From positions 1-64,000 of the forward strand of contig JADLFL010000036.1 of NCBI GenBank assembly GCA_020845575.1: DNA of 64,000 bases, read 5' to 3'. Numbering within the stretch: the stretch's first letter is position 1; each line of letters begins with the position of its first letter. Origin of the DNA: Acidobacteriota bacterium. Its GTDB lineage: Bacteria; Acidobacteriota; Vicinamibacteria; Vicinamibacterales; Vicinamibacteraceae. Both the position numbers and the translations under genes were made by a program. Positions 1 through 64,000 of this stretch are shown piece after piece. The notes below the pieces were generated by a model. The model made no database searches. It was not told the origin of the DNA and was given only the letters and a program-made list of their open reading frames with translations.

Positions 1-2
1 CC

Positions 3-185
3 ATCATCCGAATGTCGGGTTCCTCCAGCCGTCTCGTCTACCGTCCGCTGCCGGAGGACGATCCGAAGGTCCGCCGCCCCGACATCACCAGGGCACGGAC
101 GCTCCTCGGGTGGGAACCGCAGGTCTCACTCGAAGACGGCCTCACGAGGACCATCGAGTACTTCAGGACGAAGGTCCTCGCCTGA
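3..185 (+). CDS. NAD-dependent epimerase/dehydratase, C-terminal fragment (UDP-glucuronate decarboxylase-like)
   Basis: Only the last 60 codons are inside the window; the reading frame is open from the left edge to a TGA at 183-185. The peptide carries the typical tail of extended short-chain dehydrogenases that act on nucleotide sugars: a substrate-loop segment ([17 protein letters not shown]) followed by ARTLLGWEP and a last helix ending GLTRTIEYF. In the UDP-glucuronate decarboxylase/dTDP-glucose dehydratase group this part closes over the UDP-sugar, and [12 protein letters not shown] is close to the pattern in UDP-xylose synthase. The enzyme would act in the cytoplasm in nucleotide-sugar or polysaccharide precursor synthesis. 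The Rossmann domain and catalytic Tyr-Lys are outside the window, so substrate is not certain. It converges on pgsA. Confidence 0.8.
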
Positions 186-195
186 GCGCGTGGCG

Positions 196-215
196 CCGCG
201 CCGCTACCGGCGCGG
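196..215. terminator. GC-rich stem-loop between convergent genes
   Basis: A perfect 8-bp inverted repeat, CCGCGCCG and CGGCGCGG, with a CTAC loop sits between the epimerase stop and pgsA; the loop contains the pgsA stop codon. No T-tract follows on either side. It is a plausible bidirectional terminator, but GC-rich genomes produce such hairpins by chance. Confidence 0.4.
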
Positions 216-755
216 CGGGCTGCCCGGCCGCTGCGCGGTCAGCAGGTAGTGGAGCGCGCTGATCACCGTGATGACCGCCGACGCCGTGAAGAACAGGCCC
301 GGTACTGCCGACGGAACCGCAAGATAGTTGGCCAGCAGCGTCACGCCGCCTGTCACCGCGAATGTGGCGGTTGCCACCTTCCCCCAGATCGACGGATAGA
401 ACGTGCGCGGACCGAGCGCGAGGTTGACGATCGACACCGTCAGCACGATGCCGACGTCGCGACTGAACACCAGCACCGTGAGCCACAGCGGGATGCGGTG
501 CGTCAGGTGCGGCAGCGGCAGCGTCAGCACGATGAACATCGTGAGCAGCAGCAGTTTGTCCGCAGCCGGGTCCAGCCAGGCGCCGAGCGTGGTCGGCCCC
601 GTACGCCTGGCGACGTAGCCGTCGAGCAGATCGGTCACCGCCGCGATCACGAAGACCACGAGCGCACCGCCGATACGCCCGTACACGAGCAGGATCGCGA
701 ACACCGGAATCAGCAGCATCCGCAGAAGCGTGAGCTGATTGGCGGGCGTCAACAC
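204..755 (-). CDS. pgsA: CDP-diacylglycerol--glycerol-3-phosphate 3-phosphatidyltransferase
   Basis: Transfers a phosphatidyl group from CDP-diacylglycerol to glycerol-3-phosphate, the committed step to phosphatidylglycerol and cardiolipin, at the inner membrane. The 183-residue protein has the CDP-alcohol phosphotransferase signature at residues 42-66: DLLDGYVAR, then a glycine and the paired aspartates in GAWLDPAADK, whose acidic residues bind metal and substrate. Several hydrophobic membrane segments follow, and the length is normal for the family. The start is ATG at 755. It is the last gene of a minus-strand run, 28 bp after the TPR/SLH lipoprotein gene. Other CDP-alcohol transferases share the motif, but the N-terminal NQLTLLRMLLIPVFA is typical of PgsA. 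Confidence 0.9.
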   Translation of the reverse strand: MLTPANQLTLLRMLLIPVFAILLVYGRIGGALVVFVIAAVTDLLDGYVARRTGPTTLGAWLDPAADKLLLLTMFIVLTLPLPHLTHRIPLWLTVLVFSRDVGIVLTVSIVNLALGPRTFYPSIWGKVATATFAVTGGVTLLANYLAVPSAVPGLFFTASAVITVISALHYLLTAQRPGSPPRR

Positions 756-783
756 GGTACGGTCCTCGTGAGTCGCGGCCGCG

Positions 784-2202
784 TCACCGCACGCGGCCGC
801 GGCGTGGCAATGCCGGCGCTGGCGTCACGCCGCCGGCTCGCGCGGCCAACTGCGTCAGGCGTTGCACGGCCGCCACGGCTTCTGCGCCCGACATCGGCCG
901 GCTCGTGCCGAACGTCTGGCCTTCGAGCGGCTGGAGCACGCCGCTGGCGACGGCCCGCGAGATCGACCGATAGAGCGGATGGTCCGTGCGGACGTCGTTG
1001 AACGACAACCGCGCGTCGCGCCAGCCTGTCGCCGCCTGCGGTGCCCGCTGCGCGACGAGCGTGAGCACTCGCGCCACAACGGCGGCAAACTCGCCGCGCG
1101 TCATGCCCGCCGTCGGTTGGAACGTGTGATTGGGATAGACCTCCATGGCGCCGGCACGCGCCACGAGGAGGATGGACGCCTGCGCCCAGTGCCGCCGGCT
1201 GTCGGTGATGAGCGCGGTCCCCTTCGCGGCGCCTTGCAGGAGGTCGGGTAACCGATAAGCAAGCAGCGCGGCCGTCTCGCCACGCGTGACCCGCGGGGAC
1301 TCCCCGATCGCCTTGAACTCCGCGGGCAGCGCTGCTTCCTCCAGACCCCTCTCGATCGCAGCGACCCGTCGCGCGACGTCCGCCAACCCGGGATCCAGCG
1401 CCAGGGCCCGACGATAGGACGTCATCGCGGCCTCGGCGTCTCCAGCCGCCTCTTCCAGCTCTCCCCGCATCGTCCACGCCGCAGCGTCTTCCGCGTCGAG
1501 CGCGAGCGCCTTGTCGACGAGCGTGCGTGCGCGTGCCGTGTGGCCGAGACGCCGCTCGACAGCGGCAAGATCGCGGTGCAGGAAGCCGCTCTCCGGCGAC
1601 GCGCGCAAGGCGCGTTCGTACTGCGCCCTGGCTTGGTCGAGCCTGTCGGCCGCGAGCGCGGCCCGCGCGGCCGCCACGTCGCTCTGTACGGCCTTGAAGC
1701 GCAGCACCTCGACGCGTCGGATCGCAACGGGCTGTCCGGGCGCGCCTTCCAGCGCCGTCTGATACGCCTCGAACGCCTCCCCTTCCCTGTCCAGCTCGAC
1801 GAGCGCTTCGCCGCGCCCGATGAGCGCGGGCACGTACGTGGCATCCGCCACAAGCGCGCGATCGAACCACTGGAGCGCGTCGGCCGGTTGGTCCAGTGAG
1901 AGGCGCGCGAAGCCAAGCACGACCTGCGACGGATAGGCGCGCGGCGACTTCTTCAGCAACTCGCGCAACGTCCGCTCGGCGCCTCGTGCGTCACCCGACT
2001 GCAACTGCAGCCACGCGCGCTCGTGTTCCCGTGCGACGACCTCCTGTCGGGCCATGGCGCCCGTCAGCATCGGCTTGGGATAGTCGGGATAGCGCTCGGT
2101 GCCTGGCGCGACGATGGGCAGTGGGACCGGTCGGCTGCATCCGGCAACCAGGCTCGCGAGCAACACGACGGCCAGCGCGCTGCGGCGCCACACCGCGCTC
2201 AT
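784..2202 (-). CDS. TPR lipoprotein with C-terminal SLH-like domains
   Basis: A predicted outer-envelope lipoprotein of 472 residues. Residues 1-22 form a signal peptide with lipobox LVAGC, so Cys22 would be lipidated. Residues ~60-280 hold tetratricopeptide-like helices (for example DQARAQYERALRASPESGF and AMTSYRRALALDPGL). The last ~150 residues contain two S-layer-homology-like stretches marked by RGETAALLAYRL and GMTRGEFAAVVARVL. TPR units usually mediate protein contacts and SLH units anchor to cell-wall polymers, so an envelope scaffold role is inferred. Its ATG overlaps the hflX stop by 4 bp, indicating translational coupling. No enzymatic motif is seen. Confidence 0.8.
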   Translation of the reverse strand: MSAVWRRSALAVVLLASLVAGCSRPVPLPIVAPGTERYPDYPKPMLTGAMARQEVVAREHERAWLQLQSGDARGAERTLRELLKKSPRAYPSQVVLGFARLSLDQPADALQWFDRALVADATYVPALIGRGEALVELDREGEAFEAYQTALEGAPGQPVAIRRVEVLRFKAVQSDVAAARAALAADRLDQARAQYERALRASPESGFLHRDLAAVERRLGHTARARTLVDKALALDAEDAAAWTMRGELEEAAGDAEAAMTSYRRALALDPGLADVARRVAAIERGLEEAALPAEFKAIGESPRVTRGETAALLAYRLPDLLQGAAKGTALITDSRRHWAQASILLVARAGAMEVYPNHTFQPTAGMTRGEFAAVVARVLTLVAQRAPQAATGWRDARLSFNDVRTDHPLYRSISRAVASGVLQPLEGQTFGTSRPMSGAEAVAAVQRLTQLAARAGGVTPAPALPRRGRVR

Positions 2203-3488
2203 AGCGCGAGCCCCTCGTGCAGGCGTTGCATCAATCGGCGGGGCACCTCGGCTTCGATGCTCACGCGATCGCCGTCGGCATCGTGACTGAGGACGCGCGC
2301 CACGCGATAGAGCCGCTCGATGGCGAGGCGGTCCTCCTGGCGGGCCTGGTCGAACGCCAGCGTCACCCGACGCGTGTCGAGCGCCAGTGCCCGCGCGATC
2401 TCCAGCAGGAGTTCGTCGACGCCATCGCCTGTCGCCGCGGAGATCTGCAGCGACGAGTCGTAGGCCTGTCGCAAGTGCTCCCTCGCGCCTTCGTCGAGTC
2501 GATCGACCTTGTTGAAGATCAGGAGGCTCGGCACTTGGGACGCATCGACTTCGGCCAGCACGCGCTCGACGGCCTGGAGGTGACGTTCGTAATCGTCCAC
2601 TGACGCGTCGACGACGTGCAGGAGCAGGTCGGCGTCGGCCACTTCTTCCAGCGTGGCGCGGAATGCGGCCACGAGCGTGTGCGGCAGGCGATCGATGAAG
2701 CCGACGGTGTCCGACAGCGCGGCCCGTTGGCGATTCGGCAGTCTGAGCTCGCGCGTGAGCGGATCCAGCGTCACGAAGAGCGCGTCGGAGGCGACGGCAC
2801 TGTCATGCGTCAGCCTGTTGAACAGCGTGGTCTTGCCCGCGTTCGTGTAGCCGACGAGCGCCGCCGTGGGCAGCTCCGTCCGTCGTCGGCGATCGCGCAA
2901 CTGACCGCGACGTCGCCTGACGTTCGCGAGGTCGTCCGTGAGCGTCGCGATCCTGACGCGGATGCGCCGGCGATCGGTCTCGAGCTTCGTCTCGCCGGGG
3001 CCGCGCGTGCCGATGCCACCACCCAGCCGTGACAGCGCCGCCGACGCGCCGACAAGGCGCGGCAAGAGGTAGCGCAGCTGCGCGAGTTCGACCTGCAGCT
3101 TGCCTTCCCGCGTGCGCGCGCGGCGCGCAAAGATGTCGAGGATCAATTGCGTGCGATCGATGACCCGCAATTGCAGCGTCTTCTCGATGTTGCGCAACTG
3201 TGCCGGCGTCAGTTCGTTGTCGAAGATGACGAGTGAGAGATCCGCCTCTTCGCACGCGGCCTTCAGCGTCTCGAGCTTGCCAGATCCGATGAGCGTGGCG
3301 GGATCCGGCCTGTCGCGTTCCTGCGTGAACCGGATCGCCGGCTCGATGTCGGCGGCCTCCGCCAGACCGGCCAGTTCCTCGAGGGCGTCCTCGACGTGCG
3401 TACGCCGCATCGCGCCCGTGATCAGACCGACGAGTGCGGCGCGTTCGCGCCCACCTGCACCGTACGCGTGTGGCTCGGAATCGGTCAC
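2199..3488 (-). CDS. hflX: ribosome-associated GTPase HflX
   Basis: HflX binds the 50S subunit and splits or rescues stalled ribosomes. The 429-residue protein has the family N-terminal domain (NELTPAQLRNIEK, then the glycine-rich linker GGGIGTRGPGETKLETDRR at ~156-173) and a TRAFAC GTPase domain with G1 GYTNAGKT at 213-220, G3 DTVG at 260-263 and G4 NKVD. Length and domain order are normal. The start is the ATG at 3488. The downstream TPR lipoprotein start overlaps its stop by 4 bp. No hfq lies nearby, unlike in Proteobacteria. Confidence 0.95.
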   Translation of the reverse strand: MTDSEPHAYGAGGRERAALVGLITGAMRRTHVEDALEELAGLAEAADIEPAIRFTQERDRPDPATLIGSGKLETLKAACEEADLSLVIFDNELTPAQLRNIEKTLQLRVIDRTQLILDIFARRARTREGKLQVELAQLRYLLPRLVGASAALSRLGGGIGTRGPGETKLETDRRRIRVRIATLTDDLANVRRRRGQLRDRRRRTELPTAALVGYTNAGKTTLFNRLTHDSAVASDALFVTLDPLTRELRLPNRQRAALSDTVGFIDRLPHTLVAAFRATLEEVADADLLLHVVDASVDDYERHLQAVERVLAEVDASQVPSLLIFNKVDRLDEGAREHLRQAYDSSLQISAATGDGVDELLLEIARALALDTRRVTLAFDQARQEDRLAIERLYRVARVLSHDADGDRVSIEAEVPRRLMQRLHEGLAL

Positions 3489-3512
3489 CGACGGAATGTT
3501 AGCACCTCGGTC

Positions 3513-4724
3513 TCACAGCTCTTCCACGCACGGCCACGAGGCCTCGTCCACACGCGCACGCATCACGTAGCTGACCATCGCGGACACGACCGCCAGGGTG
3601 ATCACGCCCACGATGAAGACGCTGCGGATGCTGATACGGGCGAGCACGCCGCTCGCGATCGGGCTGAGGGACAGGCCGGCCAGTGACGCGCTCGTCAGCA
3701 GCCCGAATCCGGTCGAGCGCGCCTGTTCGGGGATCACGTGCCCGGCGGCCGTGAACGACGCGGTCAGTGCCACGCCGACGGCGAACCCGAAGACCAGCGT
3801 CGCCACGACCAGCGCCGGCACGGCAAGGCCGACGACGAAGGGCAGCATGCCCATCGCGGCCACCAGCGCCATCAGGCGCAACAGCGCGCGCGGCGCGGCC
3901 ACCTGCAGCAATCGCTGCGTCAGCAGGTTGCCGGCTGCGCCCGCACCAGCCGCCGACGAGAACAACACGCCCGCGACCAGCGCGACCCGATCCGGTCCGA
4001 CACCGAGTTGCGCCAGATACAAGGGCAGCACGGGCCCGAAGCTGCGATCCACGATCTGCAACCCGAAGATCACGCCCATCAGCAGCACGAACTGCTGGAA
4101 TGCGGCGGCGTTGGCAAACGTCAGCCGCGAGCCGGCCTCGTCGGCACGGGACCGGGCCGCGGGGGGGCGTGACTCTTCGAACCAGCGCCAGACGAGGATG
4201 AGCGCCGCCGCGTAGAACAGCGACGCGACGAAGAACGACGCCCGAATGCCGATCGCAACGGCCAGCACGCCGCCGATGGCCGGGCCGAGCGCCGGCCCCA
4301 GTCGCTGCGCCGTCTGCACGGTGCCGATCGCGCGCGCCATCTGATCGCGCGGAGCGGCCTGTGCCGCCATGGCCACGGCGAGCGCACCATAGCCGGCGAA
4401 GAATCCCTGGAGCACGCGCAGGCCGAAGATGTGCCACGGCTGCGTCGCGAGCCCCATCAGGACCATCGTGATGACAAAGCACACCAGCGACCGGAGGACG
4501 AGGAACTTGTTGCCCAGTCTGTCGGCCACACGCCCCCACAACGGCGCGAGCAGCGCCGTCATGCCCGGCGTCACGCCAAGGCTGAGACCGGACCAGAGCG
4601 CGATCTCCGCCGGGTCGCGCATGCCGAGCTGTTCGAAGTACAGCGGCAGGAACGGCATCACCAGCGTGAAGCCGGAAAAGCCGATGAAGCACGCGCCAGC
4701 GATGGCGAAGAGGTTCCGATTCAC
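3513..4724 (-). CDS. MFS transporter (multidrug-efflux type)
   Basis: A 403-residue major facilitator superfamily permease with about twelve hydrophobic segments in two sets of six. Conserved loop motifs are visible: GRVADRLGNKF between TM2 and TM3, and GPALGPAIGGVLA in the TM5 region, which is motif C of drug:H+ antiporters. A proton-driven exporter of small molecules at the inner membrane is likely; the substrate cannot be read from sequence. The ATG at 4724 overlaps the stop of the upstream acyl-CoA dehydrogenase gene by 4 bp, so the two are probably co-transcribed, although no functional link is evident. Confidence 0.85.
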   Translation of the reverse strand: MNRNLFAIAGACFIGFSGFTLVMPFLPLYFEQLGMRDPAEIALWSGLSLGVTPGMTALLAPLWGRVADRLGNKFLVLRSLVCFVITMVLMGLATQPWHIFGLRVLQGFFAGYGALAVAMAAQAAPRDQMARAIGTVQTAQRLGPALGPAIGGVLAVAIGIRASFFVASLFYAAALILVWRWFEESRPPAARSRADEAGSRLTFANAAAFQQFVLLMGVIFGLQIVDRSFGPVLPLYLAQLGVGPDRVALVAGVLFSSAAGAGAAGNLLTQRLLQVAAPRALLRLMALVAAMGMLPFVVGLAVPALVVATLVFGFAVGVALTASFTAAGHVIPEQARSTGFGLLTSASLAGLSLSPIASGVLARISIRSVFIVGVITLAVVSAMVSYVMRARVDEASWPCVEEL

Positions 4725-5926
4725 GTGGGCCGACAGGCTGGCAGTTCACAGCGCGTCGGCTTGTCCACGCGATAGCCGAGCAGGTAGTCGGCCTGCATCA
4801 ACGCGTGGATCTCGCGGGTACCCTCGTAGATTACCGCGCCCTTGCAGTTTCTGTAGTAGCGACCGACGGGATACTCGTCCGAGTAGCCGTTGGCCCCGTG
4901 GATCTGAACCGCATCACCCGCAGCGCGCTCGGAGGCGACGGTGCTCACCCACTTGGCGAGACTGGTCTCCTTCGTGTTGCGACGGCCGACGTTCTTGAGC
5001 CAGCCCGACCGCAGCCACAGCAGCCGCGACTGCTGGTAGTCGGCCTCCATGCGTGCCAGCATCTCCTTCACGAGCTGGTGCTGGCCGATCTCGACGCCGA
5101 ACGTGTGGCGCTGACGGGCGTACGTGACGCTCGCGTCGCGGCACGCACGGATCAGGCCCGTGGCACCGGCGGCAACGGTGTAACGCCCCTGATCGAGCGC
5201 GAACATCGCGATCTTGAATCCCTCGCCTTCGCGGCCGAGCAGGTTCTCCGCCGGGACCTCCACATCGTCCATCTTGAAGAAGCCCGTGTTGCCCGCGAGG
5301 ATGCCCCACTTGTGCGTGAGCGTGCCGCTGGAGAATCCCTTGAACGCGCGCTCCACGATGAACGCGCTGAGGCCGCTCGGGTCCTTGGCGCGCTTCTTCT
5401 CCAGATCGCTCCACGCGATGACGAGGAAGTGATCCGCGACGTCGGCCAGCGAAATCCACATCTTCTCGCCCGACAGGACGTAGCGATCGCCCTGCCTGAT
5501 CGCCACTGTCTGGATGCCCCTCGCGTCACTACCGGCCGCCGGTTCGGTGAGTCCGAACGTGGCGATCTTCCGGCCCTGCGCCTGCGGCACCAGATAGCGC
5601 TGCTTCTGTTCCTCGGTGCCCCATGTCAGGAGCGAGAGGCTGTTCAGGCCGACGTGCACCGACAGAATCACGCGCAGCGACGTATCGACGTACTCCAGTT
5701 CCTCGCAGGCCAGCCCGAGACTGATGTAGTCCATTGCTGCGCCGCCGTATTCGGCAGGCAGGCAGATCCCGAGCAGGCCGAGCGCGGCCATCTGCGGTAG
5801 CAGGCGGGGATCGAATCGATGCGCGCGGTCGAGCTCCGCGATGTGCGGCGCGACCTCGCGTGCGCCCCATTCACGGACTGTCTGCTCCAGCAGCCGGTGT
5901 TCGTCGGAGATGTCGAAGTCGAGCAT
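4721..5926 (-). CDS. acyl-CoA dehydrogenase
   Basis: FAD enzyme catalysing alpha,beta-dehydrogenation of an acyl-CoA, passing electrons to ETF. The 401-residue protein has the N-terminal helical domain, the FAD-contact segment TFGLTEPAAGSDARG (~ residues 124-138), the beta-domain and a C-terminal helical domain with YEGTREIHALMQA near residue 370, where the glutamate of YEGT is the usual catalytic base position in glutaryl-/short-chain members. Length is typical. The gene precedes the MFS gene with a 4-bp overlap and lies 25 bp after the methyltransferase gene. Glutaryl-CoA or branched short-chain substrates fit best, but the substrate is inference. Confidence 0.9.
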   Translation of the reverse strand: MLDFDISDEHRLLEQTVREWGAREVAPHIAELDRAHRFDPRLLPQMAALGLLGICLPAEYGGAAMDYISLGLACEELEYVDTSLRVILSVHVGLNSLSLLTWGTEEQKQRYLVPQAQGRKIATFGLTEPAAGSDARGIQTVAIRQGDRYVLSGEKMWISLADVADHFLVIAWSDLEKKRAKDPSGLSAFIVERAFKGFSSGTLTHKWGILAGNTGFFKMDDVEVPAENLLGREGEGFKIAMFALDQGRYTVAAGATGLIRACRDASVTYARQRHTFGVEIGQHQLVKEMLARMEADYQQSRLLWLRSGWLKNVGRRNTKETSLAKWVSTVASERAAGDAVQIHGANGYSDEYPVGRYYRNCKGAVIYEGTREIHALMQADYLLGYRVDKPTRCELPACRPT

Positions 5927-5951
5927 GTCTGTGGACCGGCGATGTGGCGGA

Positions 5952-6653
5952 TCAGGTTCGAGCGGGCTTCTTGCGCAGCAGGACTTCCCGGGTCTTGTTC
6001 AACAACAGGAAGCTCTCGGTCACGCTCAGACCCGTGAAGAGGCGTTCGATATCGCGGTTCTGGTGGACCGTGCGACGGCCGTGCGCTGCAGGAGACGTGC
6101 GATGGCGCAGGTGATCCGCGTCGGCGATCGCGTAGCGCGTATAGGTCGGCGACGGGTTCGCCACTGTGGAGAAGAAACACAGCACCACACCGCCGGGCTT
6201 GAGCCACTGGACGATCTGCGCGGCAAGCACGGCTGCCGCAGGCTTGTCGAGATAGTCGAGCACGTCCCAGCACAACACCGCGTCCGCGCTCTCGGGTTCG
6301 AACGTGAACCGCTGTTCGAACCATGTCGGCAGCGTGTCGAGCGCCTGCTCGCGCGTCAGGCGATCGATGTCGGCGTAGAGATCCTCGACGCGAAGCCGGC
6401 AGCCGAGCTGTTCACCGAGGAACGAGACATTGCTCCCGACCACCGGGCCGAGATCGAGGACGACGGGCGCCTCACGATGCGCGAGCGCCGCGAGCAGCTT
6501 GGCCAGGACCTTCGTACCGACAGGCGGACCCGCGTCGCGCCCCTCTCCCGTGGGCCCGTCGCCACGCTGGGCCCAGCCGAAGAGACGAGAAGTGAGCGAG
6601 CGCTCGGCGGAATCGGACACGAAATGATCGGCGATACACGCGCGACGGAACAC
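5952..6653 (-). CDS. class I SAM-dependent methyltransferase
   Basis: A 233-residue protein with a Rossmann-type methyltransferase core. Motif I is VVLDLGPVVGSNVSFLG near residues 63-79, the acidic end of strand 2 is RVEDLYADI, and a motif IV-like strand is SADAVLCWDVLDYLD, followed by LKPGGVVLCFF. The glycine-rich loop is somewhat unusual (GPVVGSN instead of GxGxG), which may reflect a diverged family. The substrate is unknown. It sits between the bactofilin and acyl-CoA dehydrogenase genes on the same strand and could share their transcript. Confidence 0.75.
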   Translation of the reverse strand: MFRRACIADHFVSDSAERSLTSRLFGWAQRGDGPTGEGRDAGPPVGTKVLAKLLAALAHREAPVVLDLGPVVGSNVSFLGEQLGCRLRVEDLYADIDRLTREQALDTLPTWFEQRFTFEPESADAVLCWDVLDYLDKPAAAVLAAQIVQWLKPGGVVLCFFSTVANPSPTYTRYAIADADHLRHRTSPAAHGRRTVHQNRDIERLFTGLSVTESFLLLNKTREVLLRKKPART

Positions 6654-6686
6654 CGGAGTGCTCGCGTCGCACGCTGGGGGGAGCGA

Positions 6687-7199
6687 TCAGGCCTTGGCTG
6701 CCGGCGCTGCTGCCCCGGGCTTGGCTTCCGCCTTGGCGCCGCCGCGATTCATGTCGATGGCACCACGGAAGTGCGCGCCTTCCGCGATGGCCACCTTCGG
6801 GCTGGTGATGTCGCCATCGACCGAGCCGTTGTCGCGGATGTCGACCTTCTCCGAAGCCGTGATGTTGCCGGTGACCTCACCAAGCACGACCACGGCTTTG
6901 GCAAAGACCTGCGCCTTGATCTTCGCGTTGGTGCCGATGGTGAGGGTGTTGTTGTTCAGCTCGATCTTCCCCTCGACCTGGCCCTCGATCGTCAGGTCCT
7001 CACTGCCGCTGAGTTCACCCTTGATGATGACCGACTTGCCGATGTTCCCCATGCTCATGGGTCCTTTGTCTCCGGAACCCGGTGCTGGCCGGGTGCTGAC
7101 TGCCGGGCTCACCTCTGCCGCCGGGTGAGACGGAGCGGCTGGGGCCGGCGTGGGTGGCGCAGGCGCAGGCTGCCGCGGCGCGTCATCGCGTTTCCACAT
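6687..7199 (-). CDS. bactofilin family cytoskeletal protein
   Basis: Bactofilins polymerise into membrane-associated filaments that position cell-wall enzymes and other partners. The 170-residue protein has a disordered Pro/Ala-rich N-terminus (~60 residues), the bactofilin beta-helix core with six-residue periodicity (GNIGKSVIIKGELSGSEDLT, then EGQVEGKIEL and GEVTGNITASEKVDIRDNGSVDGDI), and an Ala/Lys-rich tail. The ATG at 7199 is chosen over an upstream start because GGGAG lies about nine bases before it and the upstream extension is not family-like. A promoter on the minus strand is seen at 7252-7280. It is the first gene of the minus-strand run. Confidence 0.9.
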   Translation of the reverse strand: MWKRDDAPRQPAPAPPTPAPAAPSHPAAEVSPAVSTRPAPGSGDKGPMSMGNIGKSVIIKGELSGSEDLTIEGQVEGKIELNNNTLTIGTNAKIKAQVFAKAVVVLGEVTGNITASEKVDIRDNGSVDGDITSPKVAIAEGAHFRGAIDMNRGGAKAEAKPGAAAPAAKA

Positions 7200-7251
7200 G
7201 TTGGCGTTCTCCCGACTGGGTCTGAAGGGTGCGTCGACCCACGTCGGCCGG

Positions 7252-7280
7252 AGTATAGCCACAGCGACAGATCGTGTCTA
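7252..7280 (-). promoter_or_regulatory. sigma70-type promoter of the bactofilin gene
   Basis: On the minus strand TAGACA (7275-7280) and TATACT (7252-7257) are separated by 17 bp; each hexamer differs from consensus at one base. Transcription would begin near 7245, leaving a leader of about 45 nt with a Shine-Dalgarno before the ATG at 7199. Confidence 0.6.
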
Positions 7281-7320
7281 GAGCCTGCAATTGCTGTGGT
7301 TTACGATGGCTCGCGAGTGC

Positions 7321-7326
7321 TACGAT
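7321..7326 (+). promoter_or_regulatory. TANNNT box directly upstream of the cysteine desulfurase start
   Basis: TACGAT ends 7 bp before the ATG at 7334, and no Shine-Dalgarno is present. The spacing puts the likely transcript start at or next to the start codon, as in leaderless genes. No convincing -35 element is seen. Confidence 0.35.
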
Positions 7327-7333
7327 CCTGAGC

Positions 7334-8539
7334 ATGTCTGCCGCGCCACTTCACGCCGGGCGCGTCTACCTCGACCACAACGCCACCACGCCAGTCGACC
7401 CCGCCGTCATTGCGGCCGTGGCCGAGGCCATGCGCGACGAGTTCGGGAACGCGTCGAGCGTTCACCATTTCGGGCAGAAGGCCAAGGGACGCCTCGACGA
7501 GGCGCGCCAGCAGGTCGCCGCGCTCATCGGCGGCGCCCCTTCAGAGGTGGTGTTCACCAGCGGCGGTACCGAAGCCGACAATCTCGCGGTGCGTGGCGCA
7601 GCCGAGGCGCTCGAGTCGATGGGCAGGCGCCATCTGGTCACAAGCGCGATCGAGCACGAAGCGATTCTCCGGACGATGACCGCGCTGGAGCGTCGCGGCT
7701 GGCGGATCACGCGCGTAGCCCCCGATCGACATGGCGTGGTGTCGCCCGAGGCAATCGCCGATGCGTTGACCGACGACACGGCCCTGCTCAGTCTGATGCA
7801 CGGCAACAACGAGGTCGGCACGCTGCAGCCGGTGCGTGCCTGCGCGGCGATCGCCCGGGCGCGCGGCATCATCGTCCATACCGACGCCGTGCAGACCGTC
7901 GGGAAGGTGCCCGTCGACGCGCGCGACCTCGACGTCGATCTGCTCAGCCTCTCCGGTCACAAGATGTACGGGCCCAAGGGCGTGGGCGCGTTGTGGATCC
8001 GGCGCGGGACGCGCCTGCTCTCCACGATGACGGGCGGCAGGCAGGAGCGGAGTCGTCGCGCGGGGACGGAGAACGTGCCGGCGATCATCGGCCTCGGCGT
8101 GGCCGCACACCTCGCCACCGCGCGCCTGACCGACGATGCACGCGTGCAGGCCGCCTTACGCGATCGACTCGAGACCGGCGTGCTGACGCGCATCGACGAT
8201 GCGCACGTCAACGGTGCCGGCCAGCCACGCGTGCCCAACACGACCAACATCGGGTTCGCAGGCATCGAGGCCGAGTCGTTGTTGATCGCGCTCGATCTGG
8301 AAGGGTTCGCCGTGTCGACGGGATCGGCCTGCTCGTCGGGCACGCTGGAGCCGTCGCACGTGCTCAAGGCGATGGGGCTCGATCTGCACGACACGCAGAA
8401 TGCGCTGCGCATCAGCCTTGGACGCCACACCACCGACGCGGAGATCGACGCGCTGATCGACGCGCTGCCCCCCATCGTCGCCAGGCTGCGCGCCCTGACC
8501 GATCGCCGTCCGCGACACGCGACAACGAGCCAGGAGTGA
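7334..8539 (+). CDS. cysteine desulfurase (NifS/IscS family)
   Basis: PLP enzyme that removes sulfur from cysteine as an enzyme-bound persulfide, feeding Fe-S cluster assembly and tRNA thiolation. The 401-residue protein begins [13 protein letters not shown], has the PLP-binding Lys210 in [10 protein letters not shown], and carries the persulfide-forming Cys333 in GSACSSG. The loop after this cysteine is short, as in NifS-like (group I) members. The start is placed at ATG 7334, since homologous sequence begins there and the 20 preceding codons look non-coding. mnmA starts 2 bp after the stop, so the neighbour is its likely sulfur acceptor. Upstream is divergent bactofilin. Confidence 0.95.
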
Positions 8540-8541
8540 CC

Positions 8542-9615
8542 ATGCGCATCGCTGTCGCCATGTCCGGCGGTGTCGACTCCTCGGTTGCCGCCGCGCTGCT
8601 CGCCGATGCCGGACACGACGTGGTCGGGCTCTCCATGCAGTTGTACGACCAGCAGGAGGGGCAGGTGGCGTTCGGCACGTGCTGCACGATCGACGACCTG
8701 CACGATGCGCGGCGCGTGGCCTCGCGCCTCGGCATCCCGCACTACATCGTCAACTTCGAGTCGCACTTCCACGCGCAGGTCGTGACGCCCTTCGTCGACG
8801 ACTACGTCGCGGGCCGCACGCCCATTCCCTGCACGCGCTGCAACAGCGAGGTGAAGTTCGTCACGCTGCTCGATCGCGTCGAGGCGCTGGAGGCCGACCG
8901 CCTCGCCACAGGCCACTACGTGCAGTCGCGCCAGGACGATGACGGGCAGTGGCACCTGCTGCGCGGCGCGGACCACGCAAAGGATCAGTCCTACTTCCTG
9001 TTCTCGCTGACGCAGGCGCAACTCGCGCGAGCGAGCTTCCCCGTCGGCCACATGGACAAGACGTCAGTACGTGCTTACGCCTCGTCGCGCGGCCTGCCGG
9101 TGGCCGCCAAGCCGGACTCGCAGGAGATCTGCTTCGTCCCCGATGGCGATCAGGCGGCGTTCGTCGCCCGCGCAGCAGGCGATCGCACGCCGCCACCGGG
9201 CCGCATCGTCGACGTGGAGGGGCGGGCGCTCGGCACGCACACGGGCGTCCATCACTTCACCGTCGGTCAGCGCAAGGGCCTCCGTCTGTCGGTCGGCGTA
9301 CCGCTGTACGTGGTGGCGATCGACGCGGGAACGCGCGACGTGGTGGTCGGGCCGCGCCGCGCGCTCGAAGGACGCCACTGCTCTGTCGAAGAGGTGAACT
9401 GGGTGTCCGGTCGCGCGCCTGACTCCGCCATTCGCGCCAGCGTGCAGATCCGCCACCGCCACCCCGCGGCGCCTGCCTCCGTCCGCGCGCTTGGCGACGA
9501 CCGGGCCGCCGTCCAATTCGATGCTCCGCAGTACGCCATCACGCCTGGCCAGGCCGCCGTCTTCTACGACGGAGACGAGGTCCTCGGCGGTGGGTGGATC
9601 TCGACTCGGATGTAG
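8542..9615 (+). CDS. mnmA: tRNA-specific 2-thiouridylase MnmA
   Basis: Adenylates U34 of the wobble base in tRNA-Lys, tRNA-Glu and tRNA-Gln and replaces O2 with sulfur (s2U34). The 357-residue protein has the PP-loop SGGVDSS at residues 8-14, the persulfide-forming Cys100 in [10 protein letters not shown], and the second catalytic Cys197 in [10 protein letters not shown]. The C-terminal beta-barrel domain is complete (FTVGQRKGL onward). ATG 8542 is preceded by AGGAG inside the end of the desulfurase gene. The pairing with a cysteine desulfurase two bases upstream fits direct sulfur transfer. Both thiolation substrates, tRNA-Glu(UUC) and tRNA-Lys(UUU), also lie in this window. Confidence 0.95.
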
Positions 9616-9642
9616 GGCCGACCCGTGTGGTCGCCCGTCACG

Positions 9643-10611
9643 TCACGCCGTGGCGTGGGCGGCGTCGACCTCGTGCGCGGCACCGCCATGCTCCAGCCAG
9701 CGCTCGGCGTCCATCGCGGCCATGCAGCCCGTGCCCGCCGACGTGATCGCCTGGCGATACACCTGGTCCTGCACGTCGCCCGCGGCGAACACGCCGGGCA
9801 CGTTGGTTCGCGTCCCCGTCGTCTGCAGGTACCCGCTCTCGTCCATGTCGAGCTGTCCCTTGAAGATCGACGTGTTCGGCGTGTGTCCGATGGCCACGAA
9901 GACACCGTCGACCGCGAGCGTCTCGACGGCACCCGTGTGCACGTCGCGCAGCACGGCGCCGTTCACGTCGCCGCGCTGGTCGGCCACGATCTCGTCCACC
10001 GTGGTGTTCCAGCGGAACGTGATCTTCGGGTTCGCGAACGCCTTGTCCTGCATGATCTTCGACGCGCGCAGCGTGTCGCGTCGGTGGATCACGGTGACGT
10101 GCGAGGCGAGTTTCGCGAGATAGAGCGCCTCCTCGAGCGCCGTGTCTCCCCCGCCCACGATCGCGATCGGCCTGTTACGGAAGAAGAAGCCGTCGCAGGT
10201 GGCGCACGTGCTGACGCCGCGCCCCATCAGCATCATCTCCGACGGAAGTCCGAGCAGCTTGGCCGACGCGCCCGTCGCGACGATGACGGTGAGCGCGCGA
10301 ATGACGTCGCCGCTGTCCATCGTCAGCGTGAACGGACGTGCGGTGAAGTCGACGCGCTCCACCAGCCCTGTCAGGAACGACGTGCCCACGCGCTCGGCCT
10401 GCTCGCGCATGTCGATCATGAGCTGCGGGCCCATCACGCCGTCGCGGAATCCCGGCCAGTTCTCGACCAGCGTCGTGATCGTGAGCTGGCCGCCCGGCTG
10501 CAGCCCCTCGATCACGAGCGGGTGCAGGTTGGCGCGCGCCGCGTACAGCGCCGCCGTCAGGCCAGCCGGGCCCGACCCGATGATCACCACATTGCGGACG
10601 TCGTCAGTCAT
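9643..10611 (-). CDS. trxB: thioredoxin-disulfide reductase
   Basis: FAD enzyme that uses NADPH to reduce thioredoxin. The 322-residue protein has the FAD-binding GSGPAGLTAA at residues 12-21, the redox pair Cys136-Cys139 in STCATCDGFF, and the NADPH-binding GGGDTALEEA. Length and motif order are those of the low-molecular-weight bacterial enzyme. The start at ATG 10611 lies 14 bp after the trxA stop on the same strand, so the electron donor and acceptor are co-transcribed as trxA-trxB. It converges on mnmA with a 27-bp gap. Confidence 0.96.
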   Translation of the reverse strand: MTDDVRNVVIIGSGPAGLTAALYAARANLHPLVIEGLQPGGQLTITTLVENWPGFRDGVMGPQLMIDMREQAERVGTSFLTGLVERVDFTARPFTLTMDSGDVIRALTVIVATGASAKLLGLPSEMMLMGRGVSTCATCDGFFFRNRPIAIVGGGDTALEEALYLAKLASHVTVIHRRDTLRASKIMQDKAFANPKITFRWNTTVDEIVADQRGDVNGAVLRDVHTGAVETLAVDGVFVAIGHTPNTSIFKGQLDMDESGYLQTTGTRTNVPGVFAAGDVQDQVYRQAITSAGTGCMAAMDAERWLEHGGAAHEVDAAHATA

Positions 10612-10625
10612 GAGAAAGCGTCACC

Positions 10626-10955
10626 TTACATGTGGCGTTCGAGCAGGCGCTTCAGGGCGTCCTTGGACTGCACGCCGATCGTCTGATCGACGAGTTGTCC
10701 GCCCTTGAACACCAGCAGCGCGGGAATCGACCGCACGCCGAAGTTGCCTGGCACGTTGGGGTTCGAGTCCACGTCGAGCTTGGCGATCACCGCCTTGCCG
10801 TCGAGCTCCTCGGCCAGCGCGTCGATGGTCGGCGCGAGCATGCGGCAGGGGCCGCACCACTCCGCCCAGAAATCCACCAGCACCGGCTGTGACGTCCCGC
10901 CGAGCACCTGCGTGAAGTTGCCGTCAGTCAGCGTCTGCACCTTGTCTGAAGCCAT
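10626..10955 (-). CDS. trxA: thioredoxin
   Basis: A 109-residue thioredoxin with the canonical active site WCGPC (Cys34, Cys37) and the conserved cis-proline in SIPALLVFKGG. It reduces disulfides in ribonucleotide reductase, peroxiredoxins and other cytoplasmic proteins. The start is set at ATG 10955 (MASDKVQTLT), with GAGGA about nine bases upstream; a longer open frame exists but its N-terminus is the antisense of other sequence. trxB, its reductase, follows 14 bp downstream. Confidence 0.97.
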   Translation of the reverse strand: MASDKVQTLTDGNFTQVLGGTSQPVLVDFWAEWCGPCRMLAPTIDALAEELDGKAVIAKLDVDSNPNVPGNFGVRSIPALLVFKGGQLVDQTIGVQSKDALKRLLERHM

Positions 10956-10983
10956 TCGTTCGTCCTCGTCTCTGGTCGACGCG

Positions 10984-12891
10984 TCAGGCCGACGTGCCCC
11001 GCCGACGCGCCGCCTGCATCCGGGCGCGGTCGTACGCGTCGAGGTATGCCCGCGCCGACGCGTTCCAGGAGAAATCCATCGCCATGCCCGCCCGCTGCAA
11101 CGCGCGCCAGCGGTCGGGATCGTTGTGGTAGACATGCAACGCCCAGCGAAGCGTCCCGAGCAACGCCTCCCCGCTGGCGTCGTGGAACTTGAAGCCCGTC
11201 CCGGTTCCGGTCACGGGATCGTAGTTGCGGACAGTATCGTCCAGTCCTCCCGTCGCACGCACTACAGGTAGTGTGCCATACCTCGAGCTGTACATCTGAT
11301 TGAGACCACACGGCTCGAACCGCGACGGCATCATGAAGAGGTCCGCGCCCGCTTCGATGAGGTGCGACAGCGGTTCGTCGAAGCCGATCCTGACGCCGAC
11401 CCGGTCAGGGAAGCGACGCGCGAGCGACCGCCACATCTCCTCGTACCAGGGCTCTCCCGTCCCGAGGATGACCAGGCTCGCGCCGATGTGCGGCAACTGC
11501 TCGCCCACCGACGCAATCATGTCGAGTCCCTTCTGATCGACCATGCGCGAGATCATCGCGATGACCGGCCGGCGGAGCCCTTCGTCTCCCCCCGGCAGCC
11601 CATACGCGTCGAGGAGCGCACGCTTGGCCGCCGCCTTGCCCGACAGGTCATCGACCGTGTAGTTGGCTGGCAGGTGCTTGTCCGTCGCCGGGTTCCACAC
11701 CCCATCGTCGATGCCATTGACGATGCCCACGAGGTCGGCGGAACGGTGCTGGAGAATGCCTTCGAACCCGAACGCGAACTCGCGCGTCATGAGCTCGCGC
11801 GCGTAGCGTGGACTGACCGTCGTGACCAGATCCGAGAACATGATGCCGGCCTTGAGCAGGCTGAGGTGCAGCCAGTACTCGAGGCCGTCCGACGTGAACA
11901 GATCCCAGCCCAGGCCGAGCTGCGGCAGCCACTCCGACGCACAGTTGCCCTGATAGGCGATGTTGTGGATCGTGAAGATCGTGGCCGCCGATCCCAGCAC
12001 GGGATCGGCCGCATACCGCGTCCTCACGTACACCGGGGCGAGACCGCCCTGCCAGTCGTGCGCGTGCACGACGTCGACGCGCGTGCCTTCGGCGCGCATG
12101 AACTCCAACGCGGCGAGACACAGGAACCCGAAACGCCGTGGGTTGTCGCCGTAGTCGTGGCTGCCGAGACCGTACAGCGCGTCGCGGTCGAAGAACGCCG
12201 GGTGATCGACGAGCGCCACGCGCACGCCAGGGCTCGTTTCCTGCACGAACACGTCGGCCTTGTAGGTATGCCCGCCCATGGACACACCGAAGCTCGTGGT
12301 CGGGGCACCCTGCACCGCGATGCCGCGATAGCGAGGCATCACCACCGTGACGTCGTGCCCCAGTTCGCCGAGCGCCTTGGGGAGGGCCGCGGCGACGTCC
12401 GCAAGACCGCCGGTCTTGGCAAACGGCACGGCCTCGCTCGCCACCATCAGGATGCGCAGCGACGCGGGGGCCGCCGGCTTCGTCGTGACCGCCTCCACCT
12501 CCGGCGCCGACGCGGCAGGCGTCGAGGCCGGAACCGGAGCCGCCGCCTTGACGGCGTCCTTCAGCGTGGCCGCCCGCTTGACGGCGGGCTTCTTCACCGT
12601 GGACTTCTTCACCGCGGGCTTCTTCGCCGCAGCAGGCTTGGTCGCTGCGGCGGGCTTCTCGGCAGCGGGCTTCGGTGCCGACGCCTTCTTCGCGACGGCA
12701 GACTTCTTGACGGCGGCGGTCTGCTTCACGGCACGGCGACGAGCGGGTGCCAGGACCGCATCCGCACCAACGGGCACAACCGGGTCCGGCGCAGCGGGAG
12801 ATGCGACGCCATCCGATACGGGATCGAACTCGGGCGTCTGAGGTGTCGGGTCGGGAGAGGGAGTCTTCGGAGAGCGGGGAGCTTTGGCCAT
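10984..12891 (-). CDS. glgA: glycogen synthase with Lys/Ala/Pro-rich N-terminal extension
   Basis: Transfers glucose from ADP-glucose to the growing alpha-1,4-glucan. The catalytic GT5 domain is residues 145-635, a normal GlgA length: it starts LRILMVASEAVPF, with the ADP-glucose-binding KTGGL at 159-163, and contains the C-terminal active-site region SRFEPCGLNQMYSSRYG. Before it lies a ~144-residue extension that is not part of the family: an acidic, Pro-rich start, then repeats of KPAAAKKPAVKK-type sequence like histone H1 or AlgP tails. The frame is continuous and the ATG at 12891 has no strong Shine-Dalgarno. A start next to the GT5 domain was considered, but no better start codon with a ribosome site is evident. 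The extension may tether the enzyme to a polyanion. Confidence 0.92.
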   Translation of the reverse strand: MAKAPRSPKTPSPDPTPQTPEFDPVSDGVASPAAPDPVVPVGADAVLAPARRRAVKQTAAVKKSAVAKKASAPKPAAEKPAAATKPAAAKKPAVKKSTVKKPAVKRAATLKDAVKAAAPVPASTPAASAPEVEAVTTKPAAPASLRILMVASEAVPFAKTGGLADVAAALPKALGELGHDVTVVMPRYRGIAVQGAPTTSFGVSMGGHTYKADVFVQETSPGVRVALVDHPAFFDRDALYGLGSHDYGDNPRRFGFLCLAALEFMRAEGTRVDVVHAHDWQGGLAPVYVRTRYAADPVLGSAATIFTIHNIAYQGNCASEWLPQLGLGWDLFTSDGLEYWLHLSLLKAGIMFSDLVTTVSPRYARELMTREFAFGFEGILQHRSADLVGIVNGIDDGVWNPATDKHLPANYTVDDLSGKAAAKRALLDAYGLPGGDEGLRRPVIAMISRMVDQKGLDMIASVGEQLPHIGASLVILGTGEPWYEEMWRSLARRFPDRVGVRIGFDEPLSHLIEAGADLFMMPSRFEPCGLNQMYSSRYGTLPVVRATGGLDDTVRNYDPVTGTGTGFKFHDASGEALLGTLRWALHVYHNDPDRWRALQRAGMAMDFSWNASARAYLDAYDRARMQAARRRGTSA

Positions 12892-12926
12892 GGACAGGAA
12901 GCGCCGCGGGGAGTACCACGGGCGGC

Positions 12927-12948
12927 GCGCTACAAATGAGTGTAGCGC
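12927..12948. terminator. perfect 8-bp stem-loop between the S11 peptidase and glgA genes
   Basis: GCGCTACA and TGTAGCGC form a perfect 8-bp stem around a 6-nt loop. On the minus strand it is about 50 bp past the peptidase stop and 36 bp ahead of the glgA start. There is no T-tract, so it may be a terminator, an RNA-processing site or a leader element of glgA. Confidence 0.4.
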
Positions 12949-12996
12949 ACCCCTGACGGACCGCCGGGCGAGCCCTGCCGCCCCTCCGCCCTGCCG

Positions 12997-14124
12997 CTAT
13001 TCCTGCTGGTCCGAGGCCTGAGTCGCCAGGAGCGACGGGGTTTTCGAGGCCAGCCAGTTGAACAGGTGGCGGGTCTCCCAGAACCGGGCCGGGTTGCTCT
13101 TGGCACCGAGCACCACGACGGCCACCTGATCACCCTGCGGCAGGCGCAGCAGGGTGGCCAGGCAATAGCCGGACTTGGAGATGAAGCCTGTCTTGCCGCC
13201 GCGCACATCCACGTCGGACCCCACCAGGTGATTGGTGTTGTGCAGCGTCACCGTGCGGCGCGGCGACGAGAACTCGTACTCCTTCATCCGCATGATGGTC
13301 GCGAGGCGTTCGTCGCCCGACGCAAAGGAGATGAGGCGCGCCATGTCGAAGGCCGACGACATGTTGTCGGCATAGAGCCCAGACGGATCGGCGTAGCGCG
13401 TCCGCGTGAGCCCGAGCTCGGCGGCCTTCTGGTTCATGCGCTCGATGAAGCCGATCGGGCCGTAGAGCGACGCGCGCGCGAGCGTGCGGGCCGCCACGTT
13501 GTCCGATCCGATGAGCAGCAGGTGGAGCAGCTGGTTGACGGTGACGCGATCGCCCCGGCGCAGGTACGTGGTCGATGCGGCGCGCACGTCCTCGGCATGG
13601 ACGACCACCTCGCGCGTCAGGTCGATTTCGTTCTCGAGAAACGCCACGGCCGTCATCACCTTGGTGATACTGGCGATGGACCGCGGCGTCTGCGCGTTGC
13701 TCTCGTAGAGCACTTCGTGCGTGGTCGGGTTGTAGACGATCGCCGCGCCAGCGCGAATGTCGGGCACGAGCTGCCCGTCCGCATCGGCCTTGAACTGCGG
13801 CGTCTGGATTTCCTTGAGCTGGCGCGCGTACGCCGCCTGGCGCGCGCGCGCCATTGCAAGGCGGCGCTGCCGCGCCTTCGACGCCGAATAGCGCGGCGTC
13901 GTCTTGGCCGGCTTGGCGCGCCTGGTGGCGGCCTTCGTCTTGAGAGTGCGCTTTGTCGTCCGGCTCGCCGTACTCACCGTCTTCTGCGGGGTCGCGCGTG
14001 TCGCCCGGCTGGCACGCGTGGCCTTCGCCTCGACCAGGCTCGCAGCCGGCGACGCGACAAAGCCCAGCGACAGGGCGAACAGCAGGACCGCACGCAGCGG
14101 TCGTGGACGGGCGAACTGGAGCAT
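12997..14124 (-). CDS. D-alanyl-D-alanine carboxypeptidase, peptidase family S11
   Basis: Penicillin-binding protein of the DacA/PBP5-PBP7 group that trims or cleaves peptidoglycan peptides in the periplasm. The 375-residue protein has a signal peptide (residues 1-~33, hydrophobic core VLLFALSLGFVASPAASL), a strongly basic linker ~34-100 (KRTLKTKAATRRAKPAKTT), then the catalytic domain with SxxK at 152-155 (SITK), SDN at 207-209 and KTG at 311-313. The start is ATG 14124, which gives a proper signal peptide; a longer upstream frame would bury it. The basic linker is unusual and resembles the H1-like extensions elsewhere in the window. Confidence 0.93.
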   Translation of the reverse strand: MLQFARPRPLRAVLLFALSLGFVASPAASLVEAKATRASRATRATPQKTVSTASRTTKRTLKTKAATRRAKPAKTTPRYSASKARQRRLAMARARQAAYARQLKEIQTPQFKADADGQLVPDIRAGAAIVYNPTTHEVLYESNAQTPRSIASITKVMTAVAFLENEIDLTREVVVHAEDVRAASTTYLRRGDRVTVNQLLHLLLIGSDNVAARTLARASLYGPIGFIERMNQKAAELGLTRTRYADPSGLYADNMSSAFDMARLISFASGDERLATIMRMKEYEFSSPRRTVTLHNTNHLVGSDVDVRGGKTGFISKSGYCLATLLRLPQGDQVAVVVLGAKSNPARFWETRHLFNWLASKTPSLLATQASDQQE

Positions 14125-14301
14125 TCCGTGTGTCCTCGGCAACGAAGACGCCTCTGACTGTGTCAATCGGCGGCGCGACGAGCTGTCTTTACAGTGGTCT
14201 TGTACTGCAAGCACTTGCGAAGATCCAAGCGAATATCGTGCCCGCTTCCTGCGACGGCGCGACCGGACCTGCCGGAGACGGCGATCACCGGTCCGCCATG
14301 A

Positions 14302-15570
14302 TCAGGGTTGCGCCAGCGCGATGGTCAACAGGATCGCCTGCCGCAGACCGTCGCCCCCCCCCGTCACGTCGAACGATTCCTGAAGGGAATGGCTGCCCGA
14401 TCCGATCCCGCCTCCGCCGATCGTGATCGCCGGCACGCCGCGCGCCATCGCGACGTTGCTGTCGGTGGACGAGGTATGGAGAGACGCGGGCCGCCCCACG
14501 GTTCGCAGCACCGACATCGCGGCCTGCACGATGTCTGACGTGTCGGGCGTTCGACCGGCTGGTCGGTCTCCCACCAGTTCCACGTCGGCCGTCACCGTGG
14601 CCGTGTGCCGCCAGCGCGCATTTTCGGCCGCAACGGCACCCTCGATGGCCTTGCGCACATGCGCATCGAGACCGGCCAACGGTTCGGGCTGTTCCGAACG
14701 AAGATCGATCTCGATCCAGGCCTCGAACGGAATCGAGTTGACCGACGTCCCCCCGCCCACGCGACCCACGTTGAACGTCGTCTTTGGAGACGTCGGCACT
14801 TCGAGCGCCGCGATGGCCGCCACGGCGCGGCCCAGCGCGTGCAGCGGATTGGGCATGCCGAAGGCACCGTAGCTGTGACCGCCCGGCCCCTTGAAGGTCA
14901 CGCGGTAGCGCTTGCTGCCCACGCCACCGTTGGTGACGCCGAAGCCGGAACCGTCGATCGACACGAATCGGTCGATCCCGCGCAGCCCGTCGGGACCGAA
15001 CAGGTGCTTCACGCCGCGCAGATCGCCGAGCCCCTCTTCACCGACGGTCCCGACGAACGTGATCCGCCCCGGCGTGCTGACCTTCGCATCCTGCAAAGCC
15101 CGGATCACGCCGAGGACCACGGCCAGTCCGCGACAGTCGTCGCTGATGCCGGGTCCGAGGAGCACGTTGCCCTTGCGGGACACGTGCACGGGCGTTCCTG
15201 GCGGAAAGACGGTGTCCAGGTGGGCGCTGATGACCACGTGCGGCCCATTGGCGGAGCCCGGACGCTCGCCGATGACGTTGCCCACGGCATCGACCCGGAC
15301 ACGCGACAGCCCCAGCTTCGTGAAGGCATCGCGATAGACCTTGCCGCGAGCCTCCTCCCGGAACGGCGGAGCCTCGACCTCACAGAGGGCGATCTGCTGC
15401 TCGACGACCCAGGGTTCGAGCCTGTCGGCCGCCTGCGTCGCCGCCGCCACCGCCGGCACCTGCATCAACCGGGACCCGATGTCCGATGCCCCCTGCTGCG
15501 CTGATGCGGCCGTCGCCACACACAGGCCGAGCCCCACCGCCAGGATTGCGATCTGTCGTCTCACCGTCAT
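14302..15570 (-). CDS. exported M20 family zinc peptidase
   Basis: A 422-residue metallopeptidase of the ArgE/DapE/PepT clan (M20). Residues 1-~25 form a signal peptide (IAILAVGLGLCVATAASAQ), so it acts in the periplasm. Metal-ligand motifs follow the family order: VVISAHLDTVFP, then GISDDCRGLA, then GTVGEEGLGD, and a dimerisation domain containing GPGGHSYGAFG. The C-terminal half carries SSTDSNVAMARGVPAITIGGG-like sequence that completes the zinc site. ATG 15570 is chosen because GAGGCGGGAC precedes it and the signal peptide starts there. A tripeptidase or dipeptidase role is likely; the substrate is not determinable. Confidence 0.88.
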   Translation of the reverse strand: MTVRRQIAILAVGLGLCVATAASAQQGASDIGSRLMQVPAVAAATQAADRLEPWVVEQQIALCEVEAPPFREEARGKVYRDAFTKLGLSRVRVDAVGNVIGERPGSANGPHVVISAHLDTVFPPGTPVHVSRKGNVLLGPGISDDCRGLAVVLGVIRALQDAKVSTPGRITFVGTVGEEGLGDLRGVKHLFGPDGLRGIDRFVSIDGSGFGVTNGGVGSKRYRVTFKGPGGHSYGAFGMPNPLHALGRAVAAIAALEVPTSPKTTFNVGRVGGGTSVNSIPFEAWIEIDLRSEQPEPLAGLDAHVRKAIEGAVAAENARWRHTATVTADVELVGDRPAGRTPDTSDIVQAAMSVLRTVGRPASLHTSSTDSNVAMARGVPAITIGGGGIGSGSHSLQESFDVTGGGDGLRQAILLTIALAQP

Positions 15571-15863
15571 GTGTCCCGCCTCGCCTGACAGATATATGCG
15601 AACCCGCACCGCGGCGACAAGTAGTTCAAGTTTTCGAAGGGCGTATCCGGATTTGTGAAGTTTATCGAACAACTTTCGTCACTCGACGGGCGTCTGAAGG
15701 ACACGTTCACCCGGCATGCTGTGGCACGATGTCGCAAAGTGACAGCAAATCCAGTTGTTTAGTGCTCAGATTCGCAACGCACGGCATCAGGCACGGAACG
15801 TGCTTACAAGACAACACGCATCGCGATATCGCGACGGACGCACCGGGCACGAAGGATCACGCC
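15571..15863. other. divergent intergenic region, locally AT-richer
   Basis: This 293-bp stretch separates the minus-strand M20 peptidase from the plus-strand small Cys/His gene. It is less GC-rich than its surroundings and must hold promoters in both directions. I see no RNA gene, no long inverted repeat and no convincing -35/-10 pair. Confidence 0.5.
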
Positions 15864-16097
15864 ATGAGCATCGTCAAGCTGCTGGGATTCGAGACTCTCA
15901 CCTGCGGATGTGTGGTCGGCCACTATCGGGATGCCGGCACCATCAGCGTGGTGACCTACATCGAAGAGAAGGCCACGACGTGCGCCGACGCCAGTCATCG
16001 GCGCAACCACGCCGTGATGGCGCGTCGCCAACGACGGACGGCGACACCCGCCGCAGCCACGCACCCTGTAGCGAGCCTGCGCGCGGCCGCGCGCTGA
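15864..16097 (+). CDS. small Cys/His protein of unknown function
   Basis: I do not recognise this 77-residue protein. The ATG at 15864 is preceded by GAAGGA, a good Shine-Dalgarno. The N-terminal half has an ordered look (MSIVKLLGFETLTCGCVVGHYRD, then VVTYIEEKATTCADASH) with a Cys-x-Cys pair at residues 14 and 16, a further Cys at 40, and His at 20, 45 and 49, which could bind a metal. The C-terminal ~25 residues are Arg/Ala-rich and probably disordered. It lies 74 bp upstream of a LysR-type regulator on the same strand and is preceded by ~290 bp of relatively AT-rich non-coding DNA. Confidence 0.5.
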   Translation: MSIVKLLGFETLTCGCVVGHYRDAGTISVVTYIEEKATTCADASHRRNHAVMARRQRRTATPAAATHPVASLRAAAR

Positions 16098-16171
16098 GTC
16101 CTGCTCCGCGTGATACCCTCCGGACGCGCCTCGCTGCCCCCGGAGGTATCGGCTGGCGACGACGTGACGTC

Positions 16172-17113
16172 ATGGACCTCCGCCAGCTCGAGATCATCAG
16201 GACCATCGTCGAGACCGGGTCGTTTACCGCAGCCGGACAGAAACTCGGCGTCTCTCAGTCTGCCATCAGTCGTCAGGTGCTCCTGCTCGAGGACGAACTG
16301 AACGAGGCGGTCTTCCTGCGCGTTGGACGTCGCGTCAGAATCACGCCCGCCGGTGAAGCGCTGCTACAACTGAGCCAGCGCGTCTTCCAGGACCTCAAGG
16401 ACACCGTCGCACGCATCACCGACACACAGGCGTCGCTCATCGGCCCCGTCCGCCTGGCCGGCGGGATGACCGTCAGCCTGTACGTCTTCCCCGCCCTGCT
16501 GCGCGACTTCCGCAGGCATCACCCTGATGCGGACATCAAGATCACGGCAGGGGCCACCGACAAATGCATCGCGGGATTGCGATCGGGCCTGTCCGACGTC
16601 GCGCTCCTGACGCTGCCCATCAACGATCCGGAACTGGTGACGGTACCGGCGCTGCAGGAAGAGCTGCTCGTCGTCACCGCGCCGAACCACCCGCTGGCGG
16701 CACGCGCGCGGGTCACGCCCGCCGATCTGCGCGATCAGCCGTTCGTCCTGTTCGAGACAGGCTCGAACACGCGACGCGTCGTGGACGAGTTCTTCCTGCG
16801 CAATCAGATCGTCCCGCAGATCGTCACCGAGACCGAGAACGTCGAGATCATCAAGGCGCTCGTGCGTGCCGGACTCGGCCTCTCCATCATCTCGTACCAG
16901 GCCGTGGCGCGCGAGGTCGCGTCAGGACAGTTCTTCTGCGCGCGCATCGCCGGACAGACGCTCATCCGCGAGACGGGCTGGGTGTACGTGCGGGCCAATC
17001 GTGTGCCGCGTGCCGTGCAGGAAGTGCTCGCGTCGTTCGAGCGAGTGAAGCCCAGACTGCGCGTGATCCCGCCGCCCGGCCGCGACAGGATCGGTCCTGA
17101 CGTCCACGCGTGA
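16172..17113 (+). CDS. LysR family transcriptional regulator
   Basis: A 313-residue LTTR. Residues 1-~60 form the winged helix-turn-helix (MDLRQLEIIRTIVETGSFTA, then GVSQSAISRQVLLLE), followed by a linker helix and a periplasmic-binding-like effector domain (~90-300) with the TGSNTRRVVDEFF and LVRAGLGLSIIS segments common in this family. The start is ATG 16172; an open frame continues upstream but is not LTTR-like. It would bind a small molecule and control nearby or distant genes. The nearest candidates are the small Cys/His gene upstream and the threonine operon downstream; neither link is proved. CysB/CbbR-like members are the closest look-alikes. Confidence 0.9.
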   Translation: MDLRQLEIIRTIVETGSFTAAGQKLGVSQSAISRQVLLLEDELNEAVFLRVGRRVRITPAGEALLQLSQRVFQDLKDTVARITDTQASLIGPVRLAGGMTVSLYVFPALLRDFRRHHPDADIKITAGATDKCIAGLRSGLSDVALLTLPINDPELVTVPALQEELLVVTAPNHPLAARARVTPADLRDQPFVLFETGSNTRRVVDEFFLRNQIVPQIVTETENVEIIKALVRAGLGLSIISYQAVAREVASGQFFCARIAGQTLIRETGWVYVRANRVPRAVQEVLASFERVKPRLRVIPPPGRDRIGPDVHA

Positions 17114-17175
17114 GTCGCGCCATTCGTCCCTGTCATACGACGGCCATCCATCCATGCGTATGCGGGCATCACATG

Positions 17176-17181
17176 TAAAAT
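17176..17181 (+). promoter_or_regulatory. TANNNT box directly upstream of hom
   Basis: TAAAAT ends 7 bp before the hom ATG at 17189, with no Shine-Dalgarno between. This is the geometry of a leaderless transcript. No clear -35 element is visible 17 bp upstream. Confidence 0.4.
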
Positions 17182-17188
17182 TCCACCG

Positions 17189-18439
17189 ATGGCTTTGTCC
17201 GTAGGACTGCTCGGGTTCGGCACCGTCGGTCAGGCCGTTGCCCGCCTTCTGGTCGAACGCGGCGACGGTCTGCTCACCCTCTCGCACATCTTCAACAGGA
17301 ACATTGCCCGCAAGCGCGTGGACTGGATTCCCGATTCGGTGGTCTGGACCGATCGCGTCGACGATGTGTTGGAAGCCAACGTCGACGTGATCGTGGAAGT
17401 GGTCGGTGGCCTGGACCCGGCGCGCGGCTGGCACGAGCGCGCGATCGACGCGGGCCGGCCAATCGTCACGGCCAACAAGCAATTGATCGCCACGCACGGG
17501 CAGGCGCTGCTCACGCGCGCCGCCGCGCGTGGCGTCGAGCTCCTGTTCGAGGCGGCCGTGGGTGGCGGCATCCCCGTCGTCCGCGGGTTGCGCGAAGGCA
17601 TCGCCGCCGACCGCCTCACCACCGTCTCCGGCATCCTCAACGGCACCTGCAACTACATCCTGACGCGCATGGAGTCGGCGGACCTCGCCTTCGACGCGGC
17701 GTTGAAGGAAGCGCAGGAACTCGGGTTCGCCGAGGCCGATCCCACCGACGACCTCGATGGTTACGACGCCCGAGCCAAGCTGTGCATTCTCGCGCGCGTG
17801 GGCCTGGGTCTCGACATCGCGCCGGCCGACGTCCCCTGCGAATCGATCCGCACCATCAGCGACGATGACTTCGTCTACGCGCGACGCCTGCAGGGCACCA
17901 TCAGGCAGGTCTCGCGCGTGTCGATCGCCGACGGCCAGGTGGAAGCGCGCGTCGGTCCGGCCCTCGTGCCGTTGACGTCACCGCTTGCACGCGTGATCGG
18001 CAGTCAGAACCTGATCGTCGCCGGCGGCGCGTACGGCCGCGAGACGACGTTTGCCGGCTACGGCGCCGGCGGCTTCCCCACCGCCGTCGCCATCGTCTCC
18101 GATCTGCTCGCGCTGGCGCGCCGCGCGGGCGGTGCCCCTGCCGTCTGGCCCGCCACCACGGCGCCGGCGTCGGTGACCGACCTGCAGGTGGCGCCGTTCT
18201 ATCTGCGTCTGGTGGTGCGCGATCAGCCGGGCATCATCGCGAGCCTCGCCTCGGTGTTCTCGCGCCACGCGATCAACATCGACGCGGTGTTGCAGGAACC
18301 GGGTGGCAGCAAGGACCGCCTGCCTTTCGTGATCACGCTGGAGTCGTGCTGCACGCGCGCCATGGCTGACGCGTTGCGCGAGATCGAAACGCTGCCCTTC
18401 CACGTCACGCCACCGCTGTGCCTGCCGGTCCTGGCATGA
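17189..18439 (+). CDS. hom: homoserine dehydrogenase
   Basis: Reduces aspartate semialdehyde to homoserine with NAD(P)H, the branch point to threonine and methionine. The 416-residue protein has the dinucleotide-binding GFGTVGQAVA at residues 8-17, the substrate region NGTCNYILTRM, the catalytic EADPTDDLDGYDA with the lysine of RAKL after it, and a C-terminal ACT domain (~ residues 335-410, LRLVVRDQPGIIASLASVFS) for feedback by threonine. It is the first gene of hom-thrB-thrC-lysC; its TGA overlaps the thrB ATG by 4 bp. Confidence 0.96.
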   Translation: MALSVGLLGFGTVGQAVARLLVERGDGLLTLSHIFNRNIARKRVDWIPDSVVWTDRVDDVLEANVDVIVEVVGGLDPARGWHERAIDAGRPIVTANKQLIATHGQALLTRAAARGVELLFEAAVGGGIPVVRGLREGIAADRLTTVSGILNGTCNYILTRMESADLAFDAALKEAQELGFAEADPTDDLDGYDARAKLCILARVGLGLDIAPADVPCESIRTISDDDFVYARRLQGTIRQVSRVSIADGQVEARVGPALVPLTSPLARVIGSQNLIVAGGAYGRETTFAGYGAGGFPTAVAIVSDLLALARRAGGAPAVWPATTAPASVTDLQVAPFYLRLVVRDQPGIIASLASVFSRHAINIDAVLQEPGGSKDRLPFVITLESCCTRAMADALREIETLPFHVTPPLCLPVLA

Positions 18440-19362
18440 ACACGCCGCGTCCACTCGCGTCGATGGCGATCCCGGCGTCGACGTCGAACCTGGGTCCGGG
18501 CTTCGACGCGCTCGGTCTCGCACTCGGGCTGTATCTGCGTGTCGACGTCTCCACGATCGCGCGGGACGGCGGCGGCAAGCTGCGCTGCACGTTCGCCGGC
18601 CCCGTGCCGCCGGGCGACAACCTGATCGTGACCGGATTCCGCGCGCTCTGTGAGGCCCTGCGCGCCAGCGACGTGCCGTCGATCGACGTCCACGTCGCCT
18701 GCGACATCCCGCCGTGCGCGGGCCTCGGGAGCAGCGCCGCCGCGCTCGTGGCCGGCGGGCGCCTCGCCGCGCTCGTGCTGGACGACGTCACCGACCAGGT
18801 GCTGATCGACGTCCTCAGCGCGATCGAAGGTCACCCGGACAATATCGCAGCGTCCGTGCTCGGCGGGCTCGTCGCCGGCTGCGTCGACGCGCGCGGCCAC
18901 GTCAGGGCCATCGCCTCCCACTGGCCGGACGAGGTGCGTCTCGTCGTCGCGACGCCGTCGCTCGCGTTGCCGACAAGGACCGCACGCGCCGTGCTACCGG
19001 AGCACGTGTCGCGACAGGATGCCGTGCACAACGTGCAGCGCGTGGCCCTGCTGATGCAGGCCGTGGCGACAGGACGACTGGACGTGCTGCGAGAGGCCTT
19101 CGCCGATCGCCTGCACCAGCCGTATCGTCTGCGCCTCGTGCCAGGCCTCGCCGAGGTCCTGGCGCTCGACGTTCCCGGCATGCTCGGGGCATTCCTCTCC
19201 GGCGCGGGACCGTCGGTCGCCGTCTGCGTCACCGGCGATCCGGCCCCGGCGCTCGCCGCGCTCCGCCACGTCTACGCGTCGATCGATCCGGATGTCGCCA
19301 TTCGCGTGCTCGACGCACACCAGCCCGCGCGGCAGGTGCCCCTCACCGTATCGCACGGGTAA
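18436..19362 (+). CDS. thrB: homoserine kinase
   Basis: GHMP-family kinase that phosphorylates homoserine with ATP, the fourth step to threonine. The 308-residue protein has the N-terminal motif PASTSNLGPGFDALGLAL, the ATP-binding GHMP motif PPCAGLGSSAAALVAG near residue 95, and the C-terminal GAFLSGAGPSVAV. ATG 18436 overlaps the hom stop (ATGA), preferred over an upstream in-frame ATG at 18418 inside hom. thrC follows after 6 bp. Confidence 0.96.
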   Translation: MNTPRPLASMAIPASTSNLGPGFDALGLALGLYLRVDVSTIARDGGGKLRCTFAGPVPPGDNLIVTGFRALCEALRASDVPSIDVHVACDIPPCAGLGSSAAALVAGGRLAALVLDDVTDQVLIDVLSAIEGHPDNIAASVLGGLVAGCVDARGHVRAIASHWPDEVRLVVATPSLALPTRTARAVLPEHVSRQDAVHNVQRVALLMQAVATGRLDVLREAFADRLHQPYRLRLVPGLAEVLALDVPGMLGAFLSGAGPSVAVCVTGDPAPALAALRHVYASIDPDVAIRVLDAHQPARQVPLTVSHG

Positions 19363-19368
19363 GGAACC

Positions 19369-20631
19369 ATGAACGTGTCAACACTCATCGGCCTGCAATG
19401 CCACGTGTGCCACACCGCATTCCCCGCGGAAGCCACCTACGTCTGCGATCAATGCTTCGGCCCACTGGAGCCGGTGTACGACTACGACAAGGCCCGCGCC
19501 ACGTTCACGCGCGAGACGATCGCGTCGCGCCCGCGCAACATGTGGCGCTACCGCGAACTCCTGCCCATCACGGGCGAACCGAAGACGGGTTTCGGTTCCG
19601 GCTTCACGCCACTGACTCCCGCACCCCGCCTCGCCGAGCGGCTCGGCGTGCGCGAGCTGTACGTGAAGGATGACGGCGTCAACCACCCGACGCTCTCGTA
19701 CAAGGACCGCGTGGTGTCGGTGGCCGCCACCCGCGCGATCGAGCTCGGGTTCACGACGTTCGCCTGCGCGTCGACGGGCAACCTGGGCAACAGCGTCGCC
19801 GCGCACGCGGCACGCCTCGGGCTCCGCTGCTTCGTGTTCATCCCCGACGACCTCGAGCCCTACAAGGTGCTCGGCTCGGCGATCTACCACCCCACGCTCC
19901 TCGCCGTGCGCGGCAACTACGACGATGTGAACCGGTTGTGCTCGCAGGTGGCCGACAAGCACGGATGGGGCTTTGCCAACATCAACCTGCGCAGCTACTA
20001 CGCCGAGGGCGCCAAGACGATGGGCTTCGAGATCGTCGAGCAGCTCGGATGGCGCTTCCCGCAGCACGTAATCACACCCGTGGCGGGTGGAACGCTCCTC
20101 CCGCGCGTGTTTCGCGGCTTCAGGGAGATGCACCGGCTCGGGCTCGGTGAGGGGGACCTGCCGCGCATGTACGGGGCGCAGGCGGAGGGCTCCGCGCCCG
20201 TGGTGCGAGCCCTGCACCAGGAACTCGACTACCCCGATCCGGTGAAGCCGGACACGATCGCCAAATCGATCGCCATCGGCAATCCGGCCGATGGCTTCCA
20301 GGTGCTGGAGGTGCTCCGTGAGTCGGGCGGATGGGGCGAGATGGCCACCGACAAGGAGATTCTCGACGGCATCGACCTGCTGGCCGAAACCGAAGGTATC
20401 TTCACCGAGCCCGCCGGCGGAACCACGGTGGCCGTCACGCGCAAGTTGATTGCCGCCGGCCGCATCCCGCGCAACGAATCCATTGTCGTCTGCATCACGG
20501 GCAACGGCTACAAGACGGCGGACATCATGGCGGACCGCGTGGCAAAGGCTGTGCCGATCACCCGCTCGCTCGCCGATGTGGACGCCTACCTGGCGGGCTC
20601 GCAGGCCGCCGCGGCCGAGGGGCGTGCATGA
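19369..20631 (+). CDS. thrC: threonine synthase with N-terminal zinc-ribbon motif
   Basis: PLP enzyme converting O-phosphohomoserine to threonine. The 420-residue protein begins with a rubredoxin-like CxxC pair set, Cys11/Cys14 and Cys26/Cys29 (CHVC and CDQC), a feature of the archaeal/plant-type class of threonine synthases. The PLP lysine is Lys112 in SYKDRVVSVAA, with the phosphate-binding region later (VAGGTLL). The gene is flanked by thrB (6 bp) and lysC (4-bp ATGA overlap), so the whole pathway from aspartate kinase through threonine, except asd, is in one transcript. Confidence 0.95.
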   Translation: MNVSTLIGLQCHVCHTAFPAEATYVCDQCFGPLEPVYDYDKARATFTRETIASRPRNMWRYRELLPITGEPKTGFGSGFTPLTPAPRLAERLGVRELYVKDDGVNHPTLSYKDRVVSVAATRAIELGFTTFACASTGNLGNSVAAHAARLGLRCFVFIPDDLEPYKVLGSAIYHPTLLAVRGNYDDVNRLCSQVADKHGWGFANINLRSYYAEGAKTMGFEIVEQLGWRFPQHVITPVAGGTLLPRVFRGFREMHRLGLGEGDLPRMYGAQAEGSAPVVRALHQELDYPDPVKPDTIAKSIAIGNPADGFQVLEVLRESGGWGEMATDKEILDGIDLLAETEGIFTEPAGGTTVAVTRKLIAAGRIPRNESIVVCITGNGYKTADIMADRVAKAVPITRSLADVDAYLAGSQAAAAEGRA

Positions 20632-21950
20632 GCCGCTTCGAACGCGCGAACCTGCTGGTGCAGAAGTACGGCGGCAGTTCGGTCGCCACGCCGGACCACA
20701 TCCGGAACGTTGCCGACCGCATCATTGCGTGTCAGCGTGAGGCGCGCCACATGGTGGTGGCGGTCTCCGCCATGGGCAAGACGACCGATCAGCTCATCTC
20801 GATGGCCGGCCAGGTGTCGGACAAGCCCGGCGGACGCGAAATGGATCAGCTCCTCGCATGCGGCGAAACCATTGCCGTATCACTGCTCGGGCTCGCTCTG
20901 CAAGCGCGTGGCGTGCCGGCCGTGTCACTGACAGCCGCGCAGTGCGGCATCCGGACCGATGGCTCCTTCAACAAGGCCCGCATCGCGCGCGTGGAGACCG
21001 GCCGTCTGGTCCACGAGCTCGAGAGCGGACGCGTGGTGATCGTCGCGGGCTTCCAGGGCGTCACGCGGGATCACGAGATCACGACGCTCGGACGCGGCGG
21101 CGGCGACATCACGGGCGCGGCGCTCGCTGCTGCGCTGCAGGCGCCCGTCTGCGAAATCTGCACGGACGTCGACGGCGTCTACACCGCCGACCCGAACGTG
21201 GTGGACACCGCGCGGCTGGTACCGGAGATGAGTTACGAGGCGGCGATCGAACTCGCCGCGAGTGGCGCCAAGGTGCTGCACCCGCGCGCTGCCGAGATCT
21301 GCATGCAGTACGACGTGCCCATCCACGTGCGGTCGACGTTCCATCGCCGCCAGGGCACCTGGATTCGCGGAGGAGTGATGGAAGACGCAGCGGTGGTGGG
21401 CATCACGTCGGACAAGAAGATCGCCAAGGTCACGCTGCTGGACGTGCGTGACGAGCCCGGCCTCGCGGCGGCCATTTTCCGCGACCTCGCCCGCGAGGAC
21501 GTCAACGTGCGCCTGATCATCCAGGCCGCCGCCAGTCACGATCGCAATCGCATCACGTTCGTCACCGACAACGATCAGGTGGATCGCATCAAGGAACTCG
21601 AACGTGCATGGCGCAAGCGCCGGATCGTCGGCCAAGTGGACGTGGACGTCGAGGTGGCCAAGATCGCGATCGTCGGCTCGCGCATCGCGTCCACGCCAGG
21701 ACTGGCGGCGCGAATGTTCACCGCCCTTGCCAAGGTCGGCGTGAACATCGACTGCATCAGCACCTCGGAGATGAAGGTGAGCTGCGTCATCGGTCGCGCG
21801 GATCTCGACCCGGCCGTACGCGCCGTACACGCGGAGTTCTTCGGCACGGCACGCGCAACCGCGCGCCGCTCCACCACCGCGCCCGTGCGCAAGGCCGTGA
21901 AGCGCGCGGCGACGACGAAGACGGCTACTTCCGCTCGTCGGGTGTCTTGA
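20628..21950 (+). CDS. lysC: aspartate kinase with basic C-terminal tail
   Basis: Phosphorylates aspartate at the entry to the aspartate-family amino acids. The 440-residue protein starts with the kinase motif LVQKYGGSSVA (residues 9-19), then the substrate segment GRGGGDITGAALAAALQA, and two ACT domains (~ residues 265-405) that would bind the allosteric effector (lysine and/or threonine). After the ACT domains a ~35-residue Arg/Lys/Ala/Thr tail (VRKAVKRAATTKTA) extends beyond the family's usual end. The ATG is fused to the thrC stop. The last 26 bp overlap the convergent VWA gene, so the tail may be a late 3' extension. Confidence 0.95.
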   Translation: MSRFERANLLVQKYGGSSVATPDHIRNVADRIIACQREARHMVVAVSAMGKTTDQLISMAGQVSDKPGGREMDQLLACGETIAVSLLGLALQARGVPAVSLTAAQCGIRTDGSFNKARIARVETGRLVHELESGRVVIVAGFQGVTRDHEITTLGRGGGDITGAALAAALQAPVCEICTDVDGVYTADPNVVDTARLVPEMSYEAAIELAASGAKVLHPRAAEICMQYDVPIHVRSTFHRRQGTWIRGGVMEDAAVVGITSDKKIAKVTLLDVRDEPGLAAAIFRDLAREDVNVRLIIQAAASHDRNRITFVTDNDQVDRIKELERAWRKRRIVGQVDVDVEVAKIAIVGSRIASTPGLAARMFTALAKVGVNIDCISTSEMKVSCVIGRADLDPAVRAVHAEFFGTARATARRSTTAPVRKAVKRAATTKTATSARRVS

Positions 21951-23193
21951 GGGCGTAGCCCTTGCGCGCCCACACGCTCACGTTCTGGCGCGTCACCTTC
22001 ACCTCGATCTGACGACGCTTGCGCGTGGGATCGGGGTTGCTCGAGTAGTACCCGAGCACGTAGTAGTCGCTCGTCTCCGCGTCGATGCGCTTGAGCGACT
22101 TGACGAAGTCGTTCTGGTTGACCACGGCCATGCCGCCGGTTTCCTCGGCGAGCACGCGCAGGCTGTCCTGCGTCTTGCGCACGTGGTTGCCCCACTCCGA
22201 CATGTCGACCTCATCGTCCATCTCGGGACCGCCGACAAGTCCGCGCGGGTCGATGGTGTACACCGTCGTGTTCGCGCGGTTGGCGGCGCGCGTCAGGTCC
22301 GCCAGTTCGCGCGCGAGATCGGCATCGGCGAACTGCTGCCCCTGACGATTGGTCACGGCAGCCGGGTCGCGCGGGTCCATGCCGGTCTGGTTGTACCCGT
22401 ACATCGCGTCGCGCTGGAGCCGTCCCTGCGGAAACGGATCGAAGTCGTAACCGTTGCTCACGAAGATGAGGGCCTTGCGGCGGTTCTGCACCTTCTCGAG
22501 ATCGCGCACCAGGTCGAACGCGGTGCTGAAGGCTACGTGCGCGCGATAACGCAGTTCCTGGTTGCCCTGCGATCCGCCGCCGGGCTGCTCGAGGATGTCC
22601 TTCGGCTTCAGGCCGCTCCCGCTGATCTTCTTGATCGACTCGTCGAGGCGCTTGCGGTCGTAGGTGAGATCGACAGAAATCGACGAAGGGCCCGTCGACA
22701 CGATCCCGAACATGTCACCGTCGTGAATCAGCTCGGTCGAGATCTTCTTGAACAGGTCACGAATGCGCGGCGTGTTCCGGAAGTCGAGATGGAGGTCGTC
22801 GACAAACAGCAGGAAGATGCGGCCCGCGGCGTCGTTGACCGGACGCGGCGGGGGAAGCACCATTCCCTCCTCCACCGGTGCCGGAGGCGGTGCGGCGAGA
22901 TTGAAATAGCGGCCGCCGTGTACCAACGTGAGCGAGGCCACCGTCTGCGTCACGCCATCTTCGAGGACGACGAACTCCTCTTTCTTCAGGTCGGCGAGGA
23001 ACTGCCCCGCATTGTCGCGCGGGATCACGTCCGTGCTCACAAGACTCGTGACTGTCGTGAAGTCGGGCCGCGATGGCTGTCGGGCGTCGGTGGCGGGTGC
23101 CGCCGGCGCCGGGGCCTGCTGCGCCGTCAGCGTGACAACGCCACACACCGCCATCATGGCCAGCCACCCGAGAGAGCTCACTCGTACAGACAT
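21925..23193 (-). CDS. exported VWA-domain protein, acidobacterial type
   Basis: A 422-residue secreted or periplasmic protein with a signal peptide (core SLGWLAMMAVCGVVTLTAQ) and a von Willebrand factor A-like fold of the kind called VWFA-related acidobacterial domain. Family-like blocks are VPRDNAGQFLADLKKEEF-type sequence, VLEDGVTQTVASLTLV, LLFVDDLHLDF, NRRKALIFVSNGYD and YYVLGYYSSNPDPTRKRRQIEVKV near the C-terminus. The metal-ion site is degenerate (VDD in place of DxSxS). The function is unknown; such genes are highly expanded in Acidobacteriota. It overlaps the 3' end of lysC by 26 bp and is third in a minus-strand operon with a 1-bp overlap to the gene before it. Confidence 0.85.
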   Translation of the reverse strand: MSVRVSSLGWLAMMAVCGVVTLTAQQAPAPAAPATDARQPSRPDFTTVTSLVSTDVIPRDNAGQFLADLKKEEFVVLEDGVTQTVASLTLVHGGRYFNLAAPPPAPVEEGMVLPPPRPVNDAAGRIFLLFVDDLHLDFRNTPRIRDLFKKISTELIHDGDMFGIVSTGPSSISVDLTYDRKRLDESIKKISGSGLKPKDILEQPGGGSQGNQELRYRAHVAFSTAFDLVRDLEKVQNRRKALIFVSNGYDFDPFPQGRLQRDAMYGYNQTGMDPRDPAAVTNRQGQQFADADLARELADLTRAANRANTTVYTIDPRGLVGGPEMDDEVDMSEWGNHVRKTQDSLRVLAEETGGMAVVNQNDFVKSLKRIDAETSDYYVLGYYSSNPDPTRKRRQIEVKVTRQNVSVWARKGYALKTPDERK

Positions 23194-23654
23194 CAGTCGA
23201 TTATAGGAGGCACCGCCGACTGGGGTACGGAAGTGGCGGCATCCGGGGCCGACCGACGCTGCCCCTGTTCGCCGCCCGACGCCGATGTACCACGCCGTCG
23301 CCTTCGTTTCCCGGTCCCCGCCTTTTCACCTGGTACCTCTGACGGCTGAGGCCGGCGCTCGGTCTTGGCGGCCGGACGCGGCCGGCGGGCCTGTCCGTCG
23401 ACGACCGGTGGGAGCCGTCGCTGCTCCACGTCCTCGAGAAGCGCCGGCCAATCGAACTGGATGTCCGGATAGCGCTGGTCGAGCGCGCGCCGTGTCTGTG
23501 GGTCGAGCGCCTGGCGGCCGAACGCAAGTCCCTGGGGCGCCGCACAGAAGTAGATCACCCGCAGGCGCGACTCGCCGCGGCCGTCTGGGCGATGCTGGAG
23601 CAGGTAGAGCGTGTCGACGCCGCGCTTGTCCCGGGCCAGTCGAATGAGCGGCAC
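23193..23654 (-). CDS. small protein of unknown function with basic, disordered C-terminus
   Basis: I do not recognise this 153-residue protein. The GTG start at 23654 follows AGGA, which overlaps the stop of the upstream gene. Residues 1-~75 look folded (RLARDKRGVDTLYLLQHRPD, VIYFCAAPQGLAFGR, ALDQRYPDIQFDWPALLEDV); the remainder is rich in Arg, Pro and Lys (KRRRRRG) and probably disordered. It is the middle gene of an operon: 12 bp after the PD-(D/E)xK/H1-like gene and overlapping the VWA gene by 1 bp. The basic tail matches its upstream partner in character, suggesting a shared ligand such as nucleic acid. Confidence 0.65.
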   Translation of the reverse strand: MPLIRLARDKRGVDTLYLLQHRPDGRGESRLRVIYFCAAPQGLAFGRQALDPQTRRALDQRYPDIQFDWPALLEDVEQRRLPPVVDGQARRPRPAAKTERRPQPSEVPGEKAGTGKRRRRRGTSASGGEQGQRRSAPDAATSVPQSAVPPIID

Positions 23655-23666
23655 GACTGTCGCGTC

Positions 23667-25166
23667 CTACTTCCGCTTCGGCTTGCCGGCCGATGGGCGT
23701 GCGGAGCGGGACGGACTGGCCGCCGCCGCGCGTCCAGCCGACGCGTGACGCGCGGCCGGACGTGCCGTCTTCCTGGAGGACACGGGCGGCCTCGCCGCCC
23801 GACTGGCCGACGCCGTCGCCGGGCGCGACGCGGCTGCACGTGTGGCACGCGCCGGCACCTTGGCGGCGCGCACGGGCGCCTTCGCCTGGCGCGTGACCTT
23901 GGCGGGTCGCCGCGCAGCGGCAACCTTGACCGCCGGCTTCTTGGTCGCCGGCCGCGCCGACTTGCCGGCCTTGTTCGCCTTGGACGCCTTCGCGGGAGCC
24001 GCCTTCTTCCGCGCTGTCTTCCCACGCGCTGGCGCGGCAGCCTTCACGACTTTCGCAGTCGTCGCGGCCTTCCCGGCCTTCCCGGCCTTCGCCTTCACAG
24101 GCGCGGCAGCCTTGGCGACCGTCTTCGACTTCGAGGCGGCCGGCTTGGTCGCCACGCCCTTGACCGGGGCAGCCTTCGCCGGCGCCTTTGCGCCAGCCGG
24201 CCGGGGAACGGCCTTCGGGGCTGGAACCACTGCCTTCGCAGGTGCCGGGGAGACCTTCGCGCCAGCCCGCCTCGGAACAGCGGCCTTACCCGCCGCTGCC
24301 CTGGACGTCGCGGCGTTGGCAGGTGCCGCGACGGCTGGCGGTGCAGGTGCTGGGGCCGTCGCCGGAACCGCCACGGGAGCTGCCGCCTTGGCCGCCGCCA
24401 CCTTGGCGGCCGCGGCCTTCACGGCAGCAACGGCAGCGCTCGTGGCGGCGCTCGGCGTCGTCGCTGGCGGAGCAGCCGCGGGCTTTGGCGCAGCCGCAGC
24501 CTTGGCCTTGGACGCCTTCGGCTTCGCGAGTTTGGTCTTGAGTGGCGGCAAACGGAGCGGTTCGGCCGCCGCGGCAGCCGCCGCCTCGGCGATCGCCCGC
24601 CGGCTGTCGATCGGCGACATTTCCTCGCGGCGCGGATTCAGGATGGCCGACTCGACGGCCGCCTCGATGTCGCTGGCCCGGCGCGTCTTGATGGAAACGA
24701 TCTCGACCAGCGGGGCTGCCCCCCGCGCGCCGGGTTGGGAGGGATCCACGTGGACACGCTCCAGCCGGATTTGCTCACCGCTCAGTGATGCGTAGGACCA
24801 GATTTCGGCGGGGGCGATCGAGTGTTGGGCGCACAACCGTCGCGCCGCATCCACGGCGGCAACCGGGACGTAGAGCTTGAACTGGGCGCGAGCCTTGGCA
24901 AACAGCACCCACTGGTACATCGCCTCGAGGTTGTTGACCGACTCGGCCGTCTCGACCTCGAGAATGGCGACGGGCTTACGCGCAGCGTCGTTGGAGGACA
25001 GGATCAGATCCGGGTACGCCTGGCCGGTGCCCGTCTTGATCGGCACCTTCCGCTCGTCGCCGACATTCGCTTCGACGACGAAACGTTCGCCAAACGCGAC
25101 TTCCAGGGCCCGGATGACCCGGTCGTGCTCGAATTGTTCGCGTACCGGACGGATGAGAATCGCCAC
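23667..25166 (-). CDS. PD-(D/E)xK-like domain fused to a long histone H1-like tail
   Basis: A 499-residue two-part protein. Residues 1-~200 look like a restriction-endonuclease-type fold: EHDRVIRALEVAFGERF, then GQAYPDLIL (Pro52-Asp53) and AILEVET (Glu70, Glu72), spaced as in PD-(D/E)xK nucleases, although the usual lysine of ExK is not evident. Residues ~205-499 are almost only Lys, Ala, Pro, Arg and Thr (KAAAAPKPAAAPP, VKAAAPARGKTARKK, ATKKPAVKVAAARR), like eukaryotic H1 tails and bacterial AlgP/Hc1. GTG 25166 is chosen because GGAGG lies 4 bp upstream; a GTG at 25256 would add 30 Arg/Gly-rich residues. DNA binding is inferred; whether the domain cleaves is not known. It heads a three-gene operon. 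Confidence 0.7.
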   Translation of the reverse strand: MAILIRPVREQFEHDRVIRALEVAFGERFVVEANVGDERKVPIKTGTGQAYPDLILSSNDAARKPVAILEVETAESVNNLEAMYQWVLFAKARAQFKLYVPVAAVDAARRLCAQHSIAPAEIWSYASLSGEQIRLERVHVDPSQPGARGAAPLVEIVSIKTRRASDIEAAVESAILNPRREEMSPIDSRRAIAEAAAAAAAEPLRLPPLKTKLAKPKASKAKAAAAPKPAAAPPATTPSAATSAAVAAVKAAAAKVAAAKAAAPVAVPATAPAPAPPAVAAPANAATSRAAAGKAAVPRRAGAKVSPAPAKAVVPAPKAVPRPAGAKAPAKAAPVKGVATKPAASKSKTVAKAAAPVKAKAGKAGKAATTAKVVKAAAPARGKTARKKAAPAKASKANKAGKSARPATKKPAVKVAAARRPAKVTRQAKAPVRAAKVPARATRAAASRPATASASRAARPPVSSRKTARPAARHASAGRAAAASPSRSARPSAGKPKRK

Positions 25167-25354
25167 ACGGCCTCCGCGGCCCCTGACGGGCGCCTGCCCG
25201 CCCTCGCGCCTGCCACGCGACGGCAAACGCGGAATGCTAGCATGATATGTAACCACTTGCCAGCGCGTCGTGCGCGGCGGGCCCTATTCTGCCACAGGCC
25301 GACCGGACTTTCTAACATCCTGTTTTCAAGCCACTTAGCGCACTCCACTCGACC

Positions 25355-26386
25355 GTGAACGACCGATTCCTCCGAGCCTGCCGCCGACAAGCCGTCGACG
25401 CCACCCCCGTCTGGTTCATGCGCCAGGCCGGCCGCTACATGCCCGAATACCGGGCCATCCGCCAGCGTTACGGCATGTTGGATCTGTGCCGAACGCCAGA
25501 GTTGGCTGTGACGGTGACGCTCCAGCCCGTCCAGGCGATGGAGGTGGATGCCGCCATCCTCTTCTCGGACCTGCTGCTGCCGCTCGCGCCGATGGGGTTG
25601 ACCTTCGACTTCGTGAAGGGCGAGGGCCCCGCCTTCGACAATCCGATCCGCTCGGTGGCAGACGTCGAGCGGGTCATCCCTATCGATCCCGTCGAGAGCC
25701 TCGGCTACGTCCTGGACAGCATCCGCCACCTGAAGCCGATGCTGAACGTCCCCCTGATCGGGTTCGTGGGAGCGCCGTTCACCCTGGCGTCATATGCGAT
25801 CGAGGGCGGACCGTCGAAGGACTTCGCGCGCACCAAGGCCATGATGTACGGCGAACCCGAGGCGTGGCATACCCTCTGCGCGCGACTGGCCGACATGGCT
25901 GGCACGTATCTGCGTGCGCAGGTCGCCGCCGGCGTGGACGCGGTCCAGGTGTTCGACTCGTGGGTCGGCCATCTGAGCCCGGCCGACTACCGCGAGTTCG
26001 CGCTTCCCCACACGCGCCGCGTGTTCGAGGCCATCGCCGACCTCGACACGCCATCGATCCACTTCGGCGTCGGCACCGCCACGCTGCTCGAAGGCATGGC
26101 AACGGCCGGCAGTACCGTGATGGGCGCTGACTGGCGCATCCCCCTCGACACGGCGTGGTCGCTCATCGGGTCCGAGCGCGGTATCCAGGGCAATCTCGAT
26201 CCCACGCTGCTCCTCGGCCCGTGGGATCGGCTGCAGCGCGCGGTCGAGGACGTCCTCGCGCGAGCCGGCGGCAGGCCAGGCCACATCTTCAACCTCGGGC
26301 ATGGCGTCCTTCCCATGACCTCCCCGGACGTCGTTCGGCGCGTGATCGATCTGGTCCATACCCTCAGCGCGACGTCGACGCGATGA
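25355..26386 (+). CDS. hemE: uroporphyrinogen decarboxylase
   Basis: Decarboxylates the four acetate groups of uroporphyrinogen III to give coproporphyrinogen III. The 343-residue protein has the family signatures PVWFMRQAGRYMPEYR near residues 19-34, the aspartate region ILFSDLLLP, GFVGAPFTLASYAIEGG, and the C-terminal FNLGHGVLP. The start is GTG 25355 (family sequence begins immediately). hemG overlaps its stop by 4 bp. The upstream 188 bp are shared with the divergent PD-(D/E)xK/H1-like operon. Confidence 0.97.
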   Translation: MNDRFLRACRRQAVDATPVWFMRQAGRYMPEYRAIRQRYGMLDLCRTPELAVTVTLQPVQAMEVDAAILFSDLLLPLAPMGLTFDFVKGEGPAFDNPIRSVADVERVIPIDPVESLGYVLDSIRHLKPMLNVPLIGFVGAPFTLASYAIEGGPSKDFARTKAMMYGEPEAWHTLCARLADMAGTYLRAQVAAGVDAVQVFDSWVGHLSPADYREFALPHTRRVFEAIADLDTPSIHFGVGTATLLEGMATAGSTVMGADWRIPLDTAWSLIGSERGIQGNLDPTLLLGPWDRLQRAVEDVLARAGGRPGHIFNLGHGVLPMTSPDVVRRVIDLVHTLSATSTR

Positions 26387-27774
26387 CCGCTCGGCCTCCC
26401 CGCGTGCTCGTCCTCGGCGGCGGCATCGCGGGGTTGTCGGCGGCGTGGGAGTGTCATCGCCAGGGCATTGCCGTCGCGGTGCTCGAAGCCACCGACCGTC
26501 CCGGTGGCGTGATCAGGACGGACGTCGCCGGCGACATCGTGCTCGATGCAGGTCCGGACGCGTTCCTGGTCACCAAGCCGGGAGCCATCGGTCTCTGTCG
26601 GGAACTCGGGGTCGACGACCAGTTGATCGCCATGACTCCGCCGCGCGGCGCGTACGTGCTCCGAGACGATGTGTTGCACGCGCTGCCGGAGGGTGGCGCG
26701 TTCGGGATCGCAACGCGACCGGGCCCGTTCCTTCGCTCGACCCTGCTGTCGCCGGGCGGCAAGCTCCGCGTCGCGCTGGAGCCACTCATTCCCCGTCGTC
26801 GCAGCGGCCACGATGAAGGCGCGGGCACGTTCTTCCGTCGTCGCTTCGGACGCGAGGCCGCCGACCGCATTGCGCAACCCTTGCTGGGCGGCATCCACGT
26901 GGGTGATCTCGACGCGCTGTCTGCCAACGCCGTGTTTCCCCAGTTGGTGGCCGTCGAGCGAGCCGGCGGCAGCGTGCTGCTGGCCTTACGGCGACAAGGA
27001 TCACGCGTGGTCGAAGGCGGCGCGTTCCGGAGTTTTCGGCGAGGGATGGCGACGCTGATCGACGCACTCACCGCCGCCCTGCCACCCGCAACGATTCGCC
27101 TGCACCGCGGGGTGACGCACATCGCGCGAATCGACGATGCGTGGCAGGTGACGTGCAGCGATGGCAGCCGCGCGACGGCGGATGTGCTCGTGCTGGCCGC
27201 ACCGGCGTTCGTGACGGCCGACTGGCTCAGGTCGATCAACGAGGACGCGTCGGCTCTTGCCGCAGGCATCCGATACGTGTCGAGCGCGGGCGTGCTCGCC
27301 GTGTACGACAGCGCGCGCGTGGCGCGCCCCCTGCAAGGAAGCGGCTACGTCTCCACGCCGCAACCCGGCCGTGGGTCGCTCCTCGCGACGAGTTGGTTGA
27401 GCCACAAGTGGCAGGGACGCGCGCCCGACGGGTTCACGGTGCTCCGCGGCTTCTTCGGCGGCGCACTCGACGAGGGCGTACTCGCACGGAGCGACGAGGC
27501 TTTGACGGCGTTGGCCGAGGCGAGTTGGGCACGACGCTTTGGCGTCGCGGGTGGCCCCGTCCTGTCGCGTGTCGTCAGATGGACGCGCGGCAGCCCGCAG
27601 CACGAGGTTGGCCATGCCTCGCGCGTCGCCCGCATCGATGCGGCGCTCGCAGCACAGCCCTGCGTGGGTGTCTGCGGCAGCGGCTTCCGGGCGGTCGGCA
27701 TCCCCGACGTCATCACCGACGCACGAACCACGACGCGCACATTGCTCGACCGCTGGCGCCAACGAACGGGCTGA
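26383..27774 (+). CDS. hemG: protoporphyrinogen/coproporphyrinogen oxidase (FAD, HemY/HemG type)
   Basis: FAD- and oxygen-dependent oxidase of the late haem pathway; in this protein family the substrate is protoporphyrinogen IX or, in the Gram-positive-style route, coproporphyrinogen III. The 463-residue protein has the N-terminal FAD-binding motif VLVLGGGIAGLSAAWE followed by ATDRPGGVIRT, and the C-terminal FAD segment CVGVCGSGFRAVGIPDVI. ATG 26383 overlaps the hemE stop. The hairpin at 27763-27786 covers its stop codon. Which substrate is used cannot be decided from this window, since hemH and hemQ are not present. Confidence 0.9.
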   Translation: MTARPPRVLVLGGGIAGLSAAWECHRQGIAVAVLEATDRPGGVIRTDVAGDIVLDAGPDAFLVTKPGAIGLCRELGVDDQLIAMTPPRGAYVLRDDVLHALPEGGAFGIATRPGPFLRSTLLSPGGKLRVALEPLIPRRRSGHDEGAGTFFRRRFGREAADRIAQPLLGGIHVGDLDALSANAVFPQLVAVERAGGSVLLALRRQGSRVVEGGAFRSFRRGMATLIDALTAALPPATIRLHRGVTHIARIDDAWQVTCSDGSRATADVLVLAAPAFVTADWLRSINEDASALAAGIRYVSSAGVLAVYDSARVARPLQGSGYVSTPQPGRGSLLATSWLSHKWQGRAPDGFTVLRGFFGGALDEGVLARSDEALTALAEASWARRFGVAGGPVLSRVVRWTRGSPQHEVGHASRVARIDAALAAQPCVGVCGSGFRAVGIPDVITDARTTTRTLLDRWRQRTG

Positions 27775-27840
27775 AGAGCCCGTTCGCTTCATCTCGTATG
27801 GAGAACCGTTCGGATGGAGGCCAGGGGCTTTAGCCGCGGG
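27763..27840. repeat. REP-like composite palindrome, copy 1
   Basis: CGAACGGGCT (27763-27772), loop GAAG, AGCCCGTTCG (27777-27786) form a perfect 10-bp stem spanning the hemG stop. It is followed by ATGGAGGCCAGGGGC and a second, imperfect stem. The reverse complement of this element aligns with copy 3 (29282-29357) over about 60 bp, including GCCCCTGGCCTCCATC and GATGAAGCGAA. It probably also acts as the hemEG terminator. Confidence 0.6.
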
Positions 27841-27854
27841 CAATCCTCGACAGG

Positions 27855-27860
27855 TACAAT
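27855..27860 (+). promoter_or_regulatory. TANNNT box upstream of the methyltransferase lipoprotein gene
   Basis: TACAAT ends 9 bp before the ATG at 27870 and no Shine-Dalgarno lies between, so the transcript would have a leader of only a few bases. No good -35 is visible. Confidence 0.35.
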
Positions 27861-27869
27861 GCGCGGCGC

Positions 27870-28592
27870 ATGCTCGATCTGCGATCCGTCCTGTTCCCTG
27901 CCGTACTCGTCTGCGGTGCCACGCTCTTCATCGGATGCGGTTCGCCGTCGCGTCCTGCCGATACGACGTCACCGGCAAGCGCGCAGACCGACGCCACGAC
28001 CACCCTGCGTACGCCGGAGGAGAGCGCCGCGCTTCCGGCGCTGACACCGGAGATCGAGGCGGTCCTCGACGCGATCCGCCAGGCCGACAAGGGGCAGCTC
28101 GCGATCTCGCCCGAAGACGGACGCTTCCTGCGGCTCCTGGTCGTACTCAACCGCACGCAGAAGGCGATCGAGATCGGCGGCGCGAGCGGCTACAGCGCGA
28201 TCTGGCTGGGGCTCGGCCTTCGCGAAACCGGCGGACACCTGACGACGATCGAGTACGACGCGGCGCGTGCAGCGGAACTGAAGGCCAACATCACCAAGGC
28301 GGGCCTGGACGATGTGGTGACGGTCGTCGCGGGCGATGCCTTCAAGGCGGTGCCGGCTGAACCCGGAACCTTCGATCTCGTCTTCATCGACGCATGGAAG
28401 CCCGACTATCAGAAGTATTTCGAGATGACGTTCCCGCGCGTACGGCGCGGCGGGCTCATCCTGGCGCACAACGTCATCAACAAGGGCGCCGACATGCAGG
28501 ATTTTCTCGACACGATCACCTCGCGCGCCGACCTGCTCACGGCCATCGTCGCTCCCGGCAGCGAGGGCGTCTCCCTCAGCGTCAAGCGCTGA
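27870..28592 (+). CDS. predicted lipoprotein with SAM-dependent O-methyltransferase fold
   Basis: The 240-residue protein combines a lipoprotein signal (hydrophobic core FPAVLVCGATLF, lipobox FIGC, Cys23) with a class I methyltransferase domain of the catechol/caffeoyl-CoA O-methyltransferase type: AIEIGGASGYSAI (SAM-binding loop), TTIEYDAARA (acidic end of strand 2), VVAGDAFKAV, and DLVFIDAWKPDYQKYF, which carries the Asp that binds metal in this family. RRGGLILAHNV completes the fold. A methyltransferase outside the cytoplasm would need extracellular SAM, so either the domain has a new role or the N-terminus is a membrane anchor. The gene is monocistronic and flanked by REP-like elements. 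Confidence 0.8.
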   Translation: MLDLRSVLFPAVLVCGATLFIGCGSPSRPADTTSPASAQTDATTTLRTPEESAALPALTPEIEAVLDAIRQADKGQLAISPEDGRFLRLLVVLNRTQKAIEIGGASGYSAIWLGLGLRETGGHLTTIEYDAARAAELKANITKAGLDDVVTVVAGDAFKAVPAEPGTFDLVFIDAWKPDYQKYFEMTFPRVRRGGLILAHNVINKGADMQDFLDTITSRADLLTAIVAPGSEGVSLSVKR

Positions 28593-28608
28593 CTGCGCAA
28601 TCGCTGGA

Positions 28609-28671
28609 ACGAACGGGCTTCGGCCCGCTCGTCAGCCAGGGGCCGAAGCGCCAGGCCTCCGTCTACCGGCC
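28609..28671. repeat. REP-like composite palindrome, copy 2
   Basis: GAACGGGC (28611-28618), loop TTCG, GCCCGCTC (28623-28630) form an almost perfect stem, then CCAGGGGCC and AGGCCTCCGTCT repeat the second half of copy 1 in degenerate form. It lies between the methyltransferase lipoprotein and DUF2911 genes. The TTCG tetraloop makes it a stable RNA hairpin and a candidate terminator. Confidence 0.5.
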
Positions 28672-28735
28672 AGGCGCCGCTGTATAGTGTCTGTTTGACT
28701 GCCGGCTCCGACCCGGCTCAACTGGAGGAACCAGC

Positions 28736-29275
28736 ATGCGTCGAGTGCTCCTGACCATGACCGCCATCGCCGCGGTCGTCACCGCCACTGTTGCCGTACC
28801 GAGCGTCGTGTCCGCGCAGAAAGTCGTCTCGTCGACGGTGGGCAAGGGCGGTAGCCCGCACGAGACCGTCGAGTACACCGTGGGAAGCGCCAAGGTGACG
28901 ATCACTTACGGCCGTCCGTTCCTGAAGGGCCGCAGCCTCGAGACGCTCGCTCCGACCGGTAAGGTCTATCGCACGGGTGCCGATTCGGCCACGACGCTCG
29001 TGACCGACAAGGACCTGCAGATCGGGACGCTCGCCGTGCCGGCTGGCACGTACACCCTGTACACGCTGCCCGGTGCCACGTGGCAGCTCATCGTGAACAA
29101 GCAGACGGGTCAGTGGGGCACGCAGTACGACCAGTCGCAGGACCTCGGCCGCGTCCCGATGGCGGCCGGCACCCTCGCTGCACCAGCCGAGCAGCTCACG
29201 CTCACCATCGCGGGCGGGAACCTCGAACTGCACTGGGCGACGATGAAGCAGTCGGTCACCATCACCGCAAAGTAG
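28736..29275 (+). CDS. exported DUF2911 family protein
   Basis: A 179-residue protein with a Sec signal peptide (TMTAIAAVVTATVAVPSVVSA) and one DUF2911 domain filling the rest (VTITYGRPFLKGRS, YRTGADSATTLVTDKDLQIG, VPAGTYTLYTLPG, WQLIVNKQTGQWGTQYD). The domain occurs in secreted proteins of Bacteroidota and Acidobacteriota, and no activity is established. The ATG at 28736 follows CTGGAGGAACC, a strong Shine-Dalgarno. A TATAGT at 28682-28687 could be its -10 box. The 3' flank is the third REP-like element. Confidence 0.88.
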   Translation: MRRVLLTMTAIAAVVTATVAVPSVVSAQKVVSSTVGKGGSPHETVEYTVGSAKVTITYGRPFLKGRSLETLAPTGKVYRTGADSATTLVTDKDLQIGTLAVPAGTYTLYTLPGATWQLIVNKQTGQWGTQYDQSQDLGRVPMAAGTLAAPAEQLTLTIAGGNLELHWATMKQSVTITAK

Positions 29276-29281
29276 TGTCCG

Positions 29282-29357
29282 GGCCAGGGGCTGACGCCCC
29301 TGGCCTCCATCTGAAACGCTCGTCTTCGGATGAAGCGAATGGGCCTCAGCCCGTTGG
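29282..29357. repeat. REP-like composite palindrome, copy 3 (inverted relative to copy 1)
   Basis: GGCCAGGGGC (29282-29291), TGAC, GCCCCTGGCC (29296-29305) is a perfect 10-bp stem; CCTCCATCTGAAACG and GGATGAAGCGAATGGGC/GCCCGTTGG follow. The order of the two stems is reversed relative to copy 1, so the copies form a long inverted pair around 27.8-29.3 kb. The end of the convergent FlhB-like gene lies in this element. Confidence 0.6.
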
Positions 29358-29633
29358 TCGGCGATCGTTCTGCGACGTCCGGACCAGGAACGCAATCACT
29401 TCCGCGACGGCGCGATACAGTTCGACGGGAATCGCCGTCGCGGGCGGGAGCCGGGCCAGCAACGCGACGAGATCGCGGTTCTCGTGGATCGGGATCCCGT
29501 GTTCACGTGCCGCGGCGATGATGCGCTCCGCGAGCGCCCCTTCCCCACTCGCCACGACCTCCGGCACGGCGACCTCGCCCGGCACGTAGCGCAGGGCGGC
29601 CGCCTGCCGACGCGTACGTGCGGGTTCGGTCAT
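29346..29633 (-). CDS. FlhB C-terminal-domain-like protein
   Basis: A 95-residue protein resembling the cytoplasmic export-switch domain of FlhB/YscU without the membrane part: VPEVVASGEGALAERIIAAA, REHGIPIHENRDLVALL, and AIPVELYRAVAEVIAFLVR. The NPTH autocleavage site is absent, as in stand-alone forms such as Bacillus YlqH. In full FlhB this domain sets substrate specificity of flagellar export. Its ATG (29633) overlaps the stop of the FliK-like gene by 4 bp, so both are made together. No other flagellar gene is in this window, and the pair may have a role unrelated to flagella. Confidence 0.8.
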   Translation of the reverse strand: MTEPARTRRQAAALRYVPGEVAVPEVVASGEGALAERIIAAAREHGIPIHENRDLVALLARLPPATAIPVELYRAVAEVIAFLVRTSQNDRRPTG

Positions 29634-30769
29634 GCGTGCACGTCCACGATGGTCCCCGGCGGCACGTCAGGCAGTTCGTCCGGTGCGCTCACGGCCACCG
29701 GATCCACCACCACGCGCGTGAGCACACGCGCGAAACCGACGCGTTCGAGTGACATCGTCAGGTCGTCGAGGTGCGCTTCGATCCGATCGGCGGCCGACGG
29801 CTCTTCGACGAGGAACTCGGTGCGCATCCCGTCGGCGCCGAGACGGAGCCTGACGTGCACGCGTCCGAGCTCCGGCAACGTCATGTCGAAGCGCGCATGT
29901 CTCCACGGCGTCGAACCCTCGTCGTCATGGTCCGGCTCCGGATCGCGCGACACGCGCAAACGCAGATCCGTCTCGTGCGGGTCGACCTGCATGGGAATCC
30001 GCACGTCCACGATGCCCTCGCGAACAAGGTGCGCGGCAACCCGGGCCTGTTCGGCGAGCAGCGCGCCCTGAAGGTGTGACACCGCATCACGAACGTCACC
30101 GGGACCGGCCGGCAGACGCGCCAGGAGGGCCGCAAGCCTGAACCGCAGGTCCGCCGCAACCGCTGTTCCATCAGTCGCCTGACGCAGCACATCTGCCACG
30201 TGACGCTCCAGCATCACACCGCCCTGCGCAAGCCGTGCCGCCAGCGCACGCGCAAGTCCTTCGGCCGTCGCCGCGGCTGGTGAACCGGACACGTGGCTCG
30301 CGCCGCGCAGCGGCAACAGCAGGGCGAGCAGCGCGTCGGCATCGGCAGCGCCGAGGACCCGACGAGCCACCAGGTGCGGCACCTGGGTCGCCACCGCCGC
30401 CATGGCCTTCGCAACGTCGGGGGCCTCACGCGCAGCCAGCACTGCCGCGGCGAGCGCATAGCGATCCGGCGACACCGCGTCATGCGTCTCCGCGTCCGGC
30501 GTGGCGTCGACGTCGGCCGTGACGAGCCTGACGACGGGCTGCGCACCGCCCGCGACGACTTCGAGCCTGACGCGGGTCCCGGGCGGATGCGGAAGCGCGC
30601 CGCCGGCCATCACCTCGCGCCCCTGCATGGAGAGCAGCGTGCCGCCGTTCAGTCCGGTCGCCACCACCGTGGCGAGCAGGCGCTGCCCGACGGTGAACGT
30701 GACATCGGCGCTCGACACCGCAGTCCTTGCCTCTGTCGGCAGGAGCGAAGGCAGCAGCGTGATGTGCAT
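29630..30769 (-). CDS. FliK-like hook-length-control domain protein
   Basis: A 379-residue protein. The C-terminal ~110 residues resemble FliK C-terminal domains (FDMTLPELGRVHVRLRLGAD, TEFLVEEPSAADRIEAHLDDL, GFARVLTRVVVD). The N-terminal part begins with an OB-like segment (VGQRLLATVVATGLNGGTLL, MQGREVMAGG, GTRVRLEVVAGGAQ) and a long Ala/Leu-rich helical middle. FliK senses hook length and signals FlhB, and here it pairs with an FlhB-C-like gene, as in Bacillus ylqG-ylqH. ATG 30769 is chosen since homologous sequence starts there. It is divergent from ppk. Confidence 0.7.
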   Translation of the reverse strand: MHITLLPSLLPTEARTAVSSADVTFTVGQRLLATVVATGLNGGTLLSMQGREVMAGGALPHPPGTRVRLEVVAGGAQPVVRLVTADVDATPDAETHDAVSPDRYALAAAVLAAREAPDVAKAMAAVATQVPHLVARRVLGAADADALLALLLPLRGASHVSGSPAAATAEGLARALAARLAQGGVMLERHVADVLRQATDGTAVAADLRFRLAALLARLPAGPGDVRDAVSHLQGALLAEQARVAAHLVREGIVDVRIPMQVDPHETDLRLRVSRDPEPDHDDEGSTPWRHARFDMTLPELGRVHVRLRLGADGMRTEFLVEEPSAADRIEAHLDDLTMSLERVGFARVLTRVVVDPVAVSAPDELPDVPPGTIVDVHA

Positions 30770-30840
30770 GACGCGCGTCGGCAGGAGTGGAACACCCGCT
30801 TTGTTATCATCGACGAGGCCTCCCGGCAACAACCAGACGC

Positions 30841-33009
30841 ATGAACGCCACAACCGCCATCAAGGACCGTGCGCCGCGAGGGCGAGGCGGAAAGAGACGT
30901 GTCCGCCTCCCTGCGGCGCGCACGGACTGGTCGCAGCTCGACCCGGCGCACCTCGAGCATCCCGCGCTCTACATCAACAGGGAACTGAGCTGGCTGGGGT
31001 TCAACCAGCGCGTCCTGAACCAGGCGCTCGACGCCACTCACCCACTGCTCGAGCGCGTCAAGTTCCTCGCCATCGTCGCCACCAACCTCGACGAGTTCTT
31101 CATGGTGCGCGTGGCGACGCTGCTGAAGAAGTACCGCGCCGGCATCGAGGACGTGAGCGTCGACGGCCTCAACACCGAGCAACAGTTGGCGGCAACGCGC
31201 GCACGATCGCTGGAGATGATGGCCGCGCTGACCGCGTGCTGGCGCGATCGGATTCGCCCCGCGCTGGCAACCGAAGGCGTGCATCTTCTGGAGCCCGCCG
31301 AATACACGCCGGCTCTCACCGCGCATCTGGCGCGCTACTTCCGCGACGAGATCCTCCCCGTCCTCACGCCACTGGCCTTCGATCCGGGACACCCGTTTCC
31401 GTACATCTCGAACCTGAGTCGTAACTTCGCCGTGGTGGTGCGGCACGGCGGACGCACGAAGTTCGCGCGCGTGAAGATCCCTGCCACGCTCGATCGCTTC
31501 GTGCCCGTACCTCCGTCGCTCTCGCCGCGCGGAGGGCACGCGTTGGTCTTCCTCGAAGACGTCGTCAGGGCCAACCTCCAGCAACTGTTCCCGGGTACCG
31601 AGTTGCAGTCGGCCCACCTGTTCCGCATCATCCGCGATACGGACATGGTCATTCAGGAAGACGAGGCGGACGACCTGCTCGAGACCGTGGACAGGAGCCT
31701 CAAGCAGCTCCGCTACGGCGCTCTTTGCCTGCTCGAAGTGGAAGACGCGATGCCGCGGCGGGTCCTCAACATCCTCAAGGAGAACTTCGAGGTCGACGAG
31801 GACATCGTGGTGCGCACCGGCGAGCGCATGGACTGGGACGACTGGCACCAGTTGACGCGCCTGCACCTGCCGCACCTGAAGGACGCGCCGTTCTCGCCGC
31901 GCAGCATCTGGTCCGGATACACGGAGATCTTCGACGACCTCCGCGAGGAGGACACCCTCGTCCATCACCCGTTCGATTCGTTCTCCTCGGTCGAAGCCTT
32001 CCTCCGTGCGGCCATCGAGGATCCGCAGGTCATCGCCATCAAGATGACGCTGTACCGGATCGGATCGAACTCTCCGCTCGTGGACATGCTCATCACGGCC
32101 GCCGAACAGGGCAAACAGGTGGCCGTGCTCGTGGAACTGAAGGCACGGTTCGACGAACGCAACAACATCGAATGGGCGACGCGCATGGAGGCGGCGGGCA
32201 TTCATGTGGTGTATGGACTGGTCAGCCTCAAGACGCATGCCAAGTTGTGCCTGATCGTACGCAAGGAGCAGGACGGCATCAGGCGATACGCGCACGTCGG
32301 GACGGGCAACTACAACCGCGCGACGGCTCAGATCTACACCGACATCGGCCTGTTCACGTCCGACGCGGCGATCGTCGACGACATCACCGACGTCTTCAAC
32401 TACCTCACCGGGTATTCGAACCGGAAGTCGTACGACCAGTTGCTCGTGGCACCGGTGTCACTGCGATCGCAGTTGAAGGCCCTGATCGACCGTGAGTGCG
32501 AGCACCACAAGGCCGGACGCCCCGCTCGGCTCATCTTCAAGCTGAACGCCATCGCCGACCCGGGCGCGGTGCGCAAGTTGTATCAGGCCAGTCAGTGCGG
32601 CGTGCCCATCGATCTCATCGTGCGCGGTGTCTGTTGCCTGCGCCCCGGCGTGCCCGGGATCTCCGACACGATTGCCGTGCGCTCCATCGTCGGACGGTTC
32701 CTGGAGCATTCACGCCTCTACTACTTCGAGAACGGCGGCGACCCCGACATCTACATCGGCAGCGCGGACCTGATGGAGCGCAACCTCGATCGCCGCGTGG
32801 AGGTCCTCTGTCCGGTCCATCAGCCCGACCTGCGCGCGCATCTGCGCGACGTCGTGCTGGATGCGCTCCTTGCCGACACGGACCGCGTGCGCATCCTCCA
32901 GACCGACGGGTCGTACCTGCCGGTGACCACGCCGCCAGGCACCGATCGCGTCAATGCCCAGGCGCGACTGCTCGACGTGTACTCGCAGATGTCGTCCTCC
33001 GCTCTCTGA
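30841..33009 (+). CDS. ppk: polyphosphate kinase 1
   Basis: Polymerises the gamma-phosphate of ATP into inorganic polyphosphate and can run in reverse. The 722-residue protein has the N-terminal domain (PALYINRELSWLGFNQRVL), the head domain, and two phospholipase-D-like C-terminal domains with the autophosphorylated histidine in RYAHVGTGNYN and the second conserved histidine in a later catalytic segment. Basic residues in residues 1-25 extend the usual N-terminus. The ATG at 30841 is preferred to an upstream in-frame ATG inside the divergent promoter region. The CBM9-like gene follows after 6 bp. Confidence 0.95.
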   Translation: MNATTAIKDRAPRGRGGKRRVRLPAARTDWSQLDPAHLEHPALYINRELSWLGFNQRVLNQALDATHPLLERVKFLAIVATNLDEFFMVRVATLLKKYRAGIEDVSVDGLNTEQQLAATRARSLEMMAALTACWRDRIRPALATEGVHLLEPAEYTPALTAHLARYFRDEILPVLTPLAFDPGHPFPYISNLSRNFAVVVRHGGRTKFARVKIPATLDRFVPVPPSLSPRGGHALVFLEDVVRANLQQLFPGTELQSAHLFRIIRDTDMVIQEDEADDLLETVDRSLKQLRYGALCLLEVEDAMPRRVLNILKENFEVDEDIVVRTGERMDWDDWHQLTRLHLPHLKDAPFSPRSIWSGYTEIFDDLREEDTLVHHPFDSFSSVEAFLRAAIEDPQVIAIKMTLYRIGSNSPLVDMLITAAEQGKQVAVLVELKARFDERNNIEWATRMEAAGIHVVYGLVSLKTHAKLCLIVRKEQDGIRRYAHVGTGNYNRATAQIYTDIGLFTSDAAIVDDITDVFNYLTGYSNRKSYDQLLVAPVSLRSQLKALIDRECEHHKAGRPARLIFKLNAIADPGAVRKLYQASQCGVPIDLIVRGVCCLRPGVPGISDTIAVRSIVGRFLEHSRLYYFENGGDPDIYIGSADLMERNLDRRVEVLCPVHQPDLRAHLRDVVLDALLADTDRVRILQTDGSYLPVTTPPGTDRVNAQARLLDVYSQMSSSAL

Positions 33010-33015
33010 CACCCG

Positions 33016-33714
33016 ATGGTCGACATGTACCGAGGACCGGAAGCCGAGCGACAGCCGGCGGTGTATCGCGTGGTCCGCGTGGAGCGCGGCGCGGACGACC
33101 TGCTCGCCGGACGCGGCTGGGACGACGCAATGGCCGTGACGTGGGGACCTGACGCGTACGCGACGACGTGGCGCGCGGTGTGGACCAGCGACGCGCTGTG
33201 CGTGCGATGGGACTGCACGGACCAGGCGCCGTGGGTCACGCGCACACAACGCGACGACCGCCTCTGGGAGACCGAGGTGGGGGAGGTCTTCGTGGATCCG
33301 ACCTGCAGCGGCGCCCACTACGCGGAGCTGGAAATCTCTCCGGGCAACGTCGTATGCGATCTGCACGTCGAACGGCTCGTGCCGGACCGCGTGATGCACC
33401 TCGACTGGGACTTTCCCACCCTGCGCTCGTCGGTCCTGCGCGACGGCGACCTGTGGACGGCGATCGCATGGATGCCGTTCGCCGACTTTGCGACCCTCGC
33501 GCCGCCGGTGGCCGCGTGCCTGCCCGTGCGTGGCGGCGATGTGTGGCACGTCAACGCGTTCCGGATCAAGCGGCCCGGCGGTCCTGTCTACCCGGAACGC
33601 AACGTGGTCTATGCCGCATGGTCGGTACCCGACGGGCCCACGTTCCACGCACCCGAGAGCTTCCGTCCCATGGTCTTCGAGGCAGCGCCTCTTCCGCCAC
33701 AGGAACCCACATGA
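33016..33714 (+). CDS. CBM9-like carbohydrate-binding domain protein
   Basis: A 232-residue protein that is mostly one beta-sandwich domain like carbohydrate-binding module family 9 (WTSDALCVRWDCTDQAPWVT, TEVGEVFVDPTCSGAHYAEL, EISPGNVVCDLHV, WDFPTLRSSV, GDLWTAIAWMPF, WHVNAFRIKRPG). No signal peptide is visible, so this version may be cytoplasmic. The conserved sequence starts near residue 15; ATG 33016 lies 6 bp after ppk. Its TGA overlaps the next ATG. Such proteins also occur as stand-alone sugar-binding-like proteins of unknown role. Confidence 0.75.
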   Translation: MVDMYRGPEAERQPAVYRVVRVERGADDLLAGRGWDDAMAVTWGPDAYATTWRAVWTSDALCVRWDCTDQAPWVTRTQRDDRLWETEVGEVFVDPTCSGAHYAELEISPGNVVCDLHVERLVPDRVMHLDWDFPTLRSSVLRDGDLWTAIAWMPFADFATLAPPVAACLPVRGGDVWHVNAFRIKRPGGPVYPERNVVYAAWSVPDGPTFHAPESFRPMVFEAAPLPPQEPT

Positions 33715-34028
33715 GAGCCGACATGCCGCAGGACGATGTCCTTGCCACGATGGAGGGTATCGGGAGCATCGTGTTGCCGGATCCCGAAACACCTGTCGAA
33801 GTGGGCTACAGGATCACGCTCGTCGCGCAGCGTCCCGGACAGCCCGAACCGCCCGGCGGCGGGGCGTTCCACACGCGCGTGTTGCTGAGCGCCCGCGTGG
33901 CCGACCTGTTCCACTGGTTCGCCGAACACCGCGAGGGCCTCATCCTCGAGATCGCCGACGGCCGTCGTCTGCCGATCGTCGTGACGTCGCCCGATGGCGA
34001 CGCCATCGGCCTGGACATGCTCGCCTGA
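33711..34028 (+). CDS. small hypothetical protein
   Basis: A 105-residue protein I do not recognise. ATG 33711 overlaps the CBM9-like stop (ATGA) and follows AGGAAC. A second ATG at 33723 is possible. Composition is acidic with beta-strand-like blocks (GSIVLPDPETPVEVGYRITL, FHTRVLLSARVADLFHWF, ILEIADGRRLPIVVTSPDG) that resemble a small sandwich fold. There are no Cys, signal peptide or membrane segments. The coupling to the CBM9-like gene and ppk suggests co-expression only. Confidence 0.65.
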   Translation: MRADMPQDDVLATMEGIGSIVLPDPETPVEVGYRITLVAQRPGQPEPPGGGAFHTRVLLSARVADLFHWFAEHREGLILEIADGRRLPIVVTSPDGDAIGLDMLA

Positions 34029-34030
34029 CG

Positions 34031-37000
34031 TCAGCGGAGGCGAGTGGCGAGCACGTTGGAGCCGACGGCCCACCTCTGCTGCCCTGCGCCATCGGCGTAC
34101 ATCGCACGTTCGACGACGATCGGAATGGGATCCGCGCCAACGCTCTCGATCAGGGCGCCGAAACGTCGTCCCATGGCTTCGGGGAATTCGTCCTTCACGC
34201 TGACGTTCGAGCGGCTGTTCGGCACGACCGTGAGTGTCCTGGTCACCGGCCCGCCACCGTCGGCAAAGAGCAACGTCACGTTGACCGTCGCCGGCATGTC
34301 GGTGGGATTGGCCAGCAGATAGAACGTGGCCGTGTTGAGTGGCGCGCCACTCACCTCGCCGTCGGCCACGGCCCATGCGGTGCCCGTGCGCGTTGCGCCT
34401 GGTGAGTTGTGCGCCTCTGTCCAGGTCTGGCTCCCGCCTGGCCACCACATCGATCGCTCCACGACGATCGGGACGTCGTTGGTGGACTCCACGACCATGG
34501 AGACCGCCGTTGCCGCGAGCTCCGGCGCGGCGCGATCGACCCATATCGTGGCTCGCTGCAACGCCCCGACGGTGCGCACCTGCCGGACCTGGGCGCCGTC
34601 CGGCAGCAGGTACGTCACCGTGATATCGGCATCCTGTTCCGTGGGATTCGCGATGAGGAGGAAGAGATCGAAGACGTTCCCCGTCGCGCCTTCCGCCAGG
34701 AACCACCGCGTCGAGGGTGCCGTCACGCCGGCGCTCTCGTGCCCGGCAAGGAATGTCACGCCGGCGCGCGACAGATACATGGCCCGCTCGACGATGATGC
34801 CCGTGCCGTCGATGGCTTCGAGCACGGCCGAGACGTCCGCGGCCGCGAGGAGACGTCCGTCGGTGCCGAACGTCTCCTGATTCACCCAGATGTTCGTACG
34901 GGATCGAGGTCCGAGGGCGTACGTCTTCTCGATCGGTGGCGCGTCCGCTCTGAGGAAGCGCACGCGAACGTCGACGGGTCGCAACGACGGGTTCTGCAGG
35001 AGGTAGAACAGCTCGAAGCCGCTGTGTGTCGCGCCCTCGGCCAGGTACCAGCGTGGCGCCGGCGCAGGCACGCCGGTCTCGGCGTGCGACCCGTACGTGT
35101 TCCCGTGGCTGTCGTGCCACGACACGGTGCGATCGACGGCGAGAGGGACATCGGAGGACACGACGGCGCTGAACGCGGTGTCGCCGAGGCCCGGAACCGT
35201 CCGAGCGTCGATGGTTCGCGACGCCATGGCAGGCACACGTACCGTTCGCGACACCACCACTCCATCGGGCCGCTGGAGGTCCAGCCGGGTGGCTGCCGAC
35301 TGCAAGCCCGGATTGGCGAGCGAGATGCGCGTGTCGAAGAACGAGCTGACGACACCCTCGGCCAGATACCGCGTGTATGTCCCCGTGACCGGCGGCTCCA
35401 GTTCCGTCTGCCAGTACGTGAGGAGATCCCGCAGCGCCTGCGGCGCATGCGTCGGTGCCGGGCGCTGCGCCTGATCGCGCGTGTTGACGCCGTGGCACGA
35501 CCCGCAGACACGCACTTCGCCAGGCTGCATCGTGAGCCACAAGCGTTCGCGCACGACGGGAACGCCCGCAGCATCGGTCAACTGCCAGGACAGCGCGCGC
35601 CTGGCTGGCACGAACGCCGCCACCGAGCCGTCTCGCGCGATCGCCACGCTGCCGGGAGGTGCGCTCGGCAACAGGGGATTCTGCGCGCGCGGGTCGTGCA
35701 GCACCTGGCCCAGTACGCGACGACCCGGCCGCGGGTTCGTGGTGCCGCCGACGCCACGAATCTGGTCCGCCTGGATGATCTGCAGGAAGGCCACGTCGTA
35801 GATTCGTCCCGGTGCGCCAATCGTCTGCGCGTCGCCGCCCGCGACACGCAGGTTGAAAGGCTGCTGCCTGTCGGACTTGTCGCGCGATGTCACGTCGTGA
35901 CTCACGATGAGCGCGAGGTCGTTCTCGCGCAGGTATGCCTGCAGGCGTTCGAGCGCGATGCCCTGCTCCTCCAGGATCTGCCGCTCCTGTGCGCCAGGTC
36001 CCGTGGTGCGGCGCGGCGGGCGCTGACGCGGGCGTACTTCCACGGGATCCAGTTCCCACAGCGGTCCCGCGTAGGTCACCAGTACGTCGGGATTCCAGTA
36101 CGTCACCGACTTGCTGATGCCGTTGGTCAGGCGGCGGTCGGCGACGTGGACGCTGCCCGCCTGCTGCAGCAGCGTCAGGCGGAAGTCGTATCGCGACCCA
36201 GGATTGGCCGTGGTGCCGGTGTTGACGTCGCGGCGCGTCTCCGGCGTGTGCACGGCCACGAGGCTGCCATCCGACAGCGGCAGCGGATTGCGATAGAGGC
36301 CCGAGTGATTCGGCGACGGCGTGTCCGTGTACGAGCTCGTCTCCCGATGCGTGACGTACGTGATCGTCATCGCGTCGGCATTCTGCGTCGGCGGCGCGTA
36401 CGTGCTGATGATCTGACCGCTCGCGTGCGTGGAGAACTCCGGTGCGTCGATGCCGTAATAGGTGCCCGGCGCAGCCGGGGACTCCTTGATCTGGATGAAG
36501 CCGTTGATCGTGTTCGGGTTGGCGCGAGGCATCTGCGAATGGTGGTACACGAGATTGCGATCGTCGTTGAAGCTCGCGTCGAAGTACCCCAGGAACTCGT
36601 GCCGGCCGACATGGTTCAGCGTCTCTTCCTCGGTGCCATCCTCGGCCACCATCCACGGGAAGAAGTCGTTGAAGGTGTGCCCCACGACGTTGGTGCCGGC
36701 CAGCAGATCGGTGCGCGCGCTGCGGGGCTCGGGGAAGACCTCCGCACGTGTCGACAGACGTGCCGCACCGGCTGATTCGTCGGCATAGTTGAACGTGCCG
36801 TAGGTGCCATAGACGTCGCTCGCACGCGAGTCGGCGTCAGCCTGCTGATCGCGCTGCAGGTGATCCCAGCGGATGTACACCACACGACCGAAGCTGTCGA
36901 CCTGCGGCGAGAAGGACCCCGACGGCGAGTGCTGCACGAGGAACAGATCGCCTGACGCGGGGTCGAGGCTCCAGATGCCCGTGACCACCGGCGCTTCCTC

Positions 37001-37582
37001 GTACTCGTCGAGTTGCGGGTACAGGTGTGCCTCCCCCCCGCGCGGGCGATCCGACGTGAAGAGGATCCTGTCGTCGGTGCCGTAGATCGGACTCACATTG
37101 TTGTAGGCCGACGGCTGGTTCGGCACGCGCGTGATGACAGGCGTGTCACCTGCCGCCAGGCCGGTGATCTCGTAGAGCTGCCAGCGCCAGTCGCCGTGGA
37201 CGTACCGCCGATCGGTTCCGCCCACGACCATGCTGAAGATCGCCCTGGTCCCGCTCCAGTGCACGCTGGGCTCTCGCACCGCGATCGCGGCGCCACCCTG
37301 AAAGCCCGTCGCACCGAACCCGGCGGCGGCGGTCAGGTTCTTGAGCGTACCGTCGGGATAACGAATCCACAGGTCGCCTCCGCGCGCCACGGAATCGAGC
37401 GAGGCACGATGGTTCCCGAAGACCGACCCGATCGTCGTGAAATCCGCGGGCACCGGTACCTGCGTGACAAACAGAATCGGGTACGGCGTCTGGACGGGCC
37501 CCTGCTGGGCGATCGACGTCAGGCCGAAGCCGGCCATCACCGCCATCACCGCTGGCGCCCACCATCGTCGCGTGTGTCGCAT
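34031..37582 (-). CDS. exported HzsA-like propeller protein with c-type haem motif and four YLAEGAT repeats
   Basis: A 1183-residue secreted protein. Residues 1-~28 are a signal peptide. Residues ~35-700 look like hydrazine-synthase-alpha-related/TolB-type propeller sequence (ILFTSDRPRGGEAHLYP, NVVGHTFNDFFPWMVAEDG, FDASFNDDRNLVYHHSQ) ending in CGSCH at 693-697, a CxxCH site for covalent haem c. Residues ~725-1183 are four ~110-residue repeats, each with a (Y/W)LAEG(A/V) start, F-LF-LL-NP core and PIVVERAM(Y/W) end. ATG 37582 follows GGAGAAGG. Hydrazine synthesis is not implied; HzsA-related proteins are widespread. The same repeat array ends the neighbouring exported gene. The repeats may serve cell-surface attachment. 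Confidence 0.75.
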   Translation of the reverse strand: MRHTRRWWAPAVMAVMAGFGLTSIAQQGPVQTPYPILFVTQVPVPADFTTIGSVFGNHRASLDSVARGGDLWIRYPDGTLKNLTAAAGFGATGFQGGAAIAVREPSVHWSGTRAIFSMVVGGTDRRYVHGDWRWQLYEITGLAAGDTPVITRVPNQPSAYNNVSPIYGTDDRILFTSDRPRGGEAHLYPQLDEYEEAPVVTGIWSLDPASGDLFLVQHSPSGSFSPQVDSFGRVVYIRWDHLQRDQQADADSRASDVYGTYGTFNYADESAGAARLSTRAEVFPEPRSARTDLLAGTNVVGHTFNDFFPWMVAEDGTEEETLNHVGRHEFLGYFDASFNDDRNLVYHHSQMPRANPNTINGFIQIKESPAAPGTYYGIDAPEFSTHASGQIISTYAPPTQNADAMTITYVTHRETSSYTDTPSPNHSGLYRNPLPLSDGSLVAVHTPETRRDVNTGTTANPGSRYDFRLTLLQQAGSVHVADRRLTNGISKSVTYWNPDVLVTYAGPLWELDPVEVRPRQRPPRRTTGPGAQERQILEEQGIALERLQAYLRENDLALIVSHDVTSRDKSDRQQPFNLRVAGGDAQTIGAPGRIYDVAFLQIIQADQIRGVGGTTNPRPGRRVLGQVLHDPRAQNPLLPSAPPGSVAIARDGSVAAFVPARRALSWQLTDAAGVPVVRERLWLTMQPGEVRVCGSCHGVNTRDQAQRPAPTHAPQALRDLLTYWQTELEPPVTGTYTRYLAEGVVSSFFDTRISLANPGLQSAATRLDLQRPDGVVVSRTVRVPAMASRTIDARTVPGLGDTAFSAVVSSDVPLAVDRTVSWHDSHGNTYGSHAETGVPAPAPRWYLAEGATHSGFELFYLLQNPSLRPVDVRVRFLRADAPPIEKTYALGPRSRTNIWVNQETFGTDGRLLAAADVSAVLEAIDGTGIIVERAMYLSRAGVTFLAGHESAGVTAPSTRWFLAEGATGNVFDLFLLIANPTEQDADITVTYLLPDGAQVRQVRTVGALQRATIWVDRAAPELAATAVSMVVESTNDVPIVVERSMWWPGGSQTWTEAHNSPGATRTGTAWAVADGEVSGAPLNTATFYLLANPTDMPATVNVTLLFADGGGPVTRTLTVVPNSRSNVSVKDEFPEAMGRRFGALIESVGADPIPIVVERAMYADGAGQQRWAVGSNVLATRLR
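34034..35375 (-). repeat. four-unit YLAEGAT repeat array (coding)
   Basis: Four tandem units encode RYLAEGVV-, RWYLAEGATHSGF-, RWFLAEGATGNVF- and AWAVADGEV-type starts, each followed by a NP(x) turn and a VER(A/S)M(Y/W) motif. The unit order matches that in the array at 37690-39035, so the two arrays derive from duplication of the whole block rather than of single units. Confidence 0.75.
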
Positions 37583-37686
37583 GTCCGCCTTCTCCGGCCC
37601 ATCGCGTCGCGCCGATGACAGAAGCGTCATCACCGCTCGCCGCACGGCGAGATCGCCGGACTTCCTGCAGGAACCGTTCCCGGCCG

Positions 37687-39666
37687 TCAGTTCAGGCGCG
37701 TGGCAAGGAGCGCCGTGCCGCGCGCCCACTTCCGGTCCGGCGCATCGCCGTACATCGCCCGCTCCACGACGATGGGTACGGGCGTGCGACCCACGCTCTC
37801 GATCAGCGCTCCCGCGGACTCGCCATCGACCTCCGGAAACTCATGACCGAGACTGATACCGAAACGGCTGCCGGCTGCCACCTGGAACTCTCGACTGACG
37901 GGTGGCACGCCGGGTCGCATCAGCACCGTCATGCGCACGGTGGCCTGTTCCCTGTCGGGGTTGGCAACGAGCAGATACGTCGATCGCGTCAGGCCTGCCG
38001 ACAGGACGTCTCCATCGGCCACGGCCCATCGCGTCGCCGCAACGGTGGCGCCGGCGGCGTTGTGCGCCTCGAACCATCCGTTTGCGTCCCCGGGCCACCA
38101 CATGGAGCGCTCGGCAACGATGGGAACGCCGTTGGTCGACTCCACGACGGCCGAGACCGCGGTGTTGACCAGTGCCGGGGCGTCCTTGTCGACCCAGATG
38201 GTGTATCGCTGCTGCGGTCCGACGACATGCGTCCGGGTCACGCGCGACGCATCGGGCAGCAGGTACGTGACGCGCACGTCCGCCGCGCGCGCCCCTGGGT
38301 TGGCAAGGAGCAGGAAGAGATCGAAGTACTGACCGGTGGCACCCTCGGCGAAGTACCAGCGCGTCGCCGCCGCCGTCGCACCGGCACTGGCATGCCCGGC
38401 TTCGAAGCCGCGCCCGCGATGGCTGTCGTACCTCGCCCGCTCGACGACGATCCCGGGGCCGTCGAGCACGTCGATCACCGCCGATACCTCGGCGGCTTCG
38501 AGCGGCCTGCGACCCGACGCGTCGAAGACTTCATGGTCCACCCAGATGTTGGTGCGGCTGAGTGGCGCCAGATCGTACGTCTTCTCGAGCGGTGCCCCGT
38601 TCGCTCGGAGGTACCGCACGCGCACCCGGACGGACGCGGTCGTGGGATTCTGGAGCAGGTAGAACAGGTCGAAGCCCGAATGCGTCGCCCCCTCGGCGAG
38701 ATACCAGCGCATCGCGGGTCCATCCAGACTCGACTCGGCGTGCGCGCCGCGCAACGCCCCGTCCAGACCGCGCCACGACATGGTGCGATCGACAACGAGC
38801 GGCATATCGCTCTCGATCGTGGTCGCGAACGCCGCGCCCGCGAGGCCCGGCACGTCGTCAGCGTCGACGTGCACGCTCGAGAGGGATGGTACCGTGACGG
38901 TCTGAGGGATCACGACGCCATCGCCGCGCAGGAACTGCAGCAACGCCGTCGTCGCGCGCGCACCGGGGTTGGCAAGCGCGATACGCGTGGTGAAGGTGCC
39001 GCTGGATGCGCCTTCGGCCAGGAAGCGCGTGTACGCAACCCCCGGCTCCTTGGTGGACTCGAAGATGGCCGTCACGGCGGAGGCGGTGGTCAGCATGAAG
39101 GTGCAACTGCCATCGCCCCGACAACCGGCACCCTGCCAGCCCACGAAGCGGCTGCCCTCGTCGGCTGTCGCGACGAGCACGACAGGTGTCCCCAGCGGCA
39201 ACGACGCCTGACACGGCGGACCACAGGTGACGTCTGCCGGCGTGCCGGCGACAGTCCCACTGCCTGAACCTGCCTGATGCACGGCGAGCGCAACCGTGGG
39301 CCATGTGTGCCCGCCGCTCGTCGCGCGACTCATCGTCTCGACACGTCGGGCGATCGCCGAGGCTTCATTCGAGCGCTGACTCGACGCGCCGCTCGCGTCC
39401 AGCGCTCTGACGGCAAAGTAGTAGCGAAGGCCCGGCCACAGGCCAGTCGCGGTGAACGCCGTCCGGGACGCATCGACCGAGGCCGACGCCATGTACGTAC
39501 CCGGCGTGAGCCCCCATTCGACGACGTAGGCGACAACGCCGGACGAGGCTGGCGCGTCCCACGCCAGGCTGATCTCGGCCTGCGCTGCCGCGGGTACGGC
39601 CCCCGGCAACAGAACGACCAGGCACACGACGAGCGCGCGCGCCGCGGCGACGGTCAGCCGGCGCAC
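37687..39666 (-). CDS. exported fibronectin-III/InlB-repeat protein with four YLAEGAT repeats
   Basis: A 659-residue secreted protein. Residues 1-~29 form a signal peptide (ALVVCLVVLLPGAVPAAAQA). Residues ~30-105 are a fibronectin type III domain (LAWDAPASSGVVAYVVEWG, GLWPGLRYYFAVRALDASG). Residues ~125-205 are a bacterial InlB-B-like beta domain with a Cys pair (DVTCGPPCQASLPLGTPV, FVGWQGAGCRGDG). Residues ~212-659 are four units of the repeat shared with the preceding haem-motif protein. The GTG at 39666 is the only start that preserves the signal peptide. It is upstream of that gene on the same strand with a 104-bp gap and probably forms a functional surface pair with it. Confidence 0.75.
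   Translation of the reverse strand: MRRLTVAAARALVVCLVVLLPGAVPAAAQAEISLAWDAPASSGVVAYVVEWGLTPGTYMASASVDASRTAFTATGLWPGLRYYFAVRALDASGASSQRSNEASAIARRVETMSRATSGGHTWPTVALAVHQAGSGSGTVAGTPADVTCGPPCQASLPLGTPVVLVATADEGSRFVGWQGAGCRGDGSCTFMLTTASAVTAIFESTKEPGVAYTRFLAEGASSGTFTTRIALANPGARATTALLQFLRGDGVVIPQTVTVPSLSSVHVDADDVPGLAGAAFATTIESDMPLVVDRTMSWRGLDGALRGAHAESSLDGPAMRWYLAEGATHSGFDLFYLLQNPTTASVRVRVRYLRANGAPLEKTYDLAPLSRTNIWVDHEVFDASGRRPLEAAEVSAVIDVLDGPGIVVERARYDSHRGRGFEAGHASAGATAAATRWYFAEGATGQYFDLFLLLANPGARAADVRVTYLLPDASRVTRTHVVGPQQRYTIWVDKDAPALVNTAVSAVVESTNGVPIVAERSMWWPGDANGWFEAHNAAGATVAATRWAVADGDVLSAGLTRSTYLLVANPDREQATVRMTVLMRPGVPPVSREFQVAAGSRFGISLGHEFPEVDGESAGALIESVGRTPVPIVVERAMYGDAPDRKWARGTALLATRLN
37690..39035 (-). 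repeat. four-unit YLAEGAT repeat array (coding), second copy
   Basis: The units begin TRFLAEGASSG, RWYLAEGATHSGF, RWYFAEGATGQYF and RWAVADGDV, in the same order as in the array at 34034-35375. Conserved turns include YLLQNP, LLLANP and VERSMWWPG. The repeated coding DNA could support recombination between the two genes. Confidence 0.75.
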
Positions 39667-39880
39667 GCTGCAGTACCGGTGTCAACTCCTGCACGATGCG
39701 AGATCGACGGATGGAATGAGAGGGATGTCGATGGATGCACGCCGCCTTGGTGCTAGCAAGACTCGGGCCCGCTTTCCAGCGAACAGAACTGTCATGTGCC
39801 CGAGATACACAGCCCTCGGTGCCGCATCGATTCGATGCACACCCGTGACGTCGTTCTTACATCCTCCGACGTGGATGCAG
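39667..39880. other. intergenic region with no feature seen
   Basis: These 214 bp lie between the minus-strand FN3/repeat gene and the SDR gene upstream of it. They are somewhat AT-richer than the flanks and should hold the promoter of the FN3/repeat gene. I find no long inverted repeat, RNA gene or credible small ORF with a ribosome site. Confidence 0.4.
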
Positions 39881-40639
39881 TCATCCGCGACCGAGGTACG
39901 GCATCCCCGATGCCATGACTGTGATGAACGGGACATTCGCGTCGAGGGGCAGTGCCGCCATGTACAGCACCGCGTCCACGACGTGCGGCACGGGCAACAG
40001 CGGCTCGATGGCGTGCTGGCCGTTGGCTTGAAGGACGCCACCCGCATAGCCACGAGCCATGTCCGTCTCCGCGTTGCCGATGTCGATCTGCCCACACGCG
40101 ATGTCGAATGCCCGACCGTCGAGTCCCGTCGATCGCGTGAGGCCCGTCATCCCGTGCTTGGACGCGGTGTACGGCGCCGAGTGCGGGCGCGGGACGTGTG
40201 CCGAGCTCGAGCCGGGGGGGATGATGCGGCCGCCGCGCGGCGACTGTGACTTCATGAGCTTGAAGGCCGCGCGCGTGCACAGGAACGCGCCGGTGAGATT
40301 GGTGTCCACCACCGCGCGCCACTGCTCCACCGTCAGTTCGTCGAGAGGCACGGCGGGCGCGCTGACGCCCGCGTTGTTGAACAGCACGTCGAGCCTGCCA
40401 TGCGCGACACGCATCGCCTCGAACACGCGTTCCACATCGTCGGGGTTCGTGACGTCCGCGGGAAGCAGCAGCGCCGCACCGGCTGACGCTCCTGCCAGTG
40501 AGGCCGTCTCGTCGAGCGCGGCAGTTCGACGACCGACCAGCCCTACTCGGTAACCGGCGCGCAACAAGCCGATGGCCACGGCACGCCCGATGCCGCTCCC
40601 GGCACCCGTGACCAGTGCGATGCGAGTTGGTGCGATCAC
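39881..40639 (-). CDS. short-chain dehydrogenase/reductase
   Basis: A 252-residue classical SDR that uses NAD(P) to oxidise or reduce an alcohol or ketone. Conserved parts are the cofactor loop TGAGSGIG at residues 11-18, FNNAGVS, and the catalytic YTASKHG with an upstream serine in PPGSSSAHV. The GTG at 40639 is chosen because it gives a standard SDR N-terminus 10 residues before the cofactor loop; longer frames add non-conserved Arg-rich sequence. It is divergent from a DenD-like sugar-acid dehydrogenase gene 65 bp away, so a shared role in sugar-acid metabolism is possible but unproved. Confidence 0.9.
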
Positions 40640-40704
40640 GCCGCGAACGGTAGCATGAGCCCGCTCGTCGATGCAGAAGGCGTCGACGCGGAAAGCAGCC
40701 ATCG

Positions 40705-41652
40705 ATGACCATGCTCGTGACGGGAGGTGCCGGATTTCTCGGCACACGGCTGATCGCACGACTCCTCGCAGGCGGGTCCGGCGACGCACCCGCATCGCGA
40801 GTGGTATGCGTGGATCGCGTGCCTGCCACGCTCGACGATGCGCGAGTCGTGTCGCGCGTCGGCGACATCGCGGATGCGGCCTTCGTGGAGTCTGTCGTCG
40901 ACGAGGACGTCAGTGCCGTGTGGCATCTGGCCGCCGTGCTGAGCGGTCAGTCAGAGAGCGAGCCGGCACTGGCCATGTCGGTGAACGTCGATGGCACGCA
41001 GGCCCTGCTCGATGCGTGTCGACGCCTGCCCCGTCCACCGCGATTCGTCTTGGCCAGCACCGTCGCCGTCTACGGTGGTCCGCTCCCGACCGTGGTGCCA
41101 GACGACATGGCGCTGCGCCCGCAATCCACCTACGGCATGTCGAAGGCGATTGCCGAGTTGATCGTGCTCGACGCCACACGACGCGGAACGGTGGACGGCA
41201 TCGTGTGCCGACTGCCGACGGTGGCGATTCGTCCCGGCCGGCCGAACTCTGCGATGTCGAGCTTCGTGAGCGGCATCGTGCGCGAGCCACTCGCCGGCGT
41301 GCCGGCCACGTGTCCCGTGCCGCTCGATACGCCGCTCTGGCTGTCGTCACCGCGCGCTACAACGGAGAATCTCGTGCGAGCCGGCCATCTCGATGCGTCA
41401 GCATTCGATGACGTGAGGGCCGTCACGCTCCCCGGACTCACGCTCACGCCGGCGGACCTGCTCGACAGCCTGGCGCGGACAGCGGGAGCGGCCGTGCGTG
41501 CGCTCGTCTCACTCGCGCCGGATCCTGTCATCACACGGACGGTGCTGACGTGGCCAGGCGCGTTCGACATCACACGTGCCACGGCGCTCGGCTTCGAGAA
41601 CGATCGCGATGCCGACACGCTGGTACGACAGTACGTGACGTCACTGGCGTGA
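40705..41652 (+). CDS. NAD-dependent epimerase/dehydratase (D-erythronate dehydrogenase-like)
   Basis: A 315-residue extended SDR. Residues 6-13 are the cofactor loop TGGAGFLG, the catalytic region has [12 protein letters not shown], and the segment [20 protein letters not shown] with [13 protein letters not shown] is typical of DenD-type enzymes that oxidise D-erythronate to 2-keto-erythronate in four-carbon sugar-acid catabolism. The length and the C-terminal YVTSLA-type end suit the family. No kinase or aldolase of that route is adjacent, so the exact substrate remains inferred. It converges on the protease-nuclease gene with a 12-bp gap. Confidence 0.82.
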
Positions 41653-41664
41653 CATCCTGCCGAC

Positions 41665-43575
41665 TCATCGCCAGCGGATGTCGTCAGGAGACGACAGCGG
41701 GGTGACGGCGCTCTCGGGCACGCTCGCGAGCACGTCGCGTGCGGTGAGTGAACCGAAGCGCAGGCCGGCCCGTCGCTCGATGGTCGCGATGGGCACCTGA
41801 TACGTCTCGTATGCGCCGAACACGGCTTCGCGCCGCGGCAGGAATCCCCGCTGCGACAGGATGTAGCCAGACACGCTGAGCGCGCCCGTCTCGTCGTGGA
41901 CAAAGGCGATCACCTTCCAGAACTCGAGCGGAATGGCCACGTTCTCGAACACCGGATCGTCGTCGCGCAGGATCGGCCCGGTCATCACCGAGATGCGCTG
42001 GTCGTCTTCGCGCGCGCTCTGGAGCGCATAGTCCTCGAGTCCCAGCCAGATGCCCGCGTTGAACGGCTGCATCTGCGGTACGGCGTTCACGAGATGCATC
42101 GAATCGGTGTTGCCCTCGTCGGCTTCCGCCCGCGTCTGCCCCCACGCCGGATCCTCGCGCCGGGTCATGTGGCCACGACTGAAGCGCGGCGAATTGCCGT
42201 ACACACGGCCGGCCAGTTGCATGGCCTGCGACACCCGGGGATCGAACCGCCAGTCGCGCCGCTTGAGATGCGGCACGCTCAGCGCGCCGTCGATGTTCAC
42301 CGCACTCACGTAACACACTCGCCGCCGGCGGCTCATCACGACGGAGAAGTGCCGATACGGCAGAGCGCGCAGCGTCTCGCCTTGCCACGTCACGGCGAGC
42401 ACATCGTCCTCATCGACGATGGTCGGGAGCGGCGCGTCCGGCTGTCCGGGGCCGAGGAAGTCAGCCCTGTAGCCGTCGCGCAGACCGTAGCCTGTCGCGA
42501 CAGGCAGGACCGGCATCGGCTCCACACCGAGATCGGAAGGGACGCTGGGTTCCGGCACTGCCACCATGGGTGTGATCGCCGCGAGCGCCTCTTTGACATG
42601 GGGTGCGCGCACCGCGTAGTTCAGGCGCTCCAGCGCGCCGGCAAAGTGTACGCCGACGGCGCCACCCGTCTCCATGTCGATCACCACGGACCCTGAACTG
42701 CCACCGAGCGTCGTGGCGTCGTGCGCGAACGCCCACGGCTCGGTCGCGCCGCGAGCGACCTTGCCCGGCGAGAAGCGCTTCACGCCGTACACGCCGCCGA
42801 ACAAGCGCTGAGCGACATCAGGGTTCTGCACGCCGAACGGGTCTTCGGCCGGATAGCCAATCACCGCGATGTCACGTCCGGAGTCGAGCGACGCCTCGGA
42901 GAACGGAATCGGCGGAGGCAGGACGATGCCCGCGCCGGGCGAGAGTCGCAGCACGGCCAGATCCGGCGCACGCGAGTCGGTGAGGTCGGCCAGATACAGC
43001 ACCTGATCGACGCCGACCTCGAATGCCTCTGCCGGTGTTTCGACTGTCTCGAAATCCTCGCTCAGATCGACGCGGCAGGTGACCACGCCTGTGCCAACCG
43101 TGCGGCGGAACGCCAGGGCATTCGCCGCGCGCGAGACGAACTCCGCCGCGACGTGCGCGTTGGTCACCACGAGATCCTCGTCCACGATCCACGCGGTGCC
43201 GGCGTGATGCAGGCGCGGATGGCCCGACAATTCCACGCGACCCACGCTGGCGAACCAGCGCTCGTACGTCCCGCGCGTGGCCTCGATGCGCCGGCGCAAT
43301 TCGGCAGACGGCGGCAGGTCCACGCGATTGTCTCGCACCAGCAGCGATGGCCGGCCGTGAGCCAGGACCACGGCCTCCGTCTGGAAGCGAGGCGTGGTTC
43401 CGGCTCCGGCCCGGCGGCCCGTGAGCCCATCGACCAACGCCCGGATCGAACGCGCACCAACACCGGCGCGAAGTGCCCGTGCAGGCACGTGACCCGGCTC
43501 CGTCATGGCCATCACCTCGCGCGCGATGGCCGGATCGGCTGCCAGAACGGACTCGGCCCGTTCGTGAAGATGCAT
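41665..43575 (-). CDS. trypsin-like serine protease fused to a NUC-type DNA/RNA endonuclease
   Basis: A 636-residue two-enzyme fusion without an obvious signal peptide. Residues 1-~100 are helical and unrecognised (MHLHERAESVLAADPAIARE). Residues ~120-335 form a trypsin-fold protease with catalytic triad His141 (TNAHVA), Asp205 (PDLAVLRL) and Ser294 (GGSSGS). Residues ~390-600 form a beta-beta-alpha-metal NUC endonuclease with His469 in SRGHM (usual DRGH, here with Ser in place of Asp), and the metal/active-site block NAVPQMQPFNAGIW with Asn497, Asn506 and Glu514. Both sites look complete. ATG 43575 is chosen; the open frame upstream runs antisense to the next gene. Such a pair fits a protease-gated nuclease effector, which is inference. 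Confidence 0.85.
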   Translation of the reverse strand: MHLHERAESVLAADPAIAREVMAMTEPGHVPARALRAGVGARSIRALVDGLTGRRAGAGTTPRFQTEAVVLAHGRPSLLVRDNRVDLPPSAELRRRIEATRGTYERWFASVGRVELSGHPRLHHAGTAWIVDEDLVVTNAHVAAEFVSRAANALAFRRTVGTGVVTCRVDLSEDFETVETPAEAFEVGVDQVLYLADLTDSRAPDLAVLRLSPGAGIVLPPPIPFSEASLDSGRDIAVIGYPAEDPFGVQNPDVAQRLFGGVYGVKRFSPGKVARGATEPWAFAHDATTLGGSSGSVVIDMETGGAVGVHFAGALERLNYAVRAPHVKEALAAITPMVAVPEPSVPSDLGVEPMPVLPVATGYGLRDGYRADFLGPGQPDAPLPTIVDEDDVLAVTWQGETLRALPYRHFSVVMSRRRRVCYVSAVNIDGALSVPHLKRRDWRFDPRVSQAMQLAGRVYGNSPRFSRGHMTRREDPAWGQTRAEADEGNTDSMHLVNAVPQMQPFNAGIWLGLEDYALQSAREDDQRISVMTGPILRDDDPVFENVAIPLEFWKVIAFVHDETGALSVSGYILSQRGFLPRREAVFGAYETYQVPIATIERRAGLRFGSLTARDVLASVPESAVTPLSSPDDIRWR

Positions 43576-43654
43576 ACGTGGATCAACGACGTGTGCGGCC
43601 CTGGCCGTACACGACCATCGACCGGCCGGTTCTCCGGGCCCGGCCGTCATCGTG

Positions 43655-43660
43655 TACGAT
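43655..43660 (+). promoter_or_regulatory. TANNNT box upstream of the membrane protein gene
   Basis: TACGAT ends 8 bp before the ATG at 43669 in the 93-bp divergent gap, with no Shine-Dalgarno. This matches the spacing expected for a leaderless transcript. Confidence 0.35.
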
Positions 43661-43668
43661 TCCGCGCG

Positions 43669-45339
43669 ATGCCGACGCGCCGCTACCTGCTGCTGGCGAC
43701 GCTGCTGTATGTCGTACTGACGGCCGTGATGACGTACCCGCAGGTGCGTCACATGCGTGATGGCGTGAGCGACGTGGGCGACCCGCTGCTCAACACGTGG
43801 GCGATGGCCTGGGTGGCCCACCAGTTGCCGTTCTCGCCCGCGCACGTGTTCGACGGCAACATCTTCTTCCCCGAACGGCGTACGCTCGCCTACTCCGAAA
43901 CGCTGCTGGTGCCAGCGCTGATGGGCGCGCCGTTGCTGTATGCCGGGGCCGGCCCGGTCCTCGTCTACAACCTGCTGATGTTCGCGTCGTTCGTCTTCAC
44001 CGGCGTCGGCATGGCGCTGCTGGTGCGCGAGCTGACGGGCAGCACGCTCGCCGGACTCGCCTGTGGCGCGATGGCGGCGTTCCTGCCCTACCGCTTCGAC
44101 CACTACTCGCACTTCCAGCTGCTGCAGATGCAGTGGGTGCCCTTCGCGTTGTGGGCGCTGCACCGGCTGCTGGACGATGGGCGGATGCGCTTCGGCGTGG
44201 CGCTTGGCGTATTCGTCGGCGCGCAGGGCCTGACGTCCATGTACAACGCCATCTTCCTCGGCACGTTCCTCGCCGTCGTTGGTGGCGTGCTGCTCGCCAT
44301 GGATCTGGCGCGCGCCAAAGCTCGCTGGAAGCCGCTGCTCGCCTCGGTCGCGATCGCCGGTGCGCTCATGGCGCCGGTGGTCATCGTCCATGCGCGCGCG
44401 AGGGCGGTCGTTGGCGAACGTGCACGCAGCGACGCGGAGGTCGGCAGCGCGCAGTGGAAGCACTTCCTCGCGGCCTCGCCGCACAACTACGTCCACGGCG
44501 CCCGCTCACGGCGACTCGGCGAGCCGGAACGTCGCCTCTTTCCCGGCCTCGTCGCGCTGCTGCTGGCGGTCGTCGGCTTGTGGCCGCCATGGACGCGCAC
44601 ACGCGCTGCGTACGCGCTCGGCCTGCTCGCGTCGGTGGACATCGCCCGCGGGTTCAACGGCTGGCTCTATGGCTGGCTGTTCGACTACGTGCTGCCCTTC
44701 CGCAGCCTGCGCGTCCCGGCCCGGATGGGCATGATGGTGAGCCTCGCCATCGTGGTGCTCGCGGGCTATGGCCTGGCTCGACTCCTGCCGCGCATCCGCC
44801 GCGTCTGGCAGCCTGTCGCTGCGATCATCGTCGGACTGTTCGTGCTGATCGAGTCGTGGGCCGGCCCCCTGTCACCGCGACTCGTGTCAGTGACCGCCCC
44901 CGAGACGTACGCCGACCTGCTGCGGGACAAGGGCGATTCGCCGAGAGTGGGCGTGGTCCGTCGTGAATCCGATTCGCCACCGGCGGTTCTGCTCGAACTG
45001 CCGATCGGCCGCGAAGATCCAACGGTGATGTACTACTCCACCTTCCACTGGCAGTCGCTCGTCAACGGCTACAGCGGGTTCTTCTCTCCATCGTTCATCG
45101 ACCTCGTGAACCGGCTCGACACGTTCCCGGATCCCTCGACTGATGACGTGCTGCTCGCGCGCGGCGTGCGGTACGTGACCGTGCACGGCGAGTTGATGCG
45201 CGAAGGTGAGTACCAGCGCATGATCGCCGCAATCGATGCGCGGCCGAACGATTTCCGCCTGATCTCTCGTCGGCCGTGGCACCACAGCGAGATCAGCCTG
45301 TACTACTTCTTTCCTGGTGCGGGCGGGCGACGGCCTTGA
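43669..45339 (+). CDS. polytopic membrane protein (GT-C-like)
   Basis: A 556-residue membrane protein: about ten to eleven hydrophobic segments in residues 1-~400, then a soluble C-terminal domain of ~150 residues (PVTSPRLV-type junction, LLELPIGREDPTVMYYSTFHWQ, VNGYSGFFSPSFIDLVNRL). The first loop has DPLLNTWAMAWVAHQL and IFFPERRTLAYSE, which resembles the large extracytoplasmic loop of GT-C glycosyltransferases that use polyprenyl-phosphate sugars, although the family's acidic DE/DD motif is not clear. Such proteins are usually labelled hypothetical membrane proteins. It is divergent from the protease-nuclease gene; no glycan genes lie nearby. Confidence 0.75.
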   Translation: MPTRRYLLLATLLYVVLTAVMTYPQVRHMRDGVSDVGDPLLNTWAMAWVAHQLPFSPAHVFDGNIFFPERRTLAYSETLLVPALMGAPLLYAGAGPVLVYNLLMFASFVFTGVGMALLVRELTGSTLAGLACGAMAAFLPYRFDHYSHFQLLQMQWVPFALWALHRLLDDGRMRFGVALGVFVGAQGLTSMYNAIFLGTFLAVVGGVLLAMDLARAKARWKPLLASVAIAGALMAPVVIVHARARAVVGERARSDAEVGSAQWKHFLAASPHNYVHGARSRRLGEPERRLFPGLVALLLAVVGLWPPWTRTRAAYALGLLASVDIARGFNGWLYGWLFDYVLPFRSLRVPARMGMMVSLAIVVLAGYGLARLLPRIRRVWQPVAAIIVGLFVLIESWAGPLSPRLVSVTAPETYADLLRDKGDSPRVGVVRRESDSPPAVLLELPIGREDPTVMYYSTFHWQSLVNGYSGFFSPSFIDLVNRLDTFPDPSTDDVLLARGVRYVTVHGELMREGEYQRMIAAIDARPNDFRLISRRPWHHSEISLYYFFPGAGGRRP

Positions 45340-45407
45340 CGCGGTCACGCGGGCCGGACACATCCGCCCCTGCAACTCGGGAGGTGTCGCGCGCACCATC
45401 GCACGCG

Positions 45408-46235
45408 TCATCGCGTTGTCGATGTGGTGAGGCGCGTCCACGCCTCCGCGTAGCGCCGGCCGAGCAGCCGCGCCGACACGGCGTCGAAGTGCACGCCATC
45501 GCCCTGGTGCGTGAGGTACTCGGCGCTGACGTATGCCGTGTGCGGCACGTGCTGCGACAAGGCGCGATGCGCCGCATCCACCATGACGTGTGCGTCAGTC
45601 CACGGCACGTCGGCGAAGTGTCCGATCTGTCCGGCAAGGAACGGTACCTCAGGGGCGTCGAGCGTGGTGCGCAGTCGCCGCACGAGCGCGTGCAGTCGCT
45701 CGGCATAGAGCGGAGCCCGCTCCGGCGTGGCGTCGGCTTCGCCCTGGTGCCACAGAATGCCCCGCAGGGTACCGGCGGCCATCGCCACGCGGGCGCGTCG
45801 TATCGCGTCGTCCCAGGGGTGACTGTCGGTAGGCAGGTAGTGCTCGCCGGGGCGCCACGCCTCGATGGGCGACCCGCCAACGGCCGCGGGCACGAGACCG
45901 ATCTCCGACGTCGAATCCGCGTCGACCAGGGCCAGGCCGAACGCACGCCCCGGACCGACGCCAGCGACGGCAGGCTTGTCGAAGTGCATGGGATCGACAG
46001 CGGGCACCCACCGAGCGTCGCGATCGAGCATCCGCACGCGCGCATGCGGTACGCGATCCGCCGGCTCGACGCCCGCACGCCCAGCCATGTTCGACTGCCC
46101 GATGAGCAGGAAGATCTGCATCGGCGTGGCCTGCCCCCGGGCGGCCGCGAGCGAACCCGCGTGACGTTCGGCGGCCAGCACGGCGGCACACAGCAAGACA
46201 CCGGTCAGGACGAGTAGCCGTACGTGGATGCTCAT
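45408..46235 (-). CDS. SGNH-family carbohydrate esterase (sialate O-acetylesterase/CE6-like)
   Basis: A 275-residue exported esterase. Residues 1-~25 are a signal peptide (VRLLVLTGVLLCAAVLAAE). The catalytic serine is Ser48 in LLIGQSNMAGR, the block GGSPIEAWRPG supplies the oxyanion region, WHQGEADAT is the block III element, and the Asp-His pair is in GDGVHFD near the C-terminus. The family removes acetyl groups from plant polysaccharides or sialic acids, so a role in polysaccharide use outside the cytoplasm is likely. ATG 46235 is chosen for the signal peptide. An inverted repeat lies directly upstream at 46239-46256. Confidence 0.85.
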   Translation of the reverse strand: MSIHVRLLVLTGVLLCAAVLAAERHAGSLAAARGQATPMQIFLLIGQSNMAGRAGVEPADRVPHARVRMLDRDARWVPAVDPMHFDKPAVAGVGPGRAFGLALVDADSTSEIGLVPAAVGGSPIEAWRPGEHYLPTDSHPWDDAIRRARVAMAAGTLRGILWHQGEADATPERAPLYAERLHALVRRLRTTLDAPEVPFLAGQIGHFADVPWTDAHVMVDAAHRALSQHVPHTAYVSAEYLTHQGDGVHFDAVSARLLGRRYAEAWTRLTTSTTR

Positions 46236-46238
46236 CAG

Positions 46239-46256
46239 CGCAAAGACCGCTTTGCG
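46239..46256. promoter_or_regulatory. 7-bp inverted repeat adjacent to the esterase start
   Basis: CGCAAAG and CTTTGCG with an ACCG loop lie 3 bp upstream of the esterase ATG. It could be an operator or an RNA hairpin that covers the translation start, where no Shine-Dalgarno is seen. Confidence 0.35.
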
Positions 46257-46383
46257 TGTTCTCACCGTGACTCCTGGTCTCGAAGCCGACACGAAGGCAT
46301 CGATGACATGCGGCGGGCAGCATACCTGAACGGTGAGTGCGGTACCCACCGGATGGGCGTTTACTGTGACGGGGAGGCCGAAG

Positions 46384-48096
46384 ATGGCAAACAGGACGAG
46401 GTGTGCGACGTTCAGGGACCTGTCTCGGACAAAGGCAGGATGGCTGGCAGCTTTCACGCTCGCCGCGGCGGCACTCGGTGCGTGTTCGTCCAAGCCCGAG
46501 CGGACAGAGGTTCAGCCGGGCGTGCCGCGGTACGACAACGTCGGCGACCATCGCCACGCTGTCACCACGGCGTCGCCTGACGCGCAGGCGTACTTCAATC
46601 AGGGTCTGGCGTTCGCGTACGCGTTCAACCACGCCGAGGCCATACGTGCATTTCGACAGGCTACCGTGCTCGATCCCTCGTGTGCCATGTGCTACTGGGG
46701 CATCGCCTACGCGCTCGGCCCGAACATCAATGCGCCGATCTCGGACGCGGCGGCCAGCGAGGCGTGGCCGGCCATCCGGCGCGCGCGTGAACTCGCGACC
46801 AGCGCCACCGACAAGGAGCGCGCGTTCATCGAGGCGCTCGCCCTGCGCTATGCCGAGGATCCGAAGGCTCCGCGCGAGCCACTCGACGCGGCGTACGCGG
46901 CAGCCATGCGCGGGGTCGCGCAACGCTTCCCACAGGACGACGACGCGGCCACGCTGTTCGCGCAATCACTGATGGACACCTCGCCGTGGAACTACTGGGA
47001 ACTCGACGGCCGTCCGCGCGCCAATACCCCGGAGGTCCTTCAGGCACTCGAACGCGTGCTCGCGCGCAATCCCGATCACGCGGGTGCCATCCACCTCTAT
47101 ATCCATGCCGTCGAAGCGTCGCCCGATCCGGCGCGCGCCGAGCGCTACGCCGACCGGTTGGCCGCACTCATGCCCGGCGCCGGCCACATCGTCCACATGC
47201 CCGGCCACATCTATCTGCGTGTCGGACGCTATGACGATGCGTCACGCGCCAACGATCGCGCCGTGGCGGCAGACGAGGCGTACTTCGCGACCGATGCCGC
47301 GAAGGGCAACATGATGTACGAGGTCGGATACTACCCGCACAACATGCACTTCAAGGCCATGTCGGCGGCGCTGGCAGGTCGACAGGCCGAGGCGCTGAAG
47401 GCCGCGACGGATACACATACCAGGATGCACGCCGACATGCTGACCGATCCGGACATGAGCGGAATGGTGCAGCACATGCGGCTGACACCGTTGTACGTCA
47501 AGGTGCGCTTCGGCCTGTGGGACGACGTACTGGCGGAGCCCGAACCTGCGGAGGACCTGGTGTTCACGCGAGCGATCCGGCACGCGGCACGAGGCATGGC
47601 ATTCGTTGCGCAAGGCAAGCTCGCTGAAGCGGAGGCCGAGCGCACGGCAGTGGATCGACTCGACGATGATGCGTCGCTGGCGAACCTCCATGTGTCGAGC
47701 GTGAACACGGCCTCGAAGGTGGTGCCGATCGCGCACGAGATCCTCGCGGGCCAGATCGCGGCAGCCCGCAAGCGTGGCGACGACGCGGCACGACATCTCG
47801 CACGGGCCGTGGAGTTCGAGGACGCGCTCACGTACATGGAACCGCCCGACTGGTTCCTGCCCGTACGCCAGATTCAGGGCGCCACGTTGCTCCAGCTCGG
47901 ACGTGCGAAGGACGCCGAGACAGCATTCCGCGGCGACCTGCGGAAGTTCCCGCTGAACGGCTGGTCGCTGTCTGGATTGCAGGCCAGCCTGGAACGCCGG
48001 GGACGCTCGAAGGAAGCCGCGGAGGTGGCGGCGCAGTTCGACACCGCGTGGAACGGCGCAGACGTACGCCTGGTCGACGGCCGCGTCACGCCGTAG
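46384..48096 (+). CDS. TPR-repeat lipoprotein
   Basis: A 570-residue predicted lipoprotein: signal peptide with hydrophobic core WLAAFTLAAAAL and lipobox LGAC (Cys34). The rest is helical repeat sequence with TPR character (AYFNQGLAFAYAFNHAEAIRAF, CAMCYWGIAYALGPN, HLYIHAVEASPDPARAE, HIVHMPGHIYLRVGRYDDA). The CYWG and HMPGHIYLR blocks are shared by a group of large TPR proteins found in Acidobacteriota and others, with unknown function. ATG 46384 has GGGAGG 6 bp upstream and is preferred to an upstream in-frame ATG at 46333. It is divergent from the esterase gene. Confidence 0.82.
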   Translation: MANRTRCATFRDLSRTKAGWLAAFTLAAAALGACSSKPERTEVQPGVPRYDNVGDHRHAVTTASPDAQAYFNQGLAFAYAFNHAEAIRAFRQATVLDPSCAMCYWGIAYALGPNINAPISDAAASEAWPAIRRARELATSATDKERAFIEALALRYAEDPKAPREPLDAAYAAAMRGVAQRFPQDDDAATLFAQSLMDTSPWNYWELDGRPRANTPEVLQALERVLARNPDHAGAIHLYIHAVEASPDPARAERYADRLAALMPGAGHIVHMPGHIYLRVGRYDDASRANDRAVAADEAYFATDAAKGNMMYEVGYYPHNMHFKAMSAALAGRQAEALKAATDTHTRMHADMLTDPDMSGMVQHMRLTPLYVKVRFGLWDDVLAEPEPAEDLVFTRAIRHAARGMAFVAQGKLAEAEAERTAVDRLDDDASLANLHVSSVNTASKVVPIAHEILAGQIAAARKRGDDAARHLARAVEFEDALTYMEPPDWFLPVRQIQGATLLQLGRAKDAETAFRGDLRKFPLNGWSLSGLQASLERRGRSKEAAEVAAQFDTAWNGADVRLVDGRVTP

Positions 48097-48170
48097 CGTC
48101 GTCCGCTTCGAACGCATCAGCGGGCGGAACCCGCCCGGCGGCCGCCCAGGCGGTACACTGCGAATCAGGC

Positions 48171-49202
48171 ATGTCTTCACTCAAGGTCGCGAATCTCTGG
48201 CGTGTCATCAGTGACGTCGACCTCGCGCGCATTCGCGCGTCTGCGCGTGCGCCGTTCGAGTTGCTCGTCGTCTCCGACGACGTGGAGCTTGCGCAGCGAG
48301 TGCGAGCGGGACTTGGCGCCGTCGCTGGTGGAGGCGTCCATCCGTACGTGGCGACAACGGACCCCGACTCCATGCGCAGCCGGCCGACGACACCGCTCGT
48401 AGCGGTGCTGGGGAGTACGTCGCCCGAGTTGTCGGCTGCGATGACGGCCGCCGACGAGCACTGCATCAGGGCCGGCTGGCCGCGAGTCACGCTGATTGTC
48501 GGGACAGACGCGCCCGACGCCGGCGCGCGACGTATGGGAGAGCAGGTCCGTGTTGCTGTCGTCGACGTGATGAACGCGCCGAAGCCGCTGCTGGCCGGCG
48601 TGATCGGGCAGGTGGAAGGCGATGCGCGCCTGGCCATCGCGGCGGCGCTTCCGGTCTTCCGACACGTGGTGGCCGAGGTCATCGTCGACGAGACGGCGAA
48701 GGCCAATGCGTCGTTCGCGGCGACGACAGGCCTTGCAGAGACGATTCCGGTCCTGGCCGTGCCGCTTAACCTCGGCGACATGGTGGTGCTCACCAAGAAC
48801 CAGTTGATCATGGGCTACAAGATCGCGCTGGCGGCGGGCCGGGACGACAACCCACGTTCGATGATCACCGAGATCCTCGGCGTCATCGGCGGCGGGTTCC
48901 TCTTCCGGCAGATTGCGCGTCAACTCGTCGGCCTGATTCCCGTGGCAGGCCTGCTGCCGAAGGTCGCCATCGCGTATGCGGGAACTTACGCAATTGGGCG
49001 AGGTCTCAGCGCGTGGGCGCTCGGAGGCGCCGAGGTGACGGCCGACAGCCTGTCGCGCTACACGACCGAAGGGCTCGAGCGCGGTCGACAGCTCGCCAGT
49101 CAACTCGTCGCGCAGGCTCGGGCCGGTCTCCCACGCTCCGCCCCGCGCCTGCAGCGCCTCCGCGGTTGGCTGCCGTCGCGCACACGCGGTTCGGCTCGTT
49201 AG
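48171..49202 (+). CDS. YcjF/DUF697-like membrane protein
   Basis: A 343-residue protein. Residues 1-~155 are a soluble alpha/beta region (ELLVVSDDVELAQRVRAGLG, PLVAVLGSTSPELSAAM, PRVTLIVGTDAPDAGARRM) without a Walker A motif. Residues ~160-300 resemble DUF697 domains: FAATTGLAETIPVLAVPLNL, MVVLTKNQLIMGYKIALAAG, hydrophobic ILGVIGGGFLFRQIARQL and PVAGLLPKVAIAYAGTYAIG. In other bacteria the domain follows a GTPase; here the nucleotide site is missing. A TACACT box at 48154-48159 precedes the ATG by 11 bp. tRNA-Glu follows 76 bp downstream. A membrane-stress or GTPase-partner role is inference. Confidence 0.7.
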   Translation: MSSLKVANLWRVISDVDLARIRASARAPFELLVVSDDVELAQRVRAGLGAVAGGGVHPYVATTDPDSMRSRPTTPLVAVLGSTSPELSAAMTAADEHCIRAGWPRVTLIVGTDAPDAGARRMGEQVRVAVVDVMNAPKPLLAGVIGQVEGDARLAIAAALPVFRHVVAEVIVDETAKANASFAATTGLAETIPVLAVPLNLGDMVVLTKNQLIMGYKIALAAGRDDNPRSMITEILGVIGGGFLFRQIARQLVGLIPVAGLLPKVAIAYAGTYAIGRGLSAWALGGAEVTADSLSRYTTEGLERGRQLASQLVAQARAGLPRSAPRLQRLRGWLPSRTRGSAR

Positions 49203-49278
49203 CCTCGGCGTGGTATCCTTTTGGGTCGGTCATGCCACCGAGCCAGTTGGCTCCTGCATGACCGAGCACCACCAAGCC

Positions 49279-49354
49279 GTCCCCGTCGTCCAGAGGCCCA
49301 GGACGCGGCCCTTTCAAGGCTGAAACACGGGTTCGAATCCCGTCGGGGACGCCA
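49279..49354 (+). tRNA. tRNA-Glu (anticodon TTC)
   Basis: A 76-nt cloverleaf with encoded CCA. The acceptor stem GTCCCCG pairs with CGGGGAC (49344-49350), the D stem is GTCC/GGAC, the anticodon loop CTTTCAA has TTC at 49313-49315, and the T arm is ACGGG-TTCGAAT-CCCGT. It reads GAA/GAG codons and is a substrate of MnmA for s2U34. Accessory genes start 70 bp downstream, and its last ten bases recur in both repeats of that region. Confidence 0.97.
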
Positions 49355-49425
49355 AACTCCAACACGTTGACTGCGAGCCGCTTCCGGGCGCACCCTAACT
49401 TGTATTCGAACCGAGGCACGCGGCA

Positions 49426-49905
49426 ATGGACCGCCGACATCGATCTCAGGTGTCATTCCTCACAAGCGACTCGCCAGCACCGATCGGTTCGGCGGCCGAC
49501 GTGCTCGCCGACGTGCGCTCTCGGCCGACCTGGGATGGCGCCTTGATTGAAGCCGACGATGCTCAGTTCCCTCGAATCACCGTGGAATGGCACGACGGTC
49601 ATGGGTTCATCCTGCACTGCTGGGAGAGCGAGACGTCATGGAGCCACTTCCTGGTAACGGGCGGCGGTCCGTTCGCGACGCCATCGATTGAAGTGGAACT
49701 CGGCGGGCAGGCGCTTGAACGCTGGCCGTCCGAACTGTTCTCGTCCACCGATCGCGCAACTCGTGCGCTCGATTACTTCCTGGCGCAGGGCCGTCAGGAT
49801 CCGACTCTCGATTGGGTCAGCACTGACGGCTTCCCGCGCGACGTGCTGTGGAAAACCCGCGCACAACGGGAAGCCTGGGAGCGCGCCCACCCGCGTCGCC
49901 GGTGA
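49426..49905 (+). CDS. Imm1-like immunity protein (orphan)
   Basis: A 159-residue cytoplasmic protein with the general pattern of the Imm1 family of polymorphic-toxin immunity proteins: an N-terminal acidic region, VEWHDGHGFILHCWESETSW in the middle, and RATRALDYFLAQGRQDPTLDWVS near the end, where the family has an ALxxFLxTGxxPxxVxW pattern. Imm1 proteins block deaminase-type and other toxins from neighbouring cells. No toxin gene is next to it, so it would be an orphan immunity gene. ATG 49426 has GAGG upstream. The match rests on pattern only; SMI1-like or other immunity families are alternatives. Confidence 0.55.
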   Translation: MDRRHRSQVSFLTSDSPAPIGSAADVLADVRSRPTWDGALIEADDAQFPRITVEWHDGHGFILHCWESETSWSHFLVTGGGPFATPSIEVELGGQALERWPSELFSSTDRATRALDYFLAQGRQDPTLDWVSTDGFPRDVLWKTRAQREAWERAHPRRR

Positions 49906-49938
49906 CGACCGCGCTACAATGCACGGTGAGCAGTGCCC

Positions 49939-50202
49939 ATGACGATTCACCTTGAAGTCCCCGAGGAGTTGGCCCGGCGCATGGCGCCTGACGATTCCAG
50001 CCTGATGCGTGTCGCGCTGGAGGCACTCGCGTCCGAGGGGGTTCGGTCAGGGAAACTGTCTGTGTTCGAAGCACGCACCCTGCTTGGCGTGCGGTCGCGC
50101 TACGAAATGGACGGCATCCTGAAGGCGCACGGCGTCCTGCTCGACCTGACAGTGGACGACGTACGGAAGGACGCCGAAGCGGCCCTCGCTTCATCGCGAT
50201 GA
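49939..50202 (+). CDS. UPF0175 family antitoxin
   Basis: An 87-residue protein of the UPF0175 group, which is usually the antitoxin paired with a DUF3368 PIN-like toxin. It begins MTIHLEVPEELARRM and contains LMRVALEALASEGVRSGKLS and FEARTLLGVRSRYEMDGILKAHGVLL, a ribbon- or helix-turn-helix-like DNA-binding arrangement. ATG 49939 is chosen because GGTGAG lies 8 bp upstream; a GTG at 49933 would be too close. TACAAT at 49915-49920 may be its -10 box. The DUF3368 toxin overlaps its stop by 4 bp. As an antitoxin it would repress its own operon. Confidence 0.88.
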   Translation: MTIHLEVPEELARRMAPDDSSLMRVALEALASEGVRSGKLSVFEARTLLGVRSRYEMDGILKAHGVLLDLTVDDVRKDAEAALASSR

Positions 50203-50693
50203 CCGTTGTCGTCGCCGATACGTCTCCGCTCAACTACCTCATCCTGATCGACGCGGTTGACGTCCTTCCGCAGCTGTATGGCAGCGTCGTCGTACCACGA
50301 CAGGTCATCGCCGAGTTGACCGCGGCGGAGGCGCCTGGCAGGGTCAGGACATGGGCATCCGTTCTGCCGGCATGGATTGATGCGCGTGACGCGGCTGTCG
50401 GCGAAGAAGACATGAAGCACCTGGACCTGGGCGAACGGGCTGCAATCCTGCTGGCAGAATCACAGCCGGACGCCCTGCTGCTGATCGACGAGACCGCGGG
50501 ACGTATCGAGGCCTCGCGGCGGGGCATCCGCACTACCGGCACACTCGGGGTCCTTCGCGCAGCCGCGAGCCGCGATTTCGTCGATCTCCCGGTGGCTCTG
50601 GCGCGTCTGCTGGAAACGAACTTTCGCGTTTCGACCGATCTCGTCAGCGACCTTCTTGCTGAGGATGCCGAGCGTCGACGGCGCTCGGGATAG
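50199..50693 (+). CDS. DUF3368 PIN-like toxin
   Basis: A 164-residue PIN-fold ribonuclease-type protein, the usual toxin partner of UPF0175. Acidic positions of the metal site are visible: Asp7 in VADTSPLNYL, Glu in AELTAAEAPG, Asp/Glu in HLDLGERAAILLA and Asp in LLIDETAGR. Such toxins cleave RNA when the antitoxin is degraded. The ATG is within the antitoxin's stop (ATGA). The 3' end is followed by the first direct repeat 33 bp later. Confidence 0.88.
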   Translation: MTVVVADTSPLNYLILIDAVDVLPQLYGSVVVPRQVIAELTAAEAPGRVRTWASVLPAWIDARDAAVGEEDMKHLDLGERAAILLAESQPDALLLIDETAGRIEASRRGIRTTGTLGVLRAAASRDFVDLPVALARLLETNFRVSTDLVSDLLAEDAERRRRSG

Positions 50694-50725
50694 CGGCCTG
50701 GGTGGTCGAATGCGCTCCAAGGCTC

Positions 50726-50814
50726 TCACGCGGCCCGCCGTAACCCGTCCATGGTCCGCAGCCACTGGCCGAGCTGGTTCCAACTCGCGCAAATTGGGGA
50801 CGCCACCTCACCCA
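50726..50814. repeat. island direct repeat R1
   Basis: This ~89-bp element aligns with R2 (51823-51913), with long identical blocks including GAGCTGGTTCCAACTCGC and AAATTGGGGACGCCA. GAGCTGGTTCCAACTC (50771-50786) is an imperfect palindrome. GGGGACGCCA (50796-50805) equals the 3' end of tRNA-Glu. R1 ends the block with Imm1-like and UPF0175/DUF3368 genes. Confidence 0.75.
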
Positions 50815-50889
50815 TACCGGTCGCTCGATCCTCAAGATGGCACCGGTTTGCGTTGGCGGCTCCTGTTGGCTTGCTCTGTAAATCAATAG

Positions 50890-50919
50890 TTGACACAGTG
50901 ACACTCATCGCTTTACACT
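50890..50919 (+). promoter_or_regulatory. strong promoter of higBA with start at the toxin initiation codon
   Basis: TTGACA (50890-50895, perfect consensus) and TACACT (50914-50919) are separated by 18 bp. Transcription would begin about 7 bp after the -10 box, at the GTG start codon 50927 of the toxin, giving a leaderless mRNA. GTTGACACAGTGACAC overlaps the -35 region and has a short GTGTCA/TGACAC symmetry that could serve HigA as an operator. Confidence 0.65.
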
Positions 50920-50926
50920 GCGCGTC

Positions 50927-51205
50927 GTGATTGTCAGCTTTCGACACGCTGGGCTGCGGGAGATCTTCGAGGCCGGCAAGAGTCGAAAGGTGCAGGCGGA
51001 CTTGCACAGACGATGCAAGAGGGCGATGGACGCACTCCATGCGGTGACGGCGCTCTCAGACCTGAACATGCCCGGATGGAGCGTGCATCCGCTGACGGGC
51101 GATCGAGAGGGCCGCCACGCGATGGCCGTCAGCGGACCGTGGCGCATCACGTTCCGCTGGGACGGGAAGGACGCCCACGAACTGGATCTCGAGCAGTATC
51201 ACTGA
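50927..51205 (+). CDS. higB: HigB/RelE-type toxin
   Basis: A 92-residue mRNA interferase of the RelE/HigB superfamily. It contains RHAGLREIFEAGKSRKVQ, LHRRCKRAMDALHAV, SDLNMPGWSVHPLTGDREGR and the C-terminal GPWRITFRWDGKDAHELDLEQYH, the family's core with the basic/aromatic active residues. HigB cleaves mRNA on the ribosome. The start is GTG 50927 with no Shine-Dalgarno; the promoter position implies a leaderless transcript. higA follows after 16 bp; the toxin-first order is the HigBA hallmark. Confidence 0.93.
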   Translation: MIVSFRHAGLREIFEAGKSRKVQADLHRRCKRAMDALHAVTALSDLNMPGWSVHPLTGDREGRHAMAVSGPWRITFRWDGKDAHELDLEQYH

Positions 51206-51221
51206 ACGGAAGGCGGCGACG

Positions 51222-51554
51222 ATGGCGGCGACGAAGACGACGAAGGTGCTTCCTGTTCGACACCCGCTGAAGCGGGAACCGACCCATCCAGGAGAAATCC
51301 TGCGTGAGGACGTGCTGCCGGCGTTGCGGATGAACGTTACGCAGGCGGCCCGCGAACTCGGTGTGTCTCGACAGATCCTGCACCGGATTCTGGCGGGTAA
51401 GGCGCCGGTCACGCCGGAAATGGCCGTTCGGCTCGGGAAGTGGGCTGGCAATGGACCTGCCCTGTGGCTCGGCATGCAGCAGGCGTTCGACGTGTGGCAC
51501 GCGGAACAGACGCTCGCGACCGAACTCGCACGCATTCCGGGACACGCCGCATAG
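51222..51554 (+). CDS. higA: HigA family antitoxin
   Basis: A 110-residue antitoxin with an Xre-type helix-turn-helix: the family's hallmark THPGEILREDVLPALRM (residues ~21-37), then NVTQAARELGVSRQILHRIL and GKAPVTPEMAVRLGKW, and a C-terminal segment LWLGMQQAFDVWHAE that contacts HigB. It neutralises the toxin and represses the operon. The basic N-terminus (MAATKTTKVLPVRHPLKRE) is longer than usual. The DUF4926 gene follows after 11 bp. Confidence 0.93.
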   Translation: MAATKTTKVLPVRHPLKREPTHPGEILREDVLPALRMNVTQAARELGVSRQILHRILAGKAPVTPEMAVRLGKWAGNGPALWLGMQQAFDVWHAEQTLATELARIPGHAA

Positions 51555-51565
51555 CGGGAGGCCCT

Positions 51566-51808
51566 GTGCCCTTCGACATGTACGGCGACGTGATTCTGAC
51601 CCGCGACGTGCCGGAACACGGCATCCGCGCCGGCGACGTCGGCACGGTCGTGGAGCGCCACGTGGTCCCAGGCGTCAGCGAGGAAGGCTACTCGGTCGAG
51701 TTCTTCGACATGGCGGGCAACGCCGTCGCCGTGGCCACACTGCCCGCGGGCGCCCTTCGCCAGCCGACGGCCGCCGATCGCCCGGCCGTCCGGCAGCTCA
51801 CTGCCTGA
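51566..51808 (+). CDS. DUF4926 family protein
   Basis: An 80-residue protein that begins with the typical DUF4926 pattern: MPFDMYGDVILTRDVPEHGI, AGDVGTVVERHVVPG, then EGYSVEFFDMAGNAVAVATL. The GTG at 51566 is preferred because GGGAGG lies 4 bp upstream; ATG 51578 is a weaker alternative. The domain is a small SH3-like barrel and is often found in toxin-antitoxin and defence neighbourhoods. It is likely co-transcribed with higBA. No function is established. Confidence 0.8.
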   Translation: MPFDMYGDVILTRDVPEHGIRAGDVGTVVERHVVPGVSEEGYSVEFFDMAGNAVAVATLPAGALRQPTAADRPAVRQLTA

Positions 51809-51822
51809 GGCTCCAGCCCACG

Positions 51823-51913
51823 TCACGCCGTGCGCCGGAGACCGTCCACGCCGCGCAGCCAACCCCTGAGCTGGTTCCAACTCGCCGAAATTGGGGACGC
51901 CAACGTCAGCCAT
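51823..51913. repeat. island direct repeat R2
   Basis: The second copy of the ~90-bp element, with the palindrome GAGCTGGTTCCAACTC at 51868-51883 and GGGGACGCCA at 51893-51902, followed by A as in the tRNA-Glu flank. It closes the block with higBA and DUF4926. Confidence 0.75.
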
Positions 51914-52015
51914 GAGCTGACTCTCAGAGAGTCGCGTCTCGTCCGAGCGTCGTCTCCTCCGCTTCCGGGCGTCGAGATTTCCTTCGCCAGCAGGTCGTCC
52001 CACACCACGCTCGCC

Positions 52016-52033
52016 CAGTAGTGTCAACTACTG
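52016..52033. promoter_or_regulatory. perfect 7-bp inverted repeat with 4-nt loop
   Basis: CAGTAGT and ACTACTG flank GTCA. It lies ~95 bp ahead of the Gfo/Idh/MocA gene start and may be an operator or a hairpin terminating island transcription; there is no T-tract. Confidence 0.35.
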
Positions 52034-52127
52034 CGTCCCGAAGCACGTGACACGTTCGAGTGGAAACGAGGTACTATCCGCGCACGTCTTCGGAACTCGG
52101 TACGCCGATGACCTCCTGAGGAGGCTT

Positions 52128-53705
52128 ATGGGCAGCTACGCACTCTCTCGACGCCGCTTCTTCTTCTTCGGGACGCTGCTGGCGGGCGCCATCCCGGCCC
52201 GGGGGTTCGGCAGCGTTCCATCACTCCAGTCGCTTGGCTACAGGCACTACGCCAGCAAGTTGAACGTCGCCGCCATCGGGTGCGGCGGGCAGGGCGCACT
52301 GATCCTCGACCAGGCCGCTCGCACCGAGAACGTCGTGGCGCTCTGCGATGTGGACGAGGCACGGGCCGGGAACACGCTGAAGAAGTACAACGTCCCGCGG
52401 TACAAGGATTTCCGCGTGATGCTGGACAAGGAAGGCAGGAACATCGACGCCTGTACGATCGCCGTGCCCGACTTCATGCACGCGACGGTCGCGCTGGCCT
52501 GCATGGAGCGTGGCAAGCACGTCTACGTGGAGAAGCCGCTCACGAGAACGCCGTGGGAGGCACGGCTGCTCCGCGACGCCGCGGTGAAGTACAAGGTTGC
52601 CACCCAGATGGGCAACCAGGGGTTCTCGCACGAGTGCCACCGCGTGGCTGCCGAAATCGTCTGGTCGGGCGAGATCGGCGATGTCCGTGAGGCGCACGTC
52701 TGCACGTCGCCGGGCATGTTCCCGACTGGCTTGCAAGCACCGCCGCCCGACGCTCCGATCCCGTCCACGCTCGACTGGGATCTCTGGCTGGGAGGGGCGT
52801 CGACGCGCCCCTTCAGCGACGCGTACGTCCCCTACAACTGGCGCGGGTTCCTCGACTTCGGCACCGGTCAGATTGGGAACTGGGCGACTCACACCGCGGG
52901 GCCGGTTCACACCGCGCTACAACTGGAGGTGCCGGTCAGCGTGGAGTGCCTTCGAGTGGAAGGGAAGAGCGACATCTCCATTCCGCATCGCGGGGTGGTG
53001 CGGCTCGACTTCCCGGCGCGCGGCAACATGCCGCCGGTCTCGATCTATTACCACGAGTCCCCTCGGCCTGGTGACCCCGAGGCGTACGTGGTCCCGGGGA
53101 TGGAGAACGAGACGATTCTCCCGCCCTCGAACAACCTCGCGGACAAGGGGCGCCCGACGAGCAATCGGGCGCCGGCACTCGGCGAAGGCATGGCGGCCGG
53201 GCGGGGCCGGAACAGCCCGGGGGCCGGGCCGGCCAGCCCTCCCAGCGGCGGTGGTGAGCGCCGGATCATGAGCCCCGGTGGGCCGGATGTGAAGGTCTAC
53301 ACCCAGCCCGGTGGCCGCAACGACGCTCCGCAGCCCGGTGTGCTCACCGGAAACGGGTCTGTGATGGTTGGCTCGAAGGGGCTGCTCGCAACGAGCCAGC
53401 GGGGTGAGGGAGTGTGGCTGTTGCCCGCGTCACGCTGGCGTGAGTACGAGCTCCCGCCGCAGTTGTTGACACGCTCTCCCGGCCACATGCTCGATTGGAT
53501 CCGCGCGAGCAAGGGTGGAGACCGATCCTGTTCGGACTTTGCCATCACCGCGCCGTACGCGGAGTGGCTGGCGCTCGTGTGCATTGCCTGGCGCGTTCCC
53601 GGCAAGCTTCTCTGGGACAGCGCGAACATGCGGTTCACGAACAGCGTGGAAGCGAATCGGTACGTCAAGCCCGTGTTCCGACAGGGCTGGGAGCTGAAGC
53701 TGTAA
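52128..53705 (+). CDS. Tat-exported Gfo/Idh/MocA family oxidoreductase
   Basis: A 525-residue NAD(P)-dependent sugar or inositol oxidoreductase. The N-terminus has a twin-arginine signal (ALSRRRFFFFGTLLAG), so the folded, cofactor-loaded protein goes to the periplasm. The Rossmann domain follows (LNVAAIGCGGQGALIL, NVVALCDVDEARAG, the catalytic-lysine motif HVYVEKPLTRTPWEARLL). ATG 52128 has GAGGAGG 5 bp upstream. Residues ~350-420 include a Pro/Gly-rich insert (GRGRNSPGAGPASPPSGG) unusual for the family. The next gene encodes a Tat-exported TIM-barrel protein, a common partner. Confidence 0.9.
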   Translation: MGSYALSRRRFFFFGTLLAGAIPARGFGSVPSLQSLGYRHYASKLNVAAIGCGGQGALILDQAARTENVVALCDVDEARAGNTLKKYNVPRYKDFRVMLDKEGRNIDACTIAVPDFMHATVALACMERGKHVYVEKPLTRTPWEARLLRDAAVKYKVATQMGNQGFSHECHRVAAEIVWSGEIGDVREAHVCTSPGMFPTGLQAPPPDAPIPSTLDWDLWLGGASTRPFSDAYVPYNWRGFLDFGTGQIGNWATHTAGPVHTALQLEVPVSVECLRVEGKSDISIPHRGVVRLDFPARGNMPPVSIYYHESPRPGDPEAYVVPGMENETILPPSNNLADKGRPTSNRAPALGEGMAAGRGRNSPGAGPASPPSGGGERRIMSPGGPDVKVYTQPGGRNDAPQPGVLTGNGSVMVGSKGLLATSQRGEGVWLLPASRWREYELPPQLLTRSPGHMLDWIRASKGGDRSCSDFAITAPYAEWLALVCIAWRVPGKLLWDSANMRFTNSVEANRYVKPVFRQGWELKL

Positions 53706-53930
53706 GTTCGACGCCCTTCGGCGAAGCGGCCTGTCGTTGGCCAGCACGACCGTCGTCGAACCGTCGCGGACGTCAAGGGATGGCTTCCGCCGCTTGTCGG
53801 TGTATGAGTCGAGTACCCTGACCGACCTCGCCGACGTGCGACCGTGTGTGTCCGGATGTGATAGCTTGCCCCCAACCGCGGCGGCGCGGCGTCATGGGCG
53901 TTGACCGCGTTGCAGCAAGCAGAGAGAAAC
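53706..53930. other. intergenic region with no feature seen
   Basis: The 225 bp between the two Tat-exported proteins contain no ORF with a ribosome site, no clear hairpin terminator and no strong promoter pair. The GC content is normal. Confidence 0.4.
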
Positions 53931-54989
53931 ATGGCTATCACGAGGCGCGAGTTCGGACGAGTAACCCTGGCCAGCACGCCGGTTGTCGGTGCCTTGCTTC
54001 GCGGAACCGTCACCGGCGCGATTACGCAGACGCCACCGGTGATGTCACGCTGGTCCGGCGTGCAGGTTGGGCTCAACGTGCCCTATAGTCTCGGCACGGG
54101 CAACAACATCGCTGCCGAAGATCTCCTCGAGCGGATCGTGGCGGTCGGCGTGGGCTCGGTCGAACTCCGCGCCCAGCCGGTCGAACACTTCCTCGGCTCG
54201 CCTACGGTCCGGGCGGCCGCGGAGGCGGCGACTGCGCGAGAGGCAGCCCGCGCGGCGGGCCAGATCGTACCAACGCCGCAGCAGATGGCGCAGGGCGGGC
54301 GACGCGCCGGCCAGACGCAGACTCCGGAGCAGATCGAGGCCGCGCGCAGACAGCAGGCCGAGGTCCGCGCGTGGCGCCTGTCGGCGCCGTCCAGCCGGTT
54401 GAAGCAACTGCGACAGATGTACGAGAAGGCCGGCGTGCTGATCGACGTCCTGAAAGTGGACGACCTGTACACGATCTCGAACGAGGAACTCGACTACTTC
54501 TTCCAGATGGCGCGCGATCTCGGCGCGCGCGCCGTGTCGTCTGAACTGCCCGGGACCCGCAGCGACACCCGGCGCATCGGCGCGTTTGCCGACAAGCACA
54601 AGGTGTTCGTGGCCTATCACCACCACGCACAGGCCACCGCTGCGCTGTACGAGCAGATCTTCGATGAGGCGCGCTACAACGGGGCCAACATCGACATCGG
54701 TCACTGGACGGCGACGCTCAACGAGTCACCGCTGCCATTCATCGCCAGGCACGCCGATCGTATCCCCCACATCCACGTGAAGGACCGTCGGTTCGGGACC
54801 AACGGTGGCGAGAACCGGCCGTTCGGCCAGGGCGACACGCCGCTGCGCCAGATCCTGCAGGCGATCCGCGACAACAAGTGGGACATCCGGCCGATCATCG
54901 AGTTCGAGTACCGCATCCCCGACGGTTCCACGCGCGTCGCCGAGATCGCCAAGTGCCTGCAGTACTGCCGGGAGTCGTTACTGGCCTGA
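53931..54989 (+). CDS. Tat-exported sugar phosphate isomerase/epimerase-like TIM-barrel protein
   Basis: A 352-residue protein of the xylose isomerase-like TIM-barrel group (IolE/Hyi-like). The N-terminus is a twin-arginine signal (ITRREFGRVTLASTPVVGAL). The barrel includes VQVGLNVPYSLG, RIVAVGVGSVELRAQPVEHF, VFVAYHHHAQAT, NGANIDIGHWTATL and PHIHVKDRRFG, where His/Asp/Glu residues would bind a divalent metal, and IIEFEYRIPDG at the end. Residues ~85-130 form an Ala/Arg/Gln-rich insert not typical for the fold. ATG 53931 starts at the signal peptide. With the preceding oxidoreductase it suggests periplasmic modification of sugars or cyclitols. Confidence 0.85.
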   Translation: MAITRREFGRVTLASTPVVGALLRGTVTGAITQTPPVMSRWSGVQVGLNVPYSLGTGNNIAAEDLLERIVAVGVGSVELRAQPVEHFLGSPTVRAAAEAATAREAARAAGQIVPTPQQMAQGGRRAGQTQTPEQIEAARRQQAEVRAWRLSAPSSRLKQLRQMYEKAGVLIDVLKVDDLYTISNEELDYFFQMARDLGARAVSSELPGTRSDTRRIGAFADKHKVFVAYHHHAQATAALYEQIFDEARYNGANIDIGHWTATLNESPLPFIARHADRIPHIHVKDRRFGTNGGENRPFGQGDTPLRQILQAIRDNKWDIRPIIEFEYRIPDGSTRVAEIAKCLQYCRESLLA

Positions 54990-55221
54990 TACTGCTGCTC
55001 GACGCTGCCTGCAACATCGTCCCGGTTGTCACCGGCGCGCCGCTTTCGACGTCGGCGACGCCGTGGGGGTACGTCGCGGCGACAGTGAAGTCCTTGCTGA
55101 TCGCGATGCTGACGCCAGGCACGTTGAACTGCTTCAACAGGGGCTCGACGACCGCTCGACCCGCACGCTTCCGGTCGGCAGACGAGAACCGCTGACGAAA
55201 CGCTCCAGGGTGTCGCGCCAT
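54990..55221 (-). pseudogene. truncated beta-lactamase-family serine hydrolase remnant
   Basis: On the minus strand a frame beginning near 55221 encodes residues matching the N-terminal part of class C-type serine hydrolases (AVVEPLLKQFNVPGVSIAI, VAATYPHGVADVESGAPVT, GTMLQAASSS), which normally lead into the SxxK active site and ~300 more residues. Here the similarity stops at the serine block and the frame runs into the antisense of the TIM-barrel gene. It lies 58 bp from tRNA-Lys. A decayed gene cut by recombination is the simplest reading. Confidence 0.6.
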
Positions 55222-55278
55222 GCCGCATGGCGAGCAACGCGTCGACCAGGCACACTCGATGTCGACCAGGGGTGAGGG

Positions 55279-55354
55279 TGGTGCGCCCGGTGGGACTCGA
55301 ACCCACGACCAACGGCTTAAAAGGCCGCTGCTCTACCGACTGAGCTACAGGCGC
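55279..55354 (-). tRNA. tRNA-Lys (anticodon TTT)
   Basis: A 76-nt cloverleaf on the minus strand with encoded CCA (complement of 55279-55281). The acceptor stem is GCGCCTG/CGGGCGC with one T-G pair, the D arm is GCTCAGTCGGTAGAGC, the anticodon loop CTTTTAA has TTT, and the T arm is GTGGG-TTCGAGT-CCCAC. It is the second MnmA substrate in the window. Confidence 0.97.
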
Positions 55355-55438
55355 GCGTGCGTCAGTTTACCAGCCGCCGCGCACCACGCCGACAGCATCA
55401 CGGCGCGGCCTCGGAGAGCCGGCCCCACCTTCGGGCCT

Positions 55439-56479
55439 CTACCGCCAGCGGAACAGCCGGAGCGCCGCCACGAAACTCACGACGCCCCAGATGGCCAGGA
55501 TCGCTATCTGCCCCCACAGTGCCGTCAGCCCGCTGCCGTCGATCATCACGCCCCGCAACGCCTGGTTCAGGGCCGTGAGCGGCAGCGCCGCGATGAACGG
55601 CTGCATCGCGTCCGGGAAGTTCTCCGACGCGAAGAACACGCCCGAGAACACCCACATGGGCACCATCACGAGGTTCATCAGCCCGGACACGCCCTCGATC
55701 GTCTGCGCGCGGCTCGCGGTGAGAAGCCCGAGCCCCGAGAACACCATCGCGCCCAGCAGACAGAAGGCGGACAGCAGCAGCCACGACCCGTTGACGGGCA
55801 CGCCGAAGACAAGCGTCGCGAACCCGAGGAGCACGCTCACCTCGAGCACGAGGAACATGAGCCGCGCGGCGATCTGCGACAGTAGATAGTCGCGGCGACG
55901 CATGGGCGTGGCCACGAGGCGCTTCAACAGCTTGCGCATCCTCGCCGTGACCACCGAGAACGCCACGCTCCACATGCCGGTGCCCATGATGTTCATGCCC
56001 AGCAACCCTGGCACGACCCAGTCGATGTAGCGCGAACCCGGCACCGTCACGAGGCGCTCGGTGGTTGCCGCCGCGGACGTCCGGCCCGCCGCCGTCTGCA
56101 ACACCTCGTCGACGGCGTAGCGACCCACGCGACTCTCGGGACGACTGGGATCGAACTCGTACGTGAGCGGCGATCCCGGCACGACGAGCAGATGGATCGC
56201 GCCGTTGCGCAGCGCGACGTCGGCCTCCGCGCGATCGACCGCCCGAACGCGCATGGTCGGCGCGGCCTCGAGCGTGCGCACGATGGGCGCGTCGCTTCCC
56301 TGCGCATCGCGCAGCACGCCCACGAGTACGGCGGGCGTGCCCTGCTCGCGGAACGCCAGTCCCAGCGCGCACGAGAGCAGCACCGGGAACGCGAACACCC
56401 AGAACACGGCCTCGGGTTCGCGCAGGAACTCCCGGAAGCGCGTGAGCGTGAGTTCGAGCAGCGGATGGTGCAGGCGCAT
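55439..56479 (-). CDS. ABC-2 type transporter permease
   Basis: A 346-residue membrane protein. One N-terminal membrane segment (VFWVFAFPVLLSCALGLAF) is followed by a ~130-residue extracytoplasmic domain and a cluster of five membrane segments from residue ~170. The stretch RMRKLLKRLVATPMRRRDYLLSQ is the coupling region typical of ABC-2 exporters. With the ATPase encoded 19 bp upstream on the same strand it would form a homodimeric exporter of drugs, lipids or polysaccharide; the substrate is unknown. Confidence 0.9.
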   Translation of the reverse strand: MRLHHPLLELTLTRFREFLREPEAVFWVFAFPVLLSCALGLAFREQGTPAVLVGVLRDAQGSDAPIVRTLEAAPTMRVRAVDRAEADVALRNGAIHLLVVPGSPLTYEFDPSRPESRVGRYAVDEVLQTAAGRTSAAATTERLVTVPGSRYIDWVVPGLLGMNIMGTGMWSVAFSVVTARMRKLLKRLVATPMRRRDYLLSQIAARLMFLVLEVSVLLGFATLVFGVPVNGSWLLLSAFCLLGAMVFSGLGLLTASRAQTIEGVSGLMNLVMVPMWVFSGVFFASENFPDAMQPFIAALPLTALNQALRGVMIDGSGLTALWGQIAILAIWGVVSFVAALRLFRWR

Positions 56480-56498
56480 GCGTGTCGTCGGTGCGCAA

Positions 56499-57479
56499 CT
56501 ACTCGCGCAGGTGACGCCCCGTCAGCGCAACGAACACGTCTTCGAGCGTGGCGCTGTGCGTGGTGAGCAGCGTGAACGCGTCAGGATCCGCCACTGTCGC
56601 CAGCAACGAGGGCAGCGCTTCGTGCAGGTGCGACACGATGAGCGTGCCGCGTCCGTCGGCAACAGACGCTCGGCGCACACCGGGCAGCGCGGTGAGCACC
56701 GCCACGTCGGGCAAGACGCGCCCTTGGTCAAGGGCGAACTCCACCACGTGTTCCGCGCCGAGCGACGCGATCAGGTCGGCAGGCGTGCCAAGAGCGATCA
56801 CGCGTCCCCGATCGACGATGGCCACGCGATCGCAGAGCACCTGCGCCTCGTCCATGTAGTGCGTGGTGATCAGCACCGTGCGCCCCCGCGCCTTGTATGT
56901 CGCCAGCAGATCCCACAGTTGACGACGCGACTGCGGATCGAGTCCCGTCGTCGGTTCGTCGAGAAACAGCAGATCGGGATCGCCCGCGAGCGCACACGCC
57001 AGGGCCAGGCGCTGCTTCTGCCCGCCCGACAGCTTGCTGTACCAGGCGTCGCGCTTCGCTTCGAGTCCCACGCTCGCGAGCAGGTCCTCCACCGTTGGCC
57101 CCTGGTGGTAAAACGACCGGAACAACCGCAGCAACTCCGTGGTGGTGAGCTTGTCGTTGAGCTGTGTTTCCTGCAACTGGATGCCGAGTCGTTGCTGCAG
57201 ACGCGCGGCATCGGCCGCCCACCGGAGTCCCAGCACCTCGACGTCGCCTGCATCGGCGGTGTTGAGGCCTTCGAGGATCTCGATGGTGGTCGTCTTGCCT
57301 GCCCCGTTCGGACCGAGCAGCCCGAAGCACTCGCCGGCACGCACCTCGAGATCCAGGCCGTCGACGGCGACCACCTCGCCGTAGCGCTTCACGAGACCAC
57401 GGCAACGCAACGCAAGGCGATCCGGCGACGGGGCCGATGCATCAGCGGGCCGAGTCACCGGATTCTGCGTCGCCGGCAT
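56499..57479 (-). CDS. ABC transporter ATP-binding protein
   Basis: A 326-residue ATPase of the DRA/CcmA exporter type. It has Walker A GPNGAGKTT at residues 56-64, the signature LSGGQKQRL, Walker B LLFLDEPTTGLD and the switch histidine in VLITTHYMDEA. Residues ~235-326 form the C-terminal extension usual for drug-resistance ATPases (FALDQGRVLPDVAVLTALPG). The ATG at 57479 overlaps nothing, and purA ends 1 bp upstream on the same strand, so purA and the ABC pair may be one transcript by proximity. Confidence 0.95.
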   Translation of the reverse strand: MPATQNPVTRPADASAPSPDRLALRCRGLVKRYGEVVAVDGLDLEVRAGECFGLLGPNGAGKTTTIEILEGLNTADAGDVEVLGLRWAADAARLQQRLGIQLQETQLNDKLTTTELLRLFRSFYHQGPTVEDLLASVGLEAKRDAWYSKLSGGQKQRLALACALAGDPDLLFLDEPTTGLDPQSRRQLWDLLATYKARGRTVLITTHYMDEAQVLCDRVAIVDRGRVIALGTPADLIASLGAEHVVEFALDQGRVLPDVAVLTALPGVRRASVADGRGTLIVSHLHEALPSLLATVADPDAFTLLTTHSATLEDVFVALTGRHLRE

Positions 57480-57480
57480 C

Positions 57481-58788
<1,308 letters not shown>

Positions 58789-58946
58789 GACGGGAGACAC
58801 TTCGTGCGAAGGAAGCAGGCGCGCGACATTGCGCGACAACGGAACACGCCATCCTAACAAACCGCACCTGCCGGCGCCACCATCTGACGTCCGCATGTCA
58901 CGGTTGACAGTGCGGGTCCTCGTCCGTAGGCTCTATCCCTTCCGTC

Positions 58947-60062
58947 ATGCTCCTCATCGACCGCGTGTTGTCCGTGCTGGCGCTGCCAACGCCTGCGATG
59001 CCCCTGCTGATCGGGGGGTGCGGTGCGGGTCGCACGCACGCACTGCACGCGGTGGTCGCGCGCCTCGCGGCCGACACCACGCCCGTCTACCTCGACGTCG
59101 AACGCATCGCCACCACGCCCGAGCAGTGCTACAGGTCACTCCTGCGGACCGTCCGCGTGGCCGACGAGGGTGATGTGCTGCCGGCGCCCGCCTCGCTGAC
59201 GTCCCCGCGCGCGGCGTTCGACGCCATCCTCGCCCTGCTCACCACCGCACGCGCCGCGTCCGGACGACGCTTCACGTTCCTGCTCGATGAAGTGCTCGAC
59301 CTCCGCACGTTCGAGAGCTTCCCCGGTCTCCGGTCACTGATGGCGGAAACGGGCACCGCCGTGTCGACGTCTCCGAACCGCTTCGTGCTCGCGACGCGTT
59401 TCGCGCAGCGCGGCGCGCGTCTCGCGAAGAGCTGGCCCGGCATCACGAGCCTGTCATTGGACGATGCGGGCAACGAGGCGGATGGTCGCGCGGCGTCGGC
59501 GTTCGGCGGACTCGATCCGCTCGAAGAGCAGCAAGTGCTGGCGCTCACGGGCGGACGTCTTGGCTACGCGGTGATGGTGAGCGACGCGCTGAAGCAGGCA
59601 CGGCGCCACGGCCTTGCCGATCCCGTCGGCGCGCTCACCGAGCAGATGCTCCCGGGCAGCGCCCTCGAGCGGCGACTGCGACTGTCGTACGAAGTGCGTC
59701 TCCAGCGTGCTCGCGGCTACGGCGCGCTGCGCGCGATCCTCGACATCCTGGCCGAACAGGAGCCGCTGACGCTGACGCTGATCGCGCAACGCCTGCACCG
59801 GACACCCGGTTCGACGAAGGACTATCTCTCGTGGCTGCTCGACGTCGATCTGCTGCGTGTGGAGCGCAAGCGCTACACATACGCCGACCCGCTGTTGCGT
59901 CTGTGGGTGCGCCTGAACAACGGCGCTGACGTGCCGGGCGACGGCACCGTGGCGCGCGAGACGCAACGCCATGCCATCGATCGCCTGTCGAAGATGCCGG
60001 CGGCTGCCGTCGCCGTCTCCCGGCCCGCGTCACCCTCCGGCGGCATCATCGAGATCGATTGA
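58947..60062 (+). CDS. ATPase with C-terminal winged helix (AAA/archaeal-ATPase-like)
   Basis: A 371-residue protein. The P-loop at residues 23-31 is GGCGAGRTH, an unusual Walker A with Arg-Thr in place of Lys-Thr/Ser. The Walker B strand is FTFLLDEVLDL, a sensor-like region is RFVLATRF, and the C-terminal ~110 residues look like a winged helix-turn-helix (LDILAEQEPLTLTLIAQRL, STKDYLSWLLDVDLLRVE) followed by the domain end YADPLLRLWVRL, as in archaeal-type ATPases of the DUF234 class. Because the lysine is replaced, ATP hydrolysis is uncertain. Its 3' end overlaps convergent rnc by 33 bp. Confidence 0.7.
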   Translation: MLLIDRVLSVLALPTPAMPLLIGGCGAGRTHALHAVVARLAADTTPVYLDVERIATTPEQCYRSLLRTVRVADEGDVLPAPASLTSPRAAFDAILALLTTARAASGRRFTFLLDEVLDLRTFESFPGLRSLMAETGTAVSTSPNRFVLATRFAQRGARLAKSWPGITSLSLDDAGNEADGRAASAFGGLDPLEEQQVLALTGGRLGYAVMVSDALKQARRHGLADPVGALTEQMLPGSALERRLRLSYEVRLQRARGYGALRAILDILAEQEPLTLTLIAQRLHRTPGSTKDYLSWLLDVDLLRVERKRYTYADPLLRLWVRLNNGADVPGDGTVARETQRHAIDRLSKMPAAAVAVSRPASPSGGIIEID

Positions 60063-61016
60063 CCCGTCTCGCAGGGCCGTGAGCGCCGCGCGCGCCGCCT
60101 GCTGCTCCGCTTCCTTCCTGCTGCGTCCCGACGCCTCTCCCAGCACGCGCCCGCACACCTGCACGTCGACTGCGAACGTCTTGTCGTGATCGGGCCCCGA
60201 CTGCGCAACGATGCGATACGTGGGTGGCGGGAAACGGCGCGACTGGAGGTACTCCTGAAGCGACGACTTGAAGTCGCCGGCACCAGCCTCTGCGAGACCT
60301 GCCGTACGCACCTCGTCGAGCAGCGGCGCGAGCAGTCGCAGGATGCACGTCCGCGCGGCGGCAAGCCCTCCATCGAGGTACACGGCCGCGATCACGGCTT
60401 CACACGCGTCGGCCAGCATCACGGGCTTCTGACGCCCGCCCGTCTTGTCTTCGCCACGCCCGAGTCGCAGGTGTTCTCCGAGTTCGATGCGATCGGCCAC
60501 GCGCGCCAGCGCCGAGTACGACACCAGCGAGGCCTTGACCTTGCTCTTCTGCCCTTCATCCGACTCCGGGAACTCGCGGAACACGAGATCCGCGATCACG
60601 AACCCGAGCACGGCATCGCCGAGAAACTCCAGCGATTCATTGGTCGCGGATACGCCGAGGCCGTCTTCATGCGCGCGCGATCGATGCGTGAGCGCGAGCT
60701 CGAGGTGCGCGCGATCCCTGAAGCGGTAGCCGAGGTGCGCTTCGAGCGACGCCAGGGCACCAGCCGATGCGTCGCCAGACTCGACATCCGTCGCGGCGCG
60801 CGACTCGACGCGATCCAGCAGTTGCCGGGCCTCGTCCGCTTCCTCGGCGGGAACCGTAATGCGGAGCTGACCGAAGAACGCGACCGGGACCGGCAGCACC
60901 GATCGCAGCGTCGATCGCTCGATCGCCGGAAACAACCCTTCGGCCGCGAGCAATCCGTACACCACCGCCGCTTCGGGCTCTGACGATGTGGTCCGTACGA
61001 CCACGCGGCCTGTCAT
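60030..61016 (-). CDS. rnc: ribonuclease III with N-terminal DUF2007 domain
   Basis: RNase III cleaves double-stranded RNA, including rRNA precursors. The 328-residue protein has an additional N-terminal domain (residues 1-~70, VVVRTTSSEPEAAVVYGLLA, then QLRITVPAEEADEARQLL) of the DUF2007/signal-transducing type. The RNase III domain begins at ~88, with the signature NESLEFLGDAVLG at 126-138 (Glu130, Asp134) and DACEAVIAAVYLD; a dsRNA-binding domain is at ~245-320 (FKSSLQEYLQSRR, GRSRKEAEQQAARAAL). Usual bacterial RNase III is ~225-250 residues. There is no internal ATG near residue 80, so the fusion appears real. The ATG overlaps the phosphatase stop (4 bp). Confidence 0.92.
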   Translation of the reverse strand: MTGRVVVRTTSSEPEAAVVYGLLAAEGLFPAIERSTLRSVLPVPVAFFGQLRITVPAEEADEARQLLDRVESRAATDVESGDASAGALASLEAHLGYRFRDRAHLELALTHRSRAHEDGLGVSATNESLEFLGDAVLGFVIADLVFREFPESDEGQKSKVKASLVSYSALARVADRIELGEHLRLGRGEDKTGGRQKPVMLADACEAVIAAVYLDGGLAAARTCILRLLAPLLDEVRTAGLAEAGAGDFKSSLQEYLQSRRFPPPTYRIVAQSGPDHDKTFAVDVQVCGRVLGEASGRSRKEAEQQAARAALTALRDGSIDLDDAAGG

Positions 61017-63142
61017 GCGTCCGCCTGCTTCCCCACCTTCAACACGATCATCGTCATGTCGTCGTGCTGCTCGGCGCCATCGGCGAATTCACGCACGCTC
61101 TCGAAGATCTCGTCGCACAGCGCATCGGGTTCGAGTGCCGCATGCTCCTCGACACAGAGGCACAGGCGATCCTCGCCGTACAGATCGCGCACGCCGTTCA
61201 TCGCTTCGCTGATGCCGTCGGTGAAGAGCACCACCACGTCGCCGGGCGAAAGAGCGATGGTCTGCTCCTTCAGCATCTCCTCGAAGCGCGCGCGCACCGA
61301 TTCCATCCTGACGCCGAGCATCAATCCCTCCGGCGCGAGGAGCCGCGTGCGCGGGAAGGCATCCCCCGCGCGCAGGTGGATGAGCGGCGTGTGTCCCGCC
61401 CGCGCGTGAACGAGCGTGCACGCACGCAGGTCCAGCACCGCGTACGTCATCGTCACGAAGCTGGTGCGTCCGAGATTGACCGAGAGCACGCGATTGACTT
61501 CCGCGAGCAGCGCGCGCGGCGATTGGTGCGTCTTCGACAGCGCGAGCATGAGGCCCTTGAGCTCGGCCATGTAGAGCGCAGCGGAGGCGCCCTTGCCCGA
61601 GACGTCGGCCACGAGCAGGCCGATGCGGTCCTCGTCGAGCGGGAAGAAGTCGCAATAGTCGCCGCCGATCTCGCGTGCCGGCCGGCAGGCCGCCGCCAGC
61701 GTGACGTCGCCGCGACGCAGGGTCTCGGACGGCAGCAGCGACGTCTGGATGTCGCGCGCGATCTGGAGTTCCTGCTGCAGGCGCTCCTTCACGACCTTCT
61801 GTTCGAGCAGTTCCTCGATGTTCTCGACCATCGAGTTGAACGACGTGGCGAGCGCGCCGAACTGATCGCGTGTGCGTACGCGGATGCGGTGCGACAGGTC
61901 CTCGGCCTGCACGCGGCGCGTCCCCTCGAACAGCTCGTGGATCGACCCGGTGATCGAGCGCGCCAGGCTCACGCCCATGACGAACGCCACCGACTGGATG
62001 ACGAGGAACAGGCCGCCGATGATGAGGAGCATGATCAGCAGCATCTGTCCGAACGACATGCCGCCTCCGATCGCCTGCGCCTCCGTGATGCGCCGATAGA
62101 GGTGCGTCAGGTTCGGCTGGATCTGGAGACCGAGCTTGCAGGTCGTCCCGGTGTCCCAGTTGGTCACGTCGAGGACGTTGATCCACGAGAGCGCGTAGGG
62201 CGACGCCTCGATGCGCAACTCGCTGCCTTCGGGTAGCGCGCACGGATCCGTGTTCGACGGGGCCATGCCCAAGCCACCCAGTCTGATGCCCGTTTCCTCA
62301 CGAATCACACCAGCCGTCGCGTCGTCCAGCGGCAGGTCCACGATGATGGCGCGCCGTGCTGATTCGGCAGCGCCAATCCACGACACGCTGCGAACGATCA
62401 GTCGCGCGCCCGCCGACGCGGTGCTCCCCTCCCCCACCGGCACGACGAGCGCCGACGGTCCCTGGCGCAGCAACCATTCAGGGACGGACGTCGGCGGCGT
62501 GCCGTGGTCCCACGCGCCGACGGTGAGCGGGGCAGTCCGTGTGTCGCCGTTCAACGGCAGGAGCGCCACGGAGATGCCGGGGTACGTGCGTCCGCCCGCC
62601 GCGACCTTGCGCGTCAGCAGGTCGCGTACCTCTGCCGACGTGCGCGTCTGCTGGAGTTCGACGGCGGCCATGTCGGCGTACACGCGTCCCTGTGCCTGGA
62701 GGTCGGCGAGTTTCTCCGTGACCAGATAGGAACTGAAGCTGAGCAGCGTCAGCGCGCCGACGATCAGGAAGAACAGGAAAATCAGTGCGGCGGGGACGAC
62801 GCCGATGAAGAAGTACGACAGGATCAGCTTGCGCCGGACGCGCCACAGCAGCCGCAGGCGCAGCACGCGACTGAGTCGCCACACCACGACGACGCCCCCG
62901 ACGATGATGCCGAGGGTGGCGAGGCGCCGGATGGCGTCGAGCGGCGCCCAGTCGGTGAGCGCGAACGTGGCCAGCCACACACACACGCGCACGCCGAGGC
63001 CGATGAGGATCAGACGGCCGGCCCAGTAGTCGAGAAACAGCGCGCGCGGCGACGGCAGGCGAGGCAGTTCGTGCGCAGGGGGCGCTTCGAGGCGCACCGA
63101 GCCGGTGGAGTCAGGCGGCATGCGGTCTCGGCCCCGGTTCAT
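61013..63142 (-). CDS. membrane-bound HAMP/SpoIIE-type serine phosphatase
   Basis: A 709-residue signalling protein. Two N-terminal membrane segments and one near residue 120 (SYFFIGVVPAALIFLFFLIV) precede a ~220-residue extracytoplasmic sensor region; a further membrane segment leads to a HAMP domain (ELFEGTRRVQAEDLSHRI, FGALATSFNSMVENIEELL), a short coiled coil (QKVVKERLQQELQIARDIQ) and a C-terminal PP2C-like SpoIIE/RsbU domain (REIGGDYCDFF, IGLLVADVSGKGASAALYM, VLFTDGISEAMN). Such proteins dephosphorylate anti-anti-sigma factors in partner-switching. No anti-sigma pair is adjacent. It overlaps rnc by 4 bp, an unusual coupling of a sensor phosphatase and RNase III. Confidence 0.92.
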   Translation of the reverse strand: MNRGRDRMPPDSTGSVRLEAPPAHELPRLPSPRALFLDYWAGRLILIGLGVRVCVWLATFALTDWAPLDAIRRLATLGIIVGGVVVVWRLSRVLRLRLLWRVRRKLILSYFFIGVVPAALIFLFFLIVGALTLLSFSSYLVTEKLADLQAQGRVYADMAAVELQQTRTSAEVRDLLTRKVAAGGRTYPGISVALLPLNGDTRTAPLTVGAWDHGTPPTSVPEWLLRQGPSALVVPVGEGSTASAGARLIVRSVSWIGAAESARRAIIVDLPLDDATAGVIREETGIRLGGLGMAPSNTDPCALPEGSELRIEASPYALSWINVLDVTNWDTGTTCKLGLQIQPNLTHLYRRITEAQAIGGGMSFGQMLLIMLLIIGGLFLVIQSVAFVMGVSLARSITGSIHELFEGTRRVQAEDLSHRIRVRTRDQFGALATSFNSMVENIEELLEQKVVKERLQQELQIARDIQTSLLPSETLRRGDVTLAAACRPAREIGGDYCDFFPLDEDRIGLLVADVSGKGASAALYMAELKGLMLALSKTHQSPRALLAEVNRVLSVNLGRTSFVTMTYAVLDLRACTLVHARAGHTPLIHLRAGDAFPRTRLLAPEGLMLGVRMESVRARFEEMLKEQTIALSPGDVVVLFTDGISEAMNGVRDLYGEDRLCLCVEEHAALEPDALCDEIFESVREFADGAEQHDDMTMIVLKVGKQADA

Positions 63143-63219
63143 CGCACGAAAGCGTGCGCGTCAGGCCAGCAGGGCCGAATGATACCATCGCGTTTTCGGC
63201 GCCCCCCGAGAGGTCGTTC

Positions 63220-64000
63220 GTGAACATCGATCCCACCGCACGCTTCGCCACCCGCTGCATCCACGCCGGCCAGGAGCCCGACCCGGCCACCGGCGCCATC
63301 ATCACGCCGATCTACCAGACCTCCACGTACGTGCAGGAGGGACTCGGCAGGCACAGGGGGCACGAGTACGCCAGGACGAGCAACCCGACCCGCGCGGCCG
63401 TCGAAGCCAACGTGGCGGCACTCGAAGGCGGCACGCACGGGTTCGGCTGGGCGTCCGGCATGGCGGCGATCAACTCCGTCCTGTCGCTGCTCGAACCTGG
63501 CGATCACGTGGTGGTCACCGACAATACGTACGGAGGCACGTACCGATTGTTCGAACGCGTGCTGCGACCGAGGGGATTGACGTTCACCTACGTCGACACT
63601 TCGAACGTCGACGCGACCAGGGCGGCGTTCACGGACCGCACGAAGATGCTGTTCCTCGAGACGCCGACCAACCCCGTGCTGCGCCTGGCAGACATCGCGG
63701 CGTTGTCGTCGGCGGCGCACGCGCATGGCGACGTCGCGGTGGTCGTGGACAACACGTTTGCGAGTCCTGCCGTGCAGCGTCCGCTCGAGCTCGGGGCCGA
63801 CATCGTGCTGCACAGCACCACGAAATATCTGAACGGGCACTCGGACAGCGTGGGCGGCATGATCGTGGTGAAGCACGCACCGCACGTCGAGTGGTTCCGC
63901 TTCTACCAGAACGCGGCGGGTGCGATCCTGAGCCCCTTCGACGCGTGGCTGATCCTGCGCGGCACCAAGACGCTCGCCGCGCGCATGGCCGTGCACAACA
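63220..64000 (+). CDS. cystathionine gamma-synthase/lyase family PLP enzyme (partial)
   Basis: The first 260 residues of a Cys/Met-metabolism PLP enzyme, cut by the right window edge. GTG 63220 is chosen, with GAGAGG 6 bp upstream, and the family sequence starts immediately (ARFATRCIHAGQEPDPATGA). Conserved elements are PIYQTSTYVQEG, the phosphate-binding WASGMAAINSVLSLL, the Tyr in NTYGGTYRLF, ETPTNPVLRLADI, and the PLP lysine Lys202 in LHSTTKYLNGHSD. The family includes cystathionine gamma-synthase, gamma-lyase and O-acetylhomoserine enzymes; an Asn-Thr-Tyr-Gly-Gly pattern and an EYARTSNPT block suit a synthase or lyase. It is divergent from the phosphatase gene. Confidence 0.9.
   Translation, partial: MNIDPTARFATRCIHAGQEPDPATGAIITPIYQTSTYVQEGLGRHRGHEYARTSNPTRAAVEANVAALEGGTHGFGWASGMAAINSVLSLLEPGDHVVVTDNTYGGTYRLFERVLRPRGLTFTYVDTSNVDATRAAFTDRTKMLFLETPTNPVLRLADIAALSSAAHAHGDVAVVVDNTFASPAVQRPLELGADIVLHSTTKYLNGHSDSVGGMIVVKHAPHVEWFRFYQNAAGAILSPFDAWLILRGTKTLAARMAVHN

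Follow-up and report, generated by a model that had tools for sequence, protein, structure and literature searches.

To our knowledge, the basic, histone H1-like tails of bacteria sit mainly on DNA-organising proteins, namely AlgP, PhaF and mycobacterial HU. We know of no such tail on BamHI, which belongs to a restriction-modification system, on NucS, whose motif is ExK, or in the YaeQ family. Nor do we know of an established nuclease role for YaeQ or SfsA, although both have the PD-(D/E)xK fold, so the fold alone does not give activity.

In AlgP of Pseudomonas aeruginosa, the K/A/P-rich tail binds DNA, and the protein is located at polyphosphate granules (PMC9239181). For the mycobacterial protein MDP1, the organisation of the genome is attributed to its disordered C-terminal region (PMC5974015). 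Among the nucleases, a review of the Type II enzymes describes the replacement of the motif lysine by E in BamHI, by Q in BglII and NotI, and by N in MspI (PMC4081073). Here, we describe a gene of the Vicinamibacterales in which a domain predicted to have the PD-(D/E)xK fold is joined to an H1-like tail.

Gene and domain organization

The window, that is, the whole 64,000-nucleotide stretch of DNA analysed, belongs to contig C36; the genome measures 4.57 Mb. The gene of interest occupies positions 23667 to 25166 on the minus strand and encodes a protein of 499 residues from a GTG start codon, with GGAGG a few bases upstream. A longer upstream open frame of 529 residues is available for the same gene; however, the starts of the homologues align at the V-A-I / V-S-P-I position, downstream of a GGAGG-like site, and the GTG start is therefore favoured. 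An earlier sequence-only reading had placed the gene in the same way (25166 to 23667, minus strand, GTG, 499 residues), and the shared start in relatives bears this out. A scan upstream of the gene for promoters and terminators found none.

Residues 1 to 142 (24741 to 25166, minus strand) form the PD-(D/E)xK-like domain, as delimited by the alignment of 76 homologues, the AF2 model and the structural neighbours found with VIA-align. They are followed by an extension, residues 143 to 215 (24522 to 24740, minus strand), which is recognised by similarity at the genus level and for which the AF2 model gives, with moderate confidence, a strand (154-158) and helices (164-176 and 185-200). Residues 216 to 499 (23670 to 24521, minus strand) are the H1-like tail, assigned from its composition and from its presence in the complete homologues. 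The nuclease-like domain of the sequence-only reading thus stands, but not its extent of about 200 residues: the order-wide boundary lies nearer residue 142, and residues 143 to 215 are a partly helical extension in the genus of the window.

Predicted fold of the N-terminal domain

The AF2 model, computed from 76 sequences, has a mean pLDDT of 85.4 and a pTM of 0.71, with pLDDT values of 89 to 98 across residues 11 to 140. It consists of a helix (8-26), five strands (30-33, 43-45, 48-50, 54-57 and 65-71), a helix (79-90), a strand (95-101), a helix (102-114) and two final strands (121-128 and 132-140). P52-D53 opens one strand, and E70-x-E72 lies at the end of the next.

Foldseek alone, run against the PDB, gave no match below an E value of 0.07 (top row, 1xmx), and against BFVD it gave a single, unnamed match (8.8e-4). 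The best 1000 Foldseek chains were re-ranked with VIA-align, and the 50 rows of the resulting list were judged by title; about four-fifths of them name restriction endonucleases or further PD-(D/E)xK proteins. Their Z values, any single one of which at 7 to 8 can also arise by a chance arrangement, are 8.1 for AF1548, 7.2 to 7.7 for YaeQ, 7.6 for PaqCI and for BsmI, 7.5 for NucS (98 residues, 3.4 Å), 7.1 for EndoMS, 7.0 for SfsA, 6.9 for XisH, 6.7 for Can2, 6.5 for NgoMIV and for BstEII, 6.4 for Bax1, 6.0 for DUF820 and 5.6 for Hjc. Clearly unrelated rows, CoaBC and a ketopantoate reductase, rank lower (5.5 to 5.6). The evidence for the fold therefore lies in the concentration of one superfamily in the list and not in single Z values. 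The alpha-beta-beta-beta-alpha-beta core of the PD-(D/E)xK fold is found in the predicted structure and agrees with the VIA-align list, and we predict with confidence that the domain has this fold. This is the fold proposed from the letters of the sequence; an unrelated one, named beforehand as evidence to the contrary, was not what emerged from the model and its mostly PD-(D/E)xK neighbours in the PDB.

The structural resemblance to NucS/EndoMS is not complete, since the window protein has ExE and is without the extra N-terminal domain, and the NucS_C profile (PF01939) matches neither the protein, nor 18 of its homologues, nor anything else in its own genome. The replacement of mismatch repair and the replacement of RuvC were also considered as roles and rejected: MutL and RuvC are each over the cut-off in 38 of 40 relatives, and with MutL so widely present there is no missing mismatch system for the protein to replace. 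The YaeQ family shares the compact single-domain PD-(D/E)xK-like fold with the window protein, which differs in being without any Pfam match.

Invariant acidic residues and the missing lysine

The putative active site is D53...E70-x-E72, with the motif letters P52-D53 and E70-V71-E72. In the alignment of 76 homologues, which has a mean column identity of 45%, the invariant residues are R6, P7, R9, E10, Q11, E13, H14, R19, L21, N34, D53, E70, E72, T73, S76, N78, E81, W86, L98, Y99, P101 and E121. ExE is present in all 80 loci fetched by two peptide patterns and ExK in none; one of the patterns includes EVET, so the invariance of this motif is partly ascertained, and the same invariance is seen in an independently found set of 18 homologues. 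The acidic pair of the superfamily (D53 and E70) is thus always present, together with E72, and the PD...ExE pattern noticed in the single sequence is not a chance one. The lysine of (D/E)xK, which is usual but not strictly defining, is replaced by Glu in 80/80 loci.

This arrangement is that of the BamHI active site, which is also D...ExE with Glu in place of Lys (PMC4081073), and PD and ExE lie on adjacent strands in the predicted core of the window protein. No sequence similarity to BamHI was found, and the activity of the window protein is a prediction. The sequence-only reading had considered that the missing lysine might mean inactivity. Since the active BamHI has Glu at this position (PMC4081073), a site that lacks Lys may still be active, and the acids, being invariant, point away from inactivity. 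The domain would then cleave phosphodiester bonds in a metal-dependent manner.

A histone H1-like tail conserved in composition

The tail of the window protein contains 39% A, 14% K, 13% P, 8% R and 0% D/E, carries a net charge of +64 over about 285 residues and ends in KPKRK. Every homologue with a complete reading frame (75/75) has a basic tail, of 42 to 405 residues (median, 78) and a net charge of +12 to +59, and in 74 of the 75 at least two of the last three residues are basic. With its length, its richness in K, A and P, its lack of acids and its low complexity, the tail is of the H1-like type. When a strict K-rich-tail criterion was applied to approximately 1 Mb of flanking DNA, it selected 48 ORFs of this family and 6 others. 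The H1-type tail described from one sequence is therefore a feature of the family; the alignment of homologues, suggested at that time as a check for varying acids or a varying tail, shows both to be kept (the acids in 76 sequences and the tail in 75/75).

When four genomes from this genus are compared, tail identity is 36 to 50% (50 to 64% of aligned positions differ) versus 84 to 96% for the domain (4 to 16% differ), and the composition and charge of the tail hardly vary. Selection thus seems to keep a basic tail and not a particular sequence. AlgP shares a long, disordered, K/A/P-rich C-terminal tail with the window protein (PMC9239181), but differs in that its repeats are regular (KPAA) and its N-terminal domain is helical instead of a nuclease fold. 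MDP1/HupB also combines a folded domain with a long disordered tail (PMC5974015), the folded part being an HU domain instead of PD-(D/E)xK. Its charge and these precedents suggest that the tail may bind DNA or another polyanion.

Basic tails were also observed on other proteins of the region. An aspartokinase with AA_kinase and ACT domains (20616 to 21950 of the window, plus strand) has a short basic C-terminal tail (RATARRSTTAPVRKAVKRAATTKTATSARRVS), which is odd for an amino-acid kinase and is longer in the close relative L033; its presence on an unrelated protein in the same genus indicates that such tails may arise easily here. A further small protein of relatives, encoded near hemE, has a C-terminal tail rich in K and A (L110, 4813 to 5151; L046, 5719 to 6291; L079, 3135 to 3488; L097, 2479 to 2820), in some cases with the motif RKFL..LAK.EPSSEPAP.

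Distribution and family searches

With residues 1 to 200 as query, one copy each was found in 34 of 40 relatives. Across the phylum, a profile of the first 143 positions (E value, 0.001) matched 27 of 297 genomes, all 27 inside the Vicinamibacterales. Of the 149 genomes searched within the class (E value below 1e-3), 97 carry the gene, each as a single copy; all 97 belong to the order, which contributes about 118 genomes as counted from the search table, and no convincing match was seen in the roughly 31 class genomes outside the order at E values up to 1. A few homologue records are labelled "Acidimicrobiia" or "Bifidobacterium breve"; these were taken as mislabelled MAGs. In one family of the order (f8), the gene is present in 5 of 16 genomes and absent from 11, nearly complete ones included, which suggests loss within this family. 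It is also absent from some genomes of the order outside f8, and together these absences indicate that the gene is not essential.

No match was found in 50,697 phage records or 72,556 plasmid records, and a phage or plasmid origin was rejected for this reason. Taken with the single copy in most genomes of the order, this points to a housekeeping gene rather than a mobile one.

The protein and/or 18 of its homologues were searched against Pfam, NCBIfam, PHROGs and PADLOC, and no convincing match was obtained. The best PHROG match is 36530 (0.0027), of unknown function, and the weak PADLOC matches are CARF4--CARF_PDDEXK (0.011) and REase_II (0.017), with one member each. A sequence search of solved structures gave no match, and there was no match at the sequence level to any nuclease family in the libraries searched. 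The literature search found no description of a nuclease fold combined with an H1-like tail. The remark of the sequence-only reading that no described family has this pairing therefore holds for the four libraries. Conservation of the pairing spans one order, and the libraries searched contain no family that it matches; within a very large fold, the protein represents a member specific to this order.

Neighbouring genes

The second gene of the pair (23193 to 23654, minus strand), characterised by alignment and by an AF2 model of a homologue, encodes a protein of 153 residues without an assigned function, here called u153. Its N-terminal domain, of about 80 residues, is conserved and beta-rich; many relatives carry in addition a helical region and a tail rich in Arg. 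The AF2 model of the 228-residue homologue from locus L043, which is longer than the window copy, shows the beta-rich domain and a three-helix C-terminal part with good local confidence but a pTM of 0.47. The helical part resembles many helical bundles with uninformative Z values. u153 has no Pfam match and in the phylum sample is confined to the same order. It follows the nuclease-fold gene in 67 of the 75 loci with complete genes, the stop and start often abutting or nearly so; 12 nt separate the two in the window.

The stop of u153 overlaps the start of a gene for a TIGR03436 acidobacterial VWA-domain protein (21925 to 23193, minus strand; NCBIfam E value, 4.4e-48) with a signal-peptide-like N terminus. 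This gene lies less than 300 nt from u153 in 40 of 56 loci and more than 600 nt away in the other 16. In the distant cases inspected, the translations were read as placing a TVP38-like membrane protein between the two, joined in some loci by rpiB on the opposite strand. Of the operon of three genes proposed earlier, the tight packing in the window and the pairing with u153 are confirmed, but the VWA gene is associated only loosely. A VWA protein with a signal-peptide-like start recurs in most loci near a nuclease-fold gene of cytoplasmic appearance.

On the other side, hemE, for uroporphyrinogen decarboxylase (25355 to 26386, plus strand; PF01208, E value 5e-129), is divergent in the window and in most loci, and is likely only a neighbour. 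No DNA-repair gene was found in this neighbourhood (hemE, VWA protein, TVP38-like membrane protein and rpiB). Elsewhere in the window, a protein of 95 residues (29346 to 29633, minus strand) matches only the C-terminal part of FlhB (Bac_export_2, 262-334), and its ORF overlaps a FliK-like gene (Flg_hook; 29630 to 30853, minus strand); in the region read, this pair stands apart from any flagellar cluster.

Discussion

The computation establishes an open reading frame whose putative active-site acids are invariant, whose basic tail is universal among complete homologues, whose single-copy distribution is restricted to one order and which forms a gene pair with u153. We put at about 0.5 the probability that its product is a chromosomal, DNA-tethered, metal-dependent PD-(D/E)xK nuclease for DNA maintenance, a reading in which we infer the catalysis, the DNA substrate, the ligand of the tail and the partnership with u153. 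The active site would consist of D53 and E70-x-E72, with Glu where most relatives in the superfamily have Lys, as in BamHI; E13, in the first helix, would probably assist. The K/A/P-rich tail would act as a sequence-independent clamp for polyanions, most likely for DNA, holding the enzyme on the nucleoid and raising its local concentration on the chromosome, where the domain would recognise and cut a particular DNA structure or lesion. Such a role would belong to the DNA maintenance of the order and not to phage defence, and the nuclease would probably act with the co-encoded u153.

The absence of the catalytic lysine from all homologues (80/80 ExE) would also fit a dead PD-(D/E)xK domain in a structural nucleoid-associated protein, with the domain binding or bridging DNA or u153 and the tail condensing DNA. 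The long H1-like tail in the genus of the window and the co-conserved u153, Arg-rich in many relatives, agree with such a function. However, an inactive site would be expected to drift, whereas all 76 sequences, at a mean column identity of 45%, share D53, E70, E72, E13, N78, E81 and W86, and ExE can be active, as in BamHI (PMC4081073); we therefore consider a dead domain rather unlikely. K/A/P- or R-rich tails bind any polyanion, and the Arg-rich clusters at the end of u153 in many relatives could likewise be read in favour of an RNA endonuclease that its tail keeps attached to RNA or to ribosomes. The PD-(D/E)xK structural neighbours listed are mainly DNA enzymes, and no RNA-metabolism genes are found in the conserved neighbourhood, which makes an RNA substrate improbable.

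The precedent of AlgP, with its DNA-binding KPAA tail and its location at polyphosphate granules (PMC9239181), raises the case of a tail that places an inclusion, polyphosphate or another, on the nucleoid, the domain being a scaffold or an inclusion hydrolase. Indeed, ppk1 is found 5.6 kb from the gene in the window and also near it in L033. Among the 80 loci, L033 is the only one with ppk1 nearby, so the link is not conserved, and the N-terminal domain of AlgP is helical and not of the fold found here (PMC9239181), leaving little credence for this proposal. A restriction or phage-defence nuclease, which the PD-(D/E)xK fold and the weak PADLOC matches (CARF4--CARF_PDDEXK, 0.011; REase_II, 0.017) might suggest, is just as hard to reconcile with a single-copy gene that keeps the same chromosomal neighbours across the order, has no methylase or defence genes seen near it and has no copies in phage or plasmid records. 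The marks of anti-phage defence, namely a match to a defence model, a patchy distribution and a defence or mobile context, are not those of this gene, and we regard such a function as very unlikely.

The product of this gene of a soil bacterium is thus probably a DNA-tethered nuclease that has so far not been described. A wider proposal, that the root of the order gained a lineage-specific nucleoid enzyme, a nuclease with an H1-like tail, which forms with the lineage-specific u153 a chromosome-maintenance system without counterpart elsewhere, is tentative and, in our estimate, somewhat doubtful. What distinguishes this protein is that the H1-like tail is joined, throughout an order, to a nuclease fold with unchanging catalytic acids. 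If the domain is active, the protein would show how a chromosome can permanently host a nuclease and yet not be destroyed by it; if it is inactive, a nuclease fold would have been turned, unusually, into a chromatin protein. Active or inactive, the gene is a signature of a bacterial order.

Follow-up and report, generated by a model that had tools for sequence, protein, structure and literature searches.

RNase III is a nearly universal enzyme whose bacterial form, to our knowledge, seldom carries accessory domains. Among eukaryotes, yeast Rnt1p is a single-domain RNase III with an N-terminal extension. DUF2007 is a widespread family for which we know of no tested function, and the order Vicinamibacterales, in which we find the two joined, consists of poorly studied soil and groundwater Acidobacteriota. 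Our searches found no literature pairing DUF2007 with RNase III or ribonuclease III (domain databases may still record the architecture), and none on the RNase III of Vicinamibacter or on an RNase III with an additional domain in Acidobacteria. Judged by title and the start of the abstract, no related paper concerns a DUF2007-RNase III fusion. In passages of two papers, DUF2007 is an accessory domain of universal stress proteins (PMC3673472, PMC11841066), an add-on module as in the fusion described here but with a different partner domain.

The fusion lies in a stretch of 64,000 nucleotides from an Acidobacteriota genome (contig JADLFL010000036.1), which we call the window (Table 1). Like other bacterial RNase III proteins (TIGR02191; E. 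coli Rnc), the rnc product has both domains complete and its catalytic acids invariant; it differs in a DUF2007 domain of some 70 residues, added at the N-terminus together with a linker. It shares an extra N-terminal domain with Rnt1p, whose extension is unrelated in sequence as far as is known, the comparison here being of the RNase III part. With stand-alone DUF2007 proteins (Pfam PF09413) the rnc copies share the family match and the fold of the solved structure 2hfv, but they are fused to RNase III, form their own clade and carry a T-x-S-x-x-E signature. One fusion event retained throughout an order offers a way into the widespread DUF2007 family, and it suggests an unfamiliar control of RNase III in these soil bacteria.

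Table 1. Features of the rnc locus in the window
Feature	Position	Strand	Remarks
rnc, DUF2007-RNase III-dsRBD fusion protein, 328 aa	60030..61016	-	ATG start
DUF2007 domain, residues about 5-72	60801..61004	-	beta-alpha-beta-beta-alpha
Linker, residues 73-90	60747..60800	-	variable
RNase III catalytic and dsRNA-binding domains, residues 91-314	60075..60746	-	
Membrane HAMP-SpoIIE (PP2C-like) phosphatase gene	61013..63142	-	upstream of rnc; stop overlaps rnc start
AAA-like ATPase gene, with winged helix	58947..60062	+	convergent, downstream of rnc; Pfam matches below cut-off

A DUF2007 domain in frame with RNase III

The C-terminal part of the protein corresponds to a complete RNase III (NCBIfam TIGR02191, 235.1 bits against a cut-off of 166.25), and the dsRNA-binding domain was identified in a domain search. 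In an alignment of 23 rnc products E130, D134, D203 and E206 are invariant; we take these to be the positions of the catalytic acids of RNase III, whose catalytic motifs are NExLEFLGDAVLG and DxxEAxxA. The top solved match of a full-length model is E. coli RNase III (7r97, Z 21.9), and 5t16 and 4oog are also among the fold matches. By these features the rnc gene of the window encodes a complete, housekeeping RNase III with predicted dsRNA cleavage.

The window protein by itself matches PF09413 over residues 6-70 at 15.3-19.3 bits, where the Pfam gathering score is 25.7 bits; E is 0.022 when the whole protein is searched and 0.0013 when only its N-terminus is. The identity of its N-terminal domain is secured by homologous N-domains. 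In a set of 42, selected from 89 fused relatives, aligned and including that of the window, PF09413 matches all 42 at E up to 0.01, with a best E of 1.7e-11. The sequence-only reading of this locus, that a DUF2007 domain stands in frame at the N-terminus of a complete RNase III, is therefore confirmed by the open reading frame, the TIGR02191 match and the DUF2007 matches of the relatives. An artefact of frame or assembly is ruled out by the 89 aligned fusions, which come from 89 genomes. When all 149 genomes of the order were searched with PF09413, 140 gave matches, many of them at the rnc locus and above the cut-off (for example G039:C32, 44.1 bits), and many stand-alone DUF2007 copies were also found. 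By eye, several stand-alone copies of the order (L140, L142, L144, L145, L146 and others) have a cysteine-rich, zinc-ribbon-like tail at the C-terminus.

Distribution, selection and origin of the fusion

An RNase III gene was matched in 132 of the 149 order genomes, and 129 of these 132 have the fusion, scored as a match to the window protein that starts at residue 14 or earlier. The other three are a true loss (G020), a gene at a contig end (G101) and a gene split over contigs (G113), the N-domain fragment of which also sits at a contig end (L107). The fusion is thus conserved across the order; the sequence-only reading had named absence of the extension from closely related rnc genes as what would refute it, and the outcome is the opposite. 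The 17 genomes with no match were left out of this count; the RNase III family model has no match in 16 of them and two weak ones in G091. In the 13 of these genomes that were tested the phosphatase gene found upstream of rnc in the window is also absent (11) or runs into a contig end (2), so the missing RNase III genes are probably assembly gaps. In G091 the two weak matches (39.7 and 33.4 bits) lie in tandem in a single frame of 648 residues (L116:1402-3345, G091:C78), which by eye directly follows a WD40-like open frame; this may represent a decayed tandem RNase III, or the contig may be a contaminant.

The survey for fusions covered the phylum Acidobacteriota. Outside the order, the matches listed among 396 genomes of the phylum, which are the better-scoring ones, all begin at residue 54 or later and so lack the fusion. 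In the sister orders of the class none of 15 intact rnc genes carries the fusion (17 genomes examined, with the N-domain profile applied to the loci), and their DUF2007 genes, where found, are located away from rnc. One record titled Acidimicrobiia (L137, VFZL01000057.1) has the fusion of the order, with an N-terminus identical to that of G049; its title is probably outdated or wrong.

The fused DUF2007 domain is under purifying selection at the protein level. In all eight pairs compared the domain has a lower dN than dS: L002 and L003, for example, give 0.103 and 0.883, and the weakest pair, the window and L003, gives 0.262 and 0.574. Across 89 sequences the domain averages 45% identity, the linker 31% and the catalytic domain 68%. 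In the 89 aligned fusions residues 7-35 are free of gaps and E15, L22 and A63 are invariant. A16, L23, G27, V55 and A63 are common to fused and stand-alone domains, whereas T10, S12 and E15 are far better conserved in the fused ones (E15 in 44/44 against 12/33). Over residues 71-88, within 60747-60806, the linker of the window has 6-29% identity to those of the four relatives of the same genus, although both adjoining domains are well conserved.

A tree was built from 82 columns with DUF2007 domains of both kinds, 44 fused and 33 stand-alone. One branch (support 89/95) has all of the fused domains to one side. The fused or stand-alone state needs one change in this tree, as it does in 87% of 200 bootstrap trees, from a bootstrap that had not settled. 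Nearest to the fused domains is a stand-alone DUF2007 domain from a sister-order genome, G504. The stand-alone DUF2007 protein of this genome that is closest to them (L169 / L176, G504:C397) scores 52.8 bits with the fused-domain profile. The fusion was acquired in one event, and one clean loss was observed. In this class DUF2007 otherwise exists as small stand-alone proteins; in the best explanation the domain joined the N-terminal end of the single housekeeping rnc gene once, in frame, at the base of the order Vicinamibacterales, and was then retained. In G020 (L089) the domain is cleanly lost, the stop codon of the phosphatase gene overlaps the start of the shortened rnc gene, and both flanking genes are retained. 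In two members of one family (L079, L085) the domain is degenerate and its middle loop is absent.

What the domain may do

We lean towards the view that this lineage-specific DUF2007 domain, kept on a housekeeping RNase III since one fusion, is a cis-acting docking or allosteric module. Control of this kind is favoured on two grounds: members of the family are found both as free small proteins and as modules added to universal stress proteins, and a conserved turn is particular to the fused clade. DUF2007 is probably a docking or allosteric module on RNase III, which suggests that the enzyme is here steered by some partner or signal; regulation by the DUF2007 domain itself is plausible. The domain would keep its own binding surface, formed by the T-x-S-x-x-E signature in the turn between beta1 and alpha1 and by the exposed loop of residues 36-49, which carries a near-invariant proline. 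Through this surface it might recruit a partner protein or bind a small ligand, and so place or tune RNase III. The signature could also be structural, as a helix cap. In G020, with the domain cleanly lost, RNase III presumably works without DUF2007. We also considered an extension that binds the RNA substrate, which is unlikely since the fused domain is acidic: only 3 of 89 copies carry a net positive charge.

The closest rival is that the domain serves oligomerisation or anchoring: it would associate with itself or tether the dimer of RNase III to some larger complex, with no sensing of a ligand. This possibility, to which we give a clear minority of our confidence, comes from the predicted fold. 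A fold search with the full-length model was taken up by RNase III proteins and was uninformative on the N-domain, and with a pTM of 0.60 the relative packing of the domains in that model is not reliable. The N-domain was therefore folded by itself, which gave a beta-alpha-beta-beta-alpha model (mean pLDDT 84, with a weak stretch at about residues 36-49). Foldseek returned nothing below E 0.001 for this model. With VIA-align the closest folds belong to ring-building domains from secretion rings, PrgK at Z 9.1 (1.2 A over 58 residues) and EscJ, also at Z 9.1. Next come 2hfv (Z 7.9, 4.9 A over 69 residues), which we take to be a PF09413 member, the rhomboid protease 2lep (cytosolic domain, Z 6.4) and, at Z about 5, ACT and PII-like domains. 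The ring domains and the rhomboid domain would fit oligomerisation, but these matches are at 12-19% identity in a common small fold, and RNase III already dimerises via its own domain. The likeness to PrgK and EscJ is one of fold; the N-domains gave no Pfam match of a ring-building type. The model has the small ferredoxin-like fold of 2hfv, and because other folds score equally high this agreement is not specific. Among the sequences of solved structures, the domain profile found no relative (two designed proteins only, E 0.18 and 0.49), nor did a search with stand-alone DUF2007. A shared small fold does not assign a function to the domain.

A bolder form of control by DUF2007 would be an RNase III that is a signal-gated nuclease, in which a small ligand of the domain or a dedicated partner switches or relocates global dsRNA processing. 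We hold this rather unlikely. If it were true, it would provide the first function for the widespread DUF2007 family, and by the argument from fused genes a role in regulating RNA metabolism would extend to DUF2007 proteins that stand alone elsewhere.

The domain might instead be a tolerated passenger, joined to rnc by accident when a stop codon was lost, its role confined to folding or stability. Its loss in at least one lineage (L089), its degeneration in one family and its greater divergence than that of the catalytic part are consistent with this. Purifying selection, signature residues conserved order-wide and a single loss among 132 genomes argue against it, and we consider a passenger improbable.

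Neighbouring genes and the start of translation

The stop codon of the phosphatase gene and the ATG of rnc overlap by four nucleotides (ATGA), a real overlap of the two genes that the sequence-only reading had called translationally coupled. The convergent gene on the other side overlaps the 3' end of rnc by 33 bases. In 81 of 91 loci of the order a phosphatase gene lies directly upstream of rnc on the same strand, and in 36 loci the two overlap by 1 or 4 nt, with start codons assigned by rule. A shared transcript of the two genes is likely.

From this arrangement it had been proposed that RNA processing answers an envelope signal, which the HAMP-SpoIIE phosphatase would sense and relay to RNase III via DUF2007. 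The frequent adjacency and overlap are what speaks for such a route. However, of the 15 intact rnc genes in the sister orders, 9 stand directly after a phosphatase gene and carry no DUF2007, and G020 has retained the phosphatase although its rnc has lost the domain. Conversely, of the ten order loci lacking an upstream phosphatase one (L090) is at a contig end, and the remaining nine all keep DUF2007. The presence of the pair in sister orders without the domain indicates most simply that the gene pair is older than the fusion, and since fusion and phosphatase come apart in both directions they have been gained and lost independently. Since the pair most simply predates the fusion and can be separated from it, the chief reason to suppose that an envelope signal acts via the domain falls away. 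SpoIIE-type phosphatases, moreover, act on STAS-domain anti-anti-sigma factors. Nothing in these data ties the phosphatase to RNase III beyond the shared operon. Of the original proposal, the fused accessory domain, its conservation in the lineage and the adjacency of the phosphatase therefore stand, while the envelope signal through the phosphatase is not supported; we rejected it as the main reading and regard it as very improbable.

That the extension is untranslated or removed, the enzyme beginning near the catalytic domain, has a negligible chance: an ATG or GTG, with GTG codons in the linker of many relatives, occurs at residues 70-95 in 67 of 89 fused genes, but the window gene and 21 others have no such codon and the N-domain is conserved at the codon level, which together rule out an internal start or a mis-annotated extension. 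The 22 genes lacking ATG and GTG at these residues leave no room for a universal shorter product. In the window gene, where an internal start near the catalytic domain had been said to be absent, this is borne out: after a GTG at residue 40 there is no in-frame ATG, GTG or TTG up to the start of the RNase III part.
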